Shown here piece by piece: positions 1 to 64,000 of a DNA stretch of 64,000 nucleotides. The notes under the pieces were generated by a model. The model did no database searches, was not told the DNA's origin, and saw only the letters and a program-made list of their open reading frames with translations. The stretch is taken from NCBI GenBank assembly GCA_025617745.1, contig CM046870.1:29717927-29781926 (forward strand), read 5' to 3'. Each line of letters starts with the position of its first letter. Within the stretch, counting starts at the first letter, position 1. The position numbers were made by a program, and so were the translations under genes. The DNA is from Heliocidaris erythrogramma. Its lineage: Eukaryota > Echinodermata > Echinoidea > Camarodonta > Echinometridae.

Positions 1-312
1 TTTAACCAATGATACGCCATAATCGTACATTTTGTTATGACAATTAAAATTATTTCACTTAAATCAAGATAAAATAAATCTCAAAATACCACCCAGAAAG
101 TTCAAGGAAGGATGGGGACGGAAGTGGGAGATGAAAAAAAACAAATAAAATCTAAGCGATTGATGCGCGGATCCAAGGATTCTGTTGTGGGGGGGGGGGG
201 GGGCAGTTCATTCTATAATGTGAAAGAAATGCGAGAATAACGTTGCGTAGCTCAATCAAAGTTCCCCAGAGCTGTCCTCCCTTTTTGAAATTTTTGCAAA
301 GGCTGAAAAAAT

Positions 313-383
313 GTCTCCGCCGGGAATCGAACCCGGGTCGTTGGCTTAGAACGCCAATGCCTTAACCACTAGACCACGGAGAA
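313..383 (-). tRNA. tRNA-Arg (anticodon UCU)
   Basis: The minus strand folds as a 71-nt cloverleaf. The D stem is GTCT/AGGC with D loop AGTGGTTA. The anticodon stem is TTGGC/GCCAA with loop GTTCTAA, giving anticodon TCT (reads AGA, arginine). The variable loop is CGAC, and the T arm is CCGGG-TTCGATT-CCCGG. The acceptor pairs TCTCCG with CGGAGA, but position 1 is T opposite C at 72, a mismatch where a G-C pair would be expected. A G at position 32 is also unusual. No CCA is encoded, as normal in eukaryotes. It may be a functional gene or a slightly decayed copy. Confidence 0.75.
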
Positions 384-482
384 GGGTTAGTGGTTTCGGC
401 GACACCAGATTCAATTGACCGACAGATTTGACAAATCTTCAACCTTATTAATTAATTCCTTTGTTGGGGGCAGGTGAGTTTT

Positions 483-539
483 GTGGTTAAGGCATTGGCG
501 TTCTAAGCCAACGACCCGGGTTCGATTCCCGGCGGAGAC
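483..539 (+). pseudogene. 5'-truncated tRNA-Arg(UCU) copy
   Basis: This copy is identical to the minus-strand tRNA at 313-383 from the D loop to the 3' acceptor strand CGGAGAC. The first 14 bases, including the 5' acceptor strand and most of the A box, are replaced by unrelated sequence. It cannot form a cloverleaf and should be inactive. Confidence 0.8.
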
Positions 540-692
540 ATTTTTTCAGCCTTTGCAAAAATTTCAAAAAGGGAGGACAGCTCTGGGGAACTTTGATTGA
601 GCTACGCAACGTTATTCTCGCATTTCTTTCACATTGTATTTATTCCCACGAGATTTGCCAAAGCTGTTGTATATGTTATTTCCTTACACTTG

Positions 693-713
693 TTATATAT
701 ATATATATATATG

Positions 714-777
<64 letters not shown>
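693..777. repeat. (TA)n microsatellite
   Basis: About 85 bp of nearly pure TA, interrupted only by ATGTATGTA near 711-720. It produces several spurious open frames of alternating Tyr-Ile, which are not genes. The following bases to about 1300 hold C and A homopolymers and nothing recognisable as coding. Confidence 0.95.
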
Positions 778-780
<3 letters not shown>

Positions 781-1320
781 GTTAATCCGATTTTTCAGGT
801 GCCTTTTGAGGAGCACAAAACCTAAATCAAGGCCACACTGCATTGGTTTGATGAATGAGGTTGTGCCCCTCCCCCCCCCCCCGCAAAAAAAAAACAAACA
901 AACAAAAAAAAAACATTTAAAGATATTATGGATGAATAGACCTAGATCTTTCATGGATAAAAGTTTTGAAAAAGAAATGATATGGTCATTATTAACATCA
1001 TAAATCTAAATCCAACGAGGCACCTTTGGAGGTCACTGTATGAATTTAGAAGATGCAGATCGATGCACTTTCCTTGTTATGCAATATGCAGGGTTGCCTG
1101 GATGATCCGCCCTTAATTAGCCCCCACCTACGCCCTTCTCATTTTAAAATACCAAATGTTATTTCTTCTTCTTCTTTTTCTTCTTCTAGTAATCTTTAAC
1201 GGGCTATGCAGCCTATCACAAAGAAGAACTAAAGATTGCAAGCTGTGCAAGGAAGAGTAATGTGGTTTATTGAGATTTGTTGATATGAAAGATGTTTTCG
1301 GCGTCAGGAGTAGACATCTG

Positions 1321-1461
1321 CAGGGGAGCGTTTCATGAAAAGAAGTTGTCGGATATTTTATCCGACAACTGTTATAAGCTACTGACATCCTTGCATTTGA
1401 TTAGCTGAGAGCGAATTTGTCGGATAAAATATCTGACAAGTCCTTTCATGAAACGCCCCAC
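1321..1461. mobile_element. MITE, GTTTCATGAAAC-end family
   Basis: The element starts CAGGGGAGCGTTTCATGAAA and ends TTTCATGAAACGCCCCA, which are inverted copies. Inner inverted motifs TTGTCGGATA/TATCTGACAA also pair. The core AGCTACTGACATCCTTGCAT is shared, in reverse orientation, with the copies at 8531, 10471, 24554, 54467 and 62861. It has no coding capacity. Confidence 0.8.
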
Positions 1462-1739
1462 AGAGGTGTAGCCAGGATTTCTTCAGTAGGGAGGCACTGG
1501 GAGGTACCGCCTCTGTAGGGGGCACACGGAGGCAGTTTCGTAGTCCTCTTTTTTGCTGCATGAGGTTGAGGGGTAGGTATCGTCACATTGTCATTGTACG
1601 TGGGGGTAATTTACATCTTTTTTCACTGGGGGCATAATGGGCAGATCACTAAATTGCTGCTGGATTTTTCATTGGGGGTATCTGCGGACAAACAAATCTG
1701 TTCATTATATCACTGAAAAGTAATAGTAAAAACGACTGG

Positions 1740-2012
1740 TAGACACGACTGTCGATGCCGGGAATTCCCCATGCCATGCGCATGCCAGAGCATCGCTCTG
1801 AGCTGTTGCGAAGCCGCCGCCGACCCAGGCGCGGCCCGGGCGCGGCGCGCTAGTTTTTAGGCCTGGGTCGATCTGGAGTCGTATCGTTCTAAGTTACTGA
1901 GCCTGAGTTGATCCATGTTCGATAGAAAGTCGTCAAGTATTGATCACTGTAAAAAAAAAATCCCGACAATCCTGAATCACGTCTTTCATTTGGAAAGGAA
2001 TCATCATTGAAA
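1740..2012 (+). promoter_or_regulatory. Upstream region of the SUMO gene, GC-rich core
   Basis: About 1790-1850 is a CpG-dense patch in otherwise AT-rich DNA, some 160-220 bp before the SUMO ATG. That fits a CpG-type promoter and 5' untranslated region, but no TATA box or splice structure is evident. Part of it (about 1860-1945, with AGCCTGAGTTGATC and TGTTCGATAGAA) resembles the end of the hAT-like element at 5060, so some of this region may be transposon-derived. Confidence 0.35.
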
Positions 2013-5000
2013 ATGTCTGAAAATTCCTCGAATGTAAGTTTATTTATCAGAGACTAGAGAGAGACAGTTTCTAAAAGTAAAATTTTAAAAATACTTTAAA
2101 AAGTCTTTAGTAAAACTATTACTAATTAAGAATTTCATAAAATTTTTGTTAGTTGAATCTGCTGTCTGCTGACAAGTGACATCATGTGACATGGCTGAGG
2201 CTGCTGAAGCTGCACTTTCAACTATCAATTATTCAACAAATTAAAATCTAAATAATATGTCAATATGTCATGATATGTGTTGCGTGATGCGGCATTGTGG
2301 ATGATTGCCTAATTTATATGGCACAACACAAGCATTGTACTGCAGTGAGTGCAGGGAATACTTAAGTACCCTAAATCCTAATATAGTAAAGGCCAAAAAT
2401 CATAATTAGACAGATGAAATTATGAGGATAATCCACAATTCCAGAGAAAACACATCTCTAAGTTAAACTTCTAATTTTGTATGACATTTTTTGTGAGCTA
2501 ACCTAATTTTTGCAAGACATGCATGACATGTGGTCTGGAAATAGAATATGAAGAAAGAAAACCACCAATTTCAGTTTTAGTTTTGATTACTATAATGATA
2601 TTTATGATTTCTAATTCTATTACTTGTATTAGTATCATTTTAATTGTTTCAGAGAGAATGTACTACTAGTGTTGACTAAGTTGAAATATACTTTTCCACA
2701 TGTATTTCTGTGATTTCTATTACTTGGTGTGGGGAGATGTCTAAATATTCTGCATAGATTTCTGCTATTTAATTTTCAAAAGAAATGTGGTAGGCTTACT
2801 CACTTCTTTTTCATTGATCATCTTTGAGTCCTAAATACTTTAAAAGAAGAGTTTGAATTTTACATTACTCAGCCTTCGACTGATGGTAGCTATAGCCAAG
2901 TTAGTAGATATATAATTAAGTAACTAGGTTTCATACAATTAATAATAATATTGAATGACTTGTCTTTCATCATTTCATGGAACACAAGTGTAAGCCTATA
3001 TCGCACTCACTTTGAAAATATTTCACTCGTTGTGCCAACTCGTGAAATATACTCATAGCTCGTGCATTATACCCTTGTAATGTATCCCACTCAAGGCCAT
3101 TCAATATTATATAATTATTACCTATATAAGGCATTTTAGCGGCGCAATAAAAACGCATATTTTTGTCCCCTTGATATGCGTGTGCAATATGTGGCCATAT
3201 TGCATGGAATGCTGAATTCCCCATAGATTACTGTACTAAATTTGCCGTGCAATATTATGTCGTATTTTGTCTGTTCTGTTTGCGTGCGCGCAAATATAAT
3301 GCAACGCATACACACATTTTTATTAAGTTCTAAATCATTTTCATGTAGGGTATAGGTAATAATAATTATATTGGATGGCTTTATTTCATGGAATACCGGA
3401 AATATTCCACTCGTTAGGGCCAATATTCTCTGGTATCCCATTCAGAGCCATCCAATATAATATAAATATAGGCAGTTACACATAGCCAAAATATTTACCA
3501 TGACCCCCTCCTCCCCCCCCCCCCCCCCCCCATTTGAACAAAAAAAAATTATATAGAAACTGTATGTTACACTATGTGCCCCATCTGTCCTAGAATCAGA
3601 TTGGTGTATGACTGTTGTTCTTATATTCTCCAGGATATTAAGCCTCAAGATGAAGCAAATGAAAATCCTTACATCAAGCTTAAAGTCAAGGCCATGGTAA
3701 GTGACAGTAAAATGTTGATAATCTTTATATTATGTTATGTTCTTTTGTTTTAATTCTTAATTCTGGTATGAAATTAGTAAATGACACCATTTTAAAAAAG
3801 AAATAAGATTGTCTGTATGCAGTGGAACCTCGTTATAACAAACTCCTTGGGACCAAGGAAATTACCTCTTTATATTGAAACCCTTATTATATCAGGGCTG
3901 AAAAACAATAGAATGCCAAGAAGTGGGACCAGCAAACTTACCTTGTTATAACCAGAGTTTGTTATTTAGAGTGTTCTTTATAACGAGGTGCCACTGTACA
4001 TATATGTTAGGTGTGCTATAGTATTCAGTCACACCGTTTCTTTTATAACAGCTGATATTTCTTATCCAAATTGATGATTGTGACATTCATGTTAGTCTAT
4101 GCATTAAAGGGTACTAATCACCTAAAAATATTTTGTTCTGTATGTTAGAGGTTCCATGTCCTTATACTATATTCAAAATATGGGCTTCAAATATCACTTC
4201 TATAAAGAGATATTGCATGTTTAATTACACACTCTATAAGCGTAAAAGCGACTTGTGAGTAGACTACTCGATGCACCCGTACACGCTCTCCAAGATAAGG
4301 GCACTTTCACAAATTATTTTTTTTAGGTGATTGGTACACTTTAAATGTTCATCAAGCACAAAATGGAGGAAAGTCACACTTGTATATTTTCCATCAAAGT
4401 TCAAACCTGAAACTGTATTTTCTGGTTTAATGTAATCATTAGTATAACAAAGACATTAGAGAGGCAATGTGCATTGTAAAATTATGAAACCCAAAATGAA
4501 TGTTACAATTTACAAAGTTTCCATGTGTCTCAAAATCTATAAAACATCATCAGAACTGGAGGGCTTTTTTTCCCCCCGTGCAAAATTGTTGTTGTGTTTA
4601 AGTTAGTCTTCAGTGCCAGGCATGTTTTGAGTTCTTATTTTCAAGTTCTTTTTTCTAAGTTCAAAGTTCAATTCAAATAAAACTAATAGACAATGTGATA
4701 AGGTGATAAAAAAACTGATGTTCACCTTACACGGGATATGACGAACGTTACAAATACTTGTGAGATCCCAGACGATCTACCAAGAATCAACGTAGAAGTA
4801 CAAGTAGAAGTCAAGTACAAGTAGCAGTACAAAAGGTTGCTTGGTACTTTGCTCTTGCTCTATTAAAATTCTTTTTGGTATTTAATTAGAATCTATAGAA
4901 ATCTGATTTTGATTTTATTATACTATTTTGAAGGATTCCTCAGAAGTGCACTTCAAACTGAAGAAGGCGACGCCATTCCAGAAGCTCATTACCAACTACT

Positions 5001-6962
5001 GCAAAAAAATGGTGAGTATTATTAATATACAGTTAACTAAAAGTCTAATCTGTTGGGACTAAGCCTGAGTCGAATCGATTGGTTAGCCGGTGTTCGATCG
5101 AAGACATCGAATCCCGAATACGTTTTGGCAAATTCGGTGCATCGATTTGTAGTCCGCCAGATTTTTTACTACCGTAGCCACCATGAAAAAATCAAATAAA
5201 AAAAGAAACTCCGAAACGTACAGCATATATACTAGCAGAGAACGTGAAGGCGACTTCAAAGTTCAAACTGTTGGCTAACTTTCGCTAATTCGCTCGAAGA
5301 GGACGTCGCGCTTTACCTGTGCTTTCTCTATGGAAAAATCGTTTTGTCGTTACGAACTGAAGTTTACGATAATTTTCTTGCACTCTCTCTGCATTGTCAA
5401 TTTGACAATTGTATAATTGAACATGATAAATACGGGCATGAGTACGAGTGTTCCTACTTAATTCGCAATAACTAATATCACACTCTCATCAAATTGGCAA
5501 TTACTTCTGAATGATCTCTGAAGCTGAATGAAGTCGAGTCTATATTGAGGGACGAAAAGTTTATTTCGTATTGTTTTTTTTTTTTGGCATCGAACAAACG
5601 TGTTCCATACAGCTCTCCAAAGACAAAGTAAGATTATTAATTCTTTGAATTTGAATCATTGTCGGGTGTGTCGACAATGAGCATCGCTTCGTGCGACACT
5701 AGTGATATTTTGGCTAGCCATACGGACTAGAAACTTAAGATTTTGGCTCGTCCACTGTGATTTTTACTAGCGATTGGCTAGCGGGCTATCGTTAATTTCG
5801 AGCAGCAAGAGCCCATACATATGCCCGCGTTGTGCCAGCGGACCAGTCACCGGTGCATGGTGCATGCACTGCGTGCAACTGTGTGCAACTCTGTTTTCAC
5901 CGCACATCATTTATCGATTAACCGGTATTCGATCGAATCAAAGCCGTCGAATCCCGGTTTATGAAATATTCGATATGACTCAGGCTTAGTTGGGACCACA
6001 AAAAGTAGTTCGACTTATGAAAAATTTAAGGAAATGTAAATAACACATATTTTGCTTATAGTTCGGTAAAAAAATTGATTCGACTTAGGGACAGTTCAAC
6101 TTATGCGACTTCAAGTTATGCAAAGTTACTGTATCTTTACTATGAGATAATGAGATCATTATCATAGTGTCATTACTATCATCCTTATGGTAGGCCTATA
6201 GGGTTAGTACAATGATATTGTTACCTCAATGTGAAAATGTAAGAGCTCATTCTTTTTTTTAAATAAAACTGAATGTGCATTACAGGACCTGCAAAGTTGT
6301 TGTGAAAATCATTTAATTCTCACTAGTTTGTTTATTTTTGTATTTTTCATATTTTTTATATATATACCAACAAACTTTCCATATTCATTGTCTGATTTTT
6401 CTCTCACTTTCACTGATAAACTTTTCTCATTTTTTTCTGCCTCTATTAAACCTAACTTTATGTAGATAGTTACATGACTGTAACATCCCTTTTAATTATC
6501 TATAGGATGCAATGCAGATATCCTTTTAGAACTTGAAAATAATAAACAAAAATGTCTATTAAACATGAAGTCACTGATAAACAGTTCTTATGTCAATTGA
6601 GTCTGTTTGATTCCATTTCTTGTGATTATATTGCCAATTTGTCTTTCACAGGATGTCTCAACATCGTCATTCAGATTCACATTTGAAGGCGCAAGGCTCG
6701 ACCCCGATAAGACCCCTATGGATGTAAGTTTTAACTTGTACAGTGAAACCTGTCTATAAAGACCGCTCAATGGAGACAAGAAAAGTGGTCTTTATGAGCA
6801 GGTGGTCTTTATGGACAGGTTCCTTTAATACATGTTTCAATGAGAAACATTTTTCAAGGGAAACAAAAACGGTGGTCTTTCTATACAGGTGGTCGCTAAA
6901 GCAGGTTTGACTGTATTTGGGTCATTCCGTGAGGTTAGGTCAATGTTTATGATATACCAGAA

Positions 6963-7003
<41 letters not shown>

Positions 7004-7963
7004 CTGTATCTGGTATCAACTTCGAAGAAATTTGCTAAAATGGATTTTAGCATGGAAAATGTTTAGCCCACCGTGCTGAAAATTCCTCAAGCTTTTGGGT
7101 GTATCAAAACTATAGACCTGAAATTAGTGTAATGTTACATGTGATGTCCATGCTACTCCGGCAAACAAAGAAGTACCAGGTGGAACAGGAATTGATGATT
7201 CTGGCAGGGCATTACATAAAATGATTTACTGTAAAAGTGGAATTTTTCACGCGATTAATTTTTCGCACTCGGCCAAGTAAGGTGAATTTTATGTGTGCTT
7301 AATTTTGCCCACGCGCTAGACTCAGGGGCAGAAGAATACATAAACAAAGATATTTGTGTGTTTTTTATTTTCGCGCAAATTTCATGCCGCACGAAAATTT
7401 CCACACCGCGAAATATTCCACATTTACAGTAATCTTTCATGGGTAATAGAAGATCTCTTACCAGAGTGACATGGACTTTGCCATATTTTTTCCCCCATCC
7501 TTGTGGAATGTATATACACTATGTATAAATCAGTAGCTTCTGCAAAATGGTCCGGAAAGATGCCGATGAGTAATTGAAATAATCTAGGCATTCCTTGAAA
7601 CATCAGAAGTACGTCCAGGCCACATACATTTTCTAAATGCTATGTTTTCCCTTGCATACATACATGTTTATCCATTTTGCCAATATTCAGGGTCTGCCGT
7701 TTTCAGAAATTTCTCATTAACTGTTCCACGACTTACAATAATTACATGACAATTTACAATGATTTTTAAAAACTTTTTCTCGAAATGGATCTTCACCGCG
7801 GATACTCAAACTTCGCGTTCATGCTGCTATGTAACTTCAGGAATAGTTGTTATCCTCATCCCCAAGTTCATTTTTACCCATATTGTTATCATTTTGTTCA
7901 CAGTACCAAATGGAAGATGACGACATCATTGATGTATTTACCCAGCAGCTTGGAGGCCAATAG
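2013..7963 (+). CDS. SUMO: SUMO-family ubiquitin-like modifier precursor
   Basis: Five exons join in frame: 2013-2033, 3634-3696, 4934-5011, 6652-6723 and 7904-7963 (TAG). All introns are phase 0 with GT/AG ends. The product has 97 residues, the usual SUMO length. It has a short polar tail (1-19), then a beta-grasp fold starting YIKLKV, with VHFKLKKATPFQKL, FRFTFEGARL, and the very typical MEDDDIIDVF. SUMO2/3 proteins carry near-identical stretches at these places. It ends QQLGGQ, so an SENP protease would remove one Gln to expose the conjugating Gly-Gly. The family is activated by SAE1/SAE2 and UBC9 and attached to lysines of mainly nuclear proteins. The N tail has IKPQ rather than the psi-K-x-E consensus, so self-chain formation through it is doubtful. 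It is clearly diverged from SUMO1-3 and may be a lineage paralogue. Introns hold at least five MITEs. The polyadenylation site is not assigned. Confidence 0.93.
2949..3460. repeat. Two related inverted-repeat segments in SUMO intron 1
   Basis: Segment 2949-3111 is bounded by AATATTGAATGAC and GCCATTCAATATT. Segment 3367-3460 is bounded by ATATTGGATGGCT and AGCCATCCAATAT. Both contain TTTCATGGAA near the left end and a shared motif like AAATATTCCACTCGTT inside, so they look like two members of one short inverted-repeat family. No coding content. Confidence 0.6.
3820..3996. mobile_element. MITE with CAGTGGAACCTCGTTATAA ends (pogo/Tigger-like)
   Basis: The ends CAGTGGAACCTCGTTATAAC and TTATAACGAGGTGCCACTG are inverted copies, with TA after the right end. 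It lies in SUMO intron 2. Related copies are at 11806 and 25523. Ends starting CAGT with TA targets fit Tc1/mariner-pogo type non-autonomous elements; the superfamily is inferred from the ends only. Confidence 0.85.
4105..4345. repeat. Dispersed repeat, copy in SUMO intron 2
   Basis: Starts near AAAGGGTACTAATCACCTAAAAA and ends TTTTTTTTAGGTGATTGGTACACTTT, an inverted pair. The interior has TATAAAGAGATATTGCA and GCGACTTGTGAGTAGACTA. Recognisable relatives are at 8136-8491, about 23640-23830 and 58474-58720. Probably a MITE family of about 240-350 bp. Confidence 0.65.
5030..6131. mobile_element. MITE with CAGTTAACT ends, split by a later insertion
   Basis: The outer parts 5030-5059 and 5989-6131 match the intact copy at 26170-26340 (shared motifs AATCTGTTGGGACCA, AGTTCGACTTATG, TTGATTCGACTTA). 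TA flanks both ends. The hAT-like element 5060-5988 interrupts it 30 bp from its left end. Confidence 0.85.
5060..5988. mobile_element. hAT-like non-autonomous element with 8-bp target duplication
   Basis: This 929-bp element begins TAAGCCTGAGTCGAATCGA and ends with the inverse, TCGATATGACTCAGGCTTA. It is flanked by the exact direct repeat GTTGGGAC at 5052-5059 and 5989-5996. The intact relative of the host MITE at 26170 has the single uninterrupted GTTGGGACC, confirming the target site. Subterminal inverted motifs CCGGTGTTCGATCGAA and CGATCGAATCCCG also recur. An 8-bp duplication is the hAT signature. There is no transposase ORF. It lies in SUMO intron 3. Confidence 0.9.
6741..6913. mobile_element. 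MITE with CAGTGAAACCTGTC ends
   Basis: Ends CAGTGAAACCTGTCTATA and GCAGGTTTGACTG are inverted, with TA on both sides (6739-6740, 6914-6915). It sits 17 bp after the donor of SUMO exon 4. It is the near-complete reverse of the copy at 22939-23128; a fragment lies at 19838-19905. Repeated GGTCTTTAT motifs in both orientations fill the interior. Confidence 0.9.
6961..7003. repeat. (GA)n microsatellite
   Basis: 43 bp of almost pure GA in SUMO intron 4. Confidence 0.95.
7229..7429. mobile_element. MITE with CTGTAAAAGTGGAA ends
   Basis: A 201-bp element with ends CTGTAAAAGTGGAATTTTTC and GAAATATTCCACATTTACAG, flanked by TA at 7227-7228 and 7430-7431. The interior is rich in TTTTCGCGC and GCGCGAAA type motifs. 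It lies in SUMO intron 4. No ORF is relevant. Confidence 0.85.
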
Positions 7964-8135
7964 GATGCGATGGGACGATACTAACATGGACCAAAGTAGG
8001 GCAATTCCACGCTGGGACAGACAGGATGGTTGACACCAATTTTCCGCTTTGCTGGCTAGAAAATTAGTAATGAATGGGCAAGCCCCAGAATATTTTATGT
8101 TTTATATTTTATATTTTATGTTTGTTACTGGCAAT

Positions 8136-8491
8136 ATTAAAGGGTTTCATAATGATTATTCACCTAAGAGAATAATTTGTGTACTGCTAGAAAGCTTGAA
8201 ATTAACTTCACAGAACTTCACCTGGCATTCTATCGGTCAACAGTTAAGAAGTTTGAAGGATAGTCCAACCTTGGTTCCGCGCTGGCCCTATACTTTGCAA
8301 GCACATACAGGTGCGTCGACTAGTCTACTCACAAGCAGCTTTTACGTTTATCGAGAGTGTACTTAAACTTGCAATATCTCTTCATGAAAGTAGTATTTGA
8401 AGCCCTGTATTTTGAATACAGAATAGCGACCTGGAACCTGTATTTTTCACATACAAAGCAAAAAAATTTTTTTTGTGATTGGTACGCTTTT
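8136..8491. repeat. Dispersed repeat, second copy, downstream of SUMO
   Basis: Shares with 4105-4345 (in opposite interior orientation) the motifs TTTTTTTTGTGATTGGTACGCTTT, TGCAATATCTCTT, and TAGTCTACTCACAAG. The left part, with CCTGGCATTCT and GGTTCCGCGCTGGCCCTATA, recurs in reverse or altered form at 23700-23830. It may be part of the SUMO 3' untranslated region; that cannot be decided from sequence. Confidence 0.6.
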
Positions 8492-8530
8492 AGTTTATAG
8501 GCTTACTATATATGTAGCTTGGATCAGACC

Positions 8531-8679
8531 TGGGGGGGGGGGGGGCGTTTCATCAAATGTCTTGTCAGTGATTTTTACTGACAAATTTGCTCTCAGCCAA
8601 TCAGATGCAAGGATTTCAGTAGCTTATAACAGTTGTTGCAACTTGTCATTGATGACAAATTTTATGAAACGGGGCCCAG
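8531..8679. mobile_element. MITE, GCGTTTCATCAA family
   Basis: Begins with a 14-base G run then CGTTTCATCAAATGTCTTGTC, and ends GACAAATTTTATGAAACGGGGCCC. The conserved middle is TCTCAGCCAATCAGATGCAA and GGATTTCAGTAGCTTATAAC. Same family as 1321, 10471, 24554, 54467 and 62861. Confidence 0.8.
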
Positions 8680-8699
8680 ATACCAAGGAAAATATTTCA

Positions 8700-8828
8700 T
8701 GATATCATGGTCGCTCGGCTTAAGCCGGGGTAATAATATGATTGCAGGGCCCTCAGGGAGAACAGTATATAATACTGATGAGGCTACCCTGGGTAAACAA
8801 GACATATTATTATTATTATTATTATTAT
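8700..8828 (+). mobile_element. 3' part of a SINE ending in (ATT)n
   Basis: Sequence with AGGCTACCCTGGGTAAACAA followed by ACATATTATTATTATT resembles SINE 3' tails, which end in ATT units in echinoderm-type genomes. No tRNA-like head is visible, so only the tail is claimed. Confidence 0.45.
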
Positions 8829-9558
8829 ATGTGATAACGTATAACGTATGGCACCCCTAAATGTACAAATATCTTGGACTTGTCCTGAAATTTGGTAGGT
8901 ACTATGATGTGATGCAGGCAAGAAATATTTGTCAATGGTCATTTCAAGTGAACTCTTGTTCTTTCATGAAATAATTTGTGTTAGGCTTATGTCATATTAG
9001 GCCATATGATAGATCACTTTACGTAACCATCGATTAATATGGCACTCTGAAACTACTTCATAATCACCACAAAACATACGTCTCTTCACTAATTGTACGA
9101 TAAATGAATTTTTCATCTAAATATCCCATTAAACAAATTTCTAGTTTGATATTGCCAGATAAACAGTTCCCCTTGTCTCCTGCCATTATCCTGTACTAAT
9201 CTATCATGATTCTGGTACATACATTGTACATATATTCTGTTTTTACTCTTTAGGGTTGTTCTTCCAGTGTTTTGCATGGTGAGGAATTTATGAGTGGAGC
9301 GTGCAATTAATGCCATGTGGTTTCCGAAAAGGACCTAGCTGCTGCCAAGAGCTTTCAGCTTCATTATGAGCTTTGATCTTTGATTATTTTTTTTTTCATC
9401 AACATGTTTTGTTCGTTATCGTAGAATTGTAGAATAAATCTGCTGCTATTAATGTTTGAAACATTAAGGTTCTTAACTCAGAATTAAGCTTAACTTTCTG
9501 CAGAGCTCTGGAGTCCTTCTCAAAGGCTCCAAGAACTGCTAAGACACTAATCGATCTG

Positions 9559-9984
9559 TTAACCCTTTCAGGACAGGAATTATTTAAGGGCTAAATTGAT
9601 CACATTTTCTTCTTCAAATTGGTAACAATAATATTTTTCTTTTAGTGCTGCATGTTTCTAATAAGATGTTATGAGATGTTATGTCTTCAAAACAATATTC
9701 ATGGTTAGGAACTTTGTAGAAAAGTTGAAATTATTGCCAATTTTGATAAAAAAACATTGATTTTGAACCTCTTAATGTGTTGCCAATGTAATGATTTGAA
9801 TGCTTATTCTCCTTTTTAAAATTCCTGGCATCAAACGCAATATGGTCATGCAACAAAAATGGACACAGTGTATGTAGAAATTTTTGCTCTTTCTACTCAT
9901 GCATCTGGAATATTTTTTAGAGCTCTGAATGAAAAGTTATTGAGCTGTACCACAAAATGTGGTCAATTGTCTTGAAAGGTTTAA
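9559..9984. mobile_element. MITE with TTAACCCTTTCAGGACA ends
   Basis: Left end TTAACCCTTTCAGGACAGG and right end TGTCTTGAAAGGTTTAA are inverted. A second copy lies at 26980-27390 with the same inner blocks (GGGCTAAATTGATCACATTT, CCTGGCATCAAACGCAATAT, CACAAAATGTGGTCAATTGT). TTAA borders suggest a TTAA-targeting family, but this is not certain. Confidence 0.8.
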
Positions 9985-10470
9985 CAGATGCCGAGCGCCT
10001 AGAAAAACATCTGGTATACTAAAACTTCCAAGATCATCCAGTTTTGATCCTTTTCTTCTTTTGGGAGTTTTAGGCGCTGAAACAAAACAATCTCCCTGCC
10101 GATTTCGAATCAAAAGCAGTTGAAGTAGCCTTAGTAATCTTGCAGGAGCCTCTTGGTTGTCTCTTGGCTGCTCTGGGATTTGTTCTCAGCTTGTTGTCAG
10201 CTCTGCTGTTGATTGGCTGTTGGCTGCTTTTTGTAGGTCTGGAGCTCAGTATTTTTTCAAGGTTATTAGATTGTATTGCTTTTGAATGATATGTTTTCTT
10301 TCATTTCTTTTTGTTGTCAAGATGAGTTCGTCTTTCATACTATACCAGAAATAACAGACATATTCATTCCTCCTGATACTGTCTGGAACATCCAGTTAGA
10401 AATGCTTAGTGTAACATACATGTACTTAGGTATTTATACTTTCTTTTCAAATCTTATTTTATTTGAACAC

Positions 10471-10603
10471 CAGGGGGGCGTACGGTTTCATCAAGTGTCT
10501 TGTCAGTGATTTTTACCGACAAATTTGCTCTCGGCCAATCAGATGCAAGGATTTCAGTAGCTTATAACTTGTCATTGATGACAAGTTTTATGAAACAGGG
10601 CCC
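10471..10603. mobile_element. MITE, GCGTTTCATCAA family
   Basis: From CAGGGGGGCG and GGTTTCATCAAGTGTCTTGT to ACAAGTTTTATGAAACAGGG; same core as the copy at 8531, with a small deletion of the GTTGTTGCAA segment. Confidence 0.8.
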
Positions 10604-10825
10604 AGAAGTGACTTTAGTGCAACCAAAAACATGCTTTGAGTATCAGACCAAAGCTTTGAAATTTTACTTTTGGAAATAGACGCACTAAAAATGATATGAA
10701 TATTCAGTACTGTATGGCTTTCCAAGGGAACCAAGTGGTATGGCTCGTTCATATGACATGGAAAACCGCAGCGTTATTTTAAAGCGTAATGCACTTCACA
10801 TTCCTGTATCTTCCAACACACAGAG

Positions 10826-10875
10826 GAGGCGAGATGGATCAGTCGGTAAAGCATCTGCCTCAGTGTTGAACTAAA
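10826..10875 (+). mobile_element. tRNA-like SINE head fragment
   Basis: GCGAGATGGATCAGTCGGTA followed by AAGCATCTGCCTCAG has the look of a tRNA A-box half (compare TRGYNNARNNG). There is no B box nearby, so it is a fragment at most. Confidence 0.35.
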
Positions 10876-11805
10876 GATCTAAAGATCCTGTGTCATATGT
10901 AAACGTGCCTTGATTTCGTGTTAATCTTTGAACAAATATATATGTAGATGCCTTTGCTCGTAAATTGATTCATGTACAAGAATATTTTAATATTTGATTC
11001 ATGGAGTAATATCTTTCTCTTGGGCTATTAAGGATGATTTAAGATTTTTGTAGAATAAAGATCATGGTGTATAACAGCCATTTTTTTTTTCAAAATAAGT
11101 CTGTGTTTTTGTCTTTATTCTGCATCATGCTCTGATATGTATTGTACATGTAGCTACCCTACGGATGATCAAAATTTCAGAAAAATGATTGTAGTTTTAA
11201 ATGATTTGTATATAAATGATAAACCTACCATTTATGCGGTTGAAATTTTCATGAATTTCACTAATAGTCCAGATTTACAACATGATTTAATTACAAGACT
11301 TCATTTTGCAATTCACACAAATTTCTTGCAGCAAAATTGGCCATCAACATTTCAGGAAAATTTCTGGTCTAAAGTATGCTCATTTATTGAATAATTGATA
11401 AAAATAAGCGAGTCAAAATGACCCCAAATTCTGATATATTTTTTTAAAAACAAATGTAAGATGTTCTCGATTGTGCTCCTCATGCATCAAGCATACTGTA
11501 ATTTTTAATTTTTGTACAGTAAGTCTTTATGCTGGGGAATTACAGCCTGTACATGTATTTACTTCCATAATGCTGGTTTCGGTATATGAGGGGCATACAT
11601 CCATTTTCTCAAATTGGAAGAAGGGGGTATGGATGCAATTCAAGAGCATTATTTTGATTTATGAATGGGGCTTCTGCAAAGGAAGCAACAACAAAAAAAT
11701 CTTCAATGTTGAAATTCAGTCTTGGGTGAAACATATTTAATTTTTGCTCCTTTTTCCCTTCACAGAAAAACAAAAATTATGAAAATCATTTCTGGAAATG
11801 ACATA

Positions 11806-12003
11806 CAGTGAACCTCGTTATAATGAACACTTGTAACAAAATATCCTTATAACAAGGGAATTTTACTAGTGCCACTTTGTATTCTACTGTTTTTTTTAGC
11901 CCTGATATAACAAGGTTTCGATATAAAGACACATCACTATTGATGTATGAGGCGCTATATAAAAACCGGATTATTATTATTATTATTAAAGAGGTAATTT
12001 CCA
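11806..12003. mobile_element. MITE (CAGTGGAACCTCG family), broken by a SINE tail
   Basis: Begins TACAGTGAACCTCGTTATAA and follows the 25523 copy (TTTAGCCCTGATATAACAAGG, AAAGAGGTAATTTCC). At about 11933-11987 it is interrupted by GAGGCGCTATATAAAAACCG plus ATT repeats, a typical + strand SINE 3' tail. The right end is missing. Confidence 0.7.
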
Positions 12004-12098
12004 CTCTCTCCCAATAAATTATTGAATAATGCATTATATGTGCAGTGGTACAACACAGAAACGGGACCATCCTCAATATTGTATGAGCCTCTTTATAA

Positions 12099-12441
12099 TA
12101 ATAATACCTAGCATTTATAACGCGCTTTTCCCATAGTAGCCCAAAGCGCTCACAGATATATTATTACCCCGGTCATTGGATTCTGGCATGCCTGCACACA
12201 AGGTATGCACATTCTCCACTCCCTGGGAGTATTCCAGCAATGGACAGTACAGTGACGCTCAAGTTGCTAAGCAAACAACATTAACTTTCGCATCCTACCG
12301 GGTACCCATTTAACACCTGGGTGGAGAGTGGCAAATGTAGATTAACGTCTTGCCAAAGGACGCTAGTGCTGCGGTGGGATTCGAACCCCGGACCTCGTGG
12401 TTCACAGTCCGGGGACTTATCCACTGATCCACAACACCTCT
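12099..12441 (-). mobile_element. tRNA-derived SINE, near full length
   Basis: Read on the minus strand, the head TTGTGGATCAGTGGATAAGT and GGTTCGAATCCCACC supply pol III A- and B-box-like motifs of a tRNA ancestor. The body follows, then a tail AAAGCGCGTTATAAATGCTA followed by ATTATTATT. Its 3' end abuts the broken MITE at 11806. It gives no protein. Confidence 0.75.
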
Positions 12442-12575
12442 ACTATACATGCATTCTCTTTATACATGCATTCACACATTAGTGTGAAACTAGAGACTTA
12501 CGCGAACAATGAACTTTGCAAGCGGTCTGAGTTTACCGAAGTTTCATGCCGTGAAATTTGTGAAAGTTCCCGGCT

Positions 12576-12950
12576 TAAAGAGAAGGTCGAGTTCTGGGAA
12601 AGGTGAAACATAATTTGTGAGCTTTCTCATTCTTTTTATGTCAGTTTGGAAGACCATCATGTTACAAATGTCCAGTGAAGAAGATTGCATTTCAAATGCC
12701 CTAATATTTGAAATATGACGAGAAATAGCTCGAGTGTTCGGGCCAAACATTCATGCCACATGTGTGTGCAGACCCATGTATCCATTTTTGTCATTTCTGT
12801 GTGCAGTGCATGTGCTTTTCAGTAAGATTTTGTCAATTTCTTTTCATTTTGACGATTTCAAAACTTCACAGTATACACCAATGTACGTATTAAGACATGA
12901 TCATCCCTCCCCAATTGATTTAAGACTGTTTCTTTCAAAATGTAATCATT
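12576..12950. mobile_element. MITE with TAAAGAGAAGGTCGAGTTCTGG end
   Basis: Starts TTAAAGAGAAGGTCGAGTTC. Inner blocks are GTGAGCTTTCTCATTCTTTT, TGCATTTCAAATGCCCT, and TGTGTGCAGACCCAT. The family right end CCAGAACTCGACTTTATC is lost here but present in the copies at 15532 and 49158. The stretch 12951-14952 holds no recognisable gene or clear repeat beyond AT-rich DNA. Confidence 0.8.
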
Positions 12951-14952
12951 GATTTGAATTACATCAGAAAAATGAGAGAAATAGATGAGTGTAAGTTTGA
13001 GCAGAATCTGACAAGAAATAAAGTTATTAATTTTTTAAGCTGTAATTAATCAAACACAAATTGGCCGCATCTCTGTGACATATCTTGCACGCGCAAGCTC
13101 CACTCCCATTTGGTCTGTACAGAAAATTTCATCGATTTTCATTTTCTTAATTGTTGATGTACATTTGTTTCATACAGGTTTTATTATAAAAATATGTGCA
13201 ATGATTTATATTCTAGGCTGCATGTTTATACAACTAAATATTTTCTTTACAAAAAGTGGAAATTTATGATTTCTTTTTTTACAGGGCAAATGAAAGAGGA
13301 CCTCGCAACATATGTCACAGAGTTGCCAATCTGTGTTTGATTGATTACAACTTCAAAAATTCATAACTTTATTTCTTCCAACTTCCAACCTTGCTATTAA
13401 AATAGCTGATTTGTGTGAAAGCAGAAAAATCAAAACAGGATGGTGAAAGTGTGAAAGAAATTTGACAAGGAATAAGAAAGTTATGGACGTTTGAAAAATG
13501 AGCTCACTGCATGTATGCGAATCTCAAATTGGCAATTTGGCAAGTCGATTGTGACAAACTTGCGGAATACACAAAAGATTATTAATTTGCGGTTTTCTCT
13601 GAAGTGCCTTTACCCTCGGGGGCAGTACTCAAAATATATTGGAGATAGCATATTGTTCTAGGTCCTCATGAAAGAAAAAGATCCTACCAAGTAATACATT
13701 TTGGAACAAATGACATTTTAGTCATTTTGTGTGTTGGAGCAAATGGGGGAGTTGTCCACAGCTACATCACAGTGACATTACCTGTTTGGCCAATTTGAAA
13801 TTCCCATATGTATACTATAGTGATTACAACTTTCATATCATAACTTTCATATTGCTTGTCGGATTTCGTTCAAACTTTCACCAATCTGCTTCTCTGATTT
13901 TTCCTTTCTTTCAGAGCAACTTACGGTTAAGGTTGGATTTTCCTTTAAAAGAGTACAGTGAAAAATCCTCGAACTGAAAATTTTTCCTGTTTACGAGCAA
14001 ACAACAACAAATCACGAGCAAACAACAACAAATCATAAGCACAAAAACAATGAGCTTAGAGCCACAAGAAATGTATACTTTCTTTATTGTCTTTCGAACA
14101 TCCAACATTTCTGAAAGGCTTTTTTTCCAAAAATCTTAAGCATGACCTTTCCAAGAGAAGACTTTCTTTTGAAACTAAACTTACTGTACATGATCTTTCA
14201 TACAAAATGTACTTTCGAGTGGAAAAATAAAACGATAACAGCAGAGTAAGGAACTTGAACAAGTTGTAAACAACTGACGTAAATCTAATGTATATCATAA
14301 AACATACGACATCAAATTGGAACAGTATTTAACACTGATTTTTCAACCCTCCTTATTTTACTAAATATTGTAAAAATGGACTGTCTAGAAACTTCTTTTA
14401 TCTTGGTAGTATGTACAAAGTACTTGGCACACAATTTATCATGGCTTATTTACAACACAATTTAATTACATGGATGATAAGATTTAAGAAATGACATCAC
14501 CTCATTGAGCAGAATCAGAGCCATGGTATGGAGATCTTGAGCTAATCAGGACCCCAAATACCCAAATACCTAAGGCTAGCTACATGCAGGAGCAATAACG
14601 CCATTTTCACTATATTTAATTTTCAGCTAGATTTAGTCAACAAGCCAGTTCATAACTAATACATGGTACAAAATGACCCCGATTTGTCAAGCACGTGTAT
14701 CTGTTTTGTTTGCAATTTTGACACGCTACTTATTTAACAAGATAGATCATAATGCTACGCGCATGGTGGTGCGCACACTATCACAGCATAAAGGTCAATG
14801 TACTAGGTACAAATGACCGTTATCTGCACATGTGCAATTGTAATTACAAACTGTCTTATTCTAATTCCAAAACCACATACCGGTAATACCAAATTTTACC
14901 TACTTGCAACACAATGAACCATTCAGAACCATACAGGTTAATAATGCAATTG

Positions 14953-15210
14953 CAGGGCTGTCAACCCTCCCTCTTTTGGCGGAAGTCTCATGCCACCACG
15001 CCCTTCCTCCCGCCAAGCAGGTCAATCTCCCGCTTTATGAAAAAACCTCCCGCCAAACGTGTCAAATTGTATGACCTTTTTTTTTTTTAACTGTTCCTTG
15101 TCAGAAAATTTTGGAGTAAAAAGATCCCAACTGAGCGACTTATGGAGGGCTTGCAAGAGAAAATAAAAAAGAATCGCCCTCCAAGCTATTCCCCAAAGTT
15201 GACAGCCCTG
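14953..15210. mobile_element. hAT-like MITE with exact 8-bp target duplication
   Basis: A 258-bp element with perfect 13-bp ends CAGGGCTGTCAAC/GTTGACAGCCCTG, flanked by the direct repeat TGCAATTG (14945-14952 and 15211-15218). The interior carries repeated CTCCCGCC motifs and a T run. End sequence and 8-bp duplication fit the hAT superfamily. It is well preserved, so probably a young insertion. Confidence 0.92.
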
Positions 15211-15531
15211 TGCAATTGCATGAGCAGTACTCAGAAATTTAATTTTTAACATCGTTTCACAATTGCATTCTACAAAAATGAAGTATTTACTGTCCTTTAT
15301 CCAAGAAAAATAGTGCACATGTTCAAGTCTTTTCTATTTCACATACCATGTTCTCTACATATTTGTGCAATATCAATGTGTCAAAGTTTGTATTCTAGCA
15401 TTCATGATTTGTAGATGTTTTAAAATTAAAGTGAAGAAAATGTTCTGTACACCAGTCCGATTCACACGCAAAAATCACAGCGCAAAATATAAAGTGACGA
15501 ATGCCATGTTTAAAGACATTTTATTTTTCTT

Positions 15532-15889
15532 TAACAAGGGTAGGTTGAGTTCTGGGAAAAGTAGAAAATAATCTGAGCTTCTTCAATCTTTTTATGTTAG
15601 CTTGATAGAGTACCATAGTAGAAATGTGCCCTGAAAAGGATTGCTCTTCAAAGGCCCTCACATTCATAATATGACAAGAAACAACTGAAATGTTCAGGCA
15701 GAACATTTGTGTGTAGTCCCATATTTACATGTATGTGTGCAGTGCATAAGACTCTCAGCAGGATTGAGTCAATTTCTTATCATTTTTGGTGATTCCCAAA
15801 CCTTACTGCATGCACCAATTCTTATCAACCTTTCCCAATTGCTTCTTTCACAATTCAATCTGACGACCAGAACTCAACTTTATCTTTAA
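15532..15889. mobile_element. MITE, same family as 12576, both ends present
   Basis: Left end region GGTTGAGTTCTGGGAAAAG and right end CCAGAACTCAACTTTATC are inverted. The middle matches 12576 and 49158 (CTTTTTATGTTAGCTTG, TGACAAGAAACAACTGAA). Confidence 0.85.
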
Positions 15890-16832
15890 ATCTTATTCAA
15901 CATCATTAAATATTTTATAACTACTAGCTGATGTGCAATGCCTGTAAATTTACATGCATATTATATTACAAAAATATTATAATAAAATATCAGTAAGCAT
16001 GAAACAAGTCTTTCCACCTTGTGATTTGGTCCCTACACTAAGGCTTCAAAACAATAACTTAGGAATGGAATAAGCAGGTCCCCCACTTTTTAAACGATAT
16101 ATTTATGTTACATTTCAGATGCAATCCCTTAAAAAAAAGGTAAAATTTCTCTGTGAATTGGTCACGTTTCATACGTGACCCAGCACCACAAAACCACCAA
16201 AAAGTCGCAAAAATAATTTTTCTGATTTTATCATATTTGGAAAGAACAAAGTCTCAGCTTTAAAATGATATATGACTCATTATAATTGAAACTCTCTAAC
16301 CCTTTTAATTCAGCGAATGAAAGGAGCTTGTAAGAGATGTTTGCTGTTATTAAATAGGGAGGAAATGAGCTCTAAAGTTGGGGCCTATTCAAGCGTGCGG
16401 AGTAAGAAAACGAGAGAGAAAGTCGATAGAGAGTGAATCGAAAGGCCATAGCACCCACTATGAATGAATTGTCGGATTAGGTTGATATTTGGTAGGAGTG
16501 TTAAACACAGTTTATTCATTTTATTGCCAAGACTGGGCAACTGTTTTGAGCAAGAAAGCGAACACGGACTTTCCGGACGCCAACTACTATTTTGCAAAAA
16601 AAAAGTAAACTTAGTTCACGTAGGTGATGGCTGTAGTCATTAATTTAAATATTCGTGTTCTGCTTCCAGCTGATATTACTGAATGATTTTTTATTCTAGA
16701 TTGACCCAGTCTGGCAACTACATTTATACTTCAATCAACAACATCGTGAATGATAATCAATAGTCTCTATTGGTTAATCCATGTCGTGGATGAGAATGGT
16801 GATCAATCATTACCTAACTACTGTCAAAATTA

Positions 16833-17745
16833 ATGGAAAATGACATAGAGTGGAAAAATATCCAGACGATCAGAGATTGTTGCATAGTGGAGATCGAGAT
16901 ACAAAATGCCGGAAGAGGTGGTTTGTGTAGCAGTCTCCTGCTGAGTGAGGTGATGGCCTCGCGGGATGTTGGAGGGTACAGGGAGATCAAGATCAAAGAA
17001 CATAGGACTGCAGACACTTATGGTGATGCAACACTACTGTTGGATAAACATGGGAGCGACATGTTTAAATGCATATCAAAAAGTCAGAAAATACACACCA
17101 AGAAGAAAACTGTCAAGGACAGAGAAACCATTCTTTATGGAGAGAAATGGTTCAAAGCTCATAAACCCGGGACAAATTATGTCCCGCCTGTGGGAAATGT
17201 ACGATCTCCCGGGGCGTTTTCTTCCAACAATTATCAGGAAGACGACAGCAACATATGCGGAAAACACTTTGCCACCGGCGGACGCTGATCATGTGGCCGA
17301 ATATACGAGTCATACACCGGGAACGGCTCACAAGTATTATAAAGCAGTGCAAGATGACCGTATCAAGAAGGCGGCGAGAGATAACATCTCGAAATTATGG
17401 GATGAGGATGAAGGACCCAGTTACAATAACAAGGATGAAGAACCCAGTGACAGTAACAAGTCAAACAGTCGAACTGTCAAACGGACCAGACGAGGAAAGG
17501 AGGAGGGTGAAGAGTGGCTTCCGACTGCTAAGGGGAAGAAGCGGCTTCTGTCCATGGATGAGGAAGTTCAAATGAAGGAACTACTGAGGGAAGCCTTCAA
17601 AAAGAACAGAAAATCAAATAAACAAAAAAAGCACCATGAAATTATAAAAGAAACCTACAAGATGATGCCTGAAATCCATCAAAAAGTAACTCAGAGGATG
17701 TACGCCGATAAGGCATGGCATGATGGTTGGAGGAAGTTTTATTGA
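16833..17745 (+). pseudogene. Tyrosine-recombinase-like (Crypton/YR-type) catalytic domain, frameshifted
   Basis: Two overlapping frames together give one catalytic domain. Frame one (from 16833) has RDCCIVEIEIQNAGRGGL, matching the Arg-I region (NGxRPG-like), then EVMASRDVGG and IKEHRT followed by YGDATLLLD. Frame two (to 17745) has SRTEKPFFMERNGSKL, then LPTIIRKTTATYAEN, the usual HxxR box with Thr in place of His, and AEYTSHTPGTAHKYYK, carrying the box-II His and the Tyr nucleophile. A lysine-rich C tail follows (LPTAKGKKRL, WHDGWRKFY). The frames meet near 17030-17060. The N-terminal half is absent. Such recombinases mobilise Crypton, DIRS and Ngaro elements; which one is not resolved. 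Broken and probably inactive. Confidence 0.65.
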
Positions 17746-17780
17746 TCCACTTTTTTTTTAATTTAATAAGCAATAAACTT

Positions 17781-17996
17781 GATGTAAAGTACCTATCACA
17801 CACCAAACCTAAACCTACGAGAAGCAGACGTGGCCACCCTCACCAATTCGAAGTACCATCCTCCAGACTGGAAGTCCACAGATGCTCATTCTTTCCCCGT
17901 ACAATTAAAGCATGGAATGAACTCCACCTTACTACGATCAATCAATCTGACCCACTTAAATTTAAAGAATCGATTCTCAACCAAATTTCTTCTTAA
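17781..17996 (+). pseudogene. C-terminal tail of a LINE reverse transcriptase
   Basis: The frame reads RRGHPHQFEVPSSR, then HRCSFFPRTIKAWNEL and LKFKESILNQ before a stop. The SFFPRTIxxWN motif is the characteristic end of non-LTR retrotransposon polyproteins found across invertebrates. Nothing of the polymerase core precedes it, so this is a 5'-truncated remnant with its 3' untranslated part running to about 18080. Confidence 0.75.
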
Positions 17997-18867
17997 GCGT
18001 CCACCCTCCGGCACCTCCAGTTCAAACTCCAGTGGTAGTATTTCAGGAGGATTCAAACCAAGTTCAAACCAAGACTTCAAATTGTGAACTTGAGTCATTT
18101 GAAAGTTATTATGATGCAAATGAGAGTGTTCTAATGAGAGATTAAGCGCACCTCAGTGGCCTGACATGTGCACAAGACAATGCCTATTCACTCCATTGGG
18201 GTGTCTTTCTTTGTTCCGTTACATAATACTGGTTTGTTACCTGTGTAGTCCTTCTGTTATACACTGAACTTGCAATTTAGCCTATAATTAACATAAATAG
18301 AACCTACTCTTTTTCTTGTTCACATTGATTAACCTATATGCAATTTGTTTTACATAGAACTTAGATACTCTTTCCTTGCTCACATGATTAAACTTGATCG
18401 TTCGTTAGCAACAAAATCCTTTTTCAGACTCTGTTTCGTCATCGAAATGGAACTTAAAACTGCTCTGTAATTTGCTTTCGCGGCTATTGATGAACTGTAA
18501 TATCAGTATGATGAGATTGCTGAGAATTTATTCTTTCTATCAGTATGAAAATCATTAGGGAAAAGGTAATTTAAGGCCTGTGAGATTGCAGTGATATTGC
18601 AAGGGTGAGCGGTACCGATTAAAAAAAAACATACGGGAAGGCGAAGAATGAGGAAGAAACCGAAGCTGTGCGCAAAAAAACTGGCCTAGGAAAACTGTTA
18701 AAAACTCATCTTCTACTGTATTTTACGCTTCCAGATTTTGATATAAGGTACAGAAAAGATCTTTCAGAAAAACCAAAAGTCTGAAAATAAAATTTTCCAA
18801 ACCAAATTTCCATTTCAGCTGTTTACACAAAATGCGACTTTTTGGTGGTTTTGTGGTGCCGGGTCAC

Positions 18868-20181
18868 ACATTATATTATAGCATAAATGCATACCCCCTG
18901 AACAAACCAAAAACATAAACAAAAACAAGAATACCCTCATTAATTTGATGATCGGCACAAAATGTTGATGGTGGTGCAATTATATTTTCCTCATTTATTA
19001 ACGTGATATTTAGTTTCTTTGAGCATATAAAAAAAGCATAAAAAAAGGAAAAAATTATTTTTTACTGATGTCTCTTTGTCTGTAAAACTGTCCCAGTGTC
19101 ATCCTGGAAACTTCCCATTATTCTTCGAATTACCCGGTAGAGAATTTTTTCGTTATTTTACTGTGAATTAGGGTGCCCAACTCACTAGCTGAAATGCCCT
19201 TCATACAATGGCAAAGGTCGAGGCCAATGTAGCAATGCCCATTGCTAAAACAATTTTTGTTGTTGGTTTTTTTTTGCTTGTGCTGCTCTAAATATATGAG
19301 GGCAGTCAGGACATAGGACGTTTGTGTACTGCATATCACAAAAAAATGCTCTACATTTACACGCGGTTAACTGGTTCTCCTTTGGATTTAACTTAACAGA
19401 TGTGGTGCTTCTGAAATAATGTCCGTAAATCTGTACAATCAGCTCAAAACATCCATTTATTTCCCAAATATCTCAAACAGAAAGCACAGTATACCAAAAA
19501 AATCAATGATTAGTTTCGATTTTGTACAATAATTTCCTGATCTTGAAAAAAGTACACTCACTTTCTTCTCTCCCACAATTACAGCCGACTATTCCCCTTG
19601 CTCTGTTCAAATCACTGATATCTTACATATTAAATCATTCATATTTTACAAGACTTACAAGTTGAGATGCATAAAAATAGACAGGTATCATTAATTTATC
19701 CAACAAGATGAAATATATTTACACAGGTCCAATTTGGACTAGCTGGTAGAGAATAAAATCTACTCCTAAAGGCTATTCCCACTGCATTGTGCCTGGACAG
19801 TTTTTGCTTTTTGGAACCATCAAATCTTCCAACAAATACAGTGAAACCTGAATATAGAGACCACTCAAAGGAGACTGTCTTTATACAGAGGTGGTATTTA
19901 TTCACCGGTTACTTTATTACTGGTTTCGATGCTGATGCAGAACACAGTTCAAGTTCACTTAAGTTCACTTAAGTTTGACAGTATGAAAAGTACAACCAAA
20001 CCTGTGCCCTGTGGTCACCTGTTCTGGTGGACATCATCTGGCTATAGTGGCCATTTTACTACTCCCCCTAATTGCAGAGTATTTGATGCAGAACTTGTCT
20101 AGAATGGCCAACTGTCTGCAGGAAGTTCCTTCACTGCTAACAACTGAAGGTATAAATGGACAAGTATGACTGTATACTATA
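18868..20181. other. Intergenic, no gene seen
   Basis: AT-rich DNA without coding signal. It contains a fragment of the CAGTGAAACCTG MITE at about 19838-19905 (TACAGTGAAACCTGAATATA) and a doubled AAGTTCACTT at 19960-19975. Confidence 0.6.
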
Positions 20182-20407
20182 GAGTACCGAAGTGCTGACG
20201 TCATATTCGCTCGTCGTCCAGGATACTGGTTCCAAACAACAGAGCCTGTGCATGAGGTTCATCGCGAAGTCATTCGAGCAACGGGCTGGAGCAGGGCAAT
20301 TTCAGTGTTTGGCGGTGGTGTGATCACCACGCCATTGTTTAGCACAAAATCGTTTAGAACCAGCAACCTTGACAACTTGGCCGGTATGACGTCACACTTC
20401 GGTACTC
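20182..20407. mobile_element. MITE with GAGTACCGAAGTG ends
   Basis: A 226-bp element with ends GAGTACCGAAGTGCTGACGT and ACGTCACACTTCGGTACTC, flanked by TA on both sides. The interior includes a near-palindrome around GGCGGTGGTGTGATCACCAC. It lies about 1 kb beyond the MSL1 stop codon, in the downstream flank. Confidence 0.85.
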
Positions 20408-21420
20408 TATTGAAATGGAATAACTACACAACATGAAGATGTATTTTAACATGTTGAGAGCTTGTTGTATATGTCTGAGCAACAGACACTGGATAACAGT
20501 GGGAATAGATCCTAGGTAGAACAAGTGTGACCACACTTCAAATTCGAACGGGGATTCCGTCTGTTACCTGGAGAAAATGTGGAATCTCATTGCATCAATT
20601 AATCTACAGATTGATGACAATATTGATTCATACTGGTAACAAAATCATAATAATCCATTAGTTTCATGTGCAAAATCAGACTGAGAAAGTGCATGGCCAA
20701 TTTATGGATGATGCGCACATCCCAACGTCCATCAAAGTGTGCACTATACATGCCTGCTTGTACCGATATTCTGACAAAATACCCAATGCTGTTAAACCTG
20801 CAAAATGATGTGTTTTACCGATATTCAGTAACCCTCTCAATTTTCATAAATGGAAACATATTTCATTTGAAATACTGTATACACCATATATTTCACAGGG
20901 GTTATATTTTTGCAAATTTCAAAACATGCTAAAATATTGCTAAATTTCATACACAGTGGATGCCCATCTGGCCTGGGCATCCAGTACCCGATCGATCTCA
21001 GCGCTGCCATAGTAGATTTAAATTTAATGTAACAACTCGTGAAATAGCCTGGTTCGTCCAATTTGTGAAAAATTATGTCTGCGAAATATATGGCGTACAC
21101 AGTATATGTTTTTTGTGTGTTTTTTTCAACAAGTTCTTGAAAGAATGACCCCCCCCCCCCCACCACCCCTCCAACAAAGAATGAACAAGGTCCTGAGCAT
21201 TAAGGATATATGCACTTTCAACACCCATCCCTCTCCTCCCATTATGAAAGAAATGAAGAGGAAGGGGTGAAAAGGGGTAGGTAGTCTTTATCCAGAACTC
21301 AATACTTAATCATGTCAACTGCTACTTCTCTAACAGAGGTATGGTCACACTTGCTAATACCCTACGATCCAAAGAAGATGGAATACATAAGAACGCTGCC
21401 AGATGACCACTGGGCAGGTG

Positions 21421-24400
21421 CTATCTACGACTGGTCATTCTCCTTGTCTGCCTCCTATGCTCGTCTCGTTCCCGCTGCTTCGCATCAAACCACGGCAATT
21501 CAAACTCACTGCAGGAGAGATGGGAACGGTCAAAGATGGGCAATATTACTCAGTTCATATTATTGCATCATTCAATGGCAAGAAACTGCACATCATTATC
21601 AGGATAACAAAACTATGCATCTCATGTGCTTCTGTCAAACAATATATTGAACTATTTTACAATTATTTTTAATAAAGTAATAACCTATGATAATGCATAA
21701 AATGAATTATGAGAACAATGGCCATTTCAATTATTTTTTTTATGTATATACCCGTAGATGACGGCCGCAACAGAAGTTTTCATGTAAATTTATTGAGTTA
21801 TGATTGTGGCAGATATTTGTATCTGTACTCCTCTGGTCATGTAGGGATACCAATTAAATTTACTGAATTGGTCTTAAAAAACTCCCAGATATGTTGAAGC
21901 CCCATATGTTCTATACTACATCCTGCCTAAAAATACCTGAAACCTAGAAGCATCGGGGCTTGGAATCAGACAAATGCTTGCAAACTGTCATCCGTATTAA
22001 ACAAACTATTTCTCAGATTCTGTAACTATTCATTTAATGTTCTTCAAATCAATGGAACTTAGGAAAGGAAGGAACAAACGGATAGCTTACCTAGGTTTAA
22101 CTGAAGGGACTTGTACGCCGAAAGTAATGACTGGAATCGTATCACACATCTCAATATATTCAGCTACAACAAAGTGAAAGGAAAACAACAACAGTCGTTA
22201 ATTCCATGAATGTTTTAAAAATGTTTTACATAAAATCCATCAGAGGTCAAAAATGTAGTACATTTTCCAGAATCAATTTGTGACAAATCAAGGGGGGATT
22301 TTTTTGTTCCTTCATTCAACAGCTGAAAAGATAAGGCACATATCGTATGGTGAAAGCTGGAAGGGAGTTACCTAAAAAGATACGAGTTAATGCCCTCCTA
22401 GCTTTCAGCAGACGATTTTAACCCCTACCATGCCGAGGGCGGCGAATCCGCGAATCCCGCCCAAATGTTGGAGTGAACATTTTATTTAGGCTCAGAAAGG
22501 CTTGAAAATTCTCCCTCATACAGAAACGTGTGCCTTCAATATAAAGTTTATTCCTATGCAATGTATCTTTGCCCAGTTTGCTCAAGAAAAAACTCATTAA
22601 AAGTTAATATTTAGTTATTGAAAGTTCATTTTTGACAATTGCCCAAATAGCTGGTGGCATGGAAGGGGTTAAATGAAAAATTCACAAATAAGCTTGAAAG
22701 ATATTATATAACAGATTTACAAGGGTGCAAAATATTTGGCATACATGTAGATCTTGGTAAATGCCTGAACCACTTTATGCATCTATGTCATTGTTCTATC
22801 CAGTAAAAGTTCTGGGAGGTGTTTTTTTTTATTCTTAGTAGCAGCTTTGCTGGGCAATTTAACTACAAAGGGAAGGTTTAACCATCATTTTCAGCGTAAT
22901 AAATCATGGTTAGTGTGAATGTGTCCATTATACATATACAGTCAAACCTGCTTTACCGACCACCTGTGTAGAAAGACCACCTGTCTATAAAGACCACAAT
23001 TTTTGTTTCCCCTGAAAAGTGTTTCTCATTGAAATGTGTATTAAACGAACCTGTACATAAAGACCACCTGCTCATAAAGACCGCTTTTCTTGTCTCCCTT
23101 GAGTGGTCTTTATAGACAGGTTTCACTGTACTAATAATTGACATCTGACAAATCAAGAGTTTCAAAGTCTTTTCCTCTCTTTTTTTTTCTTTAATTTCAG
23201 CAGCATTGTTTCTCAATTCAACTTGGGAGATCTTACCATCATTTTCAGTGGAATAAATCATGGTTAGTGTGAATGTGTCCATTATACATATACTAATAAC
23301 TGACATCTGACAAAACAAGAGTTTCAATAAAGTCTTTTCCTCTTTCTTTTTTGTTTATATTTCAGCAGCATTGTTTCTCAATTCAACTTGGGGGGTCTTA
23401 CCATCATTTTCTCCTGGATAAAACGTGGTTAGTATATGCTCCCATTGAGCATACTCCCTCTGCTTCTGTTTATTGACCAGTCTCTCGTGTTCTCTCAGCT
23501 CTCGTATCCTCTGGATATCCCATCTCTTCCGCTTTCTCTCGTCCTGCTCCAGCTTGCAGTGGCGTTGCTCAAACACTGCCTCGGTGCACTCCTGACATAG
23601 CAACCATAGAAATTTACTTATAATAACAAAGTGTACCAATGACCTAAAAATATAATTTATGCTAGAATGTTTAAAATGATTAAAATCAACCTCAAATATC
23701 TTACACTGGCATTCTGCGGGTTAAAAGTTTAGTACAAAAGAAAATAAAGGATAGTATAGAAATGCCCGAACGGAACCTAACTTGGAATTGGGTTCCGTGC
23801 GGCCCCTATAGCTTCTACTAATCTCTTTTTCGTTGAGCATGACATTGTTTATAGTAGTATTAATTTTTACAGAAGTAATATTTGTAGTAAAGGGATATGA
23901 TGTTGGACCTCTGACATATGAGCAAAATATGCTTTAATGATAGGTACCCTATGGTCTATGCAATATACATGTACTTCGGCCAGCTATTCACAAAATCATA
24001 CCAAATAAGTCAGTTTAAACTAATAAACTCCACCTACATGTAAAATTAACATATGGAGTTACAGATATCAAATGACTAGAAAATCACACGCCATTAATGC
24101 CATAAGCATCGTTACACAATTAAATTCTCTTCTCTCTCTTTCATTCCCCAAATGCTGTATACTGTGGACATTTATAAAGTTTTCATGTTCATGTTGACGG
24201 GTAGATGTCCTTAACCCCTACCATGCCGTGGGCAGCAAATCCCGCCCCAAAATGTGAGTGTTGAACATTTTGTTTAGGCTCAGAATGGCTTTAAAATTCT
24301 TCCTGATACTGAAACCTGCACTTCCAATATAATGTTTATTCCTATGCAATTAATCTTTGCCCAGTTTGCTCAAGATTAAAACTCATTGAACATTAATATT

Positions 24401-27400
24401 CAACTCATGAAAGTTCATTTTTGACAATTGCTCAAAAATCTGGAGGCATGGAAGATGTTAATGCCTCCCGCCTCCCCCCTCCCCCACCCCCTCTTTCTGT
24501 TTAGTTTTACATTCCTACATTCATCTTCTTCTCAATGTCATGGAATTACAAAGCAGGGGAGCGTTTCATCAAGTGTTTTGTCAGTGATTTTTAGTGACAA
24601 ATTTGCTCTCAGCCAATCAGATGCAAGGATTTCAGTAGCTTATAACAGTTGTCGGTAAAAATCACTGACAAAACACTTGATGAAACGCTCCCCAGAATGC
24701 TAATATTATGATGATGAATTTTACCTCTGGAGCATCTGAGGATGTACTTGGTGGAATGTTAATGACTCGCCATGACGGAACTGAACGACAAAGGGAAGAG
24801 GAAGATCAAGAAAAAAGTAATTTATTAAATGGTATGAAAAATGTACCAAAACACACACAAAGCAAAAAAATTAGGGCAGAAAAAAAGAGAAGACAATGTC
24901 ACAGACTGTATTTTTCTCACTTCGGGCAACAGAGTGTGCGATGAGGAGATACACACCTTGATGTCCAACCCAAAGAAATGGGTAATTCAGGATTAATGCT
25001 CTTCCTGATGTTTTAATGGTTCTCTATAATACCAGATCCCAAGCAGTGATGTCAGAGACCCCTGTATGCCTTACAGTCAAGACTGTGACATTGATAACCC
25101 AAGAACAGTTTCAACTACATCACTGATTCCAAGAAGATGCTCTCCTCAAGAAGCTATTGCATCTGCTGTAACAGTATAAATTCTTAACCTTTTTGGCCGC
25201 ATTTTGGGGCCTCTTTTGGGCTTGGCCAATAGTTTTCAGAGCTTTTCTCCTAAAATGCATTTCTTTGTAAGTTCTGTTACCTCCAATAATGCATACATAT
25301 ATATTCATAGATTTCAATAGGACTGTTAGTGAACCATAATATTACCTTCATCATGAAGGCTTCATGGAGGTCTATGTGTATGAACCCAACCGCCCCCGCC
25401 CTCCCTGTTTAGAACCGCTGTCCTACATGTACATGTCGTGTGTTGAGAGCCAGAAGGGCGTTAACTCATACGTTAACTCATAGTTAACGCCATTCTGGCT
25501 CTCAACACACGATGCAGTAGTACAGTGGAACCTCGTTGTAAAGATAAAGAACACTGTAAATAACAAACTCTCGTTATAACAAGGTGATTTTGCTGATCCC
25601 ACTTCTTTGTATTCTATTGTTTTTTAGCCCTGATATAAGAAAGTTTCAATATAAAAAGGTAATTTCCTTGGTCCCAAGGAGTTTGTTATAACAAGGTTCC
25701 ACTGTACACGAATAGGAGAGAATCAATGCTCAGTGCTCACCCATTACAGCTTCCTCATCAAGCAGATCTGCTTGAGGAACCCTCAGGTCGCTTAGGCATG
25801 GGTACATCACTTCTGTACGGTGAAACTTCTCTTCGTCCTTCGACTCTCTTGACTCTTTACTATCTTGTCTGTTTGCGCTTTTCTTCTCCTCCTTCTTTGC
25901 AAGTTTCTCCGCTCTCCTCTGTCGCTTGCTCAGCTCGGTGTTGCTCGATTGCACCGAAGAGATGCTGGAGTTCAGGTTACCGTGGTCTCTGACGGGGGTG
26001 CCACTCCCTCGACCCGATGACTGCCTCCCAGTGCTGTGGATCGATGGTTCGAGTTCTGATCTACGCTTTCTGAAAAGGAATTGGGTAATCTTGAAATTGG
26101 TAAAAATGATCAAAACTCAGCAAAGTCCTTATCAATCTGATGGAATCTATCATGTATTAATTGGATATACAGTTAACTTTGTATTTAAGTCGAATCTGTT
26201 GGGACCATGAAAAATAGTTGGACTTATGCAAAATTCGACTTACATGTAGGAAATGTAAATATCACGGTTTGCATACACTGTAGTTTGGTCAAAAAATTTG
26301 ATTCGATTTAGGTAAAGTTCGACTTACGCAAGGTTAACTCTATTTTCAAACCACCGTTTTACATCACTTACATGTACAGCACCTATGCTTTAATAATACA
26401 AAGCAAACATGGTCATCAATTCCACATGTATACGTGTACTGTAACTTCCCACAGGCAGAATCAATCAAGCTTGTGAAATGCAGTAGTTCGATTCCGTGCA
26501 GAGTGTCCAGCACGACATATGATGGATATTTCATCCATAAATGAAAATCTCTTAATATGAGCATGACTAGTGGTAGTGATACCAGAAAACACCATTATTT
26601 AATGGTCACATCAAAAGATTTTTGGATGAAACATGTTGAAAAAAGACATGTCGTACGAGACACTGTATGGGATTGCCCAATACACCAATAGTTATAGTGT
26701 ACAGAAAGGGATAGAGAAGCAAAGCTGGGGTTGGGGAAGACATCGCTTCGGCAAGACCTACCTTTTCTGCACTGGTGAATCTAAAATCTTCCGGGGCCTG
26801 CCGACTGGTCGATGGTTATTGTTGTTATTGGTCTGAGGTTCAACCTTCTCAGCTAGATGAGTTCTTCTGTTCATGCGCTCCAGTCGACATTTCAGCTGCA
26901 GAAGCAAAGGAGAATGTTGCATTGTTTAGTACACGTATGTGAATAAATGTGCATGCAGGTGTACAATGGCAAATGTATGTTAACCCTTTCAGGACAGGAA
27001 TTATTCAAGGGCTAAACTGATCACATTTCATTCTTGAAATTGGCAACAATAATACTTTTCTGTTAGTTCTACATGGTTCTAATAAGGTGTAATGTCTTTA
27101 AAAACAATATACATGGTTAGATATTTTGTCATTTACAGTTGATAAAATTGCCAATTTTGATGAAAAACAATGATTTTGAACTTCTCTCAATGTGTTCCAA
27201 TTTAAGGATTTCTAAACTTATTATCGTTTTTTTAAATTCCTGGCATCAAACGCAATATGGTCATTCAATAAAAATGGACATAGTTTGTGCAGAAATTTTT
27301 GCTCTTTCTACTCGTGCATCTGGTATATAAGTGCTGAATCAAAAGTTATTGAGCCAAACCACAAAATGTGGTCAATTGTCTCGAAAGGGCACAACTCCCA

Positions 27401-30400
27401 GAAACAACAATTGCTACAATTCCTCTGCACAAAAGAGAAGTTCAAATGGTATACAATTTCAGAGTCCTGTATAACCATAATGGGGAGAAAAAAATACATT
27501 GAAGAGAAGGTTTAGTTCTGGGAATGGTGATCAAAATAATGTGTGAGCTTTCTCATTCCTTTTACGTCAGTTTGGAAGAGCATTATATAGTGGAAATGTC
27601 CCCTGAAAGAATTGCTCTTCAAATGCCATCATATTCGAAATATGACGAGAAATTGGTGAACTGTTTTCTTTATGAATCTGCTTTCTTTATGTTCTATTCA
27701 ACTCGGCTGCGCCTCGTTGAATAGAGCGTCTCTTATCTTTCACCTCGTGCAAAATCTTGTACCATTGCACTCATGGCCATTCACTATTTGTATATTATTT
27801 GGAATACTTGGTTACATTTTTTAATGCCCCCGAAAAAGAATAAACAAAGATTTTTTTTGTTTGCAACAGAATTTATGAAGTATTTATTAGTTTTTATTTA
27901 AATTTGATTTAAAGTTGATTTAAAATGTGCCAACCCTGGTGATATTTGTAGCATGGGTGAATCTGCACACATCAATATAATGCACTACTTGTACATTGTA
28001 TGCATACATGTACATGTCATTCAAATCTAAGAAGGGGGGGGGGATAAAATGGCCCCTGAAATTCATGACATTAGATATATGAATATATGAAAAAAGAAGT
28101 CAAAGAAATGCAGTGTGACCATGAAAAAAAAAATTTCCTTTAATCAAATGACATCTTTTAAATGGCAACTATGTTCTCAATCCACGGATACACTGAAAAG
28201 AAATCCACAGGAAAATAGAGTGATGGACATTGTACATGTAGTCATGCACCTCTGTAACTCGAGCAAGCTACATGTACATGTACATGTACGTGACTGCATC
28301 TCCAATATGCCTCCAACTAAATTCATTCATGTTCATGGTGAAAATTGTTCTTGAATTTAGATAAATACATGTGTTGTGATAACAAGAATAAAAAATCCTA
28401 GATACATGTACATGTAGCTACAACTTACATGTAAATTGACATTAATGACCTTTGCCCTAAAAACTATATACAGTAACACAGATTTTCCTTTTATTTTTAT
28501 TTTTTATACTGTATATGAAATTTATTTCTTGGATAGTAACAAGTACAAAGCAACCAATACACTGTAAATCTTGTTGTAAATTAATTGTTGACTGGACAGG
28601 TTAGTTTTGCATAATATATTTTTCTTAAATACAGGTATTGTAGTACAGTACATGTATTTGTAATTGTATTTGTAATAGTACAGTGCATGCCAATCACATG
28701 TACACATACATACATGTATATATGTAGGCCTACAATGCATAGAGTGTACACCTACATGTATATGCAACAGGGCAACAGCACATGCAGATGTACATGCAAT
28801 ACTACGTGTACAGGCAGGATAGCACACTCAAAAGGTAAACACAGTTCATAGTCTATCTTGCCAGTCACTTTTTGCTGCCATATGAGCAACACAATACATA
28901 CATGTAGCATGAATGAGAGGACTTCCAAACCTGCTTTTAAAAAACCTGGCCCATTAGACTACATGAAATTGTGACTGTGAATGTGTTTTCTACTCCACAT
29001 AATTTTGTGCATGAAGCTCAACTCTTTCATGGAAAACACTACACATGTATCAAAACTAGTTTGTCTAAACCTCGTTATTGATGGAAGTCCAGAAGTTGGG
29101 TTGCCAGAATCTGAAGGCCTTTAATGTATTTTTTTTCCCTTTTCTTTTTTTCCTTCAAAACATGTAGTTTTGTTGTTCATTTAATATCAGCACCCCTACA
29201 CCCCCACCCCCCCCCCCCCCTCCAAAAATAAAAATAACAGACAATCAGGAGGCATTTCAACTTTGTATGGAATGCTCTACATGTACATAACATTGGGGAA
29301 ACTGAATATTTGGGGGGTAACCTACATTTAGGTATCCTAACTTTTTAAATATTTCTCATATCAAAACTCTCCTATTCCCTTACAAAAAATGATCTCACAA
29401 TCACACAACTATCTCACTCTCTCTCTCTCTCTCTCACCAAGTCTCCATACTTTTTAAGACATAACTGATCAAGAATTTTCTTTGAGTATTGGAAGAAATA
29501 AACTGAAGGGACCTTAAAACACATTATGCTAGAAGAATAGTACTGCTTATAATGTACTTTATTTACAAACAGGCAGTCAACTCAGGTCAAGGACCTATGA
29601 GTGAGCCAGATCAGACTTGCTGCCTTCTCACAAAAAATCTATCTTTTGGTTTTACTTTTGACCTTGTTTACTGGAGGCATTACATGTACAATGTGGTGTC
29701 CTTTCTTTTTATTTTTTTCTCCATCCTAAAAATTTAGGTATACTCTATTAAATCTAATTTTTCTCTGATTATTTAGAGCTCAGACTTACCATAAGCGTAG
29801 GCATGGCATACCGCCTATGGGCACATTTTTGCCAGGGGGTTGATGCCACCTTAGGCTCTAGGCCTCTAGCCCAATAATGATAAAAGCTTTCCAAGTTTCC
29901 AGGACACTCATGTCTACCAAGAAGTTACTGCATATATTAGACAAGCTTGCTTTGTAACTCCTTGGCTTGAGTCTACTACAGACTCTACAAATACAATATA
30001 TCAATATCAGTAAAAATTAAAAATAAAAAGGAGTCTCATACATGTATATCAGTAAATGCGCACAGGCCGATTTGGGAGACTCTCTCCCACTTGGAAGACA
30101 GTCTCTGATATTATAGATAATTTTCTAACAAGAGGGCAATAATATACAACACTAACAACATGGCATTTTTTCTCAGCCATTTTTTTTTCCTCTCTGAGGA
30201 ACATATCAAAAATGTTATAAAAACAAAAGTAGACAGTGAATATGCCAATACAGTCAAAAATGCAAAAGAAGTAGTTATTCATGAGCAATTTGCTCATCAC
30301 ATTTTCAAGTTGAGCCAAGGTAATCCCTTCACAGCAAATGTAAACAAAAAAATTGGTATCCGAAATGGGAGATTGTCTCCCAAACAGGCTACCAAAATTC

Positions 30401-33400
30401 TTGACAAGAGAATCTGACAATGGAGACATTCTCCCAAATGGGAAAGAGTTTCCCACATCAGCCGTGCGCCTCTACTGTATATTACATGTACCGGTACATG
30501 CAGAACAGGTCCGAGCTAACATGGTACTCAGGCAAACTCAGCCTTGGCAGAAAATCGTGGCCGAGTTGGCTCAGAGATTGGAATTGAACGCAAATACTTC
30601 TGTTGATTTTTGCATGAATTACATGTTCAAAACACTTAAATTCAATATTTGATATCAATGTGTAAAATGATTAGTAAAGAAGTAATAATGTTGAAAATTG
30701 AAACCAAAATTAGGAAAATCCGGGACAACCCGACCACCGGACAGCTCGACCCAAGACAACTCGACCCAATACTCTGGACAACTCGACCAGGTCGAGTTGT
30801 CCAGAGTGGGCTGCGTTTTCGAACAACTCGACCTACTTTTTTTCTTCTAACATGAACAGAGTTTCACAGGGCTTTTGCTAAACAGTCGGGTAACGTTGCG
30901 TCGCGTTGGTAGAAATTTTCGAACATTTTTCAGGAAGGCGTCTTCAATTGAAAAAGAGTCCATCTCAGTATGATTTTCCCCGTTTTGTGTGCCACAAACT
31001 GCTTATGTATCTTCATATTTTATCCTGAGGTATTTAACAAGAGTTATAATGTTAAACAATTATAGACAAAAAGAAAACTTTCTTTGTATTCTTTTTCTTG
31101 TTTTGTTTGTTTTGTTGAATGATGAGCGTCCAATCTGTGTGCGGATGTAGCTCTATTTCTAAATCTTTAATCTTCTATCATATCTTTGTCTTTTCTCATC
31201 TGATTTTGTTTGCTTTATATTAACTATGATAATTTTTTAGTACAAAATCCCCCCCGCAAAAAAAGCCTTTTCTCCTTCATTTCTTTAAATTTTGTTTGTT
31301 TTATCCAGTAGAGCTAAGTGATATACATAGAAATTCTACACAGGATTTTGGAACACTGTCTCAAACATTAATTATGATGATTTCTGCATTTTTTTTAATC
31401 CTATAATTTTTTTCTTTCCACCTTTCCTTTCATTATGTTATTCTTTGATCCCTTGTATCATCTTGTCTTCCCTCTTTCCCAATGATACTTTTTTTTTTTT
31501 TTTTGCTTTCCATCTTTACTTTCGTTATGTTATTCTGTGATTCCTTTTATCTGTTCTTCCATCTTTTATATTACTCTTTATATTCATCCATCTATCATTC
31601 CTTAGTCTATCTTTCGTAGTGTTATTCTTTTTTGTCCCCGCCGAACGAAGTTCGCGAGGGGACTATGAAACGAACTCCGTTCGTGTGTGCGTGTGTGTGT
31701 CCGTCCGTCCCATATGTGCTCAAAAAGTTAGAAAATGCTATACTTCTTCGTCATTTCTCGGCCGATTTTGATTCTGATTGTTTTATCTGATAGGGCTGAG
31801 TGGGGGCTTCCTAACTTCTACACAAAATCATGAAATTCATCAATTATGCAAATTTATGCAAATTTATTCAAAATCGACGAAAAATGCTACTTCTCTATTT
31901 CACACCGTATTTTGAATCTGATTGTTTTATCTGATAGGGCTGGGTAGGGGCTGTCAAACCTCTACACAGAATTTTGAAATTCATTAATTATGCAAATTTA
32001 TTGTAATTTATTCAAAATCAACAGAAAATGCATTTATAATCATAAAACATTAATTTGATAATTCATTTCTCACATTTATCTTCAAGGTTCTATCAGAAAT
32101 TACATAAATTAACAGCCATTCCACAGATCTACACTTCTGGCGGGGACATAATTACGCATCGCGTAATTACTAATTCAGTTGTTTTTAATCCTTTTATTAA
32201 TTTTTTCTTTCCACCTTTCCTTTCATTACGTTATTCTTTTATTGCTTTTATCATTTTGTTTTCCATCTTTCATAATGTTACTATTTATATTTATTCTTTT
32301 TATCCTCTTTTTTATTGCTTTCCATCTTCACTTTGTTCTTTGTTCCCTTTTATCATCTTCTCTTCCACCTTTCTTCATGTTTATATTTATCTTTTTATCA
32401 TTTTTCTCTCTATCTCTCGCTTTGTCATTTCTTGCTTTTATCCTTCTATCAATTATCTTTCCATCCTTCCTCTCGTTATGATATTCTTTGTTTCCTGTTA
32501 TCATTTTCTCCCCCACCTTCCTCACGTTAATCTTTATCCTTCTATCATTTCTCTCCCTGTCTTTCTTTATATAAGTTAAACTTTTTTTATCCTATCATTT
32601 CTCTCTCTATCTTTCATATTATTCTTTTTAAAATCATTTTCTGCTTTCCATCTTTACTTACTTTCCTTAAAACATTCTTTGCTTTTATCCTATCATTTTC
32701 TTTCGTTATGTTATTCCTTTATTCAAATTATCATCTTCTCTTCTATCTTTCCTTATGTTACTCTTAATATCTTTATCCTTCTATCATTTATGTCTCTATC
32801 TTTCTTTATGTTATTCTTTGTTTTTATCCACTTATTTTTACTTTCCAAGTTTCCTTTTGTTGTATTCTTTGTTTCCTTTCATCATATTTTCTTCCATCCT
32901 TCCTACCCTTCTATTCTCTCTTTATAGTTCATGTTTTTCTTTGCATTATCCTTCTATTGTTTTTCTTTATTCCCTTGTTTGTCGTTTGTAGCTTGAAAAC
33001 GGGAAAAATCATACTGAGATGGACTCTTTTTCAATTTGTCCCCTTGAAGACACCTTCCTGAAAAATGTTCGAAAATTTCTACCAACGCGACGCGACGTTA
33101 CCCGACTGTTTAGCAAAAGCCGTTTCACAGCATGGCTACAGAAGCCATTTTCTGCATCAAGTAGGCCTATGTTGATATGATATTGATATGATATATGATA
33201 CCCTAACCCTAATGAAATTTGTTAGAAGAAAAAAAAGTAGGTCGAGTTGTCCAGGGTATTGGGTCGAGTTGTCTTGGGTCGGGCTGTCCAGTGGTCGTGT
33301 TGTCCGGACCCCAAATTAGGAGCCTACACCCAAACACATTAGGTGGGACACCGTCTACTGTACTGTCATGCTGTGTACGATTCCAGTGTAATCCTATGCA

Positions 33401-34490
33401 AAAGATATGTGATTTTATTTCTAATATCATGAATATAAAAAAAAAAAATTATTGTCACATTAAATCGCCTTTACTCAGAAATAGAATTTGTAAGGGTAAA
33501 CTTGTTTTGCCAGTTTGTGAAGTTTATAATCTGTGGAAGACATCAGTGCTGAATTATTTTATTCTAAAAAACGCATAAAATTGTATTGAAACAGTACAGC
33601 AGTGGTGTTTAGTAGAGATCGATGGCCATCATCTGATCATAGAACATCATAGAACACATTATTTAACAATAACATGATTAACAGTTGAATGCAGGTCTGA
33701 AACAAAATTAAACATGTTAAACAAAAACTTGAAAAAGTATTTTAAGTAACATTTTGTAACAAAATAAAAATTACAACAAATTTGACCCCGCTCTAAGTAA
33801 ACTTAGTCTTATATTAATAAATTAAAACTGCTATTAAATTAATGAAAATTAAAGACAAAGTCGAACAAGTAAAGATGAAAATGGAATTGAAAGACACTCC
33901 ACTCCAGTCTCCACTTATCATGCATGTCAATGCTTATTATCATGAACAAAATAAAATCTCACCGTTTCATTTTCCATACGCAATCGCTGTGCCTCTCTTT
34001 CAAACATCTGGATTTGTCTCTGTTGCTGTTCAATTACATCCAAATGTAACATAGAAAGGACTTTCAAATGAGAAATTTCAGCATTCGCTTTGTCTGGCGA
34101 TCCATTTGTTGGAGTAACGACACGGCCGCCGTCTCCAGATCCTGCGATTGGATTATCGTTTGGCTTTGTGTTGTCCGACTGTGCGACATTTGAAACATCG
34201 CGAGCCACAGCCATCGCCGTAGCGTTCACAACAACGGACGGGTCATTGTCGGGCGCGTTGTTTCGTAGTGTGTCCCCTTCACGCTGCTGCTCGTCCATAT
34301 TGTCTGGAAGCGACACGTTCTCGTTGCTAGAACCGTCGCTGTTTTTCAAGTATAATTTTCGAGTAGAATAAGATTTCCCGGTGAGCTTCGATCGCTGCAA
34401 TCCAATGAAATCAGACTTCATGTTCCCTGGAGCCATGGGAGAAAATGCCGCTGCCAAATCAAGAAATACGTTGCGAAAGTACGACGACAT
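21421..34490 (-). CDS. MSL1: Male-specific lethal 1 (MSL1), scaffold of the MSL acetyltransferase complex
   Basis: Seven minus-strand coding exons join with matching phases: 34490-33963, 26895-26762, 26069-25741, 24780-24725, 23591-23402, 22163-22091 and 21508-21421 (TAG), giving 465 residues. Residues about 142-195 form the MSL1 coiled coil (LSMLHLDVIEQQQ, LKCRLERMNRR), which binds MSL2 in known MSL complexes. About 207-222 has an AT-hook-like GRPRK and the basic stretch KRKRR. From about 331, the PEHE domain runs VPSWRV, EQRHCKLEQDERKRKRWD, IQRIRELREH, IPVITFGVQVP, FELPWF; PEHE docks MOF/KAT8 and MSL3 for H4K16 acetylation. It is shorter than human MSL1, mostly in the low-complexity N part. 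KANSL1 also has PEHE, but the coiled coil favours MSL1. The start is the first Met of the open exon. Transcription converges with SUMO, 13 kb apart. Confidence 0.93.
22418..22672. mobile_element. MITE with TTAACCCCTACCATGCC ends
   Basis: TTAACCCCTACCATGCCGAG at the left and GGCATGGAAGGGGTTAA at the right are inverted and both bordered by TTAA. It lies in the MSL1 intron between the last two PEHE-side introns' exons (22163 and 23402). The second copy at 24211 is about as long with matching interior (TTTGCCCAGTTTGCTCAAGA). Confidence 0.9.
22939..23128. mobile_element. MITE with CAGTCAAACCTG/CAGTGAAACCTG ends, empty site preserved next door
   Basis: 190-bp element, reverse orientation of 6741-6913, flanked by TA at both ends. 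It sits within the distal tandem unit; the middle unit shows the uninterrupted site ATTATACATATACTAATAAC, proving the insertion boundaries and the TA duplication. Confidence 0.95.
23237..23299 (-). other. Candidate 63-nt cassette exon of MSL1 in the duplicated unit
   Basis: On the minus strand, CTTGTTTTGTCAGATGTCAG at the left gives an acceptor and GATG followed by GTAAGATC gives a donor identical in its first five bases to that of the real exon. The 63 nt between are open in the phase needed after exon 23402 (phase 1 in, phase 1 out). They would add 21 residues including MDTFTLTMIYSTEND between FYPGEND and EYIEM, inside the PEHE domain. Whether it is spliced is unknown; the polypyrimidine tract is weak. 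Confidence 0.35.
24211..24461. mobile_element. MITE with TTAACCCCTACCATGCC ends, second copy
   Basis: Bordered by TTAA on both sides; left TTAACCCCTACCATGCCGTG, right GGCATGGAAGATGTTAA. Same interior as 22418-22672. It lies in an MSL1 intron. Confidence 0.9.
24554..24693. mobile_element. MITE, GCGTTTCATCAA family, nearly perfect fold-back
   Basis: Ends CAGGGGAGCGTTTCATCAAG and CTTGATGAAACGCTCCCC are inverted, extended inward by GTTTTGTCAGTGATTTTTA/AAAATCACTGACAAAAC. It ends 32 bp from the donor of the small MSL1 exon 24780-24725. Confidence 0.9.
25438..25512. repeat. Perfect-arm hairpin, micro inverted repeat
   Basis: TCGTGTGTTGAGAGCCAGAA with GGGCGTTAACT is answered by AGTTAACGCCATTCTGGCTC and TCAACACACGA, about 33-bp arms around a short ACGTTAACTC-containing loop. 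Probably a very small MITE or an end-to-end remnant. It is in the MSL1 intron, 5 bp or so before the next MITE region. Confidence 0.85.
25523..25704. mobile_element. MITE (CAGTGGAACCTCG family)
   Basis: CAGTGGAACCTCGTTGTAAA to TTATAACAAGGTTCCACTG, TA on both sides. It stops 36 bp from the donor of MSL1 exon 26069-25741. Best preserved copy of the family found at 3820 and 11806. Confidence 0.9.
26170..26340. mobile_element. MITE with CAGTTAACT ends, intact copy
   Basis: 171 bp flanked by TA, ends CAGTTAACTTTG and GGTTAACTC. It is the uninterrupted relative of 5030-6131 and shows the single GTTGGGAC target used there by the hAT-like insertion. Confidence 0.85.
26980..27390. mobile_element. MITE with TTAACCCTTTCAGGACA end, second copy
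   Basis: Matches 9559-9984 along its length; the right terminus is degraded after GTCTCGAAAGGG. It lies in the large first MSL1 intron. Confidence 0.75.
27496..27665. mobile_element. Truncated MITE (TTCTGG family)
   Basis: AGAGAAGGTTTAGTTCTGGG, GTGTGAGCTTTCTCATTCCT and ATTCGAAATATGACGAGAAAT match the left half of the 12576/49158 family. The right half is missing. Confidence 0.75.
27900..30049. repeat. ACATGTA-rich intronic DNA
   Basis: First MSL1 intron. TACATGTA and ACATGTAC palindromes recur many times, for example CATGTACATGTACATGTAC at 28271-28290 and several near 28690-28810. The rest is AT-rich with a C run at 29208 and a CT microsatellite at 29414-29435. No exon is seen. Confidence 0.7.
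30050..30477. mobile_element. MITE with CAGTARAkGCGCAC ends
   Basis: Left CAGTAAATGCGCACAGGCCG and right CGGCTG-type inverse GCCGTGCGCCTCTACTG are imperfect inverted copies, extended by TTTGGGAGACTCTCTCCCA and GGGAAAGAGTTTCCCA. Right side followed by TA. Located in MSL1 intron 1; the open frames in it are not gene-like. Confidence 0.75.
31634..32148. mobile_element. Nested repeat with GTCCCCGCC ends
   Basis: TTTTTTGTCCCCGCCGAACG at the left and TTCTGGCGGGGACATAATTA at the right. Inside, CGAACGAAGTTCGCGAGGGG and a duplicated block TTTTATCTGATAGGGCTG occur at about 31780 and 31928. This type of repeat sits within the Mutator-like element. Confidence 0.65.
32180..32990. repeat. Degenerate polypyrimidine repeat
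   Basis: Long run of variants of TTTCCATCTTTACTT, TTATGTTATTCTTTG and TTTTATCCTTCTATCA. Open frames here are Phe/Ser/Leu-rich artefacts of base composition. A matching part at 31380-31630 lies on the other side of the nested element. Confidence 0.8.
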
Positions 34491-35080
34491 TTGAAAAACA
34501 AAGCAGCTTGGTATTTAAAAAGAGCATTCTTCAAGTTCAATGTTCACAAAATGTTAGAATACCTAATCTGACTAAATCATGGCATTTGAAAGCTTTTCCA
34601 ATCAACTGCAGTCATCTATAAAACCCGGTATATTCTTCTCCGCACGCCTAAACTGCTAAAGTAGAGTCCCTGACGAAATAATCATCCGCATATTTGAAGC
34701 AAATTTTACTGTTTCATCTCCATTTTCCAGACACGACGGCTATACGTACGTGCAATGTGCGTGCGTGCGCTTTGCGTGTCTTCTCCATAAAGTAATACCC
34801 TATATAAAAGTACGAAGCGCGCGCTAGTAGTATTCGATTCCGCGGCTCTAACGCTAAATGATGCAAGTGCAGTGCAGTGGCTAGCCTAGCGCCGTATGTA
34901 GACTCCGATCCGACGGCCTATAAAAGTGCTATCCTAGCTAGCCTGAGCTGAGCCGGCGGTAAGCTAGCAGGCATGCGTTGAAACGGAGCAGCCGCGCCGC
35001 ACAGAATTATCACTGCACTGCCCTCGGCCTCCGATTTTATTCACGTGCAGTGATTAGTCTCGTACACTCAACATTATATA
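34491..35080 (-). promoter_or_regulatory. MSL1 5' untranslated region and promoter region
   Basis: Immediately upstream of the MSL1 start. CpG and GC content rise over 34740-35040 (CGTACGTGCAATGTGCGTGC, AGCCGGCGGTAAGCTAGC). On the plus strand TATATAAAAG (34801) and TATAAAAG (34920) occur, oriented away from MSL1, so they may be coincidence or mark divergent transcription. No precise start can be set. Confidence 0.45.
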
Positions 35081-35279
35081 AAATGGACCCATAAAGAAAA
35101 AGGTAAGCCAGTTAAAAAAATAATAAAAATGTTCCACGATATAGCCATGATATTAGTGTAAGATGGGCATATAAAAAGTATAACAATTAAATTGTCTTTT
35201 TCGAAGAAAAAAAACCTTTCATTTTTTTTTTTCAAAAAGTAGTGTTTGTATATTGTTGAAACCGCAGCGTGAACATCCA

Positions 35280-35299
35280 GCTTCTGTGGCGCAATCGGC

Positions 35300-35336
<37 letters not shown>

Positions 35337-35353
35337 GAGCCCACCCAGGAGCG
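35280..35353 (+). tRNA. tRNA-Asn (anticodon GUU)
   Basis: A 74-nt cloverleaf. Acceptor GCTTCTG/CAGGAGC (one T-G pair), D arm GCGC-AATCGGCTA-GCGC, anticodon stem TTCGG/CCGAA with loop CTGTTAA and anticodon GTT, T arm GGTGG-TTCGAGC-CCACC, discriminator G. Internal A and B boxes are intact. It is very close to metazoan tRNA-Asn. It lies 0.8 kb upstream of the MSL1 start, on the opposite strand. Confidence 0.97.
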
Positions 35354-35358
35354 GTAAA

Positions 35359-35363
35359 TTTTT
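35359..35363 (+). terminator. RNA polymerase III terminator of tRNA-Asn
   Basis: TTTTT five bases after the tRNA 3' end, the usual pol III stop signal. A second T run (TTTTTTT) follows at about 35371. Confidence 0.8.
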
Positions 35364-35970
35364 AATGACATTTTTTTGCTTTAAATATTGTTTTTCAGAT
35401 ACAATTTACAAGTCATATACCACATATTTATGAAAAAAGTGTATCTAAATCTTGTACGACTTTCCATTCTGAATTAGTTCCTCATGACTTTTATTTTTTA
35501 CTTGATTCACTTCATTTGTATTATAGTCATTATTTTAATCAGACAATTCAAACCTGCTATCAGCTGGAAGCTGCACATGCTATTCAGCAAGGCCTTGAAC
35601 AAAGTTCAAACATGATACATGAATACAAAGGAAATCACAGAAAACATTACAAAGATTACAAAAATAAAATGAATACGTCGGATACCTTGTACATAGCGCA
35701 TGTCTCATGTCTGGATCAAAATATAGTGCATTCTATACCCGTATAGGCTAGGCCTCATAGACCTACCTTAATAAGGTATTATAATTATTACAACTTTTAT
35801 AGGAATCTCATTCATTTCCTAATTATAGTATCAACACGAGGGTAGTGGGCAGCAAAATATCCAGATACTTCCAAGGCTCCAAACTTTATTATTCAACTTG
35901 GGTATAGAATCGATTTTTGCAAGCCCATGCAGCCTCTTGTGAGGGCAAGCGAAAGGAGTTTTGCATATAT

Positions 35971-36909
35971 TAACACGATTGCAAAGACTTTCGAAAAATC
36001 AACCTCGGCGGGCAATTTTATTAACCTTGTCCATCACCTTCAGGAAAGTGCGAGCATTATGTATGAGTTATACTTCTTGCTATGACGTATTACCAGTGGC
36101 GTATTATGGCGCCCGCGGGCAAAAAAATGAAGGTGCGCCCCCTCCCCCGTGCCCAACCAGTTATTGTGCAAGCGAGGGAGCAAAGCGACTGAGTGGCAAA
36201 TTCTTTGCATATTTTAACCCTAAAAAAACAAAATTTCTTGCGCATTTTACCCGAGAAATTTTGTAAGATCACTGCAATTAAGCGTTAAAGAAGAATGTTG
36301 TACATTGATAAACGGCTCTCTATTCACTCACTTCTAAAATTCGGAGCAAAATTAACGAAAACCCTTGAGAAATAGTCGAGGAATTTAGCAAGTCCACTGA
36401 AAGTTGAGATTTCTTTTAAAATAATGTTGAACCTCTGCAAATGTTGTTGTATGCACTTATCATCCTATATTGGGGTGCAATTAATATTTAGCAAGAGGCG
36501 GATAAAACTTACATTATAATTATTTGGCGAACAAAGCAACAATTTCATCTTTATTTTTCAAATTTTGAACCCTTAAAAAAGCTAACTATATACTGCGGGC
36601 GCGAAATTACGAGATCCTAAAAGAAAATAATTATGCAAGGGAGGAAAGCGACCGAGCTTTAGAAAATGTTTGCATTTTAAATTCTCAAAAACTGTATAAT
36701 GCATTTCCTGCCGATTGGGGGGGGGGCGCAATATCCTTAAGGAATATGATTTTTTTTCTTCATCTCCCTTTTTTTTCCCTTTGTTTTGCGCTTTTTAGAT
36801 ACGCCACTGCATATTATGTATAGTCTGATCATAATTATTTTATATGGGATATAATAATAGGTATCACTTGCCCAACAGTTGATTTCTCCAAAGTCTTTGC
36901 AATCGTGTT
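35971..36909. repeat. Outer inverted repeat enclosing a hAT-like element
   Basis: AACACGATTGCAAAGACTTT at 35972-35991 is exactly inverted at about 36890-36909, and the match extends inward through AAATCAAC and GGGCAA with mismatches (about 40 bp arms). Between them lies the CAGTGGCGTA element. This may be an older MITE split by a later insertion. Confidence 0.7.
36094..36809. mobile_element. hAT-like element with CAGTGGCGTA ends
   Basis: CAGTGGCGTATTATGGCGCC at the left and TACGCCACTG at the right. Flanking 8-mers CGTATTAC and CATATTAT agree at six of eight positions, a decayed hAT-type duplication. Interior motif AGGGAGCAAAGCGACTGAG recurs as AGGGAGGAAAGCGACCGAG at about 36640. No transposase frame. 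Confidence 0.75.
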
Positions 36910-37189
36910 CATTTTGAAATTTACAAAGGCGTCACAAAACCCACCCAATCTACGTTCCAAAACTAACGACCGCACCCACAACCACACTTCCAGATAAAGT
37001 CCCTGGTGGAATAGTTAAGACTAAGATCAAAGATCCATGAACAACTCCAAGCCTATTTTAAAGTAACGATTCGTTAAATTCAGCATCACTGTAGCGTAAG
37101 CAAATCCTGAAAAAGCGAGTAGCGACCGAGCGAAAAAAATGCAATTTCCTGTTTTAAAGTTTGTATATTTTTATCCTATATAGAGCACC

Positions 37190-38100
37190 TTTAAAGGAGA
37201 ATTAACCTAAAAAAATACAGACGAAAGTGTTCAAAGGTGTTATTTATTCCTACTTGTTAGACTATATGGCTTCGCGTCAAAATTTACGATATCGATACGA
37301 ATCAAGATTTTCTGAGCAAAATTTATCATCTGCCCGCAACATGTATCGTCTGCTAGCAGTACATGGGGCCGCCATTTTTTTTATGTGTACATGAAGATTT
37401 TCTTAATCCAAATGCCCAATTGCCTCTTTCAAAATTAAAAACCCGTTTGAGATTAAAAATATAGAATAGATATGTCAATTTATTTTTAAACTGAAGATTT
37501 CCTTATATATTTCTGTTGAAAATCGATATTCGCTTAATAGAAATCTATTTTCTCGATACTGTGACGCATGGGACGGAGCAAATTAATTCAAATTTATGGA
37601 TGCTTCTTCCCCGAGCATCTATAGCGGCAAACTATGCATTCACCTGCTTTCGGATAATGGACTTGAAAAGTCAGAATGCATGCTGCATATATTATGTTCT
37701 TCTCTGTTTGGCAAACCCAAGAAAATAGATTTTTGTTAAGCAAAACCAGACAATTTAAATATATAATTATAAAGATTTAATTTTTATAATACATGTAAAC
37801 ACCCACTTTATATTTTTTTGTCACATATGGGATTTTAGGTAATGAAGAAAAGCAATTTAGGTTTTGGATTCAAAATATCTTCTTGACTGGAACATTTCTC
37901 AATGGTTCATGTATAACTCCAAATCAGCAAGAAAATGGCAGCCCCCATGGAAATGAGGAGGACGATAACGGGTGTTGGAATATCTTTATTTACACCCTTT
38001 TCTGATTTTCTTATTAGAAAATGATTTAGGCCAACAAGTAGGAATATTACACCTTCCAATATAAGTAAATTTGTAATTAGGGGTTGATTCTCCTTTAAAT
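37190..38100. mobile_element. 0.9-kb fold-back type element with TTTAAAGGAGAATYAACC ends
   Basis: Left TTTAAAGGAGAATTAACC and right GGTTGATTCTCCTTTAAA are inverted. Further in, AAGGTGTTATTTATTCCTAC pairs with a right-hand GTAGGAATATTACACCTT. An 80-codon hydrophobic minus-strand frame at 37907-38149 falls in the right arm and has no recognised relative. Confidence 0.75.
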
Positions 38101-38368
38101 ACACGCACTGACAAATCCAAAAAGAAATTGTTGAAAAATATTGGCTCAAGATTGTTTAGGGCTCTCTTGCATAAAAAGTTGCGTTTGACTCAACACTTTA
38201 TGCAAGAGGCCCCATGCAAGTCAACGTTGGGGGTGACTGGGTGACATGCATGAGAGGAGTCGTTTTATAGCGACCGAAAGGAACCCTTTCCCCCGAATAG
38301 AAAATTCGCCTTAACCATGCATGTTAACCTTATAAAAATAAACAGAGGTGTCGATCCGTGTTCACGAT

Positions 38369-38370
<2 letters not shown>

Positions 38371-38421
<51 letters not shown>
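38371..38421. repeat. 51-base G homopolymer at the edge of the assembly gap
   Basis: A pure G run ending exactly where the N gap starts. The true length is unknown; sequencing collapse is the likely reason for the gap. Confidence 0.9.
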
Positions 38422-38921
38422 NNNNNNNNNNNNNNNNNNNNNNNNNNNNNNNNNNNNNNNNNNNNNNNNNNNNNNNNNNNNNNNNNNNNNNNNNNNNNNN
38501 NNNNNNNNNNNNNNNNNNNNNNNNNNNNNNNNNNNNNNNNNNNNNNNNNNNNNNNNNNNNNNNNNNNNNNNNNNNNNNNNNNNNNNNNNNNNNNNNNNNN
38601 NNNNNNNNNNNNNNNNNNNNNNNNNNNNNNNNNNNNNNNNNNNNNNNNNNNNNNNNNNNNNNNNNNNNNNNNNNNNNNNNNNNNNNNNNNNNNNNNNNNN
38701 NNNNNNNNNNNNNNNNNNNNNNNNNNNNNNNNNNNNNNNNNNNNNNNNNNNNNNNNNNNNNNNNNNNNNNNNNNNNNNNNNNNNNNNNNNNNNNNNNNNN
38801 NNNNNNNNNNNNNNNNNNNNNNNNNNNNNNNNNNNNNNNNNNNNNNNNNNNNNNNNNNNNNNNNNNNNNNNNNNNNNNNNNNNNNNNNNNNNNNNNNNNN
38901 NNNNNNNNNNNNNNNNNNNNN
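38422..38921. other. Assembly gap (500 N)
   Basis: Exactly 500 N, probably a placeholder size. The right side begins with the palindromic CCGCGGTAAACCGCTGCGAT / TTTACCGCGG at 38927-38955, which may mark a further inverted-repeat element lost in the gap. Confidence 0.98.
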
Positions 38922-38955
38922 ATATGCCGCGGTAAACCGCTGCGATTTACCGCGG

Positions 38956-40868
38956 GGTTTTATTATTAGAGCGTGGTATCCAAATGTACAGAGCAAAACA
39001 TCGGTCTCTAGTTATATGGATAAAAGTGCCAAACTACGTGTACAACGGGGATCAGAGAGTTAGAAAAGTGCACAGAAATCGAAACATTACCATATCAACC
39101 AATACAAAATAAGGATGGGTCCTCAAAACAATTGATTTCCTGCGATATTTAAAAAAGAAGAAAATAATGTCGTTCATTTTATCTTCACGTATTTCTCTGA
39201 AAAGATTTGCAGGTATGTGCCTCATTATTGATTGAGAAACGATTTTCCACGAGCCTCTGCTATTCAGCGGTTAGTTAACAGTCTTTTCGAAAGCTCATCA
39301 AAGATTCCTCTTTGTGCATTTGAATGAAAGCATGAAATTGGCCCCGTTTAGATAAGCCCTGAATTGCCTAAAAATTTGATAACATATGCATATTACATTT
39401 AACAACTTCTGTCGGCGACCTGCCAGGGCTTGTGGGCTTAGGCGGTATGAAGTCCTGTATCCAACATTATGATTAATTAATGGTTACCTTTTGCAATAAT
39501 GTTCATTTTCTCAGTCGATATATTGAGTTACTTCCTGAATAACTGTATGCGTGACTTGAATTTGTTTATATTGTGTCTCTTTGTGGTCATATAGAATCTT
39601 CCCTCTGTCTCTCTGTCCACCATTGACGATAATGGAAACGGCTAACAGAAATGACAATATCATGTAGCTATACAAATGAGGCAAACTGATTTATAAAGTA
39701 TAGACTTGAAGGCTTATAATCAATAGTCGTGCAGTAGATTAAAGAATAATTTTGAGCAGGTTTCTTTGGCTTTTTAATAACATAAGATCGATAACAATTC
39801 ACCCGAAATGAATGCAAATCAAGGGATATGGCTACAGGTGAATGATGAGCGCTAACGTCACTGACGCCCATCTTTGTTCTATCACATTATTAAGTGAGGC
39901 AGAGTATATTATCACCGTTTCAAGATATATCATTTATGACGCAAATGCACAAATACATCATTCTAATTTCAAACTGCTGATACAATGAGTACTCTGAGCT
40001 TGAGCCTTGAGTAAATACTTAATCAAGAGGAGATCGTATCGTAAAGACGTGATTGTATATTTATATTCATGTCACAACCCATTTATTAAACCGAATATCA
40101 TTCAATCTATATACCTGTAGCGTGTATAATGATATATTCTCAGCAGCTGTATTAATATTGCAAGAAGCGCGATATTGGAATTGTGCATCCTATATGATAT
40201 AGATTGAAAGAATGATTATTAACCATGAGTGTAAAGAATACGGAAGTGAAAAACAATCCAAAATTAGTTTTTTTTTTCGTTTAAGAATATTCATTTTACA
40301 AAAAAATAAAACAAAAAAAAACCCCCATGAAAACAATCCGACCCTAAATGATATTTTACACGTATATAACAAGAAGAAATAGTAAGTTCATATCTTACCT
40401 TGACTACTCTTCTAGTCGGAGTGGCAAGGGAGGTAATAACTGACATTTTGTTTTTCAAAGTTTGTTGGTTCTTAAATAGAAAGGTTTAAGTTGAAGTATA
40501 ATTGTTGCGCATTATTATTCTTTTTATTCTTTAGGTATTTTACAATAGGGATTTCACATTAAAAACTATATTTGACATAACCTCATATTTCAAATATTAG
40601 TTGGAATAGTTTTAAAACTATGGGCAAAAGTTTCATGCTGCATGTATGTGTAGTCCCATATAGGCACATATATGTGTCGTGATTGTTCTCTATATTTGAT
40701 TACCAGCAACATTGAGTCAATCTGTTTTAATTTTAATGATTGCCATATCTCGCAATATACAGTTATGTTTATGTACTGCACAATCGACATTTCCTAATAA
40801 CTTCTAGTTACTTTGTAGTTTCTTGCACAATGCAATCACATGACTTACACTCAACCTATCTTTACTAG

Positions 40869-40906
<38 letters not shown>

Positions 40907-42739
40907 GGGGACTCGAAAGATATGACGAATTCTTTGTAATAGGTTTATTTTTCCCCTTAAGACCCGTTAAAATGGCAAAGAACAAGTTTAGACCAATATG
41001 TGTTTGCCAATTTGGAAGTAAACGCATACATATTTGTTAATCATCCGTGATCAAACATTGCCTACTATATGTTGTGTATGAGAGTAGCATCTCCGACCCA
41101 TATTCAAGACGGTGGACGGGGGGGGGGGGGGGGGGGGGGGGTGGACATTTGTGGTAAGCATACAGGCAAATTAACCTATGTGATATCAAAACAGAACTCA
41201 TGTAGCTCACTGGCGCTTAATCAGTCAGTAACATTATCTACACGACGCTTACGGTATTGAAACATGCATGCTACAAGACTGAAACCTGTAGGAGCTGATT
41301 ACTGATGAAAACTGTCACCAATATGTCCCCTGTCAATGTTCATGTTCAATGGAAGCTCAGTGTCAATCCCACCAATAATCCAAGACTTCGAACAAAACAA
41401 AAATATTGAGAAAGCTTGAAACGAAACCTGGGTAGAATATTCTTAGAATCTCAGAGTTCGTAATAAACATGCTAGAAAAGTGTATTATGGATACATATAG
41501 ACACGTAACCATTATGATAGGTCATGGAAAACTCTTATTTACAAAAAGAGGTGGACATGCAGAAGAGAAAGGAATGAGAAAGCAGTTCTGGACGCAATGT
41601 TGTTTGCTGTGGCCCATCTTATTCACAAATTCGATTTGCATTTCAATGTACTTCAATCAACCGTAATGAATAGAATAACTTATCAAAAAATCAAACTGCC
41701 AATCGCCTTAGGCACACCATAATATCTATTCGACTTTCGCATTAAAGTACTATATGGATATGATACTGGCGTGACGCTGTGCTGTATATTTTCTATTCAA
41801 AATGACTGGTAAACACAAAGTAAATGAGCAGCCCTTTCTGCGTTCTATTAAAACGCTATTTGTTAAGGGCAGGAACTATTGATCCTATGATCGGAACAAG
41901 GTCGTATTTATTCAACAAAGCAGATGGAAATCTGAGCCTTATTCGACTATTTTTGTGAGAGGTTTGCGCATTTGAACAAAACTCTGGTTTTAAGATGTAG
42001 CTGTCTTTGAATGATCGAAATGATACGGCCCTGACGGCAGTGGTCCAATCAAAATAAAAACAAGAAACATATAAACAAAAAAGAAAAGAAAAGAAAACAA
42101 AATATCATCTGCATAGTGATTACGCATTTGATATGTGTTTGAAAGTCGCTTTGAAAAAGAGAGGGTTTGAAACCACAATAAAAAAGCTTAAGTTGTTTTC
42201 TGTCAAAAGACACCAATACAAGTTCACCCTGTTTTTGCTTTCTTCGCACTTTGCCTTTATACTAACGACGTATTTGATTTATTTGCGCCCCAGTATTTTC
42301 GAGTTTTGACGCTTTGCCTTCGAAATTGAATCCGTTCGTGTTGCTTCCTGAAGAACGGGGTGTGGGTAATTCATGACTTGCACGCGTAAATACAGGTACT
42401 GCTTGTCTTCTGAGGAGGCCGCCTCGGTCGCAGACGAAACCCTCCAAATGAGCGTTTAATTTCACTTTGGAGTGCTAACAAGAGCAGGGCATGCCCTGTC
42501 GACACAAACCCGACCCCTTGTTTTGGCTTGAAGAGGTGCCACGGTTTTGGTTAGGACCGTGATAAGCTGGGTTTGCTGCCGGCGAAGACGTATTGCCCCC
42601 TGCTTCTCAGTATGGTATCATGGCGGTGGAGGGTTGCTAGCCCGTCGCGAGGACATTTGGAGATCTGATTTTTCTTCGGTTGCAAGTAGTGATTGGAAGA
42701 AGGGGATCGAAGAGAGAGAGAGGGGGGGGGGGGGAGGGG

Positions 42740-42770
<31 letters not shown>

Positions 42771-43979
42771 TGAGAGTAGGTAAGACTGAAGAAAGGTAAA
42801 GGAAAGAGAGACACTCTAAACTGTAAGAACAGAAGGAAGAATTTATCATCTATGTGTTAATAGGAATTTAAGTTAACTTTTGCAAATAGCTTAAAGTAGA
42901 CGCTATAAATTGTGAGATCAAAACGAGTAGTTTTCTTCGTATTCATAGATATCAATTTTTCTATTCTGTCGACCCTGGCCTTAATTCAAATTCCACCCTA
43001 TATAAGTAAATGAGAATACATCAATCTTCCTATTTTTGGAGGAAATCATTCTAATCTGCCGACCCTAACCTACAAATCGAAAGTTCAAGGCTGAAGCACT
43101 ATCTGACCTTCAAAACCACCCCACCAGCATGCACTTCATCAAGATCGTATTTTTCCCTTTCGAAAAGAAAACCGAATGGTCTTCTTCGACTTTTTGCACA
43201 ACTTTCCGCTCTAGCTAAAGGCATCAATATAACTTCTTTGAGCCGCCTCAACGATCAATACCATCACTCGGTTGTAAATAATGACAATTTATTGGCCTCT
43301 GGACAAAATCATTTCTGATTTGTTGCTTCAGTCAAGTGTGTCGTTCCTGTATTTGGTGTTGAAATCACGGCGACGGTAGAAACAGCGGGGCTGCACATGT
43401 CATTACAGTACGCATGCTATTCAATAACGTGACAATTTTGCAGTGATATTTACAGGTACCTCCTTCTTTTTGCAGCTCTAAATTTTGAAGTTGTGTGAGT
43501 CAAAAGCAAGATTGTCATTTGAGACCTTGAAATTTCATAGGCAGTATCTGCATGATGTCTACTGAACTTGTGCAAAGTTTCGCGGAAATTTGTGTAAGTC
43601 TGAAAAAGGGATGAAGTACCTTTAAAGTTTTTCTTCTAGCTGAATATCTCCCAAATACCGAAAATGTCCTCAGGCACTTAATTTACAGCATCTTTTTTTG
43701 TTAATACATGTCGTCGCTTCTCGTTACTTACATGTACATAAAGAAGCAAAGAGCACTAGTGTCACTAAACTGGGGCTAAATGTACATGGCGTCTGAGGGC
43801 AATCTCGTCAACATTAATGAAATTGTTTATTTATTGAACAGGTTCATCAGGATGATGAATCATGTGAATTACCTCTGAGACACATCCCAAAAAGATATTT
43901 TACCTGTGATAGTTCCGATGTCTATGATCCGCCAGTACATGTCTGAGGAAGGTAATCTGAATCGATATTCATTCATTAA
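38956..43979. other. Intergenic, no gene supported
   Basis: AT-rich, with a partial copy of the TTCTGG MITE family at about 40600-40850 (TGTGTAGTCCCATATAGGCA), G runs at 40896-40910, 41118-41141 and 42722-42734, and GA tracts. 42260-42660 is richer in CpG than its surroundings but has no convincing exon. Confidence 0.6.
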
Positions 43980-45346
43980 AGTAGTCACCCGAAGAATCAA
44001 AAGTGTTTTGAATTGCTGCAAAATTCATATCACTACGAAGGGGAAGCTTTACTGATTAGGTATAACAACTTCCCTGGTCAAAGTATGTTTGGGCCAGCAG
44101 TAATCATCTTTCAAAAATGGTATTTGTGAGATCCAGATTTTCTGCCTTCAGCAGTCCTCCGTGGAGTGTCGCGATGCGTGACGTCACAAGCTTGGCAACA
44201 TAATGAGAGCTGCTGGCTAAAGCGCGCCGCATGCATTGAAAACACACGCAAGTGACGCAATTTACGCATTGATTTTTCGAGACTTAGAGATCAAAATGTC
44301 GGTTGTAGACCAGGAAATTGAGCTCAATATGGACATAGATATTGGTGAAGAAAGTGATTCAGTTTATAGGAACAGTGATGATGATGATGGGGAGGTAGGA
44401 GAGACTGAAGGAGAAGAAGGAGTATATACGTAGGCTAGTATAGTAGCCCGGTACGAGACCTGCCGTACTCGTGCACCTGTATATGTATATATATATATGT
44501 AACTTTTTGCAAGTTTGTCAGCTGTACACCAGTGCCTTGTGACTCTGCTGCAAATATGAAACCATTTTTCGATGAGTGGATGTCAGTCCTACATGTAGAT
44601 CATAATTAGCTTTTGTCACCGTGGCCACATTATGTTTACGATAGGCCTTCATGATCATGTCAATTTATTTAATTTTGTAACATTTGGATTTGGTACTGAA
44701 AGCCTAAATCTGAAATAAAAATGTGATGACAACTTTTTAACAATCCCTGCGGCTGTCTGACAGTCTGAGTGAGTCTGATTATTCTCTCCAAAAATACGAA
44801 AGCGAAGAAATCAGTCACAAGACCGTGTGTTAGGAGGCAACGAAACGTGCAACACCAGCTTCTGCTCCCTGATTCCCCGGCCATGCAGGCCCTCAACTCA
44901 ACTGCACAAGCCGCGATAGCCGATACTACTAAGCTGAAGTTGTCAAACTCGCGAAATTGGTTTATACTTGTAGCCGATCATTGCTTCATAAAAAATTGAA
45001 ACAATCACGTAGATATATTCTATAACGTTTCAAGGTGACACACTCCTGAGTGATAATTATGTCGAATGATATCGAATAATTAAAATAGCAGAGGAAAACA
45101 AACGTGTACGTGGTAAACAAACGAGAGTAAACTGGCTTCTTGACGTCACAATTCAGACCTCGCTACGATCGTTGTTTGGCTTGGTTTGGGGGTCTGAGGG
45201 GGGTTTTTTAAAAATTACATTTTAAGCTTTTCCAGGATATTTATATGACTTTTCAGCACATCATTTATGTTTTTCAAGTTGTAATCTTTCCATCCATATA
45301 TAATTTATCACTAATATTCAGTTGTGAATTTTCTTCGGGTGACTAC
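43980..45346. mobile_element. 1.37-kb TIR element with GTAGTCACCCGAAGAA ends and TTAA borders
   Basis: AGTAGTCACCCGAAGAATC at the left is the inverse of TTCTTCGGGTGACTAC at the right. TTAA occurs at both borders (43976-43979, 45347-45350). The interior has CpG-rich, exon-like stretches (44200-44440 and 44750-45000), unlike a typical MITE, as if a larger element had lost its middle. Superfamily unresolved; TTAA borders hint at piggyBac or Kolobok type. Confidence 0.75.
44296..44433 (+). CDS. Short acidic open frame inside the TIR element
   Basis: An ATG with good context (TCAAAATGT) opens 45 codons beginning MSVVDQEIELNMDIDIGEES, then a Glu/Asp-rich run (DDDDGEVGETEGEEG) to a TAG. It could be the N-terminal exon of the lost transposon protein. 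No family is recognised. An in-frame upstream Met exists at 44236. It may be noncoding. Confidence 0.25.
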   Translation: MSVVDQEIELNMDIDIGEESDSVYRNSDDDDGEVGETEGEEGVYT

Positions 45347-45350
45347 TTAA

Positions 45351-46499
45351 AAAAAAAACCTTCTGTATTCATGAGCCACCCACCAGTAGTAAAGAGTTTC
45401 TTTGTATCAAATCGTCATTTATTATAATTTTTCTGTGACTATAAATGAGGGGGGGGGGGGGGGGTCATCGTATGCCGGTTCTGCCCTTTTTTCTGGATAC
45501 GCTGCAAGGCATATGTATGTTTCTTATGCAGATCTCTCCACTATTACCCTGGTTATTTCTCTTTGAAACCTGTCGAATTCGGTGGTGTTATGGTCATAAG
45601 AGGATATATGCTATGATGCGGTATAGTGAAATATAAAGATAAAATTCCATTCTAAATAACTCGTATCCCTTTGTTCTTTATGCACGTCAAAGGTGCTTTA
45701 CCTCGGCTTTAAGCTTGGAAAACCATTATCAAAACATGAGGCGGATCCTGTTTCAACAAAGAATATGAATGTTTCATCATTCGAATTTAATCCATCTCAT
45801 GCATTTGCATTTGAATTTCAAATCTGAAAGCAACATTATATACAAATCTGTAAAAATCCCAGGGGTTGCACCTCAATATTTCATTTCAGACGGGAATTTA
45901 ATGTACTGCATTAGACATGACAAGCTCATAAATCCCTCTTACATACGATAGGAGACAGAGGGATGAAATCATATTCATTTCATGTTATCAATATTTTTTT
46001 TTTCCAATGGAAAAACTTTGATTTCTACAGGAAAAAAAAACCCCTAAAAGGAATCAGATTAAAGGAACAAAAGTCTTGATCATAAGTTTTATTTTCAAAG
46101 GTGACTGTTAAAAAGAAATTAATACTTCGAGATATATACAGCCCTGGATAAAAATATTAGACCAAGCTTCTGTAATAAGGGTACTATAATATGCAAACAA
46201 AATTATAAAAATGATTTGTCTTTGTATTTCATTGAATAAATACGAAATTCCAGCAATTATACCTTTTATGATTATGATTATGATTTTATGCTTTTATGAT
46301 ATTTTATATCCTTCTTACCACAAAAAAAAAACCCTATCAGTAACCATTCTTGGTCTAATATTTTTTCCATGGCTGTATATATACACGCTTGAAAAAAAAG
46401 CACTATTAATCTATATAAACAGGTATCGTTAATTATATCATTATCGTCATAGTTTTCATTATAATCATCATTATCGTAATTTCTTAATCATGTTTCGTT
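45351..46499. other. Intergenic, no gene seen
   Basis: AT-rich DNA with a 16-base G run at 45449-45464 and A runs near 46030 and 46325. At about 46140-46200 and 46350-46380, AGCCCTGGATAAAAATATTA and TAATATTTTTTCCATGGCTG are inverted, suggesting a further MITE of about 240 bp (46140-46378). Confidence 0.55.
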
Positions 46500-46513
46500 A
46501 TCATTATCATTAA

Positions 46514-46567
<54 letters not shown>

Positions 46568-46720
46568 TATCATTGTTATAAGTATTATTATTATCAATAT
46601 TATTATTATGATGATTATGATTATTGTTATTAATATCGTTGTTATCAATGTTATTTTTTATGAGTTTAATATTTATCATCATCATTATCATCAACAATGA
46701 CATCTTTACAATTTTAAGTA
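46500..46720. repeat. (ATT)n microsatellite with imperfect flanks
   Basis: The pure ATT core is about 46510-46565, with degenerate ATT/ATC units to 46720. Poly-Asn frames on the minus strand here are artefacts. Confidence 0.9.
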
Positions 46721-47798
46721 TCATTCGATGTACTGGACCATCATATCACGAGAAACCGCGAGGACTCTGCTAAAGTAAAAAGCGAAAGTATTATCATTAT
46801 TATCATCATGATCATTGTGATGTTCACAGTGTTTGAAATTTCAGTGCCAGACTCCACCAAGCCTAACATCCTAAAGTATAATGTTAAAGTGAATATTGTA
46901 TTCAAAGTAAAACGATACCTGATTATTATGAGCCCTGCAGAGAGAGGTTATAGAGGCCCATTTTGAATACAGCCTGTCTCATATTGATTTGTAGCTTCTA
47001 CATAATTATTCTGTTTAATAATCCCTTTCCCGTTGAATTTTGTTTTACACATTACGCAAAGTAATGCTTGATGAATGATGACATTCTTAATATACCGTAT
47101 TTTGTAAGCGAGCTCTGAGCTTTATAATACTTCAGTAGTTCAGTTATAATTATTCGATCAATCTTCTGTCGTTTTCTCATGTTTACTGCTTTTGTTATAT
47201 CGGTACGGTTAAAGGGGTAAGAGCAAAATGTTGCCGGTCGGTGGGGGCAGGGGTGGGGAGGCTGGGGTTGGGTGGTGGCGTGTCTGGCCCGAATTAAAAC
47301 TTTCCAAAAACTTGTTATTGCGATAAATGCAAGATTTCGCGATCAAAATATACCAGATCACATCAATATGACGAATAGACGACCTCCTTGCCTGGATATG
47401 ATGCAAGTGTCGCCATAATAGTGGTAATTTGAAAATTCTCGGTGGGGGGGGGGGGGGGGGGGGTTCCTTTCCTATTATGATAATTAAAAGCATGACCACT
47501 GATTGATATAATACAGTGAACTCGAAAACATACTTCTTTAGAAAAGTTTTAAGCCATCCACTGTTTCATTTCTGAGATACACAATGTAATACGTTGCAAA
47601 GCTTCGTGCACACTTTGTTGGACGAGGATCAAAGGAAGCATATAATAGAATATTACTAGCAAATATCAGACAATAAACAACGTTAACTGCACGGGCTATT
47701 TCGTTTTTAAGCAGACTTGTGCAGACTACAGCATTTGGAGGCGCCAATTCATCCCTTCGTTTTTGCATTGGCTGGTCGCTCCATTCTAGCTTTCTTTT
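46721..47798. other. Intergenic, no gene seen
   Basis: AT-rich sequence with a 20-base G run at 47444-47463. No coding or repeat structure that I can support. Confidence 0.55.
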
Positions 47799-47933
47799 AT
47801 ACCCTAGTCACACCACCAAACCGATACCACGCCGAATCCGAACAGACCCAATCTTAGCCATTGGGGAACGGATAAATGTTTCGTTCAGCCTATTATCGGT
47901 TTGGTATCGGTCTCGTTGGTGTGACTGGGGTAT
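47799..47933. mobile_element. MITE with ATACCCTAGTCACACCA ends
   Basis: Left ATACCCTAGTCACACCACCA and right TGGTGTGACTGGGGTAT are inverted; inward ACCGATACCA recurs as TGGTATCGGT. About 135 bp. An open frame through it is not gene-like. Confidence 0.8.
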
Positions 47934-49157
47934 TACGTTTTGTTTTTGTGAAATCGCTTTTTTTTTGGCAGAGAGGAAATGCATTAGCAGAGTTAAATAT
48001 GTGGAGGAGTTGAGGTGCTGTCAGTATGTGGTTGATCCAAAAATACATTTAAGTGATTGCCACGTTCTATAGGACTTTCAGTAAAGAAGGAATGTCTCCA
48101 ATTACCCAATATGTTTGGATTATTCCCCATTTTCTATGTGCCATTGTTACGTTGCCTCTTTCATTAACAGAAGCTGAACAGATTTATAATTATTTGTACA
48201 AAAATTACTGAAAAAAATACTGGATAAGTGCTAGTGATAGTTACCTAATCATAAGTCATTTCTGCACCAACAGTGCATTTCACGATTTACAGGTGGAATT
48301 AGTCTTTGTAAGAAGGGCAGAAAACATTACTTATGATGAAGGCCTCCTTCACTTAAAGCAGATAACCGGAGAAATGTCCCATAAAATAAGAAATAGGACA
48401 AATTATACATTTTTCGAAAGCTAATCCCCCAAAGAATACGATGAAATTAAATTTTAGAGATGTAAGCTTGTTTAAAAAGTTTATTAAGACTTTTTTCAAG
48501 ACCCCTGACAGGGTCTCAGATGAGCCACGAAAGCGAGAATTCTTGCACTAGAAAAATGACGTCATTCTCGGGACAGCTAGCTTACCGGTATACGACTTGA
48601 CTGTACTGTAGCTGTATGAATCGTATATGTGTGTGTGGCTGCTGCAGTGATTCACCCAGTGATTGATGGAATGACGGTGTGATTTCAGGTTCTAACATCT
48701 GAATCAGGGCCAAAATCAGACATTTTGTCGACAAGATTTTCAAAGATTGGAAGAAATCAGTAGCTTACCTTGAACCGTGAACTTTATGTGCGCGCGCTGT
48801 ATTGACGTGATCGTGAGCTAGCTAGAAGCAAACAAGTGTGTCCCGAGTATTACGTCACATTTCCAAGGTGTAAAAAGAAACTGCTCGCGGGTCGAAAATT
48901 TGCGAATATTTTGGCACACATTTGAAACAGAATAATATTAATTTATGAAAACCTATGGATTTCGAATGTTGATGGAATGTTTTAGGGCATCTTCCCCTTT
49001 CCGTTGATACCAAATTTATTGCATTTTGATTTGTTTGTACATCTCCGAGTAACACCTTTAAGGAGTAATTATTAAAATGCACAAAGTGGGCTTCTCCATG
49101 TGTAAAAATTCTGTGCATGCTTCATTTTTACCATGTGCTTACACCGAACTGGTATAG
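47934..49157. other. Intergenic, no gene seen
   Basis: Sequence around 48480-48890 is more CpG-rich (ATGACGTCATTCTCGGGACA, GCGCGCGCTGTATTGACG) and may be an old element or regulatory DNA. No exon can be supported. Confidence 0.5.
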
Positions 49158-49552
49158 TTAAAGGGAAGATTGGAGTTCTGGTAAAGTTGAAATATAATGT
49201 GTGAGCTTTCTCATTCTTTCCTTGTTATTTTGGAAGAATGTCATAGTAGATATGTCCCCCGAAAAGGATTGCTTTTCAAATGCCCTCATATTCGAAATAT
49301 AACACGAAATAGCTGAAGTGTTCGGCCAGAACATTCATGTCACATTGTGTGTGCAGTCTCATATAGGTATTTCTGTGTACAGTATATGTGCTTTTCAGCG
49401 AAACTGGGTCAATTTCTTATCAATTTGATGCTTCCAAAACCTCAGAGTATACACCAATTCTTGTGTAGATATGATCAACCTATCCCCATGATGCTTTGAG
49501 ACAATTTCTTTCACAATGTATTTGCATGACTAGAACTCGACTTTATCTTTAA
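49158..49552. mobile_element. MITE (TTCTGG family), full-length copy
   Basis: TTAAAGGGAAGATTGGAGTT to AGAACTCGACTTTATCTTTAA, the most complete copy of the family seen at 12576, 15532, 27496 and 40600. Confidence 0.85.
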
Positions 49553-50702
49553 GAGACAGAAATTAGGCCTCTACACAAATATCAAAGTATTTTCATTATG
49601 TGCTTTATGTTTACAGGACACAGTTACTAGAATGCCCTCCCGTTAGAGTTAATCGAAAATCCCTCTTTATATTCTTTCAAACGAAAATGAAGGAACTGTT
49701 GTTTAAAACATATCTTGTCGTGCTCTCGAAAATAGGTCTATAAAAATTTGTAAATCGTCCTTACTTTTTTATATCCGAGAGTGCGACGGTTGACACAATC
49801 CGCTTGTGTTCATTCCGTTATTTATATCTATGTATGTATATGTACGTACCAGCTGAGCACCCATAATTGTGCAATAATTTAAGTACATTTTTCTGCATTG
49901 TAAGAAAAGGAAAGAAAATACAACACCACTGCATGTTCTCTTTTTCTTTCCCTTTTTTAAATTTTCCGATGTATTTTGATGGTCATTATTCATTCATATC
50001 CGTCCTCCTTTCATTACCACAAATTATTTCACCGGGGCCTACAGCTTTACAAGCTTGCTTTCATGTAGGTCCCATCATATTTCTCTCCTGCAGTAAAATC
50101 ACTACATTATATTGACTATGTACCTTTATGTTATTTATGTATGTATTTATGTTTTTAAATGTAAATGTAACATGAGAAATATGAAAATAAATGAAAATGA
50201 ACAAATAAAATGAAATAATTTCTCCATGTAAGTTCGAGGAGATGATTTGACGGTTTAGGAGATTGGTATAATTTAGTTCCTGGGGGTTATGGTCTTCACA
50301 ATATAAGAATAGAACATAATTCTATCCTCTTAATTATTCTATAAAGTATAATAATTTAATTGGATATAGCCAAAAGTAATCTTATGTAATAATGTTCCCT
50401 TCAAGGCAAGGCAAGGAGAAAGTTACATAGGTTAAAGAAATTTTGGCTTTTGCAAATGCATTTCTTAACTTTGATTTGATTGGACTACGGTGATCCGCCA
50501 AGGGACAGAGAGCGAGATTGTTATTGTATTATTCTTTGGCTAGCTATGATGACTTGCTATTCCACGTCTGGATTTAATTTTCAAAATGAGTTCATCAATC
50601 ACACTATCCGATTATCCTAGCTGGCTCTCATCCCCTCTCATCCCAAACCCCTTCTACTCCGCTTTCTCTCATCTATATAATTCTTTTCTGTCCTGGTGTG
50701 AT

Positions 50703-51185
50703 GTACCAATCTCTCTCTTTCTTCCGTCACTCTCTCTCTCTCTCTCTCTCTCACACTCTCACAGTCTCTCCCCTTCCCTCTCTCCCTCCTGCTGTCCTCT
50801 CTCTATTTCACATACGCACACGCACACACACCACACACGCGCACACACCCAATCTGTATTTCGCGAGCAGGCACATCGGTCTCTCTTCGCCTCTCTCTTT
50901 GTTCTCTTCCCCATCCTCTCTCTCTCTCTCTTTCTTTCTCTCTCTCTCTCTCTCGCTCACACACACACACACATACACCCACACACACCACCACACACAT
51001 TGATTTATTGTTTTCTCCTATTATATTTTGTATCCCGCAAGCACTTCTCATATTGTATTTTGTACCCCACAAGCATGATGGAATAAAGGCCATCATTGTG
51101 CTCTATTGTTCTCTGTACCCCACAACTGAATCTATGTAAACCCACACCCACACCCACCCACACACACACACACCCACACAAACAC
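50703..51185. repeat. CT and CA microsatellite cluster
   Basis: Alternating (CT)n, (CA)n and mixed tracts at 50730-50775, 50815-50850, 50915-50998 and 51140-51185. GGCACATCGG with CGCGAG recurs at about 50865 and 51220. Long Ser/Leu and His/Thr frames here are artefacts. Confidence 0.9.
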
Positions 51186-54100
51186 ACTTACTTTTTCCTC
51201 TCACCCAATATGCATCGCGAGTAGGCACATCGGGTTTTTTTTTCACTCTCTTTAAAAACACATCTCTCATATTTTGTGTTAGACTTTTCTTCCCGTGGTT
51301 CCGGTATAAAAGAAATATTTCATTAGAGCACTTTCATCTACTTCTGCGTTTTTCTAAAGAGAGATATACCTATACTGTTATCTTAAAACGGACAAAGAAA
51401 TATAGAATATCACACATGATACGGTTACAATGTATCAATGCAATGTCATATATCTAGATACAATCGCGATTTCTTTCTGTATGTATCTATTTCGGTAAAG
51501 TCAAGGTCTCTGTTTTCTCCCGCACAATTTAATTGCATTGCGTCTTGTGATTTCGTTGAAGAAGCAATCAGAAAAATCTTGCAAGCTATACAGTTCTAAG
51601 TAAAAGTAAAACCAAATCTTCTAAAATAAATATATGAGACAACTGCGATCATATTCAGATCCGATACTTATTGTATATTTCATCATCAGATGTTAAGTTT
51701 TAATTTTGCCCAAAATAACGCACAATATATGATTTTCATTTATATGTGTATTTTTACGTTGCAAAATTCTGTCGGTACAGTGCCGTTGACTAGGCTTTAT
51801 GTTTGTTTTGATTTCTTCTTCCCGAAATGAAGTCTCTATGCCTAACCTTGATAGTTGATCAATTAAATTAATTGAAGTGAAAGGTTTCATATCAATAACA
51901 ATTGACTGTTGTTCAGAAATTCATAATTTAGCTTCAAGGATAGTGATTTATGAGCAGAGCTTGAGCACACATGTTTGTTATTGTTCTCTGGAGCTTTTCA
52001 CCTAGGGATTTTAATTAATTTCAAATTAACAACACTCCGAATCGTTACCCGAGAGAATGCGATACAAATTGTTTTTGTATATCAAATTAATAAGAAAACA
52101 TTGTATATGAAATGGTTGTTTACTCATTCAAAATGTATTTTATTAATCATAATAACCATATAGGCCCACAGTTTGGAATGGATGTTGTACATTGATGGGT
52201 TACGTGGAATTATATGTGCGTATATGGAGGGTGTGCGTGTGTGCATGCGAGTCAATTATTCACTCTAATTCTACAAATTTATCTCCAAAATTACACTGTT
52301 TTCTTAACTGCAAGCCTAAAAAAGAAGAAAATACACAGAGTAAGAGAAGGAAGAGAGACAAGGGGAAAGAGAAAGAAAGAGAGAGAGAGGGGGGGGGGGG
52401 GGGGGGGGGACACGATTTCGAAGAAATTAATGATGGAAGTAGGTGAGGAAATACGGCATATCGGAAGGCAGCGATAAACCTAACTTCTTATCAAAACATC
52501 CCTCTCTAACTTCAGCCAGTAAATACAGAAGCCAAATAAAATATATTCAATTGCTTCACTGGCTTTGTGAAAATAAACTCCGGAGATTTCCTTTTTTTAA
52601 CATAAATATTCCTATTCACTGATAACAGTTTCAAGATGGACAACGCATTACATTTGAATTGACAAGAACCTGTAAAATCGTAACATGACCGTGTGATTCC
52701 TAATCAAATGAATGTCTCAGAGTCGGTATTTAAAAAAAAATGTAACAAGTGCGCAGTAGCAAACTTTATTTCCCTCATTGATATTTCAGTGTTCATGCAT
52801 GGATTGGTCGAAAGTACTTCACGCGACCAAAAGTTTAAAACGTATTCCGCACGAGACTAGATTCATGGAATTCATTAATAGAAATTGTGAATTGTCGTTG
52901 AGAAAAATGGGAATGTGTTTATATTATTCGATTTCTAAAGGAGAGTTGGAATCTGGGGAAATGTATTTTTTGTGGACCTCAACACAGCTAGATGCATTAC
53001 ATAGATACTTTTTGCATATCGTCGTTATGACTATACTGCAACTATTTCTGGCTTTCCTCCTCACAACCCTTGGCTCCACATAAAGGAAATATGTAACAAC
53101 CTCCGATACCAAAAGTAAATGATATTCATTCTACTGTGCCAAACCTCAGAAAATGAACAATTTGATATTTCCACTTGACAATGGCGTAGCTCAGGTCCAA
53201 GTATTTACAGGGTACAGGCAGCTTTGGGAGACACCATTCTCACGTAATGGATAAAATATGAATTAAGGCCGTTGATTGGGGAAGGGGAGCGTCCGCGGAT
53301 GGAAGAGAGTCTCATCAGTTTTTTTGCGCGTTCCATCTGCCCCCTTCCTGTTCCTCTTTCTTTATCATTTTATCCTTATCCCTCCTTTTTTTATAATCGA
53401 AGGGGCACTTTCCCCTGTGCCCCGTGGAGCTACGCCACTGCCCCTTTTGACCTTTTGAGACACTTCTCCTCAAGATTTGGGATTCATGTGGACTTTTTAT
53501 CATCGACTCCGATAGATGGCAGACGACATGAAATATATTGCCATGCCAAAGATTATTTCTTTTCGCCTCAGGTATCATTTCAATCTGATACTTAATACCA
53601 AGACGGTAGAATGAAACTCTGGCTTGTCAAAAGAAGTTATCGTCATCCAATCCAAGCAAAGTAAAGAAGCAAAACAAAAGCTGATTAAAATCAGAGCTCC
53701 ATGCAGCTTGAGGAATTATATCCCTTCCCCAACTTTTGTCATATCCTCTATGTGCACCTTAATTTTCGTTTTTGTGCAAGCCTCACGTAACGTGGTAATA
53801 TTATACTCTTTCTTGGCGACGGCGCTTCCCCCTCCTCTCACTCTTTTGGCTACGATCGCATTCGACTCAAGGATACTTCATCTATTGATGAAGAGAGAGA
53901 TAGAGAGATGAATTCATGTCTGATAAAGAACAGAATAGCAAAGAATCTATTTCTTCTCCACTTTCAATATAACAGACCTACATGTACAATTTACCTGGTC
54001 TACATCTTTTGTAAATGAAATTGCGTGATTTGCAGTAGACATTAATTTCAGCTACTGTAACAGAGACAGTGGGTGAAATTAAAGACAAGACAAAAAAGCG

Positions 54101-54466
54101 AAAGCACTGAACCAAAAAAAAAAGGTTGTGTAAAAAATTATTTAACTTTCAGGCAATAATATGCCCATGCAACCCCGGTGATTTTTTTCTTCTCAATAAT
54201 TAGTAAGGTAGCTGTGATTGCAATCGGGGAAAACACCGGGGAAATAACATTGTCCAAAGTTGGTGGGACACATTTTTACCAACATGTTGGTTAATTTTGA
54301 AGCCACTATATTTGGAAGTGTGGTGAGTAAACAAAAAGAGTAGAGGAAATGATTTGGAGGGGGGGGGGGGGAAGCTTTAAAGGTGGAGGAAGACGAGATA
54401 AATCGTAAAACAAATCAATACTTTCAATTTGAAAAAAAAAGGATGAAAAAAGAAATGTCACGAATT
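51186..54466. other. Intergenic, no gene seen
   Basis: AT-rich, with a GA tract joined to a 21-base G run at 52370-52409 and another G run at 54359-54371. Open frames up to about 107 codons show no recognised domain and no splice-consistent extension. Confidence 0.55.
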
Positions 54467-54558
54467 TACTCTCAGCCTATGAAATGCAAGGATTTCACTA
54501 GCTTATAACAGTTATTGCAACTTGTTATTGATAACAAGTTTTATGAAACGGGGCCCAG
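54467..54558. mobile_element. MITE fragment, GCGTTTCATCAA family
   Basis: TTTACTCTCAGCCTATGAAA, GGATTTCACTAGCTTATAAC and ACAAGTTTTATGAAACGGGG match the right part of the 8531 copy. Confidence 0.75.
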
Positions 54559-55239
54559 ATCGAGTAAAATACAAATTTGCACAAGTTTGTATTACTATAG
54601 CCGCTGGGCAGCCAGCGCATGCAGGTATGTTGAAACGCTTCAGGTTTCAGAATAGAAAGAAATAATCCAAGAATTGTATCATTCTATAAGAAAATAATTG
54701 ATTTTTTTTTAAAGAAAGGGCTTACTTGCATTACAGCTTGCATTCCCGTTCTTCAATCTCGACTATACGGGAACGCGGCTTTTTCAGAGTATATTATCTT
54801 CAGGTATTGGTCTATCTATACTTGAATGATCAATCAACTAAAAAGAGTTCCATTAATAGAAGACACAAGCACAAGTTGATGACATTCGATGGAGCAGAAG
54901 TTGTTCTATCTTTCCTTGTCGTGCTATGCATATCAACTGACTAGCATGATATTGTATCGATGATAATCTTTCGTGCGTGAGGCAGATACATCATTACTTA
55001 CATCAATATGGAAAAGCACGTTTATCACGGTTCGAGTGACAAAGGACAGAAAAATGTATATGAGATTTTCTGTGAGATGGAAAATAAGGTAGAGAGAAAT
55101 AGATAAACAGAGGAGATCAGTCACAGAAAAAGAGAATTAGAGATAGACGGACATGACAGATAGAACTAGATGGAATAAAACTATAGAAACAAATGTTGCT
55201 GAGTATCAAATTGCTAAAAGACTCGGACACAAAATCAAA

Positions 55240-55285
55240 ATGAAAGGAAGGTAGAGGAAGCAAAATATGTATAGAGAAGAGAGGG

Positions 55286-55348
<63 letters not shown>

Positions 55349-55542
55349 AATGAAAAGTGCGACAGGGAGAGAGTGTGATAGTGCATGTAGTGAAAGATAG
55401 ATATACTGAGATAGAAATATATATATAGAGAGAGATATATACGAGAGAGAGGAAGAGAGAGAGGGGGGGGGCACAAAAAAGATATAGAAATATAGAGTGA
55501 GAGAGTGAGAGAAATATAGTGCGAGAGTGAGAGACATAGAGG

Positions 55543-55585
<43 letters not shown>

Positions 55586-55600
55586 AGAGACGGAGAGATG
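55240..55600. repeat. (GA)n microsatellite cluster
   Basis: Dense GA with interspersed GATA/TATA; the pure core is at about 55300-55340. The Ser/Leu frames on the minus strand are not genes. Confidence 0.9.
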
Positions 55601-56237
55601 AAGGACACTGATCATGCTGATACAGCAAATGCAAGAGTAGCAAAATCCCGCGATCTGATTGCTCTTTTCTTGATTGATAAGATGATTTTTCTTTAATTTC
55701 CTTCAACATCACTGAGCATGTTCATCCTCTAACGGATACAGGAATAAAACGAATACCTATACCAAGATTTTAGCGTTAACAGATCACATGAGAATACTCT
55801 TGACAACCAATTAGAAAAGATGCATAGACAACGTGGATTTAAATATACCTTAATCATGCCTTAATTTAACTCACTTAGTTTCCTGACAATGATGAAATGT
55901 TGTAGATAATAACCGAGGGTTCACGAGTCTATACTATGCAAAAATACATCCAACATGTCCTTAATTCTGCTACCCGTTTTAAAGATGTTGTATTTCTTTC
56001 CCTTTCCAAGATTTAAGCGCTACGCGTGTTACTTGTGATGAATGACCGACAACAAAGTCTCTACCATTAATTCATATTTTAAGCACACGGAGAATCCTCA
56101 CTCTTTTCATACAAGTGGAGTGACAGGTGTTTTAAAACAGGTTATCTGACTGACAGTCGAAACACTTAATGCTAGTTGACTGAGGCACTCCCTGTGATCG
56201 GCTTCTTTGGAGTTTCTACATTGCATTGACGATAAGA

Positions 56238-56384
56238 TATAAAAGGACGATCAGCACTGTCCGGTTTGCATTCATTTTCCATTACTTTAAGCTGGCGCCG
56301 CCGTGAAATTGCATTTTATCCTTAAATCAGGGAGATTTTAGAGAGTCTGCTTAAATCGTGATTATTTCTTTTTTAGAAATCAAG
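56238..56384 (+). promoter_or_regulatory. Candidate TATA promoter with a first noncoding exon
   Basis: TATAAAAG at 56238-56245 is followed about 36 bases on by TTCATTTT, an initiator-like site (A at 56274). A possible exon then runs to a donor CAAG followed by GTAAAT at 56384/56385. Nothing downstream in the window looks like its coding part, so it may be a gene beginning here with exons outside, or chance. Confidence 0.25.
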
Positions 56385-57111
56385 GTAAATCTTTTAGTCC
56401 ACTCCAGTTGTGACTTTCCCTTAGAAGCATCCATATTTAGCACCACTTTCAAACTAATCCCGATTATGGATATGGTGTAGCGTGCAAAACGCCGCCATGC
56501 GGATAGCCGCCAATCCTCTTCTTTTGCTTCTCTTTACTCCCAGCCGTCACGCTCTTAAAACGTTAAGTGGAAGTGCTAGCAGGTTTTTGCGTGACTTATT
56601 GAAGGCGCTGTTTATTTTACGTAATGTTAAACCAAAATCAGTATTTGCCTGCCCAATTCACACGCATTACGTCTCAGAAAGCGGATCCTCCACATATCTC
56701 AATACGCTTTGATGACGTCACAGCCTGAATTTCTAGATTGGAAGGCTTCTTTGGGTGTCTAAATGCTCACTGTTCTCCTTCGACGGGATATGAAATTCTA
56801 TGTTTATTCTTTCTTTGTTTGCATGTAGAAATGTTGTGATGCCAAGATTTATTGCATGTAGTAAGAGAAAGGAATTTGGCAAGAGATGGATATAGATTTA
56901 TCCATGCTTTCAGACTCCCAAGATCAACGTGTGCGTTCCAAGGTAACCCGATGATTAGGAAAACCTATTTGTTTTCTTTCTTGGGGTCCTTCCAATTAAC
57001 TTTGTATTTCTGGCTTGGAAATGCCTCAACTTGAGGGAATTTGCAACACTGTTGTCGATGCATCGTTTCCGCTATCCCAGAGAGGGGTTGTTTATGCGTT
57101 CAGAGTCACTT

Positions 57112-57127
57112 TAGAGAGAGATAGAGA

Positions 57128-57171
<44 letters not shown>

Positions 57172-57412
57172 GGACAAGGAGAGATACTAACAGAATGGGA
57201 GAAGGAAGGCGAAAAGAAGATTAGTTCGATGGGCTTCGCGAGATTTTGTTTCTGAACTCTATGTGACTGCGATCAATAGATCTAACAGGCACTCAGAAAA
57301 GACCAAAAAGATTTGAGAAAAGTAAGATATTTGGAGATGTAAAAATAGAGACAGTGACAAACAAATTAGAGAATTGGGAGAAAGTGGGAGAGAGAGAGAG
57401 AGAGAGAGAGAG
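57112..57412. repeat. Paired GA microsatellites
   Basis: GA tracts at 57112-57164 and 57389-57412, with purine-rich spacer DNA between. Confidence 0.85.
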
Positions 57413-60400
57413 AAGGTGACGGTATTGCATTCACCTAACACTGTTGATAGATATCAATATTCGGTTCATAGACATACCAATCGTTTCGATCATACAACTC
57501 GAAAACATGATATATGATAAACAGGCGATAAGGTATCGTACATAATTATACAAAAAAGGCCGATACAACAGGTATCTAAACCTCAAAGAATATTTTCCAT
57601 ATAACAAGAGATGTTATAAGACATATAGAATATAAAAGAATATACGTAAAAAATACGATGCAAACATATTTTTCATAGCAAAAGATAAGTTATACATAAA
57701 AAAGTAGGTACAAAGCGGGTATAAACTATTTTGTTCTTTATGATAATAAAAAAAGGGGATGACAGAGGTCGAGAGAGGAAGAGTATATATTTAGTGATAT
57801 TTTGGGCACTGTCAGTTGTACTTATTACTGCCTTTGTCCGTGTCGCCTGCCATTCCAGAAGTAGGCCGTCACTCCATATATCCTATATCCACACACGATG
57901 TTACGTTTATTCGCTTATTTCTCACCTCCTAACCGCTTACTCGAGTGCGTGCATTTGTCTAAATGTACTCCTGTTTTCGGCACGAATTGTTTTTCCCAAA
58001 CGGAGCTTAGTCCATGCATATTTATGTTTGCCGAAGGAAAAAATAAATTCGAAGTGTCTAAAGCAAGAATCAGTCCTGTTATATAAAGCTCATACATACA
58101 GTTTACCCGGCATACTATCGCTATAGAGAATCACCATGTTATCAGTTGTATGTTGAAGAAGAAGTGAGTTACTAAAATTTGGTGGCAATTTCATCGTAAA
58201 CTGAGTCAATACTTAATGTACACATAAGTATTACCTGTCATGTGTCAATATGACGTGACATAGATATGCAGCTGAAGAATGATAATCGATACAAATTTTT
58301 TGATAATTATGAAAACAACCCTTAACCATGTAATATAATGTGTGTATTCGTATCAGCTAAGAACTGAATATAATTTATTATAATATAAAGTGTAATAAAC
58401 ATAAAGAACACGTCAGGTAACATGGATGTGAAATCATTGCATAATAATAACCAAAAATAAAAATACTTTCCTTAAAATGTACCAATCACTAAAGGAATAT
58501 TTTGCTCTTATGCCATGACGCCATACGATATTCAAAATTATAAGCTTCAGATATTGATTCTATAAAGAGATATTGCAAGTTTAAAAACACTTTCAATAAA
58601 CATAAAGCGACTTGTGGGTATACTATTCGACGCGCACGTCGAAAGTGTCCGTTTGTCGGGGTGGTATTTTTATGATTTTGGCAGGAGTCATATAATATTT
58701 TTCTCATTTTAGGTAACTATAGCTGGAAACAAACAACCCCACAATGTACCTTTTTCTAAGAAAAAAATAAATAAAATTTTAAAATAATATTTGTGGCAAA
58801 AATAGTCAATTTGGACTTATTGCCAAATAAAAATAAATAACAACAACGACAACAACACGCTTGCATAGAATAGGGCCCCCATGGAACGTAAGTCCGACTT
58901 AGGTCCCTTGCGGAAAGTTTTTTTTAAGGTTGATTTTATACTTTCCAGCTGAACATAAATTATATTTAAATGGCTGGTACGCTTTAAGTAAAAATGCGAT
59001 ACTGTTTCGAAAAAAAAAAAAAATAAATAAATCCACATGTAAAATAAATCAAAATCAGAAGTAAAAAAGGACAAAACGAGAGGGGACACAACATGATATT
59101 TACATCTATATAGGACATTCCCCACGTCTAGTGGACTTAACAATCCACCGATAAGACAAACTGGAATCGGCTTAGAAATGTGAGAATCTTGTGAAACAGG
59201 ATCAAGGGGATCATGCTCTTGGGCATTAAACTCAACACATTTGAAGTCAAGTAGGCATAAAAGACCCCCTCGACAGAGGTTGGATCATTCAAAACAAATA
59301 TGCCAAACGATTTCAACCCTGTGTAATTTTTACTGTCACGAAAATGAACAGATCGGAGAGTTGGGAAAGTGGATTCTACGTATGTACCTTTGCATGTTCA
59401 GAGCGCCTCTCCTGATAATTAATGTCAATTCGGTTTCCGAGAACAAATTTGTAAGATATGATTAAAGGTTTGAGGCAGGTGGGAGCATAATATGGAAACA
59501 TGCATAGCTACCTTGGTACATGCATGAACAATTCGACGTCCTGCATGCCAGAAGATGTACGAGGACAAAACAAGAAGGGAAGATAACCCATACAAAGAGA
59601 TTACAAATAAGTAATTAAATTGAATAAGTCACTTATTTTCTTCGTATTCTATTATTTAATATTTTCCAGCGTCTGGCTATTGTTACTAGAGACTTCACAC
59701 GAATGACACGATGACCGGATGACGAGGGCGCTTTCCGGCAAAATTGTCTTTTTTGAATGAACCGCTGACTGGAAAAATATTGCCAAAGGCTGGAGGGGAT
59801 CTGATACCCAAGACAGTATCCAATGTCAGACCTCTCCTTTTCTATCTCTTTTTTCCTATTCGCTGACAGTGGTATTATACATCTTAGTTCCCAAAGCGAA
59901 AACATTTGATCTCTTTTTCACTTCATCATGCCCTTGATACGCAAAGAGAACGGATAAAGAAAATGCTCTGAATCGGAGTAGCTAACAGAAGAGCTTTTGT
60001 ACCTTAAGATCCATCTGGAATGTGGGAATATACGACATTCAGTAGCATATAATAAGCAGGCTCTCTCAGGGAGATGGAGTCGAATGGAAATGCAGTAAAG
60101 CAGCTGTAGGTTTCTGCTTTTTTGTGTGTTCCTCGTTGAAAGGACACAAATTTTTGAGTTGATTAAAATCGGCCAGACGGTAATGGAAGAGGAGAAGGTA
60201 TAGAAACGCGGGCTTGTGTTGTCGAGGGAAAGAAACGATTTACGCATTTCCTCAAGTCAAAATACAAATCAACGGTGCTTTATTAGAGGGAGACGGAGAA
60301 TAACCTTCTATACCTGGCCTTCACGAGCAATTAGATGAATTGAAATTTGCATGGTTGATTGTATTAGGAGTGGAGAATGGAACTGGTCAGAGAAATTTAA

Positions 60401-61293
60401 GGTATTGGTATACCGCTGTGAAGGGGGTATAGGGTAGATTGTATAGAGAGGGATATTAATGAGAAATGATGACAAGAATGAGATTTTGCCGTTATCGTGT
60501 CTATACATGTACATAAAAAGGAAGACCGTACAATGGGAATTCCCCTTTACTATCTGAGAACTGACTTTATTATCATTATGAAGAATGGAAAAACAAAGAA
60601 AAAAATCTCTTGACTTTGATTGTGGAACATAATGAATATATTATGAAAAGTTATTGAGTAAAAACCGTCATATATATATATATACAGAGGTGAATATGCT
60701 GAAGGGGTACACTCCCTGGAGAAAGAAAAATATTGGGTAAAATGAACTCAAATTCAAATTCATTTATTGATTCGAAAGCCAAACATATGGGATCATTCTC
60801 AAATTTCAATTTACAAAGCATAACAAATATGAATTTAAGATATTGCACATTTAAAGCGGCAGTGGGAGGGGGGGGGGGGGGGGGGGCTATGTGAGAATTC
60901 AAAACAGGTCCGGTAATTAGTTAATCCCTTTTATGTGCCTTTGCCTCTCTCGAACCAGGTGCAGTAGCCATAGACCAAGAGTGCATCGATATATTTTTTT
61001 TGTTTATGTGATATGCAAAAATATGTGGATGAATAATGTTCATACAATGCCAAGCTGAATTCTAAAACGAATTATCAGAAGCGTGACGTAATCACAGTTG
61101 CATTGTGTGAGCAGTTCTGGTCCAGAATTCCATGTGGGACACACTGAGGGCATGGTTAATCATATTTCCTTTAAGATAAATTCTAATCCCACAAACCACC
61201 CCAATTTGTCAATTCTAATTAAAAACCAGTCAATGGATGGACGCATTATGCTTTGAATATGAAATTAATTAATAATAATAATAATAATAGATA
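57413..61293. other. Intergenic, no gene seen
   Basis: Includes a dispersed-repeat copy at 58474-58720 (TAAAGAGATATTGCAAGTTT, GCGACTTGTGGGTATACTA) related to 4105 and 8136, a 19-base G run at 60868-60886, and AT-rich filler. No exon supported. Confidence 0.6.
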
Positions 61294-62280
61294 TTATAGA
61301 ATGGGTTTCAGAATCCCTGCAATCTCATTGGTCAAGAGCTGTGCCTTGAATTTTACTGGCCTGCACGTTCGATATCAATAATTATTACGATCACTGACGA
61401 TAGCCACTGTAAACATGCTATCGATATTTATTTTAGCGAGTGCGAGAGTCTGAGCTGAGAGCTATGGCTGAGAGCCGCGATATACGACTTTTTAATGACG
61501 GAGAATTGCAAGATTTGAGACAAAATTCAGATTTTAATGATATTTGACTTCGGATTCTGATGGTAAGCCCAATAAAATCCGATTATAGGTCTACCTGTTT
61601 AAAAACAAGCAAACTGAAAAGGCGATTAAATGAAAATTAGTGCAGTGTGAAACTGAAACTTCAGTACCGTACCGTACGCTGCACTACACTGCACTCCACT
61701 GCACTCTGCAGTGCATACGGTACGGTGATTCACTACAGTCTACAGCGCAGCATACACTGGCCTGGTCTGGGCTGGCCTGGATTATGGGCTGACCAGACTT
61801 AAAATTTGTTGATGCAAGACTAGAAGTTCTCTTTGCATTAATTCTTAAAATTGCTTGCTTTAATGTAAATAGACTAGATTATATCTAACTTGGGCTTGTT
61901 GTTGACATGAGTGACAGATAAAAAAGTTGACAGTCATGACAGTAGTTACTACTAGGCCTAGTTAGCTTAGCCTAGGCTTAGGGTCAAGACTCTAACACTG
62001 AAATAAAATGAAATTCTGAAATTTAACCTAATTAGCCAAATTTTCAGTTCTCAATGGAAGTCGTTAAATTTCTAAAATTTATTTATTATGCATGGAAATG
62101 ATTTACCAGTGCCATGCGTCCGGTAAATTTGAGCCATGCGTCCGGTAAATTTAGCCATGCGTCCGGTAAATTTCAGCCATGCGTCCGGTAAATTTTTTTA
62201 CCGAACGCATGGCTCACTTTCACTGGATGCATGATTGGGAAAAAGTTTGATTTTCACTTTTTTTTTAACCCATTCTATAA
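61294..62280. mobile_element. 1-kb TIR element with TTATAGAATGGGTT ends and a short start exon
   Basis: TTATAGAATGGGTT at 61294-61307 is exactly inverted at 62267-62280. The interior has a CpG-rich start region with ATG at 61464 opening 27 codons (MAESRDIRLFNDGELQDL) before TGA, and near 61562 a donor-like GATGGTAAGC. It also holds a palindromic ACCGTACCGTACGCTGCACT region at 61664-61728 and the tandem repeat at 62111. It looks like a transposon that kept its ends and promoter but lost its body. Confidence 0.7.
62111..62214. repeat. Four tandem and one inverted GCCATGCGTCCGGTAAATTT units
   Basis: Copies at 62111, 62133, 62154 and 62176 are identical over 20 bases with spacings of 22, 21 and 22. 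An inverted copy TTACCGAACGCATGGC follows at about 62198. They sit just inside the right end of the TIR element, where transposase-binding repeats often lie. Confidence 0.95.
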
Positions 62281-62284
62281 AACA

Positions 62285-62413
62285 GATGATGCACAGGTAT
62301 TTTTCGTGGGTCGGTAGGAATTGTGTACCCTCGGTACCTCTGAATTTTGTCCGACAATTCAGAGGTACCTTGTGTACACAATTCCTACCGACCCACTCCA
62401 ACCTGTGCATCAT
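62285..62413. repeat. Long hairpin, about 55-bp arms
   Basis: ATGATGCACAGGT, GTGGGTCGGTAGGAATTGTG and GGTACCTCTGAATT are answered in order by AATTCAGAGGTACC, ACACAATTCCTACCGACCC and ACCTGTGCATCAT around a 9-base loop. It begins 4 bp after the TIR element end. It yields short mirror-image frames on both strands, which are not genes. Confidence 0.95.
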
Positions 62414-62415
62414 TT

Positions 62416-62465
62416 GTATACTTATATAGCGCAAAATGCTAAAGCCTCTAAGCGCTTTCTAATTA
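62416..62465 (-). mobile_element. SINE 3' tail fragment
   Basis: On the minus strand AAGCGCTTAGAGGCTTTAGC and GCGCTATATAAGTAT resemble the tail of the SINE at 12099-12441. Confidence 0.5.
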
Positions 62466-62860
62466 GCTGTCGCTTTCCTACGCTAGTATGCAAATGAAGC
62501 CAAAATGTGATTTGTTCAATGCAATTCAATTAGTAAGTGATGCTATGAAGTCGATTAAAGCAATATCAGTCACTAATTAGCATAATTGTATATATCAGCA
62601 CTATATTGATTCATCTTTCATATTACTTTTCTTGCTCTTGTTCTTTTACCTCCTCGACCTCCTCTTCATATCCTTCATGATCATTCATCGTCATCATCAT
62701 CTTGTTCTTCTTCTAATGTATTATCATTGTCATTGTCATTTTCATTATCATTATCATCATTATCATTCTTATTCTTGAGTTTTGGTTGTTATTATTGTTG
62801 TTGATATAATTATACTCCAGTTTTCACACATTCTCATACTCTCCAAATGTTATTCCTTTG

Positions 62861-63014
62861 GCCCAGGGTACTGTTTCATAAAACTTGTCACCAATGACAA
62901 TGACAATGATAATACATAAGAAAGCTACTGAAATCATTTCATCTGATTGGCTGAGAGCAAATTAGTAGGTAAAAATCACCGACAAGACACTTGATGAAAC
63001 GCCCCCCCCCCCCA
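62861..63014. mobile_element. MITE, GCGTTTCATCAA family, reverse orientation
   Basis: CTGTTTCATAAAACTTGTCA, TCATCTGATTGGCTGAGAGC and GACAAGACACTTGATGAAAC match the 8531 copy inverted, ending in a 12-base C run. After it, 63015-64000 is AT-rich with nothing recognisable. Confidence 0.8.
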
Positions 63015-64000
63015 TTATTCGTTCAAAGTTCTTCAAAGAGATCAATTCGAGTGTCATATATATCTCCCTTAATAATATTGACATGTTCAGCATTTATCTA
63101 CTGCCTTCAAGGGATCGAAATCAAATGAATATTTGATCGTATTTCCCCAATACCCTGACTTGAATTCAAATATGATGCATAATCGTTTAATAAAATGTAA
63201 TTTCCTATATTTCATTTTACACACAAGGGAGAAATAATTGTGGATTTATATGTGACTTAAAGTGTTTCGAGGGATAACATTGTCATTGGACTTGTGGGTT
63301 TAATGCTCAATCTCGACAATATTTTATATATCGGGCCATTAATACAGAAATGATTGATGTGATAAAGTAGACTTTAAAAGCATGGGGCTTGGTTCTTGTT
63401 AAATTATTTTCTAGCAATATATACAATAAGAAGGACTTAATATGAATTAATACTGGTTTAAAAAGAAATATTGTGAAGTTCCTGAATCTTTTACATTTTA
63501 CAAATTTTTATGATAGACATAAACAAAAATGAAGGACTTTCCTTCAAATCCAAACTGAATGGATTTTTTTTATATTTTCATTAAGCAAAATGATTACAAT
63601 TTTAACAACAAGATTTTAGGTCTCAAATTAGCCTATACCACAATCCATATGTAAGTCCTCAATGAATATTTCGAATTAATATTGGGAATAATGTTTCTCT
63701 ACAAATCGTTTGACTGAAAGAAGTAGATTAAAAAAAAAGTTTAAAAGTTTAAATATGAACAGTTTTAACATGTCTTAGGTATTGTTTTGTTTTATTCTTA
63801 CACTGTTTTCAATGAAGAAGTAGAAGAAACCCTGATCAACTACTCTGACTCTCTGAGGCTACGTCAGCACTGACCTCAGCCACGTACGTTGATACATTTA
63901 CCCAGTCAAGACAAATCTTCACTCTTGCATGTAAACCTTTAGCTTTTGATGAAAGGAAAGATGTTTCTAATCAGGGTATTGTGCCCTGGGATAGACCAAG

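Follow-up and report, generated by a model that had tools for sequence, protein, structure and literature searches.

The window, the whole stretch of 64,000 nucleotides from Heliocidaris erythrogramma that was analysed, contains on its minus strand a series of coding exons that probably belong to MSL1. E1 and X4, when joined, matched Pfam PEHE PF15275 (E 1.3e-12, 48.8 bits against a cut-off of 34), and the best two PDB chains were both named male-specific lethal 1 homolog (2y0m_B, E 7.7e-09; 4dnc_D, E 0.0019), suggesting that the gene is MSL1. The N-terminal MSL1 dimerisation coiled coil (PF16801) scored under its cut-off of 25 (18.9 bits, E 0.0013). KANSL1 is a related PEHE protein, and according to an excerpt of PMC6607013 it binds MOF through its own PEHE domain. 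The locus in the window is referred to as copy A and a second locus elsewhere in the assembly as copy B. Besides an N-terminal piece, the partial gene model comprises the following coding exons:

25748–26069, minus strand: X2, the nearest upstream MSL1 coding exon found, with an in-phase reading in A and B; its donor position is a predicted one
23402–23591, minus strand: E1, the PEHE-coding exon of MSL1, with an open frame and the Pfam PEHE match, ending in phase 1 at ATG/GTAAGA
22091–22163, minus strand: X4, the next MSL1 coding exon, which joins E1 in phase and is identical in copy B
21421–21508, minus strand: X5, the last MSL1 coding exon (SEFELPWFDAKQRERDEHRRQTRRMTSRR, stop), read in phase with X2-E1-X4 in A and B

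A tandem array follows E1 in copy A, in the order E1-I1-E2-I2-E3-Ib, and it contains the following features:

23296–23401, minus strand: I1, the first intron copy, from the E1 donor to E2, with 1/106 substitutions against copy B
23307–23308, minus strand: a competing upstream AG (CTCTTGTTTTGTCAG), which gives a 70-nt exon with a frameshift and TAG
23300–23301, minus strand: the AG proposed as acceptor; copy B and I2 each have AA here
23237–23299, minus strand: the candidate exon, 63 nt, open, phase 1-1, of which 23237–23295 is the E2 part
23130–23236, minus strand: I2, the second intron copy, beginning GTAAGA, with 6/102 substitutions and 3 gaps against I1
22939–23128, minus strand: a miniature element (MITE) of 190 bp, CAGTGAAACCTG...CAGGTTTGACTG, covered by 39 of 41 listed genome matches and aligned with six other copies
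22883–22938, minus strand: E3, the third exon-like copy, followed by GTTAAA, with 2/58 substitutions against E2
22770–22882, minus strand: Ib, the third intron copy as aligned, only the first ~50–60 nt of which are still I1-like

The preliminary description had read this array as a three-fold repeat, in units of about 165 bp, that covers the last part of E1 and the first part of the intron behind it. The end of E1 and the intron start do recur twice more, but the units are not uniform: the second was offset by 165 nt from the E1 unit (TRF reported 23129-23433, period 165, 1.9 copies), while the third lies another 354 nt on instead of 165, since the array is split by the 190-bp MITE. E1 differed from the three E copies at 15/55, 18/57 and 11/54 sites, with 2, 1 and 4 gaps, respectively, and in each of the three tests the alignment score was matched by 0/1000 dinucleotide shuffles. 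Homology of E' further upstream into E1 was rejected, as 518/1000 shuffles matched the score. The likeness of I1 and Ib over the first 45–50 nt was met by 5/2000 shuffles; over the whole 106–113 nt it was weak, with the score met by 16/1000 shuffles, and blastn similarity of Ib extended to 22822. The donor of the third unit is GTTAAA. Relative to E1, the reading frame of the E copies is shifted by a net 2 nt, indicating that they were not retained as coding sequence in the E1 frame. By blastn, no further copies of the unit were found in the window beyond the three units and one A-rich match of 28 nt (42069-42094, E 1.9e-4). The array is flanked by another repeat, present in two copies (22418-22672 and 24211-24461) that are 77–91% alike by segment and lie ~1.79 kb apart.

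The element that splits the array is a TA-type MITE, being short, with terminal inverted repeats, a TA duplication and many copies. Its TA target-site duplication lies at 23129-23130 and 22937-22938, and the site in A is the TA between I2 and E3; the element is absent in B. At least 41 genome-wide matches were listed for the region; two of these were the MSL1 loci and 39 covered the MITE, 38 at 95–98% and one at 89%, indicating at least 39 copies. The ends were confirmed by aligning seven copies, that of the window and six others. In its length of 190 bp, its TA duplication, its terminal CAGT...ACTG repeats and its many copies, the element resembles the Tc1/mariner-type MITEs, and we take it to be of this TA-flanked type. 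Other repeats of the window include a very high-copy element at 214-716, which accounted for more than 100 of the 287 genome matches listed for window 1-3300, many of them at 97–99% and often clustered, and a 144-bp unit at 31765-32031 in 1.9 tandem copies with 86% matches.

We searched the genome (1.06 Gb, 26 contigs) for further copies of the locus. For the exon side of the array, one other match was listed, namely copy B, which lies on the same strand of the same chromosome at a distance of 506 kb. The A/B homology was collinear with interruptions over window 3316-38388 and continued left of the window to 18 kb; the first 3.3 kb of the window matched the B side in pieces at 86–99%. Substitutions between A and B amounted to 0.97–3.8% per aligned site in 11 blocks of at least 1 kb. 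The X2, E1, X4, X5 and N-terminal queries showed 1, 1, 0, 0 and 2 A/B substitutions, respectively, and no indels; the joined X2-E1-X4-X5 protein was open and identical in A and B, and the N-terminal piece showed one residue change (R to C) with a stop in neither copy.

The array of copy B contained two units, E1-I1-E'-Ib, and the A array was 354 nt longer, MITE included; the E1-X4 intron spans 1238 nt in A and 869 nt in B. Copy B lacked the middle donor, I2, the MITE and the proposed AG. Its GTCAATTATCAG stands at the position of GTCAGTTATTAG in A; that is, the frame-breaking upstream AG is common to both copies and the proposed AG is absent in B. The absence of the duplication elsewhere, which the preliminary description had named as grounds for setting the candidate exon aside, holds for the extra unit and does not hold for the older E', which B shares. 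The single substitution between A and B in I1 (1/106) is the base that creates the proposed AG, and Ib differed at 7/113 sites. All 7 differences in Ib fall within its first ~55 nt, adjoining the array. This contrast, with I1 unusually alike and Ib unusually different, counts against the reading of the array favored below.

The following feature, at which the duplication ends, bears on whether A and B are alleles or paralogues:

38422–38921, unstranded: an assembly gap of 500 N that ends the A/B duplication; homology stops and starts at the gap

On the left side, the A/B homology ended at 38388, leaving 34 nt to the gap; on the right side, it started at 38922, the first base past the gap, corresponding to C18:29225976 onward, with 97.7% over 5.1 kb. 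A further 9-kb piece, C18:29246000-29254999, matched at 98.5–98.8% at a place more to the right. In the 30 kb beyond B (C18:30267000-30296999), no match of at least 500 nt to the sequence that follows the gap was found. The contigs left and right of the gap thus appear to overlap by roughly 0.5 Mb, over C18:29.226-29.756 and 29.757-30.268 Mb, as sampled at the two ends. A homology that ends at the gap is the pattern expected if overlapping contigs of two haplotypes were joined one after the other. We therefore regard A and B as most probably alleles, with high confidence, judging from the arrangement of the assembly. Two further observations concern the same place. A run of 52 G precedes the 500 N (window 38370-38921), and window 35613-38384, single copy in A before the gap, occurs in B as several head-to-tail repeats (C18:30261759-30267962).

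It is rather unlikely that A and B are true paralogues, produced by a tandem duplication of ~0.5 Mb with the gap at its junction. Such paralogues would be expected to have the examined exons open and to share a chromosome and an orientation, as A and B do; however, the gap matches the end of the homology, at the exact base on the right and within 34 nt on the left, and a divergence of 1–4% is presumably of the order of heterozygosity in outbred animals. An assembly gap between duplicated pairs is among the hallmarks of false duplication given in the available part of PMC9516828, and 500 N were found here at the end of the homology. The case resembles the heterotype false duplication of that source, as far as excerpted, in its near-identical gene copies on one scaffold with a gap between them; it differs in that haploid read depth and heterozygous k-mers are the other hallmarks there, whereas the present pair was judged from the assembly. 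The overlap at the gap, probably one of unpurged haplotypes, would touch the other genes there too.

A and B share E1-I1-E'-Ib, which shows an old duplication of the E1 3' end and the intron start, and a further I plus E' unit distinguishes A from B. The units are not equally old, in agreement with an old duplication and a later second one of the intron-plus-E' unit; a single recent triplication is ruled out by the unequal divergences of the units. The copies of the second unit differed at 8/160 sites, compared with 113/6254 between A and B nearby (Fisher p 0.010). As the unit copies are more divergent than A and B, the extra unit may be older than the separation of A from B, and copy B may have lost it rather than A having gained it, although the sites are few.

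The middle unit of copy A had been proposed to retain a GTAAG donor and, with the AG at 23301-23300, to define a 63-nt exon that is open in phase 1-1. Both observations were reproduced: the donor, at 23237/23236, is the same as that of E1 over nine bases, and the AG and the middle donor do define such a string. Its inclusion would add 21 residues, VISICIMDTFTLTMIYSTEND, between GEND and AEYI. An open frame in phase 1-1 and a donor with the same nine bases as that of E1 would be expected if haplotype A carried a young alternative exon. However, the AG is absent in B and in I2, and since both have AA, the proposed AG is a single base change private to I1 of A. A functional exon would be expected to keep its splice sites in related copies, but copy B, the one related copy available for comparison, lacks both the donor and the proposed AG. 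In addition, the upstream AG at 23308-23307 competes with the proposed acceptor, lying 7 nt before it and directly after CTCTTGTTTTGT; this AG is also present in copy B and I2. The stretch from branch point to acceptor is normally AG-free, according to a passage of PMC7317903 on human data. I1 contains only one branch-like YTNAY match, TTTAT, which also speaks against a young alternative exon. On the other side, the pyrimidine content is 0.62 ahead of both candidate AGs, the same as at the acceptor of E1, although it reaches 0.88 at that of X4; with the nine-base identity of the donors, the middle unit may be recognised.

A chance count took in every GTAAG of the window, on either strand, that has 150 nt or more upstream of it (n=85, the proposed site included). 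An open, frame-keeping AG...GTAAG exon of 45–81 nt in the same phase preceded 14/85 sites. Frame-keeping candidates at 14/85 sites are not rare by chance, so that finding an open one is in itself weak evidence, and this argues against a young alternative exon. With other length limits, such candidates preceded 22/85 sites for 27–99 nt and just 5/85 for 60–66 nt; the latter count weighs against an inert array.

The insert had also been placed right before the segment that contacts MOF/MSL3. It does lie inside the PEHE domain; however, the position falls within the MSL1 fragment aligned with 2y0n_E rather than right before it. 2y0m chain B, which we take to be from the MOF complex, aligned with residues 4–38 of an 87-residue query (E 7.7e-09), and the insertion point is downstream of this part. 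2y0n chain E, presumably from the MSL3 complex, aligned weakly with residues 51–87 of the same query (E 0.12) and ranked below five sulfhydryl-oxidase chains (E 0.017–0.11), which look like chance matches. With a short query, it ranked first, again weakly (E 0.036), and in this weak alignment the insertion point lies between EPDD and V. The insert lowered the PEHE Pfam score from 48.8 to 41.1 bits, still above the cut-off of 34, which counts against a young alternative exon. In the best-ranked literature on MSL1, PEHE and alternative splicing, as represented by excerpts, no extra exon in the PEHE domain was found, which is no proof of absence.

Taken together, we hold with good confidence, from what the two copies of the locus suggest, that the array is a decaying, stepwise tandem duplication in an MSL1 intron, polymorphic between the individual's two haplotypes and most likely spliced out. 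Of the two possibilities that had been offered, a young alternative exon or an inert duplication, the inert one is favored, as B is without the middle donor and the AG, and I2 has AA. Unequal exchange at a short identity that the E/I borders have in common, GAAAATGATGGT, would have added or removed the extra unit and would thereby place a good donor behind E2. The most likely mechanism is neutral turnover of the tandem repeat within the intron, with insertion of the MITE in addition, and the two alleles would appear doubled in the assembly because two overlapping haplotype contigs (~0.5 Mb) were placed end to end across the N gap. The sole productive join would be that of 23402 to 22163. Any recognition of the middle unit would probably make use of the upstream AG and so lead to a stop codon.

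It is unlikely that unequal exchange instead gave the relict exon a working donor on one haplotype and thereby created a polymorphic nascent PEHE exon, whether as a 21-residue insert or as a poison exon. As a poison exon, the 70-nt exon would sometimes enter transcripts of A, introduce a stop codon and lower MSL1 output from haplotype A. The upstream AG preceded by CTCTTGTTTTGT and the full donor are consistent with this, as is an in-phase TAG within the first five codons, where the exon reads ...GENDDVSY-stop; however, such an exon would be allele-specific because copy B lacks the donor, which counts against it, and we regard it as quite improbable. Very improbable indeed is the young alternative exon itself, in which the unit gave the donor, a base change gave the AG and 21 residues were added in the PEHE domain of haplotype A.

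If the exon were used, the two haplotypes of one animal would represent a conserved chromatin gene with and without a nascent exon. On the favored reading of a decaying intronic duplication, the MSL1 case is chiefly a caution, as a striking candidate exon fades once the second haplotype, elsewhere in the assembly, is read. In the potato RdRp gene, a tandem duplication across an exon-intron border was described, and the new intron was reported as detected, according to the available part of PMC4974935. The MSL1 array is like the potato case, as far as that excerpt describes it, in that the repeated segment crosses a splice border and brings splice signals along. It differs in that the MSL1 copies, known from sequence alone, are intronic and that a second haplotype is without the extra unit.
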